Virus record (IMG/VR): IMGVR_UViG_3300044712_000022
Span: 1-40,507 of that record
From: a virus
Direction: 5' to 3' (one strand)
DNA length: 40,507 nucleotides
The position numbers and the translations under genes are program-made. Below, in pieces: positions 1 to 40,507 of the stretch. Below the pieces are notes generated by a model, which searched no databases, was not told the DNA's origin, and worked only from the letters and a program-made list of their open reading frames with translations. How positions within the stretch are numbered: the stretch's first letter is position 1; the number at the start of each line of letters is the position of its first letter.

Positions 1-347
1 ACACATTCGCTAACATTGTTAAGAACAACGGTACAGTCTTTGACTCTATCGGTTCTACTGAGGCAGCTCGTGGTAGCTACCTCGGTGGTGTAGACCAGAC
101 AATTGGTGGAGCACGTCAGACCCGTGTACTGGGTATCCCTGTTCTGGAAGTTCCTTACTACCCTGCGGACTATGTAGACCTTACATTCCCACAGAACCGT
201 ATCTGGGGTTTCCAGCGTGACATCACTGTCAACCGTTTCTACGTTCCCAAGAAGGACACAATCGAATACACCGTATTCGTTCGTTTCGGAATCAACTGGG
301 AAGAGCAGGACGCAATCGCTTACGCAACTAAGCCTACTGCATCCTAA
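1..347 (+). CDS. Major capsid protein, C-terminal part (partial)
   Basis: The window opens inside this gene; the reading frame runs from base 3 to the TAA at 345-347, giving 114 residues. It ends in a segment with VFVRFGINWEEQDAIAY followed by a short polar tail. The position directly upstream of the connector and neck genes, a terminator right after it, and codons of the highly expressed type (CGT, CTC, ACC, AAC) all fit an HK97-fold major capsid protein. The N-terminal arm and most of the fold lie outside the window, so the family is inferred from position and codon use rather than from a diagnostic motif. Another abundant head protein is the main alternative. Confidence 0.7.
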   Translation, partial: TFANIVKNNGTVFDSIGSTEAARGSYLGGVDQTIGGARQTRVLGIPVLEVPYYPADYVDLTFPQNRIWGFQRDITVNRFYVPKKDTIEYTVFVRFGINWEEQDAIAYATKPTAS

Positions 348-368
348 TCTGTAGTAACACCCATTGTT

Positions 369-397
369 GGGGGTAGGGACAAATAGTCTCTGCCCCC
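369..397 (+). terminator. Hairpin terminator after the capsid gene
   Basis: A 12-bp stem (369-380 with 386-397, two G-U pairs) closes a 5-base loop, 21 bases after the capsid stop. The base of the stem is five G-C pairs. Only a weak T-containing stretch follows, as is common for terminators in Actinobacteria. It would end or reduce transcription of the abundant capsid mRNA before the connector genes. Confidence 0.7.
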
Positions 398-413
398 TTC
401 AACATTTATACGG

Positions 414-419
414 TATAAT
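414..419 (+). promoter_or_regulatory. Candidate -10 box upstream of the connector genes
   Basis: A perfect TATAAT follows the capsid terminator. The expected start site near 426 would leave a leader of about 19 bases that contains the AAAGGAG site at 433-439 serving the ATG at 445. No convincing -35 box is visible, since the -35 window falls inside the terminator stem. The arrangement suggests that the connector genes are transcribed separately from the capsid. Confidence 0.45.
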
Positions 420-444
420 TATCTAGAGAGACAAAGGAGAAATT

Positions 445-762
445 ATGCCAAATCCACAGAACCTAGTTCAACCAACCAGATCCAAGAAACAAGGACCTGG
501 AATGGCATCGGTAGAAGGCGGAGCTATCGGTAGCACAACAGTTACCACAGCTAAGCCAAAACCACAAGTAACAACTCAGGATTCGAATAGCACTGCAGAA
601 AAGGTAGCTGTTTATTCAACACGAAATGTATCCTGGGACGGTGTTGGCACGATTAGTCGTGGGTATAACATCATGACCAGAGCAAAAGCAGAAAAGTGGT
701 TGACAAGAGACCACGCACGTCTAGCTACGCCAGAAGAGGTCGCTAAGGAGTATGAAGTTTAA
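445..762 (+). CDS. Hypothetical protein, head region
   Basis: This 105-residue protein follows the capsid gene. Its N-terminal half (residues 1-50) is low-complexity, rich in Gly, Thr, Pro and Lys, and probably disordered. The C-terminal half is compact and ends with an acidic helix. The start is well supported by AAAGGAG at 433-439, five bases before the ATG. The stop overlaps the next ATG (TAATG), so the two genes are probably coupled. I do not recognise a family; the position suggests a head-associated or connector accessory protein, but no function can be read from the sequence. Confidence 0.8.
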   Translation: MPNPQNLVQPTRSKKQGPGMASVEGGAIGSTTVTTAKPKPQVTTQDSNSTAEKVAVYSTRNVSWDGVGTISRGYNIMTRAKAEKWLTRDHARLATPEEVAKEYEV

Positions 763-1697
763 TGGAGATTTTGAGGGTTCCACCTTATCCTATTACCACA
801 ACCTGGGATGTCCCAGAGGCAGATAAAGCATATTCAATTTATGTGGAGGATTTGGTTGACCACTCGTTCGAAATCACTGAGCAAACATCTACCGAAAACT
901 CACAGATCGAGTATGTACTACCACGAGCAAAGGTACAGTTTGACCGTGAGTTTGTTTTTAGAATTATTGACCAGGATACAACAGAGATTGTTGTAGACTC
1001 AAACCTCACTGTATACCGTCCGTATGTTGATCCCAACATGCTTGGTACAACAGAGCAGGAGATTGCAGAATACAAGGAGCTTGAGATTGTAGCTCGTAAG
1101 ATCATCGACTCTTATTGTGAAGATGGTTTCTACAACCACAAGCTTGTTGTTCAGCAGGTAGGCCAGGGTACGGATTACTTCCCTCTCTGGCATGAAACTA
1201 ACCGTGTACTCAAGGTATACGAAAATGACATTCTTGTATATGACGTAGATGACACAGAGACACAGTGGGAGTACGTCTACAAGGTTATGCTAGATAACTC
1301 AGCTATTTATCGCTACCCAGCAACTACTGGTGACAATGTAATTGAGTACAACAGACTTGAGTATAATCCTACAAGAACACCACACGCTATTGGTGATCTA
1401 GGTTTTTACGGTAGATCAGGTCAGGGTGTTTCTTTCCCTAGAGGTTACGACTACACATTTGTTCTTGATGCTGGGTTTAAAGCGGTACCTCCAGAGATTG
1501 AGCTAGCTGCTAAATACCTTATTAATGATATTAAGAATAATGACAACGAGTACTACAAGCGTTTCATTACTCATTACCAAACAGATCAATTCACTGTCAA
1601 ATTTGACAAGCAGGTGTTGGGAGGAACTGGCAATCTCCTTGTAGACAAGATTCTTGACAACTACAAGGGTAAGTCTCTCAAGCCAGGTTTGATGTAA
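762..1697 (+). CDS. Probable head-tail connector (adaptor) protein
   Basis: A 311-residue protein in the slot between capsid and neck genes where tailed phages encode the adaptor that docks on the portal ring. The N-terminal part looks beta-rich. Residues 100-125 hold a helical segment, and the middle has a beta-rich section with many Tyr and Asp. It starts within the stop of the previous gene and ends in an ATG/TAA overlap with the next. No catalytic motif or membrane segment is visible. The role is inferred from gene order; it could also carry a second structural domain, since classical adaptors are shorter. Confidence 0.6.
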   Translation: MEILRVPPYPITTTWDVPEADKAYSIYVEDLVDHSFEITEQTSTENSQIEYVLPRAKVQFDREFVFRIIDQDTTEIVVDSNLTVYRPYVDPNMLGTTEQEIAEYKELEIVARKIIDSYCEDGFYNHKLVVQQVGQGTDYFPLWHETNRVLKVYENDILVYDVDDTETQWEYVYKVMLDNSAIYRYPATTGDNVIEYNRLEYNPTRTPHAIGDLGFYGRSGQGVSFPRGYDYTFVLDAGFKAVPPEIELAAKYLINDIKNNDNEYYKRFITHYQTDQFTVKFDKQVLGGTGNLLVDKILDNYKGKSLKPGLM

Positions 1698-2143
1698 TGT
1701 CTCTAGTATTCTATCCAATGACAGCGGATATTTATTATCCAATGGTAAGCCAAAGTCCTTACGGCAATGTGTCCAAGGAGTGGACTTTGGATAGAAACGT
1801 TGTCTGTAGCTTTGAACAAACGGGGGCAAAGGCAAAAGAAGAGCTGACACCAAATGTAAATATCACACAAGACACAGTTCTTATTGGTAGAGTAAAGACA
1901 AACATTGGTGTTGCATCTGACAACCTAGAGTATGCACTGACTAACATCATGGTTACAAATATCAAAGACAAGGCTGGTCAGCAGATCTACGTTGAAACTG
2001 GTGGTCCACGAAAAGGTTTGCCAATGATCTTTGAAGTGGCTACACAAGAAACACACATCGGCCCAATGGGAAAGATTGAGTACTACAAAGTAATCTTGCG
2101 TCGTTCTGAAAACCAGGAGGCAAACATTGCGATTACAAGTTGA
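1697..2143 (+). CDS. Probable head closure / stopper protein
   Basis: A 148-residue, mainly beta protein, third in the connector series. Its size and position match the head-completion or stopper proteins that sit under the adaptor and hold DNA in the capsid. The start overlaps the stop of the preceding gene. Its 3' end contains the AGGAGG and TTG start of the next gene, so the two overlap by 17 bases. There is no diagnostic motif; the call rests on order, length and predicted beta content. Confidence 0.55.
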   Translation: MSLVFYPMTADIYYPMVSQSPYGNVSKEWTLDRNVVCSFEQTGAKAKEELTPNVNITQDTVLIGRVKTNIGVASDNLEYALTNIMVTNIKDKAGQQIYVETGGPRKGLPMIFEVATQETHIGPMGKIEYYKVILRRSENQEANIAITS

Positions 2144-2801
2144 TGACAAACTTTTTATTAAGCAGATGAATAATCTTGTTCAGTATGGCATGGGGTTTGT
2201 CGAGGGTGCACAAATTGGTAAACAGCAGCTTCTAAAGCAGCTTGGACCAGAAATTAGAACTCTTCTAGAACAGTATGTAGATGCTAACGCACGCATGAAT
2301 CCAGAAGCATTGCACCACGTATACGAATGGTACCAGGTTGGTAATCCTGCTGGAAGACTGTTTGATGTTGAATACGTTGTCACAGGTTTGGGACTATCTT
2401 TTCAATCTAGCTTTAGACAATCCACCTCTGTTAAAAATGGATCAAATGTGCCATTCTACAATAAAGCTAGAGTAATGGAGTCTGGTGTTTCAGTAACCGT
2501 TTCCCCAAAGAATAGCGATGTTCTTGCATTTCAAGATGGTGCAGAAACTGTATTTACAAAGAGTCCTGTAACTATTAAAAACCCAGGTGGTACAGAATCT
2601 ACAGGGGCATATGAAGAAGTATTCAAAGAATTTTTTACACGCTATCTATCTCAGTCATTCCTAGATGTAACTGGTCTTAGAAAGCACCTTGGCACACCTT
2701 TGGCATTTAAGAATAACTTAGCTGCAGGTATGGCTGGTGGAAGATCTGTTGGTGTTAGAGTTGGCAAGCAATGGATGGCGTCAAAGGAGAGTGTTGTCTA
2801 A
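2127..2801 (+). CDS. Probable neck protein (HK97 gp10-like position)
   Basis: A 224-residue protein starting with TTG. The start is decided by a perfect AGGAGG at 2115-2120, six bases upstream, both lying inside the preceding gene. The N-terminal 60 residues are helical; the centre is beta-rich; the C-terminus is Gly-rich and basic. Its place between stopper and tail terminator is that of the HK97 gp10-type neck protein. I infer a role in the head-tail joint; no catalytic residues are evident. The stop overlaps the next ATG. Confidence 0.6.
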   Translation: MRLQVDDKLFIKQMNNLVQYGMGFVEGAQIGKQQLLKQLGPEIRTLLEQYVDANARMNPEALHHVYEWYQVGNPAGRLFDVEYVVTGLGLSFQSSFRQSTSVKNGSNVPFYNKARVMESGVSVTVSPKNSDVLAFQDGAETVFTKSPVTIKNPGGTESTGAYEEVFKEFFTRYLSQSFLDVTGLRKHLGTPLAFKNNLAAGMAGGRSVGVRVGKQWMASKESVV

Positions 2802-3361
2802 TGGCTATTGCATACCCACCAGTTATCATTAACGAATACCTAGCAGAAAAGGTTGTAGAAAGACTACCTATTCAGTTTAACGATACATTAAGGTTTTTCC
2901 CTACACAGCCCACAGACCCAATGAGCATGGCCGAGGCATTCCCAGAAGCAGCCTCAGATGTTTTCGGGGTATACGACAGAATGTTTAAGCTACGTCGTAG
3001 TAAGTTCCCACACATTAAAGATGAACAATTACTGTATTACTTTTACAAGACAGCTGGTAATCCAGAAGCACTGATTGAGACATCGCAGGTTATTCAGGAT
3101 CTGCTAGATCGTGGTGACGAGTCTGCTCAAGAAATTAATGAGTGGGTTTGTAATCACCCTAACTTTGCTAACGGTGTTATTACATTTGGTACTGGATCTT
3201 TGGCTAGAGAGTTTAAGCCAGTATTCTTCCATGAGCTAAGAATATTCCAGCTTGAAGAAGCCAGAGACATATCTAACTTTGGCACAACAAACAGCTTTGT
3301 TGCTAATAAGATCATCATTGACTATAGATACCACATTCCTCAAGACGCCAACAATTCATAA
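2801..3361 (+). CDS. Probable tail terminator / completion protein
   Basis: A 186-residue protein just upstream of the tail tube, the usual place of the tail terminator that caps the finished tube. I chose the ATG at 2801 (overlapping the previous stop) rather than an in-frame ATG at 2771, because AAAGGAGA at 2783-2790 sits about ten bases upstream and the extension would run far into the previous gene. The protein is mixed alpha/beta with a helical centre and no recognisable catalytic site. The function is inferred from context. Confidence 0.55.
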   Translation: MAIAYPPVIINEYLAEKVVERLPIQFNDTLRFFPTQPTDPMSMAEAFPEAASDVFGVYDRMFKLRRSKFPHIKDEQLLYYFYKTAGNPEALIETSQVIQDLLDRGDESAQEINEWVCNHPNFANGVITFGTGSLAREFKPVFFHELRIFQLEEARDISNFGTTNSFVANKIIIDYRYHIPQDANNS

Positions 3362-3428
3362 ATGGCACCTATAATTGTAATGAGGAAACACGCCCACTAT
3401 TCCATATAAGAAAAAGAGGTGAAAAATT

Positions 3429-4088
3429 ATGGCATATACACGTGGTACAAGTGCTAACATTATCGTTGGTGCAGCCGCACTCTTTACCTTCGAAGCAGGT
3501 GAAATGACAGATGCAGACCTTCCAAACGCTGTTGACGCTACTGGTTACAAGGAGACTCTCTCAGGAGATGCCGACTTCCGTAACGTAGGTTATACAAGCA
3601 ATGGTCTGGAGCTGCAGTTCCAACCAGACTTCGGTGAGGTGAGCGTTGACCAGGTTCTTGACGTTGCAAAGCTCTACAAGCAGGGCATGCAGGTTAACCT
3701 GAACACAACATTCGCAGAAGCTACTCTGGAGAACCTCCTCGTAGCTATTGCACGGCCACAGACTGACGCATTCGTTGCTTCTTCGGGAGCATTCAACGGT
3801 GAGGACGTTCTGAATCTTTCAGCAGGTGAACTCGGTGAGTGTCCTGTTGAACGAGGTCTGGTCGCTGTTGGTCCAGGAACTGGTGATTGCGAGGCAGGTT
3901 CTGCTCTTGAGCGAATCTACGTTGCATATCGTGCTCTCTCGATTGAGAGTGTAACAGTATCTGCAAAGCGTGACGAAGCTACAATGTTTGAAGTTTCGTT
4001 CCGTCTCCTGCCAAACGACAGTGGTTCCTACGGCAAGCTCGTAGACCGTACTGTTGCTGCAGGCAACAAGCCAGGATTCCCTAGCTAA
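3429..4088 (+). CDS. Major tail tube protein
   Basis: A 219-residue protein, beta-rich with Ala/Gly/Thr-rich stretches and the repeated polar strands typical of phage tail tube subunits. It polymerises into the tube around the tape measure. Evidence is the position before the tail chaperones and tape measure, a good GAGGTGA site at 3416-3422 six bases before the ATG, a strong terminator straight after, and highly-expressed-type codons like those of the capsid gene. A TATAAT at 3370-3375 in the upstream gap could be its promoter, but no -35 box is seen. The three Cys in the C-terminal half are unusual for a tube protein but not disqualifying. Confidence 0.8.
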   Translation: MAYTRGTSANIIVGAAALFTFEAGEMTDADLPNAVDATGYKETLSGDADFRNVGYTSNGLELQFQPDFGEVSVDQVLDVAKLYKQGMQVNLNTTFAEATLENLLVAIARPQTDAFVASSGAFNGEDVLNLSAGELGECPVERGLVAVGPGTGDCEAGSALERIYVAYRALSIESVTVSAKRDEATMFEVSFRLLPNDSGSYGKLVDRTVAAGNKPGFPS

Positions 4089-4108
4089 TCATAACTAAAT
4101 ATTGCAGA

Positions 4109-4142
4109 GCCGTCCAGGGTAATACCTGGGCGGTTTTGTTTT
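4109..4142 (+). terminator. Intrinsic terminator after the tail tube gene
   Basis: A 9-bp GC-rich stem (4110-4118 with 4125-4133, one G-U pair) with a six-base loop is followed by a T-rich tract, the clearest factor-independent terminator in the window. It separates the tail tube transcript from the chaperone gene, whose promoter starts immediately afterwards. Confidence 0.85.
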
Positions 4143-4150
4143 GGTACAAT
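4142..4150 (+). promoter_or_regulatory. Extended -10 promoter for the long tail chaperone
   Basis: TGGTACAAT, an extended -10 element (TGnTAnAAT type), directly abuts the terminator. The -10 hexamer is 4145-4150. Six bases later comes the ATG at 4157, so transcription should start on the start codon itself. There is no -35 match, as is acceptable for an extended -10 promoter. Confidence 0.55.
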
Positions 4151-4156
4151 TGAATG

Positions 4157-4834
4157 ATGGCAACTACTATTTATGAGTCTGGATTTATTACCACAATTGA
4201 CGGGGTAGAGTTATACATCACGCCATTAAAGATAAAATACTTAAGAGACTTTATGCTTAAGTTTGAAGATGTAAAGATTGCACGTAATGACAATGACGCT
4301 ATTACAGCTTTGGCAGAATGCGGTTTGATAACTATGAGACAGTACTGTCCAGACATCAAGACCATGGAAGACTTTGAAGATAACTTTGACATGCCAACAA
4401 TCTACACACTTCTTAAACTTTCTGCTGGCATTGACGTAAAACCAGAAAAACAAGAGTCTGTCAAAGAACAGGCAACAGAGAGTGGATCTAGCTGGGAAAC
4501 ATTAGATCTTGCACAGCTTGAGTCTGAGGTATTTTTGCTGGGTATATGGAAAGACTATGAAGAACTAGAAACATCTCTGTCTATGCCAGAACTAGTAGCA
4601 ACACTAGAGTCTAAAAGAGAGCTAGACTATCAAGAGAAAAAATTCTTAGCAGCTATGCAGGGTGTAGATCTTGACGAACAGTCTGGCAAAAAGAATGCCT
4701 GGGAAGAGATGAAAGCTCGTGTATTTAGTGGTGGTCAGGCTGCTGATGCAAACGACATCTTGGCATACCAAGGACAGAACGCAGCCAAGGCAGGGTTTGG
4801 AATTGGCAATGGTTTGGCCTATGAAAAGTGGTAG
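4157..4834 (+). CDS. Tail assembly chaperone, long form (G and T domains in one frame)
   Basis: A 225-residue protein that combines two parts. Residues 1-95 are the G-type chaperone domain (a beta-strand pair around TTIDGVELYITPLKI, then helices). The C-terminal part, around FLLGIWKDYEELETSLSMPE and DYQEKKFLAAMQGVDLD, is the T-type extension that contacts the tail tube. In most long-tailed phages this product needs a programmed frameshift; here it is one uninterrupted frame. Two ATGs are in tandem (4154 and 4157). I chose 4157 because it lies exactly six bases after the -10 box and no ribosome binding site exists, which implies a leaderless message. Codon use is AT-ending, unlike its short paralogue downstream. 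Confidence 0.85.
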   Translation: MATTIYESGFITTIDGVELYITPLKIKYLRDFMLKFEDVKIARNDNDAITALAECGLITMRQYCPDIKTMEDFEDNFDMPTIYTLLKLSAGIDVKPEKQESVKEQATESGSSWETLDLAQLESEVFLLGIWKDYEELETSLSMPELVATLESKRELDYQEKKFLAAMQGVDLDEQSGKKNAWEEMKARVFSGGQAADANDILAYQGQNAAKAGFGIGNGLAYEKW

Positions 4835-4850
4835 TTTATCAATACCCCTA

Positions 4851-4859
4851 TGTTATAAT
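4851..4859 (+). promoter_or_regulatory. Extended -10 promoter for the short tail chaperone
   Basis: TGTTATAAT, a perfect extended -10, lies in the gap between the two chaperone genes. The predicted start near 4866 gives a leader of about 20 bases holding AAAGGAGG at 4875-4882. No good -35 is visible. The short chaperone thus has its own promoter and a near-consensus ribosome binding site. Confidence 0.6.
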
Positions 4860-4886
4860 TAAATGTAAACCTTTAAAGGAGGACTA

Positions 4887-5204
4887 ATGGCGACCACCGT
4901 CAATGAAACAAAGAAACTGCAACTTATCGATGGAACCGAAATCGAAGTTCGACCCCTCAAGATCTCACTGCTCAAGCCCTTCATGGCAAAGTTTGAGAAG
5001 ATTGCAGAAGTTGCAACCGATAACGAAAAGTCTATGGACATCCTCATTGAGTGTGTACAGATTGCTATGAAGCAGTATGCACCCGATGTAGCTGATGACA
5101 AGGACAAATTGGAGGATATCCTGGATCTTCCTACAGTCTACAAGATTGTAGAAGAAGCTTCTGGCGTTAAGATGTCAGATGTTACTGGCATGACTGCCGA
5201 GTAA
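4887..5204 (+). CDS. Tail assembly chaperone, short form (G domain only)
   Basis: A 105-residue paralogue of the first ~95 residues of the preceding gene. Shared positions include the IDG.E....PLKI segment, FM.KFE, the EC..I.M.QY.PD block and the PT.Y segment, with near-identical spacing. It has no T extension, and only 21 bases follow before the tape measure, with stops in all useful frames, so no frameshift extension is possible here. It has AAAGGAGG four bases before the ATG and highly-expressed-type codons. I infer that it supplies the abundant G component while the long gene supplies the scarce GT component. Confidence 0.85.
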   Translation: MATTVNETKKLQLIDGTEIEVRPLKISLLKPFMAKFEKIAEVATDNEKSMDILIECVQIAMKQYAPDVADDKDKLEDILDLPTVYKIVEEASGVKMSDVTGMTAE

Positions 5205-5225
5205 ACTATGTCGGGGTAACTGTGA

Positions 5226-8200
5226 ATGGCTGATATCGAATCCAATATTAATCTTGATATTGATGCTTCTGGTGCTCTATCTACACTGAAAGAGCTTCAG
5301 AGGCAGATATCAGTCTTCCAGACCACGATGGCTAAAAGTGGAGCCATCTCTAATGCACGTCTGTCTGACATGCAGACCAATCTGGTCAACAACATTAATT
5401 CAACTGGTCAATTTACCGCCAGTATTCAAAGAGTAAAAACTACTACAGAATCTTTTACTCAAGCACTTGAGAAGAATAAGCTGTCAATGGGACAGTACTT
5501 TAGATATTCTCTTGGTGCCACAAAGACCTTCGGTAAAGGTTTTAAGACAGAGTTTGACACCATTGAAAAGGTGGCTCGTGAAAGAGTAAAGACTCTTCAG
5601 ACTCAATATATCAAGCTTGGTCGTGACGCATCTGGTGCAATGCAAGCTATTGCTGTTCGCCCTCAAGTCCTTGACATGAAGGATCTGGGAACACAAACTG
5701 CTATTGCTGCTCAGAAGGCACAGCTGTTCAACCAGCTTATGGCACAGGGTTCTACAAACCTACTTAACTTTGGTAAGAACACTCAGTGGGCTGGTCGTCA
5801 GCTCATGGTTGGTTTTACAATTCCTCTTGGAATTATGGGTGCAGCAGCAGCCAAGGAATTCAAGGCTATCGAAGAACAGGTAATTCGTCTTGAACGTGTT
5901 TACGGTGACTTTACTACAACCATGGCAGACACTGAGCACATTACTCAGCAGATTAAAGACCTAGGTGGAGAGTTTACAAAGTATGGCGTTGCCGTGTCTA
6001 AGACTATTGGTCTTGCTGCAGATGCAGCGGCTATGGGTAAAACTGGTGCAGACCTTGTAGCTCAGGTAGCAGAAGCAAACCGTCTTGCCGTTCTTGGTGG
6101 GGTAGATCAAGCACAGTCTCTTGAAACAACTATCTCTCTTACAAATGCTTTTGGTGTAGCCGCAGACCAGCTATCTGGCAAGATCAACTTCCTTAACGCA
6201 GTTGAAAACCAAACCGTTACATCTATTGAAGACCTCACAGAGGCTATCCCCAAGGCTGGTCCTGTTGTCCAGCAACTTGGTGGTAACGTAGAAGACCTTA
6301 CATTCTTCCTTACAGCTATGAAGGAAGGTGGCATTAACGCATCTGAAGGTGCTAACGCTCTTAAGTCTGGTTTGGCATCGCTTATTAACCCAACTGGTGA
6401 AGCTGCAGAAATGCTTAATGGTTTTGGTATTAACCTGCAAGGTATCGTAGAGGCAAACAAGGGTAACGTCCGTGGTATTGTTGTAGACTTCGCTAAGGCA
6501 CTTGATACACTAGACCCACTTAACCGTGCACAAGCTATTGAGCAGTTGTTTGGTAAGTTCCAGTTCTCTCGTCTATCGACACTGTTCCAGAACGTAATTG
6601 CCGAGGGTAGCCAAGCAAGCCGTGTTCTTGATCTAACCAAAGCATCAGCAGCAGAGCTAGCATCCCTATCTGAACGAGAGCTTGGACGTATTGAGGCATC
6701 TCCACTATTTAAGTACCAAGCAGCTATTGAAAACTTTAAAGCAGCTATTGCTCCTATTGGTGAAGAGTTTATGAAAGCTGTTACTCCACTGATTAATTTT
6801 GGTACACAAATTCTTGAAGGTTTTAACAGTTGGTCTGACGGAGCAAAGCAGTTTGCTATTATTGCTGTAGGTGCAGTAGGTGCCATTGGTCCCGTTCTTC
6901 TTATGACCTTTGGTTTGCTGGCTAATGGTTTGGCTAACATTGTCAAGGGTGTGCTGTTTGTACGCAACGGATTTAAAGGTCTTGGTGGGCAAAGTAATGT
7001 TCTAACCGAACAACTTAGCTATATGAATACAGAACAGCTTGAAGCTGCATCGATTTCTGCATCTCTTAATCAGGTTCACAACAACCTAATTCAAACATTT
7101 ACAGCAGAAGCTGGCACTGTAAGAAACCTTGCAGCTGCGTATGGTGCAGCTATTGCACAACAGGGTGCATTCATGGGTCCAATCACAACTCGTGGTGGCG
7201 GAATGAAGAAGCCAAAGGGATTTGCGGCTGGCGGAATCGTTCAAGGTCCTGGAACTGGTACATCAGACTCTATTGGTGCATTGGTATCAAAGGGTGAGGC
7301 AATTATTCCTGCCAAATCGGTTAAGAAAAATCCTGGCGTTGTTGCAGGACTTATTGCAGGAAACCTTCCACGTTTTGCTGAAGGTGGATACATTGGAAAT
7401 ATTTATCCAGAGTTTGCACTTAGAATGCAGAAGGATACAGAAAACATGTCTCAGCAGGCAGGTAAGACAAACCTTGCTAGCGTACTTGCTCCATTGTCTT
7501 TGCGTGCTGGAGAAGCACAGGGCCTCATGCCAACACAAACGAGCATTAATGCAGGTAAGTTTGATGCAATATCTAAGGAGCTGGAGTCTGTAACTAGCCG
7601 ATTTGTTGATCAGGTAAATAAGAACTTTGATACAACATATGCAGATATTAAGGACAGCAATGAAAGGTTTGCAAAGTCTTGGACAGCAGCTGGAAAGACT
7701 GTAGAAAAAGAAGTCAACAAGATAGGCGATCAAGCTACACGTGGTGCAGTAAGAAAAACTTTTGGTTTGGATGAAGATGTTTATGCTACCGCAGCAACAG
7801 AGGTTCGTAGAGCTGGAGATAAGAGACTGACACGAGGAAGAAAGTTAGTTCTAAATGAAGGCGTTAAGTCCTACACTTCAATCAGACCTGCTGCTAAGAG
7901 AATGTATGAAAGAATTTCTGGACAGTCTGCAGCAAACATGCAGATGGGACACGTATTTGGTTCTCGTCAAGCAGACCTTTCAGAGCTTGCAAACAGTCCA
8001 AAGGCAACTCCAGCATTAAAGAGAGCAATGAAGGCTCTTGGCTTCAATATTGTAGAGGAAGCAGCTACAGCAATTAACAAGGCCTCTGGTGCAGCATCAC
8101 CAGCAAAGAAGTTTATTAATGCAGCAGGTAAAAACATTGTAGATGGTGCCCTTCAGCCAATTGAAAATTCAAAAGCTAGAGCAGAAAAAGCTGGAAACGC

Positions 8201-11200
8201 TATAGTTCACAATGTTACAAGTGGAACAAGTCAGGCAGGACGTTCACGTCGTGCAGCCACTGGAGAATCTACACCACTTCCAACAGGATATTTACAAGCA
8301 AGACTTGATGAACAGAAGAAGCAACAGCGTGCCGAAAAGCGTGCAGCTAGAATGGCATCTCTTAGATCTGCAATGTCTCCAGGAAAACTTGGTATGGCAG
8401 GTATGGTTGCAGGTGGAGCTTTATCTGCTGGCTCAATGATGGGTGGCCCTGTTGGAGATATTGCAGGACAGCTTGGTGGCCCACTTATGGCAATTTCTGG
8501 TATTACCTCTGTGCTGTCAATGATTCCTGGCCCAGCAGGTCTTGCTGTTGGAGCCATTGGTGGCCTTGCAGCAGGAATTATGATCTTGAATGCAGAGGCT
8601 GAAAAGGCTAAGCAGGCAACTAGGGATCAGGCCGCAGCTGTTGGTGCAGGTACAAAGGCTATGGAAGCTTTTGCTGCTGCTGCAGGTACAGTAAGTCCAA
8701 GTGCAATAGCAAATGCTCGTAGAACAGAAGCAACAAAGACTGGTCAGGCAGAGACAACGTTTGGAGAGTCCTATCTTTCATCCGAAACTGGTGCAGCAAT
8801 GCTTACTGGTATTAGAGGATTCATTGATAGCAATGGTATGGCAGATGCTGCTCGTAAAATATCTAACCAACTTTCAACAGCAGTAGCATCAGGAATTTTA
8901 TCTGCAGAACAGGCAGACTCCATTGCTATGGCTCTTGGTGACCAACTTCAGAGCGATACTTTTGCTATCAACATCATGGGCAAGATGGATGAACTTATTG
9001 GTCCAAACGGTGAAAATGTTGGTAAAGATCCAATCAAGGTTGCTATTGCAATATCTAAAACAGGTGAAAAAGAATTAAACTCATACCTCGACAAAATTAA
9101 TGAAGTGGGCGATATGCCAGCAACACCTGGCTATAACATTTCAGGTGCAGGTATGGCATCTGGTCCTACTAATGTATCTCCAATGTCTCCAGTTGCAAAC
9201 ACAGGTCTTGGTGGTGCAAGAAACAACATGACCATTCAAAAAGCACCAGAAATTATTGCGGCATTTAATGCAATGCAACAGCAAAACCAATTAATGATTG
9301 ATACACAGGATCAGGCAAACGCTAAGGCAGTAGAGCAGCTAATGACTGAGGGTAAGATTGCTGAAGCACAAGCATTGCAAAACACATACTTAACTCAGCG
9401 AAAAGATCTTATTGCTCAAACTCAAGCTTCTACTCAAAACTTCCTAACACAGCTTAAGGGTATGGACCAGTCGGCACGTGACGCACTTGTCTCAGAAGCA
9501 GGAACAGCAGCAAAGGGTGTTTATGCTGGTACAGATCAGGAGGGTGCTGCTAACAAGGCTGTTGACACTTTAACAAAGGGTAGGGCTTCTGCAGAAGCAA
9601 AGATTACATTCTCTGCTGAGCTGGCTTCTGGAGCACTTACCCCAGAACAGCTAAACACAATGTTTGGTTTGTTTGATCAAAATACTGTAGAAGGTGGAAG
9701 ATCCATAAACCTTCTTGCAAACATTAACGCAGCACTTGGCTCTGGCGTTACGTCAGACATTGCAGGACTCTTGCCATTGTTTGGTGACAACGAGGTAGCA
9801 GCTAAAAACTTCCTCGCATCTTTTGATGTAGATAACCCAGAGCAGTTCCAAGAAACTGTAGGCTTGTTCCAAAACCTTCAAATGGGTAATCCAGAACTAG
9901 ACCTTTCCGTATACTTCGATGGCTCGGATGCCGCAATTGAAAGAATGAACTTGCTAATGGATGCAACCTCAAAGCTTAAGGCTATGGCTGCAGAGGGTCC
10001 AATTACAATGGAAAGCGTTATCTCTCAAATCTTCAGCACAGACCCAGGTGCGGCAGCCGCATTGATGGCAAACAATGAATACTTCGCTTCTCTGCCACCA
10101 GAACAAAAGACTGCATATATTCAATACTTCATTACTGCTCGTGACGATGTTTCTGCAAAAGAAGTTAGCAAGTATCTGTCCGATAACAAGATTAGCCTTA
10201 AGGGTAGGTCTGCAGATTCAGCAGAACGTGCTGTAAGTAACGCAGCAAACCAAGTGGCTGCAAGCAAGGCAAAGGGATTCACTCAGCAATACGGATCATT
10301 CATGAACCTTGGCAGCACTGGTACACGCACAGGCGGCGCCGGAGGCGGTGGCGGTGGTGGAGCTGGCGGTGGCGGAGGTGCTGCAGCGGCACCAGAAAAG
10401 CCACCAACATCATTCCTAGATTCATTGGTAAAGGACATAAGAGACTTTACCAGTGCCACACAAGGACTTACAGAAAACTTCCAAGACTCTATGGCAGCTA
10501 TTCGTGCTGCATCTTCTAGTGCATTTGGAGGTTTGTCTCAGCAACTTCGTGGGGTAGGTGTAGGAGAAGATGTAATCTCTATTATGACTGGTATGTCAAA
10601 GGAAGAATGGGATCAGTACAAGGGTCAATTCTTTAACTTCGATGCCGCTGGAAATGTAACAGGATTCAAGGCAGATCTTGCAGCTATTGCAGATAAGCTT
10701 AGAGGTATTACATTAGGTAAGTTTGTTGACGAACAGCAAAAGACTCTTGCAAACCTCGCAAACCAAAACAAGGCACTTACAACGCTTGTTGGTTTGGGTA
10801 TGACTTATGCAAACGCCTACAAGCTTATTGAAGATGCAGCACTTGCAGCAGCCATTGCTAACGCAAAGAGTGCAGACGAGGTTAAAAAGATTATTGCACT
10901 TGCAGAACAGGCACGCAAGGCACAGACTTTAGCAGGTGCAGCATCTAGCGTTGCAGGTACAAATGCCGCTACAGATGCAACTATGGCAGGACTGAAGGCA
11001 CTTGTAAGATTCAATGGAGCACTTTCAGATACTCAGACAGAGGCAATTCTTGCAAGCGAAGACCTGCAGTTAATGCTTGCTAACTTCGACACACTCAGTG
11101 CTGACCAGCTAAAAATTCTTAACGAAGCACTTCAGAAGGCTGCTGATAAAGAAGCTCTTGAGATTAAGATTAAGATGCAGACCAAAGAAGGTATGCAAGA

Positions 11201-12521
11201 GCTGTTTAACGAGGGTATGAATAAGGCAATGGAACAGTTCAGTGCTAAAGAACAAGAGATTAAGTTTAAGTTTAAAGCACTCAAGGATCCTTTCCAGAAC
11301 ACTATTGACTCTTACACAGATAAGATTGAAGATCTTAAAAACTCTGAAAATGGTTTGGATGACCTTGAAGCAGACCTACAACGTATTGGTGATCAAGAGA
11401 TTGACATTAACAAGAAGTACGATGAACGCTATAAGGCCCTTGATTCAATCGCTAAGATTAATGATAGAATGGCTGCTCAACAACGTACACAGCTTAGCCT
11501 TGCAGAAGCCTTGTCTATGGGTGACATTGGTGCAGCTGCTCGTGCAGCAGAAGAGATGCGAGCACAGGATGCAGCACAAGCACTTGTTGACCAACGTGAA
11601 GCATTACAGAAGTCTCAGGAGCTTGAGATTGCTAACCTTATGGGCAAGATGGGACTTACTCGTGAACAGATTGAGGCACGCATTCGTGACATCAATAAGG
11701 AAATCTTCGAGATTCAGGAAAAGCAGATTGAGCCAGCTCAGAGACAAATTGAGCTTCTGGATCGTCAAGAAGAACTTCAGATTAACGGTCTTACTGTTGC
11801 AGGAAAGACCAAGGAAGAGTGGGAAAAGATTAAGAACGGTATTGAGTTGGCTAGAACAAATAGTCAGCAATACACCGAAGCCGTTAATCTTGCTCTCGGT
11901 GTTGCCAATGACCTACAGGCAGCTTGGAAAGACATTGAAAAGCCTAAGCAGACTATTCACACTATTATTGAAAAGCGAATCTCTGAAGCAGAGGCAGCCG
12001 CAGCTGCCAAGCCAGCTACACCAGCTCCAGTAGCATCAACAGCTCCAGCACCATCTGGACCAGTAAAGGATGATGCATGGGTAACCTCGATGGCTAGAAG
12101 AGTTATTCGTGGAGAGTTTGGAAATGGTCAGGCACGTAGAAATGCTCTTGGCGGAGATTACCAGGTTATTCAGGATAGAGTTAACAGAATCTTGTACCAG
12201 GGATATGCTAAGGGTGGACTTGTAGCTAGCTACATGGCTTCTGGTGGACTTACAAAGCCAATGTTTGGTCCAAAGGGAACAGACACAGTTCCTGCAATGC
12301 TTACTCCAGGAGAGTTTGTTATTAAGAAGTGGGCTGTAGATCGATTCGGTGTTGACAATCTTAATGCAATTAACCAAGGAAACTTTGGTAGCGGTTCCGT
12401 GTATAATTATAATATGAGTGTTAACGTCAGGTCCGACGCTAACGCAGATGATATTGCACGTACCGTTATGGCTCAGATCAAACGTGTCGATGCTCAGAGA
12501 GTTCGAGGTAACAGGTTCTAA
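5226..12521 (+). CDS. Tape measure protein
   Basis: This 2431-residue protein spans the tail lumen and sets tail length; at roughly 0.15 nm per residue this implies a tail near 365 nm (inference). A TP901-type tape measure core lies at about residues 245-460. Hydrophobic, Gly/Ala-rich segments are at about 542-575 and 1055-1120, fitting membrane-active parts released on infection. A poly-Gly linker is at about 1702-1717, coiled-coil helices at about 1980-2210, and a Cpl-7-like wall-binding motif at about 2283-2324. Two related Gly-rich motifs with a GE[AF][IV]I core occur near residues 665-715 and 2340-2370. The start ATG follows a GGGGT stretch; no better start exists. It ends in a TAATG overlap with the next gene. 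Confidence 0.95.
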   Translation: MADIESNINLDIDASGALSTLKELQRQISVFQTTMAKSGAISNARLSDMQTNLVNNINSTGQFTASIQRVKTTTESFTQALEKNKLSMGQYFRYSLGATKTFGKGFKTEFDTIEKVARERVKTLQTQYIKLGRDASGAMQAIAVRPQVLDMKDLGTQTAIAAQKAQLFNQLMAQGSTNLLNFGKNTQWAGRQLMVGFTIPLGIMGAAAAKEFKAIEEQVIRLERVYGDFTTTMADTEHITQQIKDLGGEFTKYGVAVSKTIGLAADAAAMGKTGADLVAQVAEANRLAVLGGVDQAQSLETTISLTNAFGVAADQLSGKINFLNAVENQTVTSIEDLTEAIPKAGPVVQQLGGNVEDLTFFLTAMKEGGINASEGANALKSGLASLINPTGEAAEMLNGFGINLQGIVEANKGNVRGIVVDFAKALDTLDPLNRAQAIEQLFGKFQFSRLSTLFQNVIAEGSQASRVLDLTKASAAELASLSERELGRIEASPLFKYQAAIENFKAAIAPIGEEFMKAVTPLINFGTQILEGFNSWSDGAKQFAIIAVGAVGAIGPVLLMTFGLLANGLANIVKGVLFVRNGFKGLGGQSNVLTEQLSYMNTEQLEAASISASLNQVHNNLIQTFTAEAGTVRNLAAAYGAAIAQQGAFMGPITTRGGGMKKPKGFAAGGIVQGPGTGTSDSIGALVSKGEAIIPAKSVKKNPGVVAGLIAGNLPRFAEGGYIGNIYPEFALRMQKDTENMSQQAGKTNLASVLAPLSLRAGEAQGLMPTQTSINAGKFDAISKELESVTSRFVDQVNKNFDTTYADIKDSNERFAKSWTAAGKTVEKEVNKIGDQATRGAVRKTFGLDEDVYATAATEVRRAGDKRLTRGRKLVLNEGVKSYTSIRPAAKRMYERISGQSAANMQMGHVFGSRQADLSELANSPKATPALKRAMKALGFNIVEEAATAINKASGAASPAKKFINAAGKNIVDGALQPIENSKARAEKAGNAIVHNVTSGTSQAGRSRRAATGESTPLPTGYLQARLDEQKKQQRAEKRAARMASLRSAMSPGKLGMAGMVAGGALSAGSMMGGPVGDIAGQLGGPLMAISGITSVLSMIPGPAGLAVGAIGGLAAGIMILNAEAEKAKQATRDQAAAVGAGTKAMEAFAAAAGTVSPSAIANARRTEATKTGQAETTFGESYLSSETGAAMLTGIRGFIDSNGMADAARKISNQLSTAVASGILSAEQADSIAMALGDQLQSDTFAINIMGKMDELIGPNGENVGKDPIKVAIAISKTGEKELNSYLDKINEVGDMPATPGYNISGAGMASGPTNVSPMSPVANTGLGGARNNMTIQKAPEIIAAFNAMQQQNQLMIDTQDQANAKAVEQLMTEGKIAEAQALQNTYLTQRKDLIAQTQASTQNFLTQLKGMDQSARDALVSEAGTAAKGVYAGTDQEGAANKAVDTLTKGRASAEAKITFSAELASGALTPEQLNTMFGLFDQNTVEGGRSINLLANINAALGSGVTSDIAGLLPLFGDNEVAAKNFLASFDVDNPEQFQETVGLFQNLQMGNPELDLSVYFDGSDAAIERMNLLMDATSKLKAMAAEGPITMESVISQIFSTDPGAAAALMANNEYFASLPPEQKTAYIQYFITARDDVSAKEVSKYLSDNKISLKGRSADSAERAVSNAANQVAASKAKGFTQQYGSFMNLGSTGTRTGGAGGGGGGGAGGGGGAAAAPEKPPTSFLDSLVKDIRDFTSATQGLTENFQDSMAAIRAASSSAFGGLSQQLRGVGVGEDVISIMTGMSKEEWDQYKGQFFNFDAAGNVTGFKADLAAIADKLRGITLGKFVDEQQKTLANLANQNKALTTLVGLGMTYANAYKLIEDAALAAAIANAKSADEVKKIIALAEQARKAQTLAGAASSVAGTNAATDATMAGLKALVRFNGALSDTQTEAILASEDLQLMLANFDTLSADQLKILNEALQKAADKEALEIKIKMQTKEGMQELFNEGMNKAMEQFSAKEQEIKFKFKALKDPFQNTIDSYTDKIEDLKNSENGLDDLEADLQRIGDQEIDINKKYDERYKALDSIAKINDRMAAQQRTQLSLAEALSMGDIGAAARAAEEMRAQDAAQALVDQREALQKSQELEIANLMGKMGLTREQIEARIRDINKEIFEIQEKQIEPAQRQIELLDRQEELQINGLTVAGKTKEEWEKIKNGIELARTNSQQYTEAVNLALGVANDLQAAWKDIEKPKQTIHTIIEKRISEAEAAAAAKPATPAPVASTAPAPSGPVKDDAWVTSMARRVIRGEFGNGQARRNALGGDYQVIQDRVNRILYQGYAKGGLVASYMASGGLTKPMFGPKGTDTVPAMLTPGEFVIKKWAVDRFGVDNLNAINQGNFGSGSVYNYNMSVNVRSDANADDIARTVMAQIKRVDAQRVRGNRF

Positions 12522-13210
12522 TGACAACAAATGCTTATATGCAAGGACGTAAGAAGTATCAGCGTCCACAGGCAATGCTCTGGGCAGATAACCCAGGTTT
12601 TGTTGTTGACGGATTCCATATTCCTGACGGTATTGAAATTGGTACAGACGTACAAGCATCTGGTACTGGCGATTTTATTATTCTTTCAGATGACAATAGA
12701 CAGCCTATTGATTTTAATATTAATCGTATTGAAAAGCGTGAGCGTATGGTAAATGGTCGTATGCGTTCTTACCATGTTGCAGACAAGTTAGAGATTTCTG
12801 CAAGCTGGGATATGTTACCTTCACGATCATTCCCTGGTGATCCAAACTTTCAAACCAATAATGACCTATATCAAAATGCCGTAGGTAAGTCTGAGTACTC
12901 TGTTAAAAAGTATGCCAATGGTACAGCTAATTCATCTTTTAAAGGCGTACACAGCCAGTACACAAGCGATAACGGTGCTGGTGGAGTAGAGATGTTGGAC
13001 TGGTACGAGAAGCACCAAGGTCCATTCTGGCTTTATCTTTCATACGACAAGTATGACAACTATGGTGCAACAAGTGGTGCTTATGGCAACCTTGCAAAGT
13101 ATAGTCAGGTTGTAGAGGTTTACTTTGCAGACTTTACCTATTCTGTGCAAAAGCGTGGTGGAACTAATTTTGACTTTTGGAATATCTCCGTAAAGCTGGA
13201 AGAGGTTTAA
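12521..13210 (+). CDS. Minor tail protein (distal tail position)
   Basis: A 229-residue beta-rich protein immediately after the tape measure, the usual place of the distal tail (Dit-like) or tube-initiator protein. Aromatic residues are frequent in the C-terminal part, including the GPFWLYLSYDKYDNYG segment. It overlaps the tape measure stop (TAATG) and is separated from the next gene by a single base, so the three tail-tip genes are probably co-translated. A TATAAT at 12402-12407 within the tape measure is a possible extra promoter, but weakly supported. The function is inferred from gene order. Confidence 0.65.
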   Translation: MTTNAYMQGRKKYQRPQAMLWADNPGFVVDGFHIPDGIEIGTDVQASGTGDFIILSDDNRQPIDFNINRIEKRERMVNGRMRSYHVADKLEISASWDMLPSRSFPGDPNFQTNNDLYQNAVGKSEYSVKKYANGTANSSFKGVHSQYTSDNGAGGVEMLDWYEKHQGPFWLYLSYDKYDNYGATSGAYGNLAKYSQVVEVYFADFTYSVQKRGGTNFDFWNISVKLEEV

Positions 13211-13211
13211 C

Positions 13212-16200
13212 ATGTTTAAAGATGAAACACTACAGAATCATCTGGAGACCTCTTCTACTCTTAGAGTTCAGTCTTCTGTAATTGCAGAATGGAACATGAA
13301 CATAGCAGAGAATATTCTTCAGGTAGGCAACTATAGGTACCGCCGCAATGCTGTGCAATCACAAGCAGAAGATTTTCCATATGTAAACATAGCATCTTCT
13401 TTTGATGCAAACGATGCTGACAACGCTATCAAGTTTTACACTGGTGCAACGGACTCGGACATTGTTGTTGATGGCGGATATAAAAATGATGAAGATGGTG
13501 ACCCCGTACCAACTGTGTTTTTGTCTAAAAAAGAAAAAGAAAAGCTTTTATATTCTTTAGATGATTGCTTTGGAAAGTTTAGACCACGATCTGGTATTAA
13601 CAAACTAAGGTTTTTTCCTAACAAGTACACACACCACAGCAATCCAGATCTAGCTTCACGACCACGATACTACATCTCTGACAGATATGACCAGTTTAAG
13701 TACTGGACATCTTATAGAACAGAGAACGGTCAAGAACGGGGTATTGCTAATAAAGTAATCAATGGTCAGAACAATATAGATGATACTGCACCATATGTAG
13801 TTTACAAAGAAGCTGTGCCAGCCAACAAAATCGTTGTTAAGATGCAAACAAACGTTGGGTCTGTAGACCTCGGACCTTTTGTAAATTCAAATGGAACATT
13901 TGCAGATCCTTTCTACGGAGACGCTAACAAGACAGTTCCTATTAACTGGAAGATTCAATATCTTGAGAATGATAACTGGGTTGACGCCATCGCTTTTAAC
14001 AATAATTCTATCCGACGTGACGGTTCGGCTATCGTAAAGGAAGATGGATACGTTGAGCTTGGATATGGTTTAATTGTTCCAGACGAATACAGAGACATTT
14101 TTCTTTTCTCTGGAGAGTACCCATCAGCAACTTTGCTACCACCAGTAAGCCTGTTGACTGATGGTGTTGCATACCTTGTAAAAGAAACTGAAACAGAACC
14201 TGGTATTTTTTATATTGTTGTAGGAGGAGAGTACAAGCAGTTTGATGCAAAGTACGGCTGGTATGTTGAAGAAGAAACAGTAACTAACCTAACTAATTAC
14301 GTAACAGACCTAACCTCGCCATCACAATTTTTCGAGGCAGCCAACGCAAACCCACGTTACAGAGAGTTTCAATACCTAAGCGGTCTCAGAATTGTTGTAG
14401 AAACAATGAACGTATTTGACTCTACCTTTGACCTTATTGAGTTGTCTCCACGTCTAACCGTAGACCTATCAGATAAGACAAAGACTTTCTCAATTACAAA
14501 GAGTGCATCCGACCTTGGCATTAGTGGTTTGCCAGTAGGACAGCTGCTTGCTTCAACTGGAACCCTAGACTTGTTTGACTATGACCAAGCATTCTTTCCA
14601 ACTAATGTTAGAGACATGGAAGCCAATACTGGAAGTATCGTTGCAAAGTATACTACCCAAAATATTCAGATTAAGTTTTACGAAATTGTTTTGGACGTAG
14701 AGGGCAATGATTACTATGTTCCCATTAAGACAATGTACTCCGAAGGATTCCCAGAGCTTTCCTCAAGTGACAGAAGCGTAAGCCTACAGCTAAGAGATCT
14801 ATTCTTTTATTTTGAATCAATGACTGCTCCACAACTGCTAATTCAGAATGCGTCTATTGGTTATGCCGTTTCAATGATTCTCGACTCTATTGGCTTCTCC
14901 AACTACACATTCTTACGTGTACCAGACGAGCCAGACATGACTATCCCATTTTTCTCTGTTGGTCCAGACATGAGCCTTGCACAGGTTTTGGCAGATATTG
15001 CTGTCTCCTCACAATCGGCAATGTTCTTTGACGAATACAATAACTTTGTTGTAATGAGTAAAAACTACATGATGCCAGAGTTAGGTCAAAGAGAGTCAGA
15101 TGTAGACGCTACACTTTATGGATCAAAAGATTTTGCACAAAGTGGGGTAGTAAGCAATAGCTACGATAATCCAAAGTTTGCATCAGCAACTTCGCCTAAA
15201 AAGCTTGCCAACATTAAAGAACTTGCGTCTGCAGATAATGCAGTTTACAATGACGGTTCAATTAACTATGTATCTAGATATATTCAAAGATCTTTTGGAT
15301 CAATTAAGCAAGCAAGCGTTGTTGACCGAGACAAGACTTGGGTTTACAAGCCAGTAATTCTTTGGGAAGTTAGTCCAAATGAAACTACCAAGTCTGTAAA
15401 TGATGAAGTCTCACAGCAATCTGGATATGTTCTTAGTGCAATCCCACTAAACTCAGACCTTAACGATGCACTACCATCTGTAGAAAACCACCAAGTAATC
15501 AACAACGTTATTGACTTTGGCGATGCTGTTTTCTGGCTAAGTCGATACAATGGTTACTTCTACGCTAATGGAGAAATCATTAGATACGATGCCGTTCAGT
15601 ATAGCGTTTCAGGTCTTAAGGATGGCGAAGATCCAAACGTCTGGATTTCTAGTGTGCAAGAGTATCAGAGATATTTTGCCAAAGTACCATTTAATGGAAA
15701 GATTTACCCAACTGGTTTGGTTAGAATTTACTCAGAGCCAAACTACGAAGTCGTGGAGGGTATTACAAGACTAAAGAACGGTCCAGTAGCTAAGCATGGT
15801 CGTATGCAGTTTGGAACTGGTGCAAAGAATGTTGACGGAACAACTAAGCCTGTATATCACAATGCTGGTTTGAGTAACTACTGGTCTAATGATGAAAACG
15901 TTCGTGGTGTTGATATGGACTTTAGGTTCCTCACCAATGCAACTATTGCTGCAACGGCTGACCCAGAGACTGGTACGCTACAGCTAACAACTGGTCCTGC
16001 AGGTGTTTCTAATGAAAGAGCAAAGTCTACAACAAGAAATGGCATTATTAAAAACTTCTTGTCAAATGCATTTATTGAAGAGTCTACGGTTAACAGATTG
16101 CTCTCTACTCAAACAGGAACTATTCAATCATCAGCACTGGTTATGAATGGCTCTTCTGCAAACGTAATTGACCAAACCCCAAACTTTGTGTCATACGTCT

Positions 16201-17885
16201 ATAAAGAACTTGAAGACCGCTTTATTCACTTTGGTACACGACTACGAATTATTGGTAAGATTGAGAACAACGAGTCTCGTGGTCAGTCTCCATTCGGTGT
16301 AAACACATACTACACATCAAAGTCAAACACTTCAGATCAGTCTATTTCTGTTGGCGGTGCTTCTGGGGGTATGGCTGTAATGATCAATCCAGAAACCAAT
16401 GTAGGCTATTACTTTGAAATTATGGCACTAACTGAAAACAATCTTACTCAGTATGAAGATGCCGATACAATTCACAACGTAGTATTCTATAAGGTTATGC
16501 AAAGAAATGCCCCAACAGTATCTGTTACCAATAAGGCATTGACAAACAACGTTGCAACACTTACAACATCTACAAACCACAACTTTGTTCCTGGTGATCA
16601 GGTAACAGTTTCACTGGTTGACTCGACATTTAATGGTTTATACACAATTACCGCTGTAACCAACAACACCTTCTCATACTCTAAAGAGTCTACCAACGTA
16701 GCTTCTACAGCAGTAACTGGAGCAAGTGCTTCAATTATTGCAGAAAAAGCAATCCCAGTTAAACTGTGGGGAGGTCTTGCAAACATTACTGTTGACAATG
16801 GTTTGTTTACTGGACAATACCGAGTTACCGCAGAAGAAAACCCAACCGTATACGACATATCTGTAGAGTATCGTAAGATTGGAAATGTTCTTAGGTTCTA
16901 CCTGTACATTAATAATGTTTTAATTAAGTATGTAGATGATCCAGATCCACTGCCTATCTACAACAACATTGCCTTGTTTACTCGTGGAACTTCGAGGGTA
17001 ATGTTTGAAAACGTATATGCACTAACTAATAACTATAGTCAGAATACTACCTTTGGACTAGATGTAGTTGCAGATAGTGTGTTTGCCGATTCTGACATTA
17101 ACGCAGCAGCCTCATTCCAGAAGTATGCTATGAGTGGTTTGGTACAGTCTACGTATCTTTCTGGTATCAGCACTGGTGAAGCACCAAAGTATAAGATTTA
17201 CTTTGAAGAGTTTGGAACCATCATGCGTGAAGCTGCGTACTTTAATGTTCGCTATGACAAGGCATACCCTGCCCTATACGCAAAGATTGCAGCAACGTTT
17301 AACAAGATTAAGGGTTACACTATCTCTGGGTTTACCGCTGGTGCATATCGAGCAGAGTTCCTTGTTTTCAACTCTACAGACACAGCACTCAACCTAGACT
17401 CAACCAGTGGTAACTATCTACGTATTCACGGAATTACATTTACTCAGCAATCTCAACACGAGCTAACTGTTGACGAATACTTCAGTAAGCGTTCAGACCT
17501 TTCTGATCCAGAGTTTATTGGCGATTCTTTGATTAGGTCTCCACAGAAGGTTGCCAATGATTATAAAGACATTAAGTTTAGTCGAATGACACACGGCAAA
17601 AAACAGTTCTCAATTAATGCACCATATATCCAATCTCAAGACGATGCAGAAAATCTTATGGGATGGCTTTCTAGCAAGATTATGAAGCCACGTAGGTCAA
17701 TTGGTGTTAAGGTTTTTGGTATGCCTACACTTCAGCTTGGAGATATCGTAACAGTTGACTACCAAAATGCTGAAGGTGTTAACGAGGTTGCCGATGCAGA
17801 CGCACGTTTTATTGTTTACAGCATTCAATACTCTAGAGATAACAACGGACCAGATATGACGGTATACTTAAGTGAGGTAAAGTAA
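13212..17885 (+). CDS. Large minor tail protein / tail hub with lectin-like insertion
   Basis: A 1557-residue protein of the tail tip. The C-terminal ~95 residues (with the IMKPRRSIGVKVFGMPTLQL and LGDIVTVDY segments) resemble the closing domain of baseplate-hub or tail-associated proteins. Around residues 990-1290 there are beta-sandwich features that look like a concanavalin/LamG-type carbohydrate-binding domain. Within it, at about 1104-1177, sits a small beta module that also occurs twice in the tail protein two genes downstream. This suggests a structural hub that also displays a receptor-binding domain. AGAGG at 13201-13205 lies six bases before the ATG. Codon use changes little along its length. 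The exact domain boundaries need structure prediction. Confidence 0.75.
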   Translation: MFKDETLQNHLETSSTLRVQSSVIAEWNMNIAENILQVGNYRYRRNAVQSQAEDFPYVNIASSFDANDADNAIKFYTGATDSDIVVDGGYKNDEDGDPVPTVFLSKKEKEKLLYSLDDCFGKFRPRSGINKLRFFPNKYTHHSNPDLASRPRYYISDRYDQFKYWTSYRTENGQERGIANKVINGQNNIDDTAPYVVYKEAVPANKIVVKMQTNVGSVDLGPFVNSNGTFADPFYGDANKTVPINWKIQYLENDNWVDAIAFNNNSIRRDGSAIVKEDGYVELGYGLIVPDEYRDIFLFSGEYPSATLLPPVSLLTDGVAYLVKETETEPGIFYIVVGGEYKQFDAKYGWYVEEETVTNLTNYVTDLTSPSQFFEAANANPRYREFQYLSGLRIVVETMNVFDSTFDLIELSPRLTVDLSDKTKTFSITKSASDLGISGLPVGQLLASTGTLDLFDYDQAFFPTNVRDMEANTGSIVAKYTTQNIQIKFYEIVLDVEGNDYYVPIKTMYSEGFPELSSSDRSVSLQLRDLFFYFESMTAPQLLIQNASIGYAVSMILDSIGFSNYTFLRVPDEPDMTIPFFSVGPDMSLAQVLADIAVSSQSAMFFDEYNNFVVMSKNYMMPELGQRESDVDATLYGSKDFAQSGVVSNSYDNPKFASATSPKKLANIKELASADNAVYNDGSINYVSRYIQRSFGSIKQASVVDRDKTWVYKPVILWEVSPNETTKSVNDEVSQQSGYVLSAIPLNSDLNDALPSVENHQVINNVIDFGDAVFWLSRYNGYFYANGEIIRYDAVQYSVSGLKDGEDPNVWISSVQEYQRYFAKVPFNGKIYPTGLVRIYSEPNYEVVEGITRLKNGPVAKHGRMQFGTGAKNVDGTTKPVYHNAGLSNYWSNDENVRGVDMDFRFLTNATIAATADPETGTLQLTTGPAGVSNERAKSTTRNGIIKNFLSNAFIEESTVNRLLSTQTGTIQSSALVMNGSSANVIDQTPNFVSYVYKELEDRFIHFGTRLRIIGKIENNESRGQSPFGVNTYYTSKSNTSDQSISVGGASGGMAVMINPETNVGYYFEIMALTENNLTQYEDADTIHNVVFYKVMQRNAPTVSVTNKALTNNVATLTTSTNHNFVPGDQVTVSLVDSTFNGLYTITAVTNNTFSYSKESTNVASTAVTGASASIIAEKAIPVKLWGGLANITVDNGLFTGQYRVTAEENPTVYDISVEYRKIGNVLRFYLYINNVLIKYVDDPDPLPIYNNIALFTRGTSRVMFENVYALTNNYSQNTTFGLDVVADSVFADSDINAAASFQKYAMSGLVQSTYLSGISTGEAPKYKIYFEEFGTIMREAAYFNVRYDKAYPALYAKIAATFNKIKGYTISGFTAGAYRAEFLVFNSTDTALNLDSTSGNYLRIHGITFTQQSQHELTVDEYFSKRSDLSDPEFIGDSLIRSPQKVANDYKDIKFSRMTHGKKQFSINAPYIQSQDDAENLMGWLSSKIMKPRRSIGVKVFGMPTLQLGDIVTVDYQNAEGVNEVADADARFIVYSIQYSRDNNGPDMTVYLSEVK

Positions 17886-18418
17886 TGGTTACAAAAGATA
17901 ATCCCCTAGACTTTGTAAAACCTTATACGGTTTCTGCAACACCAGACATTCCAATAGCAATTCCGTCCTCGCTTGGTAACAGCATTAAGCCAGCAACTCC
18001 AGATCTTATCCAGTTTAATGACGAGGTTATTCCTATTGCTTATATGCAAGATCTGCTTTTTGAGCAGGTAGGTGGACAAGAGATTATGTCTATCTCTAGA
18101 AATGATACTATAAATGGTCAAAACATTCGATATACACCGATTAAAAACACCTCACAGCTATCTGTAAGTTATAGTCCTAAGAATTTGTTTGCTATTACTG
18201 ACACAACATCTTCTTACTTTAATAACTATTCAATTAATTTTGCAGAAAAAGTTCCAGAAGTTGGATCCAACGAAAAAGAAAACCAAGTAAAAGAAATTGT
18301 TTATGTTGATGAAACAAATGGTGATGTAATCGTAAATGTTATTAATATGAGAACTGGGGAGCAGGTAGAAATTAACGTTGTCAACTCTGTAAATCAGGTA
18401 AGTGATATACTGTATTAA
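17885..18418 (+). CDS. Hypothetical tail protein
   Basis: A 177-residue protein whose ATG overlaps the stop of the hub gene and which is followed after nine bases by the next tail gene. The first half is Pro/Ile-rich and extended; the C-terminal half is rich in Asn, Val and Glu and probably beta. No known domain, signal peptide or membrane segment is visible. Its place among the tail-tip genes suggests a tail or baseplate component; I do not recognise the family. Confidence 0.6.
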   Translation: MVTKDNPLDFVKPYTVSATPDIPIAIPSSLGNSIKPATPDLIQFNDEVIPIAYMQDLLFEQVGGQEIMSISRNDTINGQNIRYTPIKNTSQLSVSYSPKNLFAITDTTSSYFNNYSINFAEKVPEVGSNEKENQVKEIVYVDETNGDVIVNVINMRTGEQVEINVVNSVNQVSDILY

Positions 18419-18427
18419 GGAAGAAAT

Positions 18428-20044
18428 ATGATTACAAATACTGGAAAAGACATTATTGCTAAGTACATGCTTGGTCAGGCAGCTGCGTATGCATCTCACA
18501 TTGCCATTGGTTGTGGCAAAAAGCCTTTGGGAACACTAGACACTTTGCCAGAAGGCGAATTTGCACTGAAGAAAAATCTAGACTTTGAGATGTTCAGAGT
18601 TCCTATTATCTCTAGAGGTTATGTGACAGAGCTAGACACTGCTAATCCAGTTACAATTACTGGTGTTTCTAATCCAAGTGGATCTCTGATTGTATATACT
18701 GCCACTAACAATTTTGCCCCAGGAGATATTGTAAATATTACTGGTACTAACATTCCAGATTATAACATTGCTAATGCTGTAGTGTATTCATCCACTAGCT
18801 CACAGTTTACTGTTCAGGGCAATGCTTCTGGAGCCTACACTTCTGGCGGTACTGCAATTGGACGTATTGCTAAGGTAGTACTCACAGCAGAACTACCAAC
18901 AGAACAGCGTTACGAGTTGACAGAAATTGGACTATATCCGTCAAAGTCAAACCCATCTGCATCAAACAAGGATAGTCGCATGCTATACACGTTTGCGGAA
19001 ACAGAAAACTGGGAATACCACGGATCATCTTCTGCAATTGGTATTGGTAGTACAATTAGCACTCCCCTATATGCTGGTGTAGCTTCTGGAACAATCAATC
19101 CAAACCTTGGTGTGGCACCAGCTTTCCGTGCAACATCTAATAATGCTGTTTTTGATAGTGCCCTTAGACTTTCTAAAAATGAAAGATGCCGCTTTTTAAA
19201 CTCCGCAATCTATCTTCCAGGAAATATGTCTGACGTATTGCTATCTTCTGGAACTATGTCATATCGCAATGACGCTTTTGGTAGCTATGGAACACACATT
19301 CACTTGGCAGGCACAGCTCTTAACCTAAGCCAGAACTCTCCAGAAGATGAAATTAGACTGGCCTTCTCTGTCATTAACAAAGACGAATCGTTTGACGTTG
19401 TGCCATCAAAGGTTCACATTCTTGTTCAGTTTACCCCAGAAGAAGGAACTGTAGACACACAAAACTATGCAAACTTCCAAATCAAACTCAGCGACTCAGA
19501 ATCAATTTATGATCTAGACGAAAATACAATGGCGTCAAATAGATATCACATTGTATCTAGTAAGCTTAATGACCTAGTAAAGGGTTCTACGTTTAGCTGG
19601 GGTGCCGTAAGTTTGATTAAAATTTATGCATCAGTATTTAATTCAATAAATGTTATTGGAAAAGAACTTGCCTCAAATGTTGCTAAGTTAACCACTCAGA
19701 AAGCACACGGATTTACCGAGGGTAGCGTTGTAACGGTCGCTGGCGTAGATGCAACATTTAATGGTACGTATAAGATTACATCGGTTCCAACTGCAACAAC
19801 TTTTACATACGCAAAGACAAATGGTAATGTAACCTATACATCAGCATCTGGAACTACCGAAGGGCCATCGTCTAACTACTTTGTTGGTTTGGATGCACTC
19901 AGACTTGAAAATGTTTCAAGCCTTAACCCATTGTATGGGCTTACAGGTTATTCTGCAACACGAACAGCAGACAGCTTACCGATTATTAAAAATGCAAACT
20001 CTTCAAGCCTTGTTGAATTTAGGTTTGGTTTGGATGTGCTCTAA
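18428..20044 (+). CDS. Minor tail / tail fibre protein with two repeated beta modules
   Basis: A 538-residue protein. The N-terminus (residues 1-60, starting MITNTGKDIIAKYMLG) and the ELTEIGLYPSK segment near 160 resemble the attachment regions of phage tail fibres. Two copies of a small beta module lie at about residues 72-145 and 408-478; the second closely matches the module inserted in the large tail hub. The rest is beta-rich. A GGAAG site lies four bases before the ATG. The protein probably projects from the tail tip and takes part in host contact; this is inferred from context and architecture. Confidence 0.65.
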   Translation: MITNTGKDIIAKYMLGQAAAYASHIAIGCGKKPLGTLDTLPEGEFALKKNLDFEMFRVPIISRGYVTELDTANPVTITGVSNPSGSLIVYTATNNFAPGDIVNITGTNIPDYNIANAVVYSSTSSQFTVQGNASGAYTSGGTAIGRIAKVVLTAELPTEQRYELTEIGLYPSKSNPSASNKDSRMLYTFAETENWEYHGSSSAIGIGSTISTPLYAGVASGTINPNLGVAPAFRATSNNAVFDSALRLSKNERCRFLNSAIYLPGNMSDVLLSSGTMSYRNDAFGSYGTHIHLAGTALNLSQNSPEDEIRLAFSVINKDESFDVVPSKVHILVQFTPEEGTVDTQNYANFQIKLSDSESIYDLDENTMASNRYHIVSSKLNDLVKGSTFSWGAVSLIKIYASVFNSINVIGKELASNVAKLTTQKAHGFTEGSVVTVAGVDATFNGTYKITSVPTATTFTYAKTNGNVTYTSASGTTEGPSSNYFVGLDALRLENVSSLNPLYGLTGYSATRTADSLPIIKNANSSSLVEFRFGLDVL

Positions 20045-20559
20045 TGGGTATTGGCAAAAGTGGTTTGCAACAGGCACGGCTAAAGCTTGAACTGCTTCCA
20101 CCACTAAAAGTTATTGATGCTGATACCGTTGGGTATTACGTAAGATATCGTTTTGTGTCAGAAGACCGTAACAGATTGTCACACTGGTCTCCAACATATC
20201 TTTTGACGCCACCATACGAATTTCGTAGACCAACTGGTGTGCCACTTGACGGTATTAAGTACTTTGAAACTAATACTGGTGGTAGCAACAAGGTGGTAAC
20301 CTTGGCATGGGATACTGTAGACGTTTACAATAACGACAACTATATTAGAAAAGCTATTGCTTACGACGTATGGATTAAATGGGATGCTGGTCAGTGGGCA
20401 TATGAGGGAAGGCAAACGGCACCAAGCTTAACAATTGCTGTCCCAACACCTAATCCAGGAACTATTAGCGTAGAGATCTATGCAAGAAGTATTGATATTT
20501 CTAGAGATTCAAACCATCAACAGCTTCTTCTTTACAAACGTGACAACATGGCTGTTTAA
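20044..20559 (+). CDS. Minor tail protein, fibronectin-III-like
   Basis: A 171-residue protein starting within the stop of the preceding gene. The alternating strands, the VTLAWDTV segment at about residue 83 and an ending that resembles strand G of a fibronectin type III fold suggest an Ig/FN3-like domain of the kind that decorates phage tails. It may mediate loose contacts with the cell surface. The last 20 bases contain the -35 box and spacer of the next gene's promoter. The domain assignment is from pattern only. Confidence 0.6.
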   Translation: MGIGKSGLQQARLKLELLPPLKVIDADTVGYYVRYRFVSEDRNRLSHWSPTYLLTPPYEFRRPTGVPLDGIKYFETNTGGSNKVVTLAWDTVDVYNNDNYIRKAIAYDVWIKWDAGQWAYEGRQTAPSLTIAVPTPNPGTISVEIYARSIDISRDSNHQQLLLYKRDNMAV

Positions 20560-20568
20560 TGCTATAAT
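20540..20568 (+). promoter_or_regulatory. Strong promoter for a leaderless tail gene
   Basis: GTGACA (20540-20545), a 17-base spacer, and the extended -10 TGCTATAAT (hexamer 20563-20568) form a near-consensus sigma-70-type promoter. Six bases separate the -10 from the ATG at 20575, so the transcript should begin on the start codon. The -35 box lies inside the preceding gene. Confidence 0.75.
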
Positions 20569-20574
20569 TGATCT

Positions 20575-21021
20575 ATGGCAAAAGTATCCATTCCAGATCG
20601 TGGACAACCACTTGATCTATCTTACATTTCCCAGCTTGCCGAGGCAGTAAATAATCTTTCTAATCAGCTGTCACCAGTCAACGCTAAGTATACGACGGTA
20701 GACACTGTAAGCAACGGTAAGCAAACTGTAAGAACTTCTGACTCTAGAATTGTTGGTGGATTTATTAATATTACCAATAGCTCTACAAACACTGTGGATA
20801 ATGAGCACGAGTTTTCTTACTCATTCTCAGACTTTGCCTATGCACCAATTGTAACTGCAACTCCAATTATTACTGATACTGCCAACACTCAGGCATCAAA
20901 AGACGTTACCCTGGTTCTGACTAACGTCAGCACAAACAAGGTAGACGGAGTTGTTAAGTTTGGAACAACTGGTGTTGCCTCAATTGGTATTAACCTTCTT
21001 ATTGTCGGTATCCCAGTCTAG
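20575..21021 (+). CDS. Tail tip / fibre-like protein, leaderless
   Basis: A 148-residue protein with an N-terminal helix (about residues 14-33) followed by a beta-rich region. Its C-terminal segments, including FAYAPIVTATPI and the closing ASIGINLLIVGIPV, resemble the small lectin-like or H-type-lectin-like tail components of phages. There is no ribosome binding site; the promoter -10 lies six bases upstream of the ATG. It closes the structural block. The role is inferred from its fibre-like design and position; an adhesin is the most likely job. Confidence 0.65.
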   Translation: MAKVSIPDRGQPLDLSYISQLAEAVNNLSNQLSPVNAKYTTVDTVSNGKQTVRTSDSRIVGGFINITNSSTNTVDNEHEFSYSFSDFAYAPIVTATPIITDTANTQASKDVTLVLTNVSTNKVDGVVKFGTTGVASIGINLLIVGIPV

Positions 21022-21029
21022 GAGTAGTG

Positions 21030-21554
21030 TTGATCTCAAGAGAAGAGTACAATGAGCTTCCAGTAATTTCTGGTGCACAAAAGATCTGGTTTCTAAATGG
21101 TGATTTAGTGAGGGTGCATCATTTAAACAGATCAAACGGAATTGTATCCGTATACAATATTAATAAAGGCCAGGTAGAAAGCTGTCTACTATCTGACTTT
21201 AAAAAGAGTAGAGAAAAAGCTTATACAGTTAAAGAGACTTCTGAGTTAGTAAACAGGCACAGAAAGTATATGCCGTTGCTAATGAAAAAAGGGGTCATTC
21301 CCATTCCTACTGGAGCAGCTTTAAACAAAGAACGTGGCTGGCAAATTAAGGCTTACTACTCAGAATCGCAGGTACATGAAATTCGTGATATACTTGCTAC
21401 CTATAGTTTTGGTCGTCCAAGAAAAGATGGCCTAATTAATAATGATGTTACCCCCACGAGACAAGAGTTGACTCGTAGAATGGGAAATGGTATACTGACT
21501 TATACGAAGAATTCAGATGGGGAATTCATCCCTGTCTGGTCCGAAACACTGTAA
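21030..21554 (+). CDS. Helix-turn-helix DNA-binding protein
   Basis: About 174 residues. Residues 66-130 read like a winged HTH of the excisionase or MerR type (AYTVKETSELVNRH, then MKKGVIPIPTG, then YYSESQVHEIRDIL), followed by a basic tail with GRPRKDG. It probably binds DNA and, lying between tail and replication genes, may regulate the switch between them; that is inference. The start is uncertain: AGGAG at 21020-21024 best fits the TTG at 21030 (five-base gap), while a GTG at 21027 is also possible. A strong promoter lies inside its 3' end, so its own coding region overlaps the control of the next operon. Confidence 0.65.
   Translation: MISREEYNELPVISGAQKIWFLNGDLVRVHHLNRSNGIVSVYNINKGQVESCLLSDFKKSREKAYTVKETSELVNRHRKYMPLLMKKGVIPIPTGAALNKERGWQIKAYYSESQVHEIRDILATYSFGRPRKDGLINNDVTPTRQELTRRMGNGILTYTKNSDGEFIPVWSETL
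21468..21496 (+). promoter_or_regulatory. Strong promoter for the replication block
   Basis: TTGACT (21468-21473), exactly 17 bases, then the extended -10 TGGTATACT (hexamer 21491-21496). Transcription should start near 21503, 70 bases before the ATG at 21573. It lies wholly inside the 3' end of the HTH gene and is one of the best sigma-70-type matches in the window. Confidence 0.75.
21514..21538 (+). other. Hairpin in the 5' leader of the replication transcript
   Basis: A 10-bp stem (21514-21523 with 21529-21538, two G-U pairs) with a five-base loop begins about 11 bases after the predicted transcription start. No T-run follows, so it is more likely an mRNA-stabilising or regulatory hairpin than a terminator. 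It also lies in the coding end of the HTH gene. Confidence 0.4.
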
Positions 21555-21572
21555 AGTGGAAAGAGAGAAATA

Positions 21573-21779
21573 ATGGAAAACGAAAACACCAAAGTAAGCG
21601 TTACGCTTGGTTATACCCTTAACTTGGGTAACTTCGAATCACTGCGTGTCGATCTCGGCATTGTAGACTCACGTCGTGACGGAGAAAACGTTGAGCAGGC
21701 ATTTGATCGTGTATACGCATTTGTCGAGGAAAAGCTCACTGAAAAGGTTCGTGAAGCTAAAGGCGAGATTGCTGAATAA
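21573..21779 (+). CDS. Small conserved-looking protein
   Basis: A 68-residue protein: two or three beta strands (VSVTLGYTLNLGNFESLRVD) followed by a charged helix. It is acidic, has no Cys and no membrane segment. A purine-rich GAAAGAGAG stretch precedes the ATG, and its stop overlaps the next ATG. It is the first gene after the strong promoter at 21468-21496 and leads the replication block. I do not recognise a function. Confidence 0.7.
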   Translation: MENENTKVSVTLGYTLNLGNFESLRVDLGIVDSRRDGENVEQAFDRVYAFVEEKLTEKVREAKGEIAE

Positions 21780-22087
21780 TGGCAGACCGCAAAGACCGTA
21801 TGGCTTTGCTTAGTAGGTATGACAAACATTACCTATTTCATTATGAGGTAAAGCCGACATATAATAAGTGGGCTGAGCAATGGGCTGCCGATGCACTCAT
21901 TGACTCTTATGGTTTGCAGTACTGCCTAGATTTATTGGCGTACTATTTTGACAATGCAGCCAAGCCAGAGTGGAAGTACTTTGCAAATTTTGCAAATGAG
22001 ATTATCCAGTCTCGCACAAACAAACAACAAGATGACCAAGAGCGTAGGGAACGCAGAGAGTTGGCTAAGAGGTGGCTAAATGAGTAA
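21779..22087 (+). CDS. Small helical protein, possible helicase loader
   Basis: A 102-residue, largely helical, Trp- and Tyr-rich protein with a highly charged C-terminus (residues 78-100). Its ATG overlaps the preceding stop and its end overlaps the DnaB-like helicase by eight bases, so the two are tightly coupled. Small helical proteins in this position often load or regulate the helicase. No ATP-binding motif is present, so if it is a loader it is of a non-ATPase type. The function is inferred only from context. Confidence 0.65.
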   Translation: MADRKDRMALLSRYDKHYLFHYEVKPTYNKWAEQWAADALIDSYGLQYCLDLLAYYFDNAAKPEWKYFANFANEIIQSRTNKQQDDQERRERRELAKRWLNE

Positions 22088-23300
22088 CACAGAATCAAAA
22101 CTGATATCTGCTGTATTAGAAGACAAGCAGGTTCACGTTTTATTGCAAGCCAATGTTGACAACCTTTTGCGTACCCACGGTGACATCTGGACGTTTATCC
22201 GTAACTACTTTGAGCAGAACGGATCAACTCCTCCAGCAACTTTGGTTGTAGATAAGTTTCGTGACTTCGAACCATTACAGGGTGTTGGTGCTACCAAACA
22301 CCACCTCGAAGAATTGCAGGCTGAGTACCTAAATGACAGTCTTAAGGATATTCTTCGTAATGCTGCTAGTGAGGTTCAGGGTGGCCAGGGTACCCAAGCA
22401 CTTGAGCACCTTATCTCTAAGACCTCTGAGCTTAAGAAGAATACTGCTACTATTAGAGATGTAGATGTTACAGACATCGAGTCTGCTGTAGCATATTATG
22501 AGCAGGTCAAGAAGGCACAGGAGGCTGGTTCAATTGGAATTAAAACAGGACTTCCTGGTTTCGATAACTACCTTCCTGCTGGCATCACACCTGGTCAGCT
22601 TGGGGTATTTCTTGCTTATCCTGGTATTGGTAAGTCTTGGCTTTCGCTTTACTTTGCGGTACAAGCGTGGAAGCAAGGACGGTCACCTCTAGTCATTAGC
22701 CTTGAAATGTCTGAGACAGAGGTTCGTAACCGTGTCTTTACCATTATGGGTGAGGGCGTATGGTCACACCGTAAGCTTGCTGCTGGTAATGTTGAAATGG
22801 AAGACCTTCGTAGGTGGCACGAAAAGCACGTTCAAGGTAAGCCAGAGTTTCACATTATCTCAAACGATAGTGGTGGAGAAGTAACACCATCGGTTATTCG
22901 TGGTAAGATTGACCAGTACAAGCCAGATCTTGTTATTGTAGACTACCTGCAGCTTATGTCACCAAACACTAAGTCTGACAGCGAAGTAGTTCGTATGAAG
23001 AATCTTTCTCGTGAGCTAAAGCTTCTTGCTATCTCTGACGAAATTCCTATTCTTGCTATTTCTTCTGCAACACCAGACGACGTTAACAAACTAGATACTG
23101 TTCCTACATTGGGGCAGACATCTTGGTCCCGTCAGATTGCGTATGATGCTGACTGGGTTATGGCTCTTGGTCGTGGTACAAACTCGGATATTATTGAGTG
23201 TGTGTTCCGCAAGAACCGTAATGGTTTTATGGGTGAGTTCTTGATACAGGTAGACTTTGACAAGGGCTGGTATCACTACAAAGACTATGAAGATAACTAG
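22080..23300 (+). CDS. Replicative DNA helicase, DnaB-like
   Basis: A 406-residue hexameric-type helicase. The N-terminal ~130 residues are helical and match the DnaB N-terminal domain; the RecA-like motor has Walker A YPGIGKS at residues 180-186 and Walker B LVIVDYLQL with Asp288. Motifs for ATP hydrolysis and DNA contact (LAISSATPD, then GRGTN) follow. It would unwind the fork together with the primase encoded two genes downstream. It overlaps the preceding small gene by eight bases. The length is slightly short of bacterial DnaB, as usual for phages. The -10 box of the next gene starts on the base after its stop codon. Confidence 0.93.
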   Translation: MSNTESKLISAVLEDKQVHVLLQANVDNLLRTHGDIWTFIRNYFEQNGSTPPATLVVDKFRDFEPLQGVGATKHHLEELQAEYLNDSLKDILRNAASEVQGGQGTQALEHLISKTSELKKNTATIRDVDVTDIESAVAYYEQVKKAQEAGSIGIKTGLPGFDNYLPAGITPGQLGVFLAYPGIGKSWLSLYFAVQAWKQGRSPLVISLEMSETEVRNRVFTIMGEGVWSHRKLAAGNVEMEDLRRWHEKHVQGKPEFHIISNDSGGEVTPSVIRGKIDQYKPDLVIVDYLQLMSPNTKSDSEVVRMKNLSRELKLLAISDEIPILAISSATPDDVNKLDTVPTLGQTSWSRQIAYDADWVMALGRGTNSDIIECVFRKNRNGFMGEFLIQVDFDKGWYHYKDYEDN

Positions 23301-23306
23301 TATAAT
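23301..23306 (+). promoter_or_regulatory. -10 box of a leaderless gene
   Basis: A perfect TATAAT begins on the base after the helicase stop codon and ends six bases before the ATG at 23313. No ribosome binding site precedes that ATG and no good -35 is seen. The spacing is the same as in the other leaderless genes of this window. Confidence 0.5.
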
Positions 23307-23312
23307 GGATGT

Positions 23313-23639
23313 ATGGACAATGTGCACCACAAAACTGTCAAGAAGTTTAGTCTTGATGGAAACATCCATGATGAATCAGCTATCTGGAGACTCAAGAATG
23401 AGTATCTGCGTCTGATCACAATGGAGATGCGTTTGTCGGGGTATGTTCCCAGACTTGACATTAATCCAGATTTTACTATAGACTATGTAGAAGAAAAAGA
23501 ATATTTTGTATTTAGACTATCAATGTACGGCGTATATGTAGGAAAGAAAAAGAGCGAATGGATATTAGGAATAGACGAACAAAAAGTGATATATACACAG
23601 ACGAGCAAATCAAGCGTGTCCTCGTCGGAAGTGGCTTAA
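23313..23639 (+). CDS. Hypothetical protein overlapping the primase gene
   Basis: A 108-residue protein, helical at residues 15-45 then beta-rich, with a Ser-rich tail. It lies between helicase and primase genes and appears leaderless. Its last 82 bases overlap the start of the primase gene in another frame, and this overlap encodes the polar tail. No family is recognised. It may assist the primase or helicase, but that is only a guess from position. Confidence 0.65.
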   Translation: MDNVHHKTVKKFSLDGNIHDESAIWRLKNEYLRLITMEMRLSGYVPRLDINPDFTIDYVEEKEYFVFRLSMYGVYVGKKKSEWILGIDEQKVIYTQTSKSSVSSSEVA

Positions 23640-24502
23640 ATATTGAGTCCGAGGTAGACTCTGACTATATCGTTTTTTGTCCTTTCCATGGTAACCACCG
23701 CACTCCTGCAGGTGAAGTTGATAAGACAAGCGGTATATTCTTTTGCTTCTCTTGCCACAAGGCATGTGATCTTATTGAATTAATTATGCACACCTCTGGT
23801 CGTACATATTTTGAGGCAGCAAGGTTTATCAAGAGTAAAGAAACAGATACAGACATTTCAGTTCTTGTTGCTAAGCAATTGGTTAAAGAGCCAGAGTTTG
23901 TTGAGTTTGACGAGTTTACCGTTAAGCGACTGAACAGTGCTGCATTAGAATCTCCAAGAGCAATTAGATACTTTAACGGTAGATTGATTACAGAAGACTC
24001 TATGCGTAAATTTCAGCTAGGTTATTCTGATAAGCGAGACATGGTCACAGTGCCAGTACACTCCCCAGACGGTATGTGTGTTGGTTTTGTTGGTCGATCA
24101 GTCGAGGGTAAAGAGTTTAAGAATAGTCCCAAACTACCCAAGAGTAAAACACTATTTAATATTCACAGGGTAAAGACTTCACGCCAGGTGTATGTCGTAG
24201 AGTCTTCATTCGATGCTATTCGTCTAGATCAATGTGGCATGCCAGCAGTGGCTACCCTAGGTGCTAGTGTTAATGGCACACAAATAGAACTTCTTCAAAA
24301 ATATTTCAATGACGTAATTGTTATTGCTGATAACGATGAAGCAGGCGGTAACATGAAAGACAAGATTGTAGAAAAGCTTGGTTCTCGTGTAACCGTTGTA
24401 CAACTAAATAAACAATATAAAGACATTGGCGATATGGATGACGAGTCAATCAAGCAGCTTGCTGTAGGGTTTGACAAATCTATCCAAGCCATGCTAAACT
24501 AA
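23558..24502 (+). CDS. DNA primase, DnaG-type
   Basis: A 314-residue primase that makes RNA primers at the fork. A CHC2-like zinc-binding module has Cys41-x2-His44 and Cys63-x2-Cys66. A TOPRIM domain has VVESSFDAI at about residues 213-221 and VIVIADNDEAG at about 252-262, the acidic residues that bind catalytic metal. The region between is shorter than in bacterial DnaG, and the helicase-binding C-terminal domain is absent. ATG 23558 is the only ATG, GTG or TTG start before the zinc site, so the 82-base overlap with the upstream gene is real. A promoter for the next gene lies in its 3' end. Confidence 0.9.
   Translation: MDIRNRRTKSDIYTDEQIKRVLVGSGLNIESEVDSDYIVFCPFHGNHRTPAGEVDKTSGIFFCFSCHKACDLIELIMHTSGRTYFEAARFIKSKETDTDISVLVAKQLVKEPEFVEFDEFTVKRLNSAALESPRAIRYFNGRLITEDSMRKFQLGYSDKRDMVTVPVHSPDGMCVGFVGRSVEGKEFKNSPKLPKSKTLFNIHRVKTSRQVYVVESSFDAIRLDQCGMPAVATLGASVNGTQIELLQKYFNDVIVIADNDEAGGNMKDKIVEKLGSRVTVVQLNKQYKDIGDMDDESIKQLAVGFDKSIQAMLN
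24471..24500 (+). promoter_or_regulatory. Promoter for the ssDNA-binding protein gene
   Basis: A perfect TTGACA (24471-24476), an 18-base spacer, and an extended -10 TGCTAAACT (hexamer 24495-24500). Predicted start near 24507, giving a short leader with AAGGAG upstream of the ATG at 24541. It overlaps the end of the primase gene and would give the ssDNA-binding protein its own supply of mRNA. Confidence 0.65.
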
Positions 24503-24540
24503 TAATCCCACTGAGGAAAACACACATTAAGGAGAATAAC

Positions 24541-25197
24541 ATGAGTGTAATTAAAGGGCTAAAGAATATCAACGCACTACTTGATAAGCCAAAGTATGAT
24601 GAAAACAAGCCACGTGTACGCTGGCTCAAGCTTGCAGACGGTCAGTCTGTCAAGATCCGCTTCATTGAAGAGCTGGACGAAGATTCTGCCAACTATGCAG
24701 AAGACCGTGGTCTCGCTCTTGTAGTTAAGGAGCACACTAATCCAAAGGACTATCGTCGTAAGGCTGTAGACACTATGGACACAGAGGGTCGTGACTGGGC
24801 AGAAGAAATGCACCAGAAGGACCCTAAGGCTGGATGGCGTGGACGCCTTCGCTTCTACTGCAACGTCCTTGTTGACGATGGCATTGAAGAGCCTTACGTG
24901 GCTATCTGGTCCATGGGTGTATCGAAGCAGTCTTCGTTTAACACCATTCGTGAGTTTGCACTTGAGACTGGAAGTATTTCCAACCTCACTTGGAAGCTTA
25001 AGCGTAATGGCCAGGGAACTGAGACAAGCTATACTCTCATTCCTTCTGCACCAGATGCAGAGCCATACGACTGGAAGGAATACAAGCCCTTCCCACTTGA
25101 GGCAGCACTGAATAAGATTCCTTATGCAGAGCAAGAGGCATTCTACCTCGGCTTCGATGGCGGATCCTCCGCTACATCATCCAACACTGATTGGTAA
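24541..25197 (+). CDS. Single-stranded DNA-binding protein (phage type)
   Basis: A 218-residue protein with the look of phage ssDNA-binding proteins: a short N-terminal helix (GLKNINALL), an OB-like beta core starting at about RVRWLKLADGQSVKIRFI, and a disordered Gly/Ser-rich tail ending in Asp-Trp, similar to the acidic or aromatic tails that recruit replication partners. It coats ssDNA at the fork. Support also comes from its place between primase and polymerase, a good AAGGAG site, its own promoter, and highly-expressed-type codons. A stable hairpin follows the gene. The family call is by pattern, not by a catalytic motif. Confidence 0.75.
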   Translation: MSVIKGLKNINALLDKPKYDENKPRVRWLKLADGQSVKIRFIEELDEDSANYAEDRGLALVVKEHTNPKDYRRKAVDTMDTEGRDWAEEMHQKDPKAGWRGRLRFYCNVLVDDGIEEPYVAIWSMGVSKQSSFNTIREFALETGSISNLTWKLKRNGQGTETSYTLIPSAPDAEPYDWKEYKPFPLEAALNKIPYAEQEAFYLGFDGGSSATSSNTDW

Positions 25198-25205
25198 AAA
25201 CACTT

Positions 25206-25235
25206 GGGGGGCTGGCAGAACACTGCTGGCCCTCC
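25206..25235 (+). terminator. Stable hairpin between ssb and dnaE (attenuator or terminator)
   Basis: A 13-bp stem (25206-25218 with 25223-25235, three G-U pairs) with a four-base AACA loop lies eight bases after the ssDNA-binding gene. There is no T-run after it. It could stop most transcripts or protect the 3' end of the abundant upstream mRNA while letting some polymerase through into dnaE, which has no clear promoter of its own. Confidence 0.6.
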
Positions 25236-25257
25236 TACACTTACGAGAGAGAGATTA

Positions 25258-28200
25258 ATGAATTACGCAGGACTCCACGTTCACACACACTACAGTCTGT
25301 TTGACGGGATTGCCACACCACAGGAATATGTGGACCGAGCAGTAGAGCTGGGTATGCCAGCCATTGCCATTACCGATCACGGTTCGTTGTCTGGACACCG
25401 TGAAATGTATCGTACTGCTAAAGAAGCAGGAATTAAGCCTATCCTCGGTGTAGAAGGATATATGGCACAAGACCGTTTTGACCACCGTGATGCGTCAGAG
25501 CGTGAGCACGTACTTGACATGGTTTACAACCACATTGTTATTCTCGCTAAGAACGAGAAGGGTTTGGAAAACCTCAACAAGCTTAATGAGATTGCTTGGA
25601 CAGAAGGTTTCTTCAAGAAGCCACGTATTGACTTTGAGGTACTTGAGAAGTACAGCGAGGGACTTATTGTTACCTCTGCATGCCCTAGCGGTATCGTAGC
25701 CAAGTCTATCGAGACTGGTGAGCTGGCGGTAGCTAAGGAAAAGATTGAGTGGTTCCACCGTGTATTTGGTGACGACTATTACATTGAGGTAATGCCTCAC
25801 AATGCACCAGAGATTAACAAGACTCTGTTGGAATTGGCAGACGAGTATGGCATCAAGGCCGTTGTAACTCCAGACTGCCACCACTCACACTCTGGTCAGA
25901 AGGAGATTCAGGAGCTTAAGCTTATCCTGAACACTTACTCTAACAAGATTGAGAAGGGTGCAACTTTCGAGAAGTCTCGTGAGAAGGAAAACCTCATGGA
26001 GCGTCTTGACTACCTGTATGGTGCAGACCGTCAGATGTCATTTAATAAGTTTGAGATTCACCTTCTTTCATACGAAGAGATGAAAGCTGCCATGGAAAAG
26101 CAGGGTATTGATCGTGAAGACATCTACCAGCACTCACTAGAGATTGCAGAAAAGGTAGAAGACTATAACATTCAAGACCACCTAGACTTGCTTCCAGCAC
26201 AGTACCTTAAGCCAGATGAAGAGCTACGCTCTATGGCTATGGAAGGTTTAACAGCACGTGGTTTGGACGGTAAGGAAGAATACCTTGCACGTCTAGACGA
26301 AGAGCTAGAGATTATTAAAGACAAGAAGTTCGCTCCATACTTCATGGTTGTACGCAACATGATTAACTGGGCTAAGAAAGAAGGTATTCGTGTTGGTCCT
26401 GGGCGTGGTTCGGCTGCTGGTAGTCTTCTCTGTTATACTCTTGGTATTACAGATATTGATCCGATTGTTCATGGACTTCTGTTCTTCCGTTTTATTAATC
26501 CAGAAAGAAATGACTTTCCAGATATTGATACTGATATTCAGGACTCTCGTCGAGACGAGGTAAAAGAGTATCTAGTTAAACAATACCGTCACGTTGCATC
26601 TATTGCTACCTTCCTTACGTTTAAGGATAAGGGTGTGGTTCGAGACATCTCTCGTGTACTTCACATTCCTCTTACAGACGTTAACAAGGTTTTGAAGACT
26701 ATTGATACTTGGGATGAATACTGCACCTCTAAGACCACCGCATGGTTCCGTGAGAAGTATCCAGAAGTAGAGCAATATGGAGAGCAGCTCCGTGGTCGTA
26801 TCCGTGGTACTGGTATTCACGCTGCTGGTGTTGTTACTGCAAGAGAGCCTATCTTTAAATATGCTCCAATGGAAACTCGTACAGACCCAAAGACTAAGGA
26901 ACGCATTCCCGTTGTTGCTGTAGATATGGGTGAGGCAGAACGCATTGGTCTGATTAAGCTCGATGCTCTGGGTCTTAAGACTCTGTCTGTACTTGACGAC
27001 ACTATTAATATTATTAAAGAGCGTCACGGTGTAGAGATTAAGCCACTAGAAATTGACATGGAAGACCGTCAGGTCTACGAGATGCTTTCTGCAGGTCACA
27101 CCAAGGGTGTGTTCCAGTGTGAAGCTACGCCATACACCAACCTGTTGGTAAAAATGGGGGTAAAGAATCTAGATGAACTAGCAGCCTCTAACGCACTAGT
27201 ACGTCCAGGTGCTATGAACACCATTGGTAAAGACTATATTGCACGTAAACATGGTAAGCAGAACGTTGATTATCGTAACGTCAAGATGAAGGCTTTTACT
27301 TCTGATACCTATGGCTGTATTCTCTACCAGGAACAGGTTATGCAAGCCTGTGTAGAGCTTGGTGGAATGACCATGGCTACTGCTGACAAGGTTCGTAAGA
27401 TCATTGGTAAGAAGAAGGATGCCAAGGAGTTTAAGCAATTCGAAGACATGTTCATTCAGGGTGCTTCACAGTATCTTGGTGAAGAGGGTGCTAAGGACCT
27501 CTGGCACGACTTTGAGGCACACGCTGGATATTCCTTCAACAAGTCTCACGCTGTGGCATACTCTACACTGTCTTACTGGACTGCATGGCTAAAGTATCAC
27601 TACCCACTTGAGTTCATGTTTGCTCTTCTTAAGAATGAGAAGGACAAGGATGCACGCACTGAGTATCTGATTGAGGCCAAGCGTATGGGTATTCCAATTA
27701 AGTTGCCACACATCAACGACTCTGACATTGACTTCAAGATTGAGGGTAAGGGTATTCGATTTGGTCTTGCTGGTATCAAGTACATCTCTAATAATATTGC
27801 AGAAAAGTACATGGCAGCTCGTCCATTCCACTCTTACAAGGAGCTGGAAGAGTTTACCTATGGTAAGGGTAATGGTGTGAATAGTCGTGCACTTAATTCA
27901 CTTCGTGTAATTGGTGCTGCTACGTTCCCAGACAATCCACGTAACGATGACGAGGTTCGAGAGAATCTTTATGAGTACCTAAACCTACCAGAGTTTAACA
28001 TCTCTGTTCCACCACACTTCCACGCCTTTATTAACGAGGCAGAGGAGTACGAGGAAAAAGGTGCATTCATTCTGATGGGTATGGTTAAGAACATCAAGCG
28101 TGGTAAGGGCTGGTCTCGTGTAGAAATCCTTGATAAGACTGGTGTTGTTGGTATCTTTGATGACGAGCAGACCACTATCGAGGCAGGTCGTACCTATATT

Positions 28201-28530
28201 ATTCTTGCTAGTGATAACAGGATTACATCTGCTATCCCCGTAGACGAAGCCAAGGGATCTGACAACGGTGTTGTTAAGTTCCTGAACTATCGTCAGTTAC
28301 CATACACAGATGATGAAATGTATGTCATTGCCTTTAAGCCTCGTGTAACTAAGGCTGGCAAGAAGATGGCTTACATGGTTCTTGCAGACACAGCTCGTGA
28401 GCTGCACTCTGTGACGGTATTCCCCACACAGTTCCCCAAAGCCTATATGAAGGTCAAAGAGGGACAAGCATACAAGTTTGAATTTGGTAAAACCAAAGAC
28501 GGCACAATAACAATGAATGAGGTATATTAA
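25258..28530 (+). CDS. dnaE: DNA polymerase III alpha subunit (DnaE)
   Basis: A 1090-residue C-family replicative polymerase. An N-terminal PHP domain carries His7, His9, Asp40-His41, Glu66, His92, a Cys in SACPSG (about 143) and Asp/His in PDCHHSHSG (about 205). The palm has GPGRGSAAGS near 380, the catalytic PDIDTD at 421-426 and the third Asp at 569 in KLDALGLK. A helix-hairpin-helix lies near 870 and an OB fold near 940-980. I start at the ATG 25258, where HVHTHYS follows at residue 7 as in bacterial DnaE; an upstream in-frame TTG at 25204 lies next to the hairpin and is unlikely. The gene ends overlapping the next ATG. Confidence 0.95.
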   Translation: MNYAGLHVHTHYSLFDGIATPQEYVDRAVELGMPAIAITDHGSLSGHREMYRTAKEAGIKPILGVEGYMAQDRFDHRDASEREHVLDMVYNHIVILAKNEKGLENLNKLNEIAWTEGFFKKPRIDFEVLEKYSEGLIVTSACPSGIVAKSIETGELAVAKEKIEWFHRVFGDDYYIEVMPHNAPEINKTLLELADEYGIKAVVTPDCHHSHSGQKEIQELKLILNTYSNKIEKGATFEKSREKENLMERLDYLYGADRQMSFNKFEIHLLSYEEMKAAMEKQGIDREDIYQHSLEIAEKVEDYNIQDHLDLLPAQYLKPDEELRSMAMEGLTARGLDGKEEYLARLDEELEIIKDKKFAPYFMVVRNMINWAKKEGIRVGPGRGSAAGSLLCYTLGITDIDPIVHGLLFFRFINPERNDFPDIDTDIQDSRRDEVKEYLVKQYRHVASIATFLTFKDKGVVRDISRVLHIPLTDVNKVLKTIDTWDEYCTSKTTAWFREKYPEVEQYGEQLRGRIRGTGIHAAGVVTAREPIFKYAPMETRTDPKTKERIPVVAVDMGEAERIGLIKLDALGLKTLSVLDDTINIIKERHGVEIKPLEIDMEDRQVYEMLSAGHTKGVFQCEATPYTNLLVKMGVKNLDELAASNALVRPGAMNTIGKDYIARKHGKQNVDYRNVKMKAFTSDTYGCILYQEQVMQACVELGGMTMATADKVRKIIGKKKDAKEFKQFEDMFIQGASQYLGEEGAKDLWHDFEAHAGYSFNKSHAVAYSTLSYWTAWLKYHYPLEFMFALLKNEKDKDARTEYLIEAKRMGIPIKLPHINDSDIDFKIEGKGIRFGLAGIKYISNNIAEKYMAARPFHSYKELEEFTYGKGNGVNSRALNSLRVIGAATFPDNPRNDDEVRENLYEYLNLPEFNISVPPHFHAFINEAEEYEEKGAFILMGMVKNIKRGKGWSRVEILDKTGVVGIFDDEQTTIEAGRTYIILASDNRITSAIPVDEAKGSDNGVVKFLNYRQLPYTDDEMYVIAFKPRVTKAGKKMAYMVLADTARELHSVTVFPTQFPKAYMKVKEGQAYKFEFGKTKDGTITMNEVY

Positions 28531-28862
28531 TGTTTGCAATTACATTAGACACAATGGCAAAAGACCTGCATACTATTGCAGTAGACAAGGGCTTTTGGCC
28601 AGAAGAAGTAGACGATATCTTTATCACCAAGCAGCTTATGATGATTGTATCTGAGGCTGTAGAGGTTATGGAGGCTATTCGAAAGAGCAAGGGCGAGGCA
28701 GAGGTGGCAGATGAAATGGCTGACATCATTATCCGTACCCTAGATCTTTGGGAGGGTCTCAAAGAGAACGGCTATGTAGGTGACCGCCAATTGCAGGTGG
28801 CACTTAATAATAAAACTGACATTAATAAGTCACGACCACAGAAGCACGGAGTAAAATTCTAA
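28530..28862 (+). CDS. MazG-like nucleotide pyrophosphohydrolase
   Basis: A 110-residue all-helical protein with the MazG-type metal-binding pattern: SEAVEVMEAIR followed by ADEMADIIIRTLDL, giving the ExxE and ExxD pairs that bind magnesium. Such enzymes cleave NTPs or dNTPs to monophosphates and pyrophosphate. In phages they are thought to clean nucleotide pools or lower alarmone levels. Its ATG overlaps the dnaE stop and its stop overlaps the next ATG, in line with a nucleotide-metabolism job beside nrdH. The substrate cannot be read from the sequence. Confidence 0.85.
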   Translation: MFAITLDTMAKDLHTIAVDKGFWPEEVDDIFITKQLMMIVSEAVEVMEAIRKSKGEAEVADEMADIIIRTLDLWEGLKENGYVGDRQLQVALNNKTDINKSRPQKHGVKF

Positions 28863-29086
28863 TGACAATTACAGTATATACAAAGCCATCATGCGTACAG
28901 TGTGAAGCAACCAAGCGTAGCCTTGACAAACTCGGACTAAAGTACGAAACAATTGATGCAACTACCGATGAAGTAGTCTACGAGATGCTGGTAGAAAAGG
29001 GTTTTAAAGCCATGCCAGTAGTAAATGCTAACGGTGAGTGGTGGTCTGGATTCCAGCCAGACAAGATTAATGGGTTGGTGGACTAA
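28862..29086 (+). CDS. nrdH: NrdH-redoxin (glutaredoxin-like)
   Basis: A 74-residue thioredoxin-fold protein with the redox pair Cys11-Val-Gln-Cys14, the cis-Pro segment AMPVV near residue 52, and WWSGFQPD near 61, the last typical of NrdH. It supplies electrons to class Ib ribonucleotide reductase, which this phage encodes about 7 kb downstream (nrdI, nrdE, nrdF). The gene is thus separated from its usual operon and lies instead within the replication block, with start and stop overlapping its neighbours. Confidence 0.92.
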   Translation: MTITVYTKPSCVQCEATKRSLDKLGLKYETIDATTDEVVYEMLVEKGFKAMPVVNANGEWWSGFQPDKINGLVD

Positions 29087-30099
29087 TGACAACAATTGAA
29101 GAAGCTTTAGCACAGCTTGATCCAAAGCTGCGTAAGAAGATTTCTGCGGCTGTTGGAATTAAGACTGAGTTCCAGAAGACACCAAGTCCAGGACTGAATC
29201 GTGCACTCGGTGGTGGCTTCCCCTATGGTAGACAGGTTCTGCTGTGGGGGAGCAAGTCATCAGCCAAGTCTTCTCTGTGCCTACAGACTATTGGTTTGGC
29301 ACAGAAGGAAGGTAAGCTGTGTGCATGGATCGATGCAGAGATGTCTTACGATGAAGAGTGGGCTAAGAGTCTTGGTGTAAACACCGAGCAGCTTATCTAC
29401 TCTGAGGCACGCAGTATGAATGACATGGTTGATGTTTGCGTCGGTCTTCTTAAGGCTGGTGTGGACATGATTGTCATTGATAGTATTAGTTCTCTTTTGC
29501 CAGCGGTATACTTTGAGAAAGACTCTGATGAACTTAAGCAGCTAGAGAACACTAAGCAGATTGGTGCAGAGTCCAAGGACCTTAAGCACGCATGGCTTAT
29601 GATTAACTATGCTAACAACAAGGTAAAGCCTGCACTCATTGTAGCTATTTCACAGTCACGTAACAACATTGGTGGCATGTTTGCTACAGCACAGCCTACA
29701 GGTGGTTTGACAACACAGTTCATGTCTTCTACTATTGTTAAGCTGTTCTCCTCTACATCAGACAGTCAAGCTATCAAGGCTAAGATTCCTGTAGGGGACA
29801 AGCTTATTGAGCAAAAGGTTGGACGACGTGTGCGTTGGGAGATCTTGAACTCTAAGACATCCCCTCCAGGTGAAAGTGGCGAGTACGACTTCTACTTCCG
29901 TGGTGACAAGATTGGTGTCGATGCTGTAGGAGATATGGTTGACACTGCAGAAATGCTGGGTCTTGTAGAGCGTACAGGTGCTTGGTATATCATGCCAGAT
30001 GGCTCTAAGGTACAGGGGCGTGATGCTTTTGTGACTAAGGTTCGTGAGGACCAGGAGCTGTACAAGTCTATTGAGGAGAAGCTCAATGGGGCGTTATAA
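29086..30099 (+). CDS. RecA/UvsX-like recombinase
   Basis: A 337-residue RecA-family ATPase. Walker A is at residues 55-62 (GSKSSAKS), where Ala60 replaces the usual Gly before the catalytic Lys61; Walker B is MIVID with Asp132, and SQSRNNIGGMF near 190 marks the DNA-binding loop region. T4 UvsX also departs from the Gly at this place, so activity is likely. It would drive strand exchange, repair and recombination-dependent replication. A C-terminal acidic helix follows. It is tightly packed after nrdH and its 3' end overlaps the next gene by 14 bases. Confidence 0.88.
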   Translation: MTTIEEALAQLDPKLRKKISAAVGIKTEFQKTPSPGLNRALGGGFPYGRQVLLWGSKSSAKSSLCLQTIGLAQKEGKLCAWIDAEMSYDEEWAKSLGVNTEQLIYSEARSMNDMVDVCVGLLKAGVDMIVIDSISSLLPAVYFEKDSDELKQLENTKQIGAESKDLKHAWLMINYANNKVKPALIVAISQSRNNIGGMFATAQPTGGLTTQFMSSTIVKLFSSTSDSQAIKAKIPVGDKLIEQKVGRRVRWEILNSKTSPPGESGEYDFYFRGDKIGVDAVGDMVDTAEMLGLVERTGAWYIMPDGSKVQGRDAFVTKVREDQELYKSIEEKLNGAL

Positions 30100-30256
30100 C
30101 ATTCATTCTGGCAAGTTTGTTTGTCAAACATGTGGGGAGGAGGTACCTACAATTCGTAGTTACCCCTCCGAAAAGAAGCTGACATGGATGTGCAAGCAAA
30201 AGCATGTAAGCGAGGTTAACTTGCAAACCAAGAAGACTAAGGAAGACTATGAGTGA
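30086..30256 (+). CDS. Small zinc-ribbon protein
   Basis: A 56-residue basic protein with a likely zinc-binding set: CQTC at residues 13-16 and Cys-Lys-Gln-Lys-His near 36-40. I place the start at ATG 30086, with GAGGAG at 30072-30077 upstream; a longer in-frame reading from 30044 would run into the recombinase gene with an unnatural Arg/Ser-rich sequence. It overlaps both neighbours and probably binds nucleic acid or a partner protein. The exact function is unknown. Confidence 0.7.
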   Translation: MGRYNIHSGKFVCQTCGEEVPTIRSYPSEKKLTWMCKQKHVSEVNLQTKKTKEDYE

Positions 30257-30536
30257 GCGAGGCGAGTCTAAGCGTATTGGTGCTACCCAGCACAAGAACT
30301 CTGGTCGCAACATGAAGAAGGGCGATGCTACATGGCATAACTTCTGTGTTGACTTCAAAGAGGTAGGCAAGTCTTTTACTCTCAACAAAGATGTCTGGGC
30401 TAAGGCAACTACCGATGCTATCAAGAACAGGCTAGATCCTGCCATTGTGGTGGTAATTGGCGAGGGTAACGCAAAGACACGCTTAGCAGTAATAGAACTA
30501 GACCTATTAGAACAAATGCTAGAAGACGAAGAATAG
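30249..30536 (+). CDS. PD-(D/E)XK nuclease-like protein (possible Holliday junction resolvase)
   Basis: A 95-residue protein with the pattern of small archaeal-type Hjc resolvases: Glu6 near the N-terminus, GATQHKNSGR, then KGD with Asp26, a strand ending in Asp35-x-Lys37, and a following Ser/helix motif (KSFTLNKDVWAKATTDA). This is the D...[DE]-x-K metal site of the PD-(D/E)XK fold. It overlaps the zinc-ribbon gene by eight bases and lies just after a recombinase, which suits a role in resolving recombination intermediates. The family call is moderate; activity is inferred. Confidence 0.65.
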   Translation: MSERGESKRIGATQHKNSGRNMKKGDATWHNFCVDFKEVGKSFTLNKDVWAKATTDAIKNRLDPAIVVVIGEGNAKTRLAVIELDLLEQMLEDEE

Positions 30537-30544
30537 AGGTGGCA

Positions 30545-30799
30545 ATGAGTTACGCAAGGTTTGCAGAAGAGGGGTCTGACGTATATGTATTTGCATCTAC
30601 CGATGCTTTTAAGAATACAGTCCTAGAATGCTGCGGTTGCAGGATTAGCAAGGATTGGACCTACTATTCTACTCAGACAATGGTGGATCACCTTGAAGAA
30701 CACATTAAGCAGGGAGACACTATCCCAGCTACCTTGATCCCAGAACTATGGTTTGACGACAAGCAAAACTTCCCCTATAGCGAAAATGACCCAGAGTAA
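30545..30799 (+). CDS. Small Cys/His protein, putative zinc binding
   Basis: An 84-residue protein of a type often seen in actinobacterial phages: MSYARF start, VYVF strand, a CCGC cluster near residues 29-32, and HLEEH near 49-53, together a possible zinc site. The ATG at 30545 is preferred over GTG 30539 because AGAGG lies five bases before it. The C-terminus is acidic. The function is unknown; a structural or nucleic-acid-binding role is plausible. The -10 box of the next gene follows its stop by two bases. Confidence 0.7.
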   Translation: MSYARFAEEGSDVYVFASTDAFKNTVLECCGCRISKDWTYYSTQTMVDHLEEHIKQGDTIPATLIPELWFDDKQNFPYSENDPE

Positions 30800-30801
30800 G
30801 G

Positions 30802-30807
30802 TATAAT
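30802..30807 (+). promoter_or_regulatory. -10 box of a leaderless gene
   Basis: A perfect TATAAT two bases after a stop codon. Its last two bases form part of an in-frame ATG (30806-30808) that would lie inside the promoter, so that ATG cannot be used on its transcript. The ATG at 30815, seven bases after the box, is the probable start. No -35 box or ribosome binding site is visible. Confidence 0.45.
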
Positions 30808-30814
30808 GGATAGA

Positions 30815-31117
30815 ATGGAACAACAAAACACTATAGATGCAATCAACTGGGTGCAGGAAATTGCAGACTTCATGGATGATGAAGATCTGTCTAATGCCCT
30901 AGAGATTGTAGCTAAACTAATTATTAAACCAGATATTCCTCTACAGGTTGCTACCATTGAGATTGTACATCTACAAGCTATCGCAGCTAAGATGCAGTTT
31001 AAGGCAACCTGGTTAACCAATGTAGAAAAGGGAGATAGAGCGAAGAAGAATATCTATTATACGGCAGCTGAGGCAATCAATAATTTGGTTGCAGCACTTA
31101 AGTATATTATTCGCTAG
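30815..31117 (+). CDS. Hypothetical helical protein
   Basis: A 100-residue, almost entirely helical protein (alternating acidic and hydrophobic residues, one Trp-rich N-terminal segment). The start at 30815 rather than 30806 is chosen because the earlier ATG overlaps the -10 box. No family, zinc site or membrane segment is recognised. It sits in the recombination and repair block between a small Cys/His protein and a Cas4-like nuclease. The function is unknown. Confidence 0.65.
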   Translation: MEQQNTIDAINWVQEIADFMDDEDLSNALEIVAKLIIKPDIPLQVATIEIVHLQAIAAKMQFKATWLTNVEKGDRAKKNIYYTAAEAINNLVAALKYIIR

Positions 31118-31125
31118 GTAATATT

Positions 31126-31929
31126 ATGAAAAATTTACTAACACAGCTAATGGAAAAGCCTGTAGAACAAAAGATTGTAGATACATCTGGAATCGATACA
31201 GACGCTCTCATTGAAAAGATTAAGTACGGTTACATTGCAAACCGTGGTCCAAGGCACCAACAGAAGAAAACCTTTGCACCATCTACCATTGCCTATGGTC
31301 ATGGAGAGTGTGCACGATACTGGTACCTAGCATTTGATGGCGGTGTCTTTGAAGACAATGCTGACGCATTTGCTGGTGCTAATATGACTAATGGTACTCT
31401 TTCTCACAACCGAATCCAGGCTGCTATGGCAGATGCTGGAATCCTTAAGGATGCAGAGTTTAAGATTATCAACAACGATCCTCCTATCTTTGGATACGGT
31501 GACGTTATTCTTGACTGGGAAGGCGAAGAGCTTCTTGGTGAGATTAAGACTATGATGAATGAGGGGTTTGAGTATCGCAAGAACAATCGCAAGCCCAAGA
31601 CTGGACACTTAGTTCAGCTACTCATTTACATGAAGATTCTACAAAAGCGGAAGGCTGTTCTTATATATGAGAATAAGAATAACCACGAACTACTTGTTCT
31701 TCCCGTAGAGATCAATGATTATTACAAAAAGTGGGTAAACGATGCATTCGAATGGATGCGGACAGTCCGTAAGGCTTGGGTCGATAGAACTCTGCCTGAA
31801 AAGACTTACCGTTCAAATTCGAAAATCTGTAAGAACTGTCCTTTGGCAAATGTTTGTGCGGATGCAGGTAAGGGAGATGTAAGAATAAATCGCCTGGAGC
31901 CTATCGATGAAAAACTGTCAATGGTGTGA
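31126..31929 (+). CDS. Cas4/RecB-like exonuclease with probable Fe-S cluster
   Basis: A 267-residue nuclease of the PD-(D/E)XK superfamily. Active-site residues are Asp126 in GYGDVILDW and Glu139-x-Lys141 in GEIK, with a helix containing Gln after it (HLVQLLIY). Cys62 and the C-terminal Cys235, Cys238 and Cys244 (CKNCPLANVC) are the one-plus-three pattern that binds a 4Fe-4S cluster in Cas4 and AddB. It probably resects DNA ends for the recombinase. No CRISPR array or Cas1 is near, so a role in spacer acquisition is not suggested. The gene overlaps the next by 23 bases. Confidence 0.85.
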   Translation: MKNLLTQLMEKPVEQKIVDTSGIDTDALIEKIKYGYIANRGPRHQQKKTFAPSTIAYGHGECARYWYLAFDGGVFEDNADAFAGANMTNGTLSHNRIQAAMADAGILKDAEFKIINNDPPIFGYGDVILDWEGEELLGEIKTMMNEGFEYRKNNRKPKTGHLVQLLIYMKILQKRKAVLIYENKNNHELLVLPVEINDYYKKWVNDAFEWMRTVRKAWVDRTLPEKTYRSNSKICKNCPLANVCADAGKGDVRINRLEPIDEKLSMV

Positions 31930-32194
31930 TGCCGCCTTTAAACCCAGAGTATCGTATCAGATATATTGCTCAGACACATGTCGTGAAGAAGCAACTAAAG
32001 AAAAAATAGCACAGCGTTATGCAATTTCTAGACGTAACAAAATGATTGGTAAGACTAGGAAGTGTAAGAGTTGCAATCAACCGTTATCAGTTTATAACGA
32101 TGAACAGCTCTGCTCTTCCTGTCTTGTCAATCCATCAGAAGTTCAAAAGACTTTAAAAGAAATCAAAGGAATGGCCAATGGAAAAGACAAATAG
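31907..32194 (+). CDS. Double zinc-ribbon protein
   Basis: A 95-residue basic protein with two zinc-binding units: CQWC near residues 4-7 paired with CSDTC near 21-25, and CKSC near 53-56 paired with CSSC near 69-72. The linker is Lys/Arg-rich. It probably binds DNA or RNA or tethers a partner. It overlaps the Cas4-like gene by 23 bases and the RuvC-like gene by 17, so it is likely co-translated with both, suggesting a link to recombination. The specific role is unknown. Confidence 0.7.
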   Translation: MKNCQWCDAAFKPRVSYQIYCSDTCREEATKEKIAQRYAISRRNKMIGKTRKCKSCNQPLSVYNDEQLCSSCLVNPSEVQKTLKEIKGMANGKDK

Positions 32195-32729
32195 CTTTAT
32201 GTCCATTGATGCCAACAGTACCAGTATTGCATTTGCAATTTGGGAGAATGATAGTTTAGTAAAGCATGGCAAACTATTTTGGGAGGGTAAGACTACCTAC
32301 CAAAAGCTTTTAAACGCTTCCAGGCAGCTTGTGGCTTACTTCAAAGCCTACCCTGTGGACACAGTAGTTATCGAACACGCTGTATTCATGAACAGTCCTA
32401 AGACTGTGGCAGATCTATCTTTGATCCAGGGTGCTGTTCTGGGAGCTATGGCTATTACGGGGGTAACGGAAATTAAATCTATTAACCCTATTGCATGGCA
32501 AACCTTTATTAAGAATGGTAGACTTACCACTCCAGAGAAGCAGGTTATTCGTAATGCTAATCCTGGTAAGTCTGATGCATGGTATAAGAATAAAGAGCGA
32601 GAGTTCCGTAAGCAACGCACAATTGATTTTGTGAACAAAAGATATAACAAGTCTATTACTGATAATGACATTGCAGATGCTATTGGTATTGGACACTACT
32701 CTATATTTAATTGGGAAAAGTTAGGTTGA
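32178..32729 (+). CDS. RuvC-like Holliday junction resolvase
   Basis: A 183-residue protein with an RNase H-like fold: first strand SIDANSTSIAFAIW with Asp11, VVIEHAV with Glu66, and NDIADAIGI with Asp164 and Asp167. This acidic set is the two-metal site of RuvC-type resolvases. It would cut branched DNA before packaging. It starts inside the zinc-ribbon gene. A second resolvase candidate of another fold is encoded 2 kb upstream. The last bases of this gene begin a promoter (TTGACA at 32726) for the next small gene. Confidence 0.87.
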   Translation: MEKTNSFMSIDANSTSIAFAIWENDSLVKHGKLFWEGKTTYQKLLNASRQLVAYFKAYPVDTVVIEHAVFMNSPKTVADLSLIQGAVLGAMAITGVTEIKSINPIAWQTFIKNGRLTTPEKQVIRNANPGKSDAWYKNKEREFRKQRTIDFVNKRYNKSITDNDIADAIGIGHYSIFNWEKLG

Positions 32730-32754
32730 CACTATGGCTACTAAACTGTATACT
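32726..32754 (+). promoter_or_regulatory. Consensus promoter of a leaderless HTH gene
   Basis: TTGACA (32726-32731), exactly 17 bases, TATACT (32749-32754), six bases, then ATG at 32761. This is one of the closest matches to the sigma-70-type consensus in the window. It overlaps the stop codon of the RuvC-like gene. Confidence 0.7.
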
Positions 32755-32760
32755 AATGAG

Positions 32761-32889
32761 ATGTGGTTAAAGAAACGCTACCACATGGACCGCAAGACTC
32801 CAGAAGAGATTGCAAAAGAGTGTGGCGTAAGCGTAGAAACCATTTATGTTTATTTGGCTAAATTTGGATTAAGGAAATCAAGACGATGA
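32761..32889 (+). CDS. Small helix-turn-helix protein, leaderless
   Basis: A 42-residue basic protein that is mostly a single HTH: TPEEIAKECGVSVETIYVYL, followed by a basic tail GLRKSRR. It probably binds DNA. An in-frame ATG at 32734 would give 51 residues but lies inside the promoter spacer; the ATG at 32761 is six bases after the -10 box, so I take it as the start. The longer form remains possible if translation is coupled to the upstream gene. The stop overlaps the next ATG by four bases (ATGA). The target and role are unknown. Confidence 0.7.
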   Translation: MWLKKRYHMDRKTPEEIAKECGVSVETIYVYLAKFGLRKSRR

Positions 32890-33212
32890 CAAAAGGTTAT
32901 CAGGGCATGAAGTCCACAGAACAACTTATGGTTGAGTTCTATGATCAGTCTCAGCAAATGAAGAAGCAGATTGATATGGTTAATCATCCAGATCACTATA
33001 CCTCAGACCCATCTGGTGTTGAGTGTATCGAGATTACTCGTCATCGTAACTTTAATGTTGGAAATGCTATCAAGTATTTATGGCGTGCAGGTTTGAAAGA
33101 AGACCAGGGTAAGGATAAGCTGCAAAAGCAGGTCGAAGACCTTCGCAAGGCAGTCTTCTATATCAATGATGAAATCGCTCGATTGACAGGAGAGTTTGAT
33201 GGCAAGGCCTAA
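32886..33212 (+). CDS. DUF3310-family protein
   Basis: A 108-residue protein with the DUF3310 signature: HPDHYTSDPSGVECIEI near residues 34-50, then GNAIKYLWRAGLKE near 60-73, and a C-terminal helix that includes DLRKAVFYI. Members are common in phages, with no established function known to me; their helical core has been compared with nucleotide-metabolism proteins. The start overlaps the HTH gene stop (ATGA) and the end overlaps the next gene by 14 bases. Confidence 0.82.
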   Translation: MTKGYQGMKSTEQLMVEFYDQSQQMKKQIDMVNHPDHYTSDPSGVECIEITRHRNFNVGNAIKYLWRAGLKEDQGKDKLQKQVEDLRKAVFYINDEIARLTGEFDGKA

Positions 33213-33510
33213 GAAGTTTATACTACCAGAGATTGCTCGCAAGTATTTGCGTGAAGAAAGTGCAGTGCTCCCTACTGGTCAGACTGTTGAGCGTGGCGAC
33301 ATGTTTAAGGTAAAGGGTAAGAATAGTTTTGGCGTTGGTGAGTGGGGTCTAACCTTTAAGTTTGATCATCTTGTTACTAACCTTGAAAATGGTAAAATGT
33401 ATGTAGAGTGTTTTGAAATGTACCGTGGCAGAGCTGGGGTAATGAGAGCATTCCCACTTGACCGTGTCAAGCCTATGCCTAAAAAGAGGAGAAAAAAGAA
33501 TGTCGATTGA
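33199..33510 (+). CDS. Hypothetical basic protein
   Basis: A 103-residue protein. The ATG at 33199 has AGGAGA five bases upstream and is preferred over a TTG at 33196. The central region is beta-rich with many aromatic residues, and the C-terminus is strongly basic (PKKRRKK), suggesting contact with nucleic acid. It is wedged between the DUF3310 gene and the small terminase, overlapping both. No family is recognised. Confidence 0.65.
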   Translation: MARPKKFILPEIARKYLREESAVLPTGQTVERGDMFKVKGKNSFGVGEWGLTFKFDHLVTNLENGKMYVECFEMYRGRAGVMRAFPLDRVKPMPKKRRKKNVD

Positions 33511-34033
33511 AGATAAAACAATTGAACATCTTGACCAGATGAACAAAGTCGTTGCCCGATATCTTGAAGGCAGTGACGAGACAAAGATTTCTAAGCAGCT
33601 AAACCTTCCACGACAGAAGGTGGTTGCGTTTCTTAATGAGTGGCGTAGCATGGCATCTAACAATGCAGCTATTCGTGAACGTGCACGTGAGGCACTGGTT
33701 GCTGCAGACACACACTACTCCAAGCTTATTGGTCAGGCATATGAGGTTATTGACGAAGCCACTACTACTGCCAACCTTGCTGCTAAGAATGCTGCTATTA
33801 AATTAGTTTTAGATATTGAATCCCGTCGTATCGACATGCTTCAGAAAGCTGGGCTGCTTGAGAACAAGGAGCTAGCAGAAGAGATGATGGAAATTGAGAA
33901 CCGACAAGAAATTCTTGTAGGCATTCTTAAGGACATTGCATCTGAGCACCCAGAGGTTCGTGATAAGATTATGCGTCGTCTATCCAACGTAGCTAAGGAT
34001 GGCGAAGTTATTACGGTGGTAAGAGATGTTTGA
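33500..34033 (+). CDS. Probable small terminase subunit
   Basis: A 177-residue helical protein that overlaps the large terminase by eight bases. Residues 20-47 (YLEGSDETKISKQL, LPRQKVVAFLNEW) form an HTH, as expected for DNA recognition; the rest is a long helical region suited to ring assembly, ending with a charged segment. AGAGGAGA at 33485-33491 sits upstream of the ATG at 33500; an in-frame ATG at 33458 lies well inside the previous gene. It would select phage DNA and feed the large subunit. The call rests on domain order and position. Confidence 0.72.
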   Translation: MSIEDKTIEHLDQMNKVVARYLEGSDETKISKQLNLPRQKVVAFLNEWRSMASNNAAIRERAREALVAADTHYSKLIGQAYEVIDEATTTANLAAKNAAIKLVLDIESRRIDMLQKAGLLENKELAEEMMEIENRQEILVGILKDIASEHPEVRDKIMRRLSNVAKDGEVITVVRDV

Positions 34034-35810
34034 CGAGTTTTTAGAGGTACTAAAGGATAATCACTTTGCAGAGATTCCTGTAGACGCTAAAACATTTGTG
34101 GAGGGCGAAGATTATCTTGGTCAGCCACCACTCTCAGATGTACAGTATGACATCGTAGAGGCTATGAGTCAGATCTACAGGGAAGAAGACCTTATAGATC
34201 TCATGGGAGCAGTTGAAGGCAAGAAGTATTACAAGAAGTACACCAAGAATGAGGTTATCCTGCAACTTGGAAAGGGTAGTGGTAAGGACTTTACATCTAC
34301 TGTAGCTTGTGCCTATATTGTGTACAAGCTTTTATGTCTTAAAGATCCAGCACGATACTTTGGTAAGCCATCTGGCGATGCCATTGATATTATTAACGTT
34401 GCTATCAACGCACAGCAGGCCAAGAACGTTTTCTTCAAAGGTTTTAAAACTAAGATTGAAAAGTCTCCATGGTTTGCTGGTAAGTTCTATGCCAAGGCAG
34501 ACTCTATCGAGTTTGATAATTCTATTACTGTTTACTCTGGTCACTCAGAACGAGAATCGCACGAGGGTTTAAACTTGCTGCTTGCAGTACTTGACGAGAT
34601 CTCTGGTTTCGCTACAGAGGTTGGTACTGGTAATGATCAGGGTAAGACTGCTGATAACATCTACAAGGCCTTCCGTGCATCCGTAGACTCTCGTTTCCCA
34701 GACCTTGGAAAGGTAGCACTACTGTCCTTCCCTCGTTTCCCTGGCGACTTTATCTCACAACGTTATGACGATGTCATCCTAGAAAAAGAAGTCATGCATA
34801 AGACTCACAAGTTTATTATGAATGATGAACTGCCAGATGATATGGAAGGAAACTCATTCGAAATTGAGTGGGACGAAGACATCATTGTGTCTTACAAATA
34901 TCCAGGGGTATTTGCATTGAAGCGTCCTACATGGGTAGTTAATCCTACTCGTAAGATCGATGACTTTAAGCTAGCATTCTATACAGACCTAGGTGATGCT
35001 ATGCAGCGTTTTGCCTGTGTACCCACATACCAGTCTGATGCATTCTTTAAGCAGGTAGAAAAGGTTCGTGCCTGTATGACAGAGCGTAACCCACTAGACT
35101 CGTTTAGAAGGTTTGAAGAATCATTCCAGCCAGACCCAGACAAGATCTATTTTGTGCATGCCGACCTCGCACAAAAGCATGACAAGTGTGCGGTAGCAAT
35201 TGCACACGTAGACAAGTGGGTCAATATTCAAGTTATTAAAGATTACCAGCAGGTTGCACCAGTTGTTGTAGTAGATGCTGTAGCATGGTGGGAACCAAAG
35301 ATTGAGGGTCCAGTTAATCTGTCAGAAGTCAAGCAGTGGATTCAAAACCTGCGTAGGCTTGGCTTTAACATCGGCATGGTTAGCTTTGACCGTTGGCAGT
35401 CTTTTGATATTCAGAATGAGTTGAAGCAAGTTGGTATGCGTACTGAAACTGTCTCTGTTGCTAAGAAGCACTATGAGGATATGGCTATGCTTGTTTATGA
35501 AGAGCGACTAGCTATGCCTGCTGTTGAGCTGCTGTATGAAGAGTTAACAGAGCTTAAGATTACCAACAACGGCAAGAAGGTTGATCACCCTCGTAAGCTC
35601 TCTAAAGACCTTGCGGATGCTGTGTGTGGTGCAATCTATGGTGCCATCTCTCACACTCCTAAAGATCTTAATCCTGTTATTGAGATACACGACTTCTCAG
35701 ACAGGAAGAAGGCCAAGGTTGCCAACATACCCGATGACGTGATACAATTTAAACCTAGACAAATTCCAGATGACGTAAAAGAGTATCTGGGACGATTCGA
35801 TTTAATTTAG
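34026..35810 (+). CDS. Large terminase subunit
   Basis: A 594-residue packaging motor. ATPase: Walker A-like LGKGSGKDF at residues 81-89, in which Asp follows the Lys where Ser or Thr is usual, and Walker B with the acidic pair in LLLAVLDEIS near 190. Nuclease (RNase H-like): Asp in VHADLAQKHDKCAVAIAHVD near 378, SFDRWQS near 456, and DLADAVCGAIYG near 535. It cuts concatemers and pumps DNA through the portal. It lies far from the capsid genes in this window. The promoter for the nrd genes is embedded in its 3' end. Confidence 0.93.
   Translation: MFDEFLEVLKDNHFAEIPVDAKTFVEGEDYLGQPPLSDVQYDIVEAMSQIYREEDLIDLMGAVEGKKYYKKYTKNEVILQLGKGSGKDFTSTVACAYIVYKLLCLKDPARYFGKPSGDAIDIINVAINAQQAKNVFFKGFKTKIEKSPWFAGKFYAKADSIEFDNSITVYSGHSERESHEGLNLLLAVLDEISGFATEVGTGNDQGKTADNIYKAFRASVDSRFPDLGKVALLSFPRFPGDFISQRYDDVILEKEVMHKTHKFIMNDELPDDMEGNSFEIEWDEDIIVSYKYPGVFALKRPTWVVNPTRKIDDFKLAFYTDLGDAMQRFACVPTYQSDAFFKQVEKVRACMTERNPLDSFRRFEESFQPDPDKIYFVHADLAQKHDKCAVAIAHVDKWVNIQVIKDYQQVAPVVVVDAVAWWEPKIEGPVNLSEVKQWIQNLRRLGFNIGMVSFDRWQSFDIQNELKQVGMRTETVSVAKKHYEDMAMLVYEERLAMPAVELLYEELTELKITNNGKKVDHPRKLSKDLADAVCGAIYGAISHTPKDLNPVIEIHDFSDRKKAKVANIPDDVIQFKPRQIPDDVKEYLGRFDLI
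35719..35748 (+). promoter_or_regulatory. Promoter for the nrdI-nrdE-nrdF group
   Basis: TTGCCA (35719-35724), an 18-base spacer and the extended -10 TGATACAAT (hexamer 35743-35748), each hexamer one mismatch from consensus, inside the end of the large terminase gene. Predicted start near 35755, leaving a leader of about 70 bases with an 8-bp stem at 35764-35771/35785-35792. Confidence 0.5.
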
Positions 35811-35824
35811 AACGGGTGATATCA

Positions 35825-36209
35825 TTGTCAGTAGACATTGTTTATTATTCAAACCGTTCGGGTAATACTAGACGATTTGTCGAAAAACTGGGGTATGAGA
35901 AGGTAGTAGACCTATCTTCAAACCTCGATTTAGTAGTACATAAACCCTATGTACTATTTGTTCCAACCTATGGTGGTGGGCATGGGGAGTATTCCATACC
36001 CAGACCTGTCGCAAACTTCCTCAACGATAAGATGAACAGAGGTCTGCTGGTTGGAGTTGTAGGATTTGGGAACACCAATTTTGGTGACCATTATTGCAAA
36101 GCAGCTTACCTGATTGCTGAGAAAACAGGTGTGCCGATATTGGCAAAGATAGAGCTTCTGGGAACTCCAGAAGACGTACAACTCGTACAGGAAAGGTTGA
36201 GGAAATTAA

Positions 36210-36223
<14 letters not shown>
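35825..36223 (+). CDS. nrdI: NrdI flavodoxin-like protein
   Basis: About 132 residues. It has the FMN-binding segments of Nrd[14 protein letters not shown] near residues 5-17, [11 protein letters not shown] near 44-54 and [12 protein letters not shown] near 78-89. NrdI reduces oxygen to form the manganese-tyrosyl radical in NrdF. The start is uncertain: GGGTGAT at 35814-35820 matches the 16S 3' end and fits the TTG at 35825; a GTG at 35816 lies inside that site and is less likely. It overlaps nrdE by 14 bases. Confidence 0.9.
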
Positions 36224-39290
<3,067 letters not shown>

Positions 39291-39291
<1 letters not shown>

Positions 39292-39452
39292 TGGAGTTTC
39301 ACGAATGGATACAGTTAGGTATCGATAACAAATGGATTAGTGAACCATTCTGCTATACGCATGATGGTGATCCATACATGACTGCTGAGGAAGAGCAGGA
39401 ATGGGAAGATGGTGGCGATCCTTGCTGCCCAGTATTTAAAATTTTACAATAG
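39291..39452 (+). CDS. Small acidic Cys-containing protein
   Basis: A 53-residue protein starting in the stop codon of nrdF. It has SEPFCYTHDGDPYMT near residues 17-31, an acidic EEEQEWEDG stretch, and DPCCP near 43-47. Small proteins of this pattern (Cys, THD, acidic helix, DPC) are frequent in actinobacterial phages, with no function known to me. The Cys/His set could bind zinc. Tight coupling to nrdF suggests co-expression, but a link to nucleotide reduction is unproven. Confidence 0.7.
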
Positions 39453-39461
39453 GGAGAGATT

Positions 39462-40178
39462 GTGAAACTTAGCTTTACACCAGCATCTAAGCTTGCTGAA
39501 TTAGTTGTTCCTAAGCCAGTCAAGGCATCGGAATTTATTCCAGAATGGTTTAAAAATATCCCCACACATGAGGATGGCTATAATGGAAACAGAATGTCTA
39601 GAATGGTACAGGATGGCACTAGTCTAACTGTGCGTGGATGTAATCCGTTTCTAGACACTATGACTAGTGGTTACATGTTTCAGTTAGCAGCAGATGTAGA
39701 GTTTAACTGGGAAGATGGACAGTTTGTTCCTAGCTGGTTAGTAGACTACAAGCTGCTAGAAGGTCAGGCTGAATACCAAACCAGGGGAATACCACAGATA
39801 GATGACCGTATACAATATGTATATAAGTTTTCATCTGGATGGAAGATCAACACTCCAAAGGGGTATAGTACATTGTTTACTCACCCTTTAAACAGGAATG
39901 AGCTGCCATTTAAAACGTTTGCTGGTATTGTTGAGACTGATCGATACAATGTGCAAACAGACTTCCCGTTCTTGGTTATACCACCAGCCGATGGTAGCTC
40001 CCTACTGATTAAAAAGGGTACACCAATCTGTCAGGCCATTCCATTCAAGAGAGACGACTGGACAAGCGAAGTGCTTCCATTTAGTCACGAAGAAGAGTTT
40101 ACAAATAGATTCAACCTACGCTCAATGCTTGACCGTTCTTACCGTAAACAATTCTGGGTACGAAAGAATTATCAGTAA
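39462..40178 (+). CDS. Conserved-type phage protein (possibly DUF6065)
   Basis: A 238-residue protein with GTG start; AGGGAGA lies four bases upstream. The pattern FIPEWFKNIP near residues 25-34, NPFLDTMTSGYMFQL near 61-75, INTPKGYSTLFTHPLNR near 128-144 and KGTPICQAIPFKRD near 187-200 resembles a phage family that I associate with DUF6065; its function is not known to me. It is probably a beta-rich (cupin- or barrel-like) fold. It follows the nrd genes and is the last protein gene before the tRNAs. Confidence 0.65.
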   Translation: MKLSFTPASKLAELVVPKPVKASEFIPEWFKNIPTHEDGYNGNRMSRMVQDGTSLTVRGCNPFLDTMTSGYMFQLAADVEFNWEDGQFVPSWLVDYKLLEGQAEYQTRGIPQIDDRIQYVYKFSSGWKINTPKGYSTLFTHPLNRNELPFKTFAGIVETDRYNVQTDFPFLVIPPADGSSLLIKKGTPICQAIPFKRDDWTSEVLPFSHEEEFTNRFNLRSMLDRSYRKQFWVRKNYQ

Positions 40179-40181
40179 GGC

Positions 40182-40211
40182 TTGACAAACCAGTTCTGCT
40201 GTGTATATAAT
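40182..40211 (+). promoter_or_regulatory. Consensus promoter for the tRNA genes
   Basis: TTGACA (40182-40187), an 18-base spacer and TATAAT (40206-40211): a perfect match in both hexamers. It starts three bases after the last protein gene and 18 bases before tRNA-Asn. A second TATAAT at 40306-40311, without a clear -35, lies a similar distance before tRNA-Gly. Confidence 0.85.
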
Positions 40212-40229
40212 AGATATACAACAGAACAT

Positions 40230-40301
40230 TGCTCCATAGCTCAATGGCAGAGCAGAGAGCTGTTAACTCTAAGGTTCCTGGTTCGAGTCCAGGTGGGGCA
40301 G
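40230..40301 (+). tRNA. tRNA-Asn (anticodon GTT)
   Basis: A cloverleaf can be drawn: acceptor 40230-40236 pairs with 40294-40300 (one G-U), the D arm has GCTC/GAGC, the anticodon loop holds GTT at 40262-40264, and a perfect five-pair T arm has loop TTCGAGT. The outermost anticodon-stem pair is mismatched. The CCA end is not encoded. It reads Asn codons AAC and AAT, frequent in the structural genes. Confidence 0.92.
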
Positions 40302-40331
40302 CAAATATAATTACATAGCGTTTAGTAATAT

Positions 40332-40402
40332 GCGAATGTTGCATAATGGTAGTGCCTCAGTCTTCCAAACTGACGGTGAGAGTTCGATTCTCTCCATTCG
40401 CT
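40332..40402 (+). tRNA. tRNA-Gly (anticodon TCC)
   Basis: A full cloverleaf: perfect seven-pair acceptor (40332-40338 with 40395-40401), a short D stem, a perfect five-pair anticodon stem with anticodon TCC at 40364-40366, and a perfect T stem GAGAG/CTCTC with loop TTCGATT. The CCA end is not encoded. It reads GGA (and possibly other Gly) codons, used often in this phage. Confidence 0.92.
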
Positions 40403-40407
40403 CGTGA

Positions 40408-40487
40408 CCCATAAGTCTGAACAACTTGTGGGAATACTGATGCAACCGAAACTATCGTTGCTGCTTACATTCGGATAACTGTTCAGA
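40408..40487 (+). other. Foldable stretch after the tRNAs, possible structured RNA
   Basis: No gene is seen between the tRNA-Gly and the window end. A 9-bp hairpin lies at 40408-40416/40424-40432. Its loop CTGAAC (40417-40422) is complementary to GTTCAG at 40481-40486, allowing a pseudoknot or an alternative fold, and CCGAA (40446-40450) can pair with TTCGG (40470-40474) in between. It would be co-transcribed with the tRNAs. The window ends before the full element can be judged. Confidence 0.3.
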
Positions 40488-40507
40488 GTGACTCCACTAA
40501 GTAGGTA

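Follow-up and report, generated by a model that had tools for sequence, protein, structure and literature searches.

The -1 frameshift by which the tail assembly chaperones G and GT are made is, after the work of Xu et al. in 2004, said to be conserved in long-tailed phages. In phage lambda, where the two proteins come from programmed -1 frameshifting (reviewed in PMC5009743), the G:GT ratio of about 30:1 is critical (PMC5009743), and a mutant of the lactococcal phage TP901-1 with G and T permanently fused forms normal-looking, non-infectious particles (PMC4493119). Taken together, these observations prompt one to ask whether phages need the slip itself or just the ratio that it provides. The question is raised anew by a virus record of 40,507 bases with 43% G+C (the window, by which we mean this whole stretch of DNA), in which the two products appear to be encoded by two genes. 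The genes concerned are the following.

3429 to 4088, plus strand: major tail protein gene (PHROG 2175 and 885), given for context
4157 to 4834, plus strand: putative long tail assembly chaperone GT, 225 amino acids, from the ATG at 4157 to the TAG ending at 4834
4433 to 4492, plus strand: linker between the G and T domains of GT, a single frame without slippery heptamer
4887 to 5204, plus strand: putative short tail assembly chaperone G, 105 amino acids, from the ATG at 4887 to the TAA ending at 5204, a paralogue of the N-terminal domain of GT
5226 to 12521, plus strand: tape measure protein gene, 2431 amino acids (PHROG 10030, E 1.6e-82, for the first 500 residues)

The chaperone genes sit between those of the major tail protein (annotated as such in the orthologue at the equivalent position of Streptomyces phage Coruscant) and of the tape measure protein, as expected of G/GT. 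By analogy, the former protein would be the expected partner of the T domain and the latter that of the G domains. The locus shares this position with lambda-type G/GT, as well as a T extension of about 100 residues and an N-terminal domain common to the short and long products (known here from the genes alone). Unlike lambda-type loci, it has no slippery site and no frame change, but two genes with separate start signals. In GT, which has an additional in-frame ATG at 4154 ahead of the one at 4157, residues 1-98 form the G domain and the T domain starts at about residue 113; the linker between them is the place at which frameshift-type relatives have their slippery heptamer and frame change.

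A sequence-only reading of this locus had located the two genes correctly, described the first as G plus T in one uninterrupted frame, and taken the second for a G-only paralogue of its neighbour's N-terminal part, proposing that the two proteins be aligned and their structures predicted. The comparisons bear it out. Both G domains match PHROG 10504 and the T part of GT matches PHROG 10474. GT and the second protein align with an E value of 7.6e-20 and 38% identity, while a profile-profile alignment of the two G regions (hhalign) spans 98 columns with an E value of 1.8e-34 and 36% identity; across comparisons, identity between the two domains is 36-39%. These two E values rule out a chance resemblance, and a chance arrangement is ruled out by its recurrence in 203 loci (see below). 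GT and short G hold the only two copies, no third G domain being found in the window. AlphaFold2 models of the two domains, built from 40 and 38 relatives and of moderate confidence (mean pLDDT 77 and 73), predict an identical order of elements, two strands and four helices. The top entries of a viral structure library are common to both models and include an annotated tail assembly chaperone, to which the short G model is similar with a Foldseek E value of 9.8e-7 and a TM score of 0.75. Among solved structures, no relative turned up in sequence searches based on G and T profiles, and Foldseek searches of the PDB with the models gave nothing significant; Pfam gave no match above its cut-offs. 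Homologues in Streptomyces phages are annotated as tail assembly chaperones, and we infer the same function for the pair from sequence. Both genes are under purifying selection, with a median dN/dS of 0.09 each in close pairs of GT genes and of short G genes.

The nearest isolated phages are Streptomyces phages of the Stanwilliamsviridae. Their terminases are about 55% identical to that of the window over the full length, the window being a 40.5 kb fragment. The source is probably a Stanwilliamsviridae-like phage of an actinobacterial host, the host being suggested by phage kinship alone. Among its other genes are those for a DNA polymerase of its own (25204-28530), with kinship to PHROG 405, and for a UvsX/RecA-like recombinase (29086-30099). 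In all seven Streptomyces phages examined (Coruscant, BillNye, Jay2Jay, Yaboi, Gilson, Faust and Mildred21), T lies in the -1 frame after G, and the annotation of Yaboi carries the joined long form. Identity to the window is 26-32% between their G proteins and the G domain of GT, and 39-44% for T. The gene order is the same, and a terminator-like hairpin and a promoter likewise precede the chaperone gene. Unlike the window, these phages have a single gene that begins with a Shine-Dalgarno start and changes to the -1 frame for T, and they lack a second G. At the place that corresponds to SWDELNLAQLEAE in the -1 frame of Jay2Jay, the GT of the window runs on unbroken as GSSWETLDLAQLES.

To these eight loci were added 240 from two IMG/VR protein scans and one T-profile scan and one more from a genome scan, giving 249, in which G and T profiles were run on all frames. 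A second G lies downstream in 203 of the 203 in-frame GT loci with enough DNA, and in 0 of the 37 sufficiently long loci whose T is in the -1 frame, among them the Streptomyces Stanwilliamsviridae; the remaining nine loci are interrupted by a contig end. No exception to this exchange was seen among the loci with enough DNA. Moreover, nine frameshift-type records, including three complete phage genomes, were searched over their whole length, and each proved to hold a single G domain. The relatives with a single frameshifted gene that the sequence-only reading had suggested seeking thus exist, as sister and outgroup forms, and its proposal that a duplication has replaced the frameshift is supported. 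The single match from the genome collection, L170, lies on a 109.9 kb contig (CAINGU010000031.1) binned as an uncultured cyanobacterium, which carries a frameshift-type chaperone locus and the tape measure gene of the phage group; it is probably a mis-binned phage contig. In several two-gene loci (L022, L044, L140 and L150) the N-terminus of short G is divergent or slightly longer than the aligned start.

Most frameshift-type loci have a canonical slippery site. In 31 of 41, the G/T overlap opens with a canonical heptamer (C CCA AAT/C or G GGA AAC) in the correct phase, and the other 10 have C CCG GAA at the equivalent place. The frameshift-type loci nearest to the two-gene clade (L115, L187, L208, L198 and L200) use GGGAAAC and more distant ones CCCAAAT/C or CCCGGAA, so that the type of slippery heptamer has changed during evolution while its position has not. 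Runs of GCG/GCA codons follow the heptamer in frameshift-type loci such as L188-L196, even at 35-39% G+C; this end of G could be constrained by the overlapping T frame.

In the two-gene loci these sites are gone. Among 144 distinct ones, the canonical heptamers (CCCAAAY or GGGAAAC) were found in 1 GT linker and in no 3′ end of short G, and no conserved motif was found in the linker. After short G, no -1 or +1 frame of at least 60 codons is open in any of the 144, and in the window the tape measure gene starts at 5226, which leaves no space for a T part; the absence of room or open frame had also been read from the window by itself. A hidden frameshift in either gene of the window was rejected, slippery heptamers and an alternative T frame being absent. 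One could still imagine that a frameshift or other recoding event within the GT gene yields G by early termination, the second gene being an extra, and some XXXYYYZ heptamer does occur in 22 of the 144 GT linkers, mostly as A-runs. But the heptamers conserved in relatives are lost from this place, the linker has no motif of its own and no locus has a T frame after short G, and we give this possibility hardly any credence.

A different objection is that short G is a paralogue with a new role, for example structural or regulatory, and that tail assembly is served by GT alone or by GT cleaved to G. The two G domains are old, fall into separate groups and share only 36-39% identity, and proteolysis of GT would be invisible in DNA. 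On the other hand, short G is nearer to the G proteins of frameshift-type phages than the N-terminal domain of GT is, and it retains their promoter and Shine-Dalgarno layout and their codon quality (see below). It is present wherever an in-frame locus has room and missing from all frameshift loci, as would be expected if it supplied the lost product, and the fused-only TP901-1 mutant (PMC4493119) speaks against a GT that suffices by itself. We regard a new role as improbable.

The history of the change can be read from three sets of trees. In a tree of 63 T domains the in-frame form is one group, found in 98% of bootstrap trees and nested within frameshift-type phages, with the frameshift locus L208 as its immediate sister (99/92). 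The tape measure protein, a neighbour outside the trait, gives a tree (first 300 residues) that agrees on one change; L187, L198 and L208 adjoin the in-frame clade, the exact branch having 64% support. On this evidence the in-frame form has a single origin inside a grade of frameshifting phages. Since the two-gene loci all go back to one event, their agreement reflects maintenance rather than repeated origin. In the G-domain trees, the N-terminal domains of GT all form one group (97/97), and a second group unites all short G proteins with the closest G proteins of frameshift type. This separation points to one old tandem duplication without later gene conversion and to a faster early change in the GT copy.

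The reverse order, in which the frameshift-type relatives derive from a two-gene ancestor by loss of its upstream copy, draws on the clustering of the G proteins of L115, L187 and L208 with short G (97/78, and 98/94 in a second G tree). However, uniting all frameshift G proteins in one group is not rejected (AU p 0.415), the in-frame clade is nested among frameshift-type phages in the T tree and also, weakly at the exact branch, in the tape-measure tree, and a -1-frame T with a slippery heptamer would have had to be re-created repeatedly. This makes the reverse order very improbable.

Each of the two genes has start signals of its own. Those found in the window are listed here.

4110 to 4141, plus strand: intrinsic-terminator-like hairpin (4110-4133, dG -17.6) after the major tail protein gene, then TTTTGTTT, with the T-rich tract at 4134-4141
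4142 to 4150, plus strand: extended -10 element TGGTACAAT of GT, with the transcription start predicted on the A of the ATG at 4157
4851 to 4859, plus strand: consensus extended -10 element TGTTATAAT of short G, with TATAAT in 123 of 129 distinct relatives
4875 to 4882, plus strand: Shine-Dalgarno sequence AAAGGAGG of short G, present in 98% of 129 distinct short-G upstream regions

The GT upstream regions (98 distinct ones listed) share the order of hairpin with T-run, extended -10 and ATG. By strict criteria, a comparable hairpin precedes 73% of the 137 distinct GT genes, 52% of the 33 G genes of frameshift type and 3% of the short G genes. The end of the GT extended -10 lies 5-9 nt from the ATG in 127 of 130 distinct sequences and exactly 6 nt in 91; with a spacing of 6 nt, transcription would start at the A of the ATG. 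With this spacing, and with a Shine-Dalgarno sequence in none of the 130 upstream regions, GT is probably leaderless; a -10 element standing where a Shine-Dalgarno sequence would be, close to the ATG, is a trait that it shares with leaderless genes of mycobacteria (PMC4633059). A second leaderless-looking gene of the tail region is the ORF at 20575-21021 (148 amino acids, no PHROG match; 20560-21021 with its upstream signal), where a consensus extended -10, TGCTATAAT, ends 6 nt before the ATG. Short G has the opposite arrangement: a near-consensus TGnTATAAT (the GT promoter has TATAAT in 41 of 130) is followed by 24-37 nt to the ATG in nearly all of the 129 relatives, and the window has only two TGNTATAAT sites on its plus strand, one of them this promoter. 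The frameshift-type G genes are similar, with 22-40 nt from -10 to ATG, a Shine-Dalgarno sequence in 94% and often a terminator hairpin ahead. Comparison of the layouts thus suggests that short G keeps the ancestral type of start, and that GT keeps the ancestral terminator and has lost the leader. A two-hexamer sigma-70 consensus scan of the window listed neither promoter, as both rely on an extended -10 without a good -35, and a simple consensus terminator scan did not list the hairpin at 4110-4133; such scans miss signals that comparison reveals.

Codon usage points in the same direction. With the major tail gene of each phage itself as the reference, the median codon adaptation of short G is 0.598 and that of the tape measure gene 0.533; GT reaches 0.481, the same value as its G domain taken alone, and its T domain 0.473. 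Locus by locus, short G scores higher than the G domain of GT in 122 of 130 cases (Wilcoxon p 4e-22, the loci being related by descent). The major tail gene and short G prefer CGT, ATC/ATT, CTT and AAG; GT has AGA/AGG, ATA, TTA and AAA instead. In frameshift-type relatives G has 0.585 and T 0.485. Codon quality thus seems to follow the expected amount of product, and by these values the codons of the G domain seem to have sunk to the level of T when it joined GT. The sequence-only reading had credited the short gene with a strong ribosome-binding site and codons of the highly expressed type. The Shine-Dalgarno sequence is there and short G (0.538) surpasses GT (0.473) in the window, but it stays below the tape measure gene (0.582) and is not exceptional.

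With homology, arrangement, loss of the slippery site, single origin, start signals, codon difference and purifying selection established at the level of sequence, we consider it very likely that G and GT arose by tandem duplication from a frameshifted ancestor, each copy with its own start signals and G in excess. The ancestor would have been one gene, with terminator, promoter, Shine-Dalgarno sequence, G, a -1 slip and T, as in the Streptomyces relatives of today, whose G part was duplicated in tandem. The upstream copy would have become a continuous G-T frame without slippery site, keeping the terminator and losing the leader, so that the AUG is probably the very 5′ end of its mRNA; T would have been lost from the downstream copy, which kept, or received, a promoter and Shine-Dalgarno leader of the ancestral type. 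An excess of G may then result from its strong ribosome-binding site and better codons together with a promoter close to consensus. GT would be held lower by a promoter that is more variable and insulated by the terminator, by its leaderless start and by codons of poor quality. A large excess of G over GT is what codon adaptation and start signals suggest; as an argument against separate control, readthrough from the GT promoter would feed G too. As in lambda, G copies may coat the tape measure protein, with the T domain of GT recruiting the tail tube protein; to judge from the non-infectious TP901-1 mutant, a fused GT would need a separate G beside it. Duplication and initiation signals have very probably replaced frameshifting as the device that sets the ratio, the ratio and the start sites themselves being those predicted from sequence.

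How the ratio is set is less certain. That promoters, type of start and codons fix it, as had been proposed from the window, agrees with the conservation of these signals in more than 100 distinct loci, but the ratio is a predicted one, and the assumption that a leaderless start is a weak one does not hold in mycobacteria, where leaderless translation is about as robust and efficient as leadered translation (PMC4633059). Promoter strength and codons may therefore outweigh the missing ribosome-binding site in determining the level of GT, and whether the leaderless start lowers it is uncertain. It is accordingly a serious possibility, if to our mind clearly less than an even chance, that two genes do replace the frameshift with the ratio coming from transcription alone or from mRNA decay, the leaderless start being incidental to the evolution of a compact promoter; this is a sub-variant of the duplication reading, and our confidences in the two overlap. 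The robustness of leaderless initiation just mentioned would fit, as would the contrast between the two promoters (TATAAT in 123 of 129 against 41 of 130) and the terminator so often found ahead of GT. Against it, none of the 130 distinct GT upstream regions has regained a Shine-Dalgarno sequence, and with the spacing mostly 6 nt the leaderless layout of GT looks selected. At this point we may speculate that selection for 70S-type initiation keeps GT leaderless, so that the G:GT ratio can follow the state of the host ribosomes instead of being fixed by a slippery site, but we hold this to be unlikely.

The principle of two chaperone genes is not new, as two precedents show. Some T4-like phages are described as having a separate short gene and an in-frame fused long gene without frameshift (PMC10885494, citing Vladimirov, Gautam and Davidson 2022, Virology 566:9). 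These are contractile-tailed phages of a far lineage, and the comparison is with that description. The frameshifting relatives indicate an origin from within Stanwilliamsviridae-like phages, independent of the T4-like chaperones as described. In Microbacterium phages of cluster EA, several subclusters are described as expressing two chaperone ORFs without evident frameshift and others as using a frameshift (PMC7302621, PMC11659878); the ORFs appear there as separate, and these descriptions do not report a fused long form with a duplicated short one. As far as shown by the literature searched, four things are new: Stanwilliamsviridae-like phages as a probably independent case; sister lineages identified as frameshifting, slippery sites included; a second G that stands in for the frameshift without exception; and start signals of opposite kinds, leaderless and Shine-Dalgarno, conserved on the two genes.

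For annotators the locus is a warning that a frameshift is not to be expected beside every tape measure gene. It is also an unusually clear case of a recoding event resolved by gene duplication, the two copies contrasting both in start signals and in codon quality. The frameshift is gone from a whole environmental lineage of phages whose sisters still use it and have been identified, cultured Streptomyces phages among them, so that the change-over can be traced step by step.
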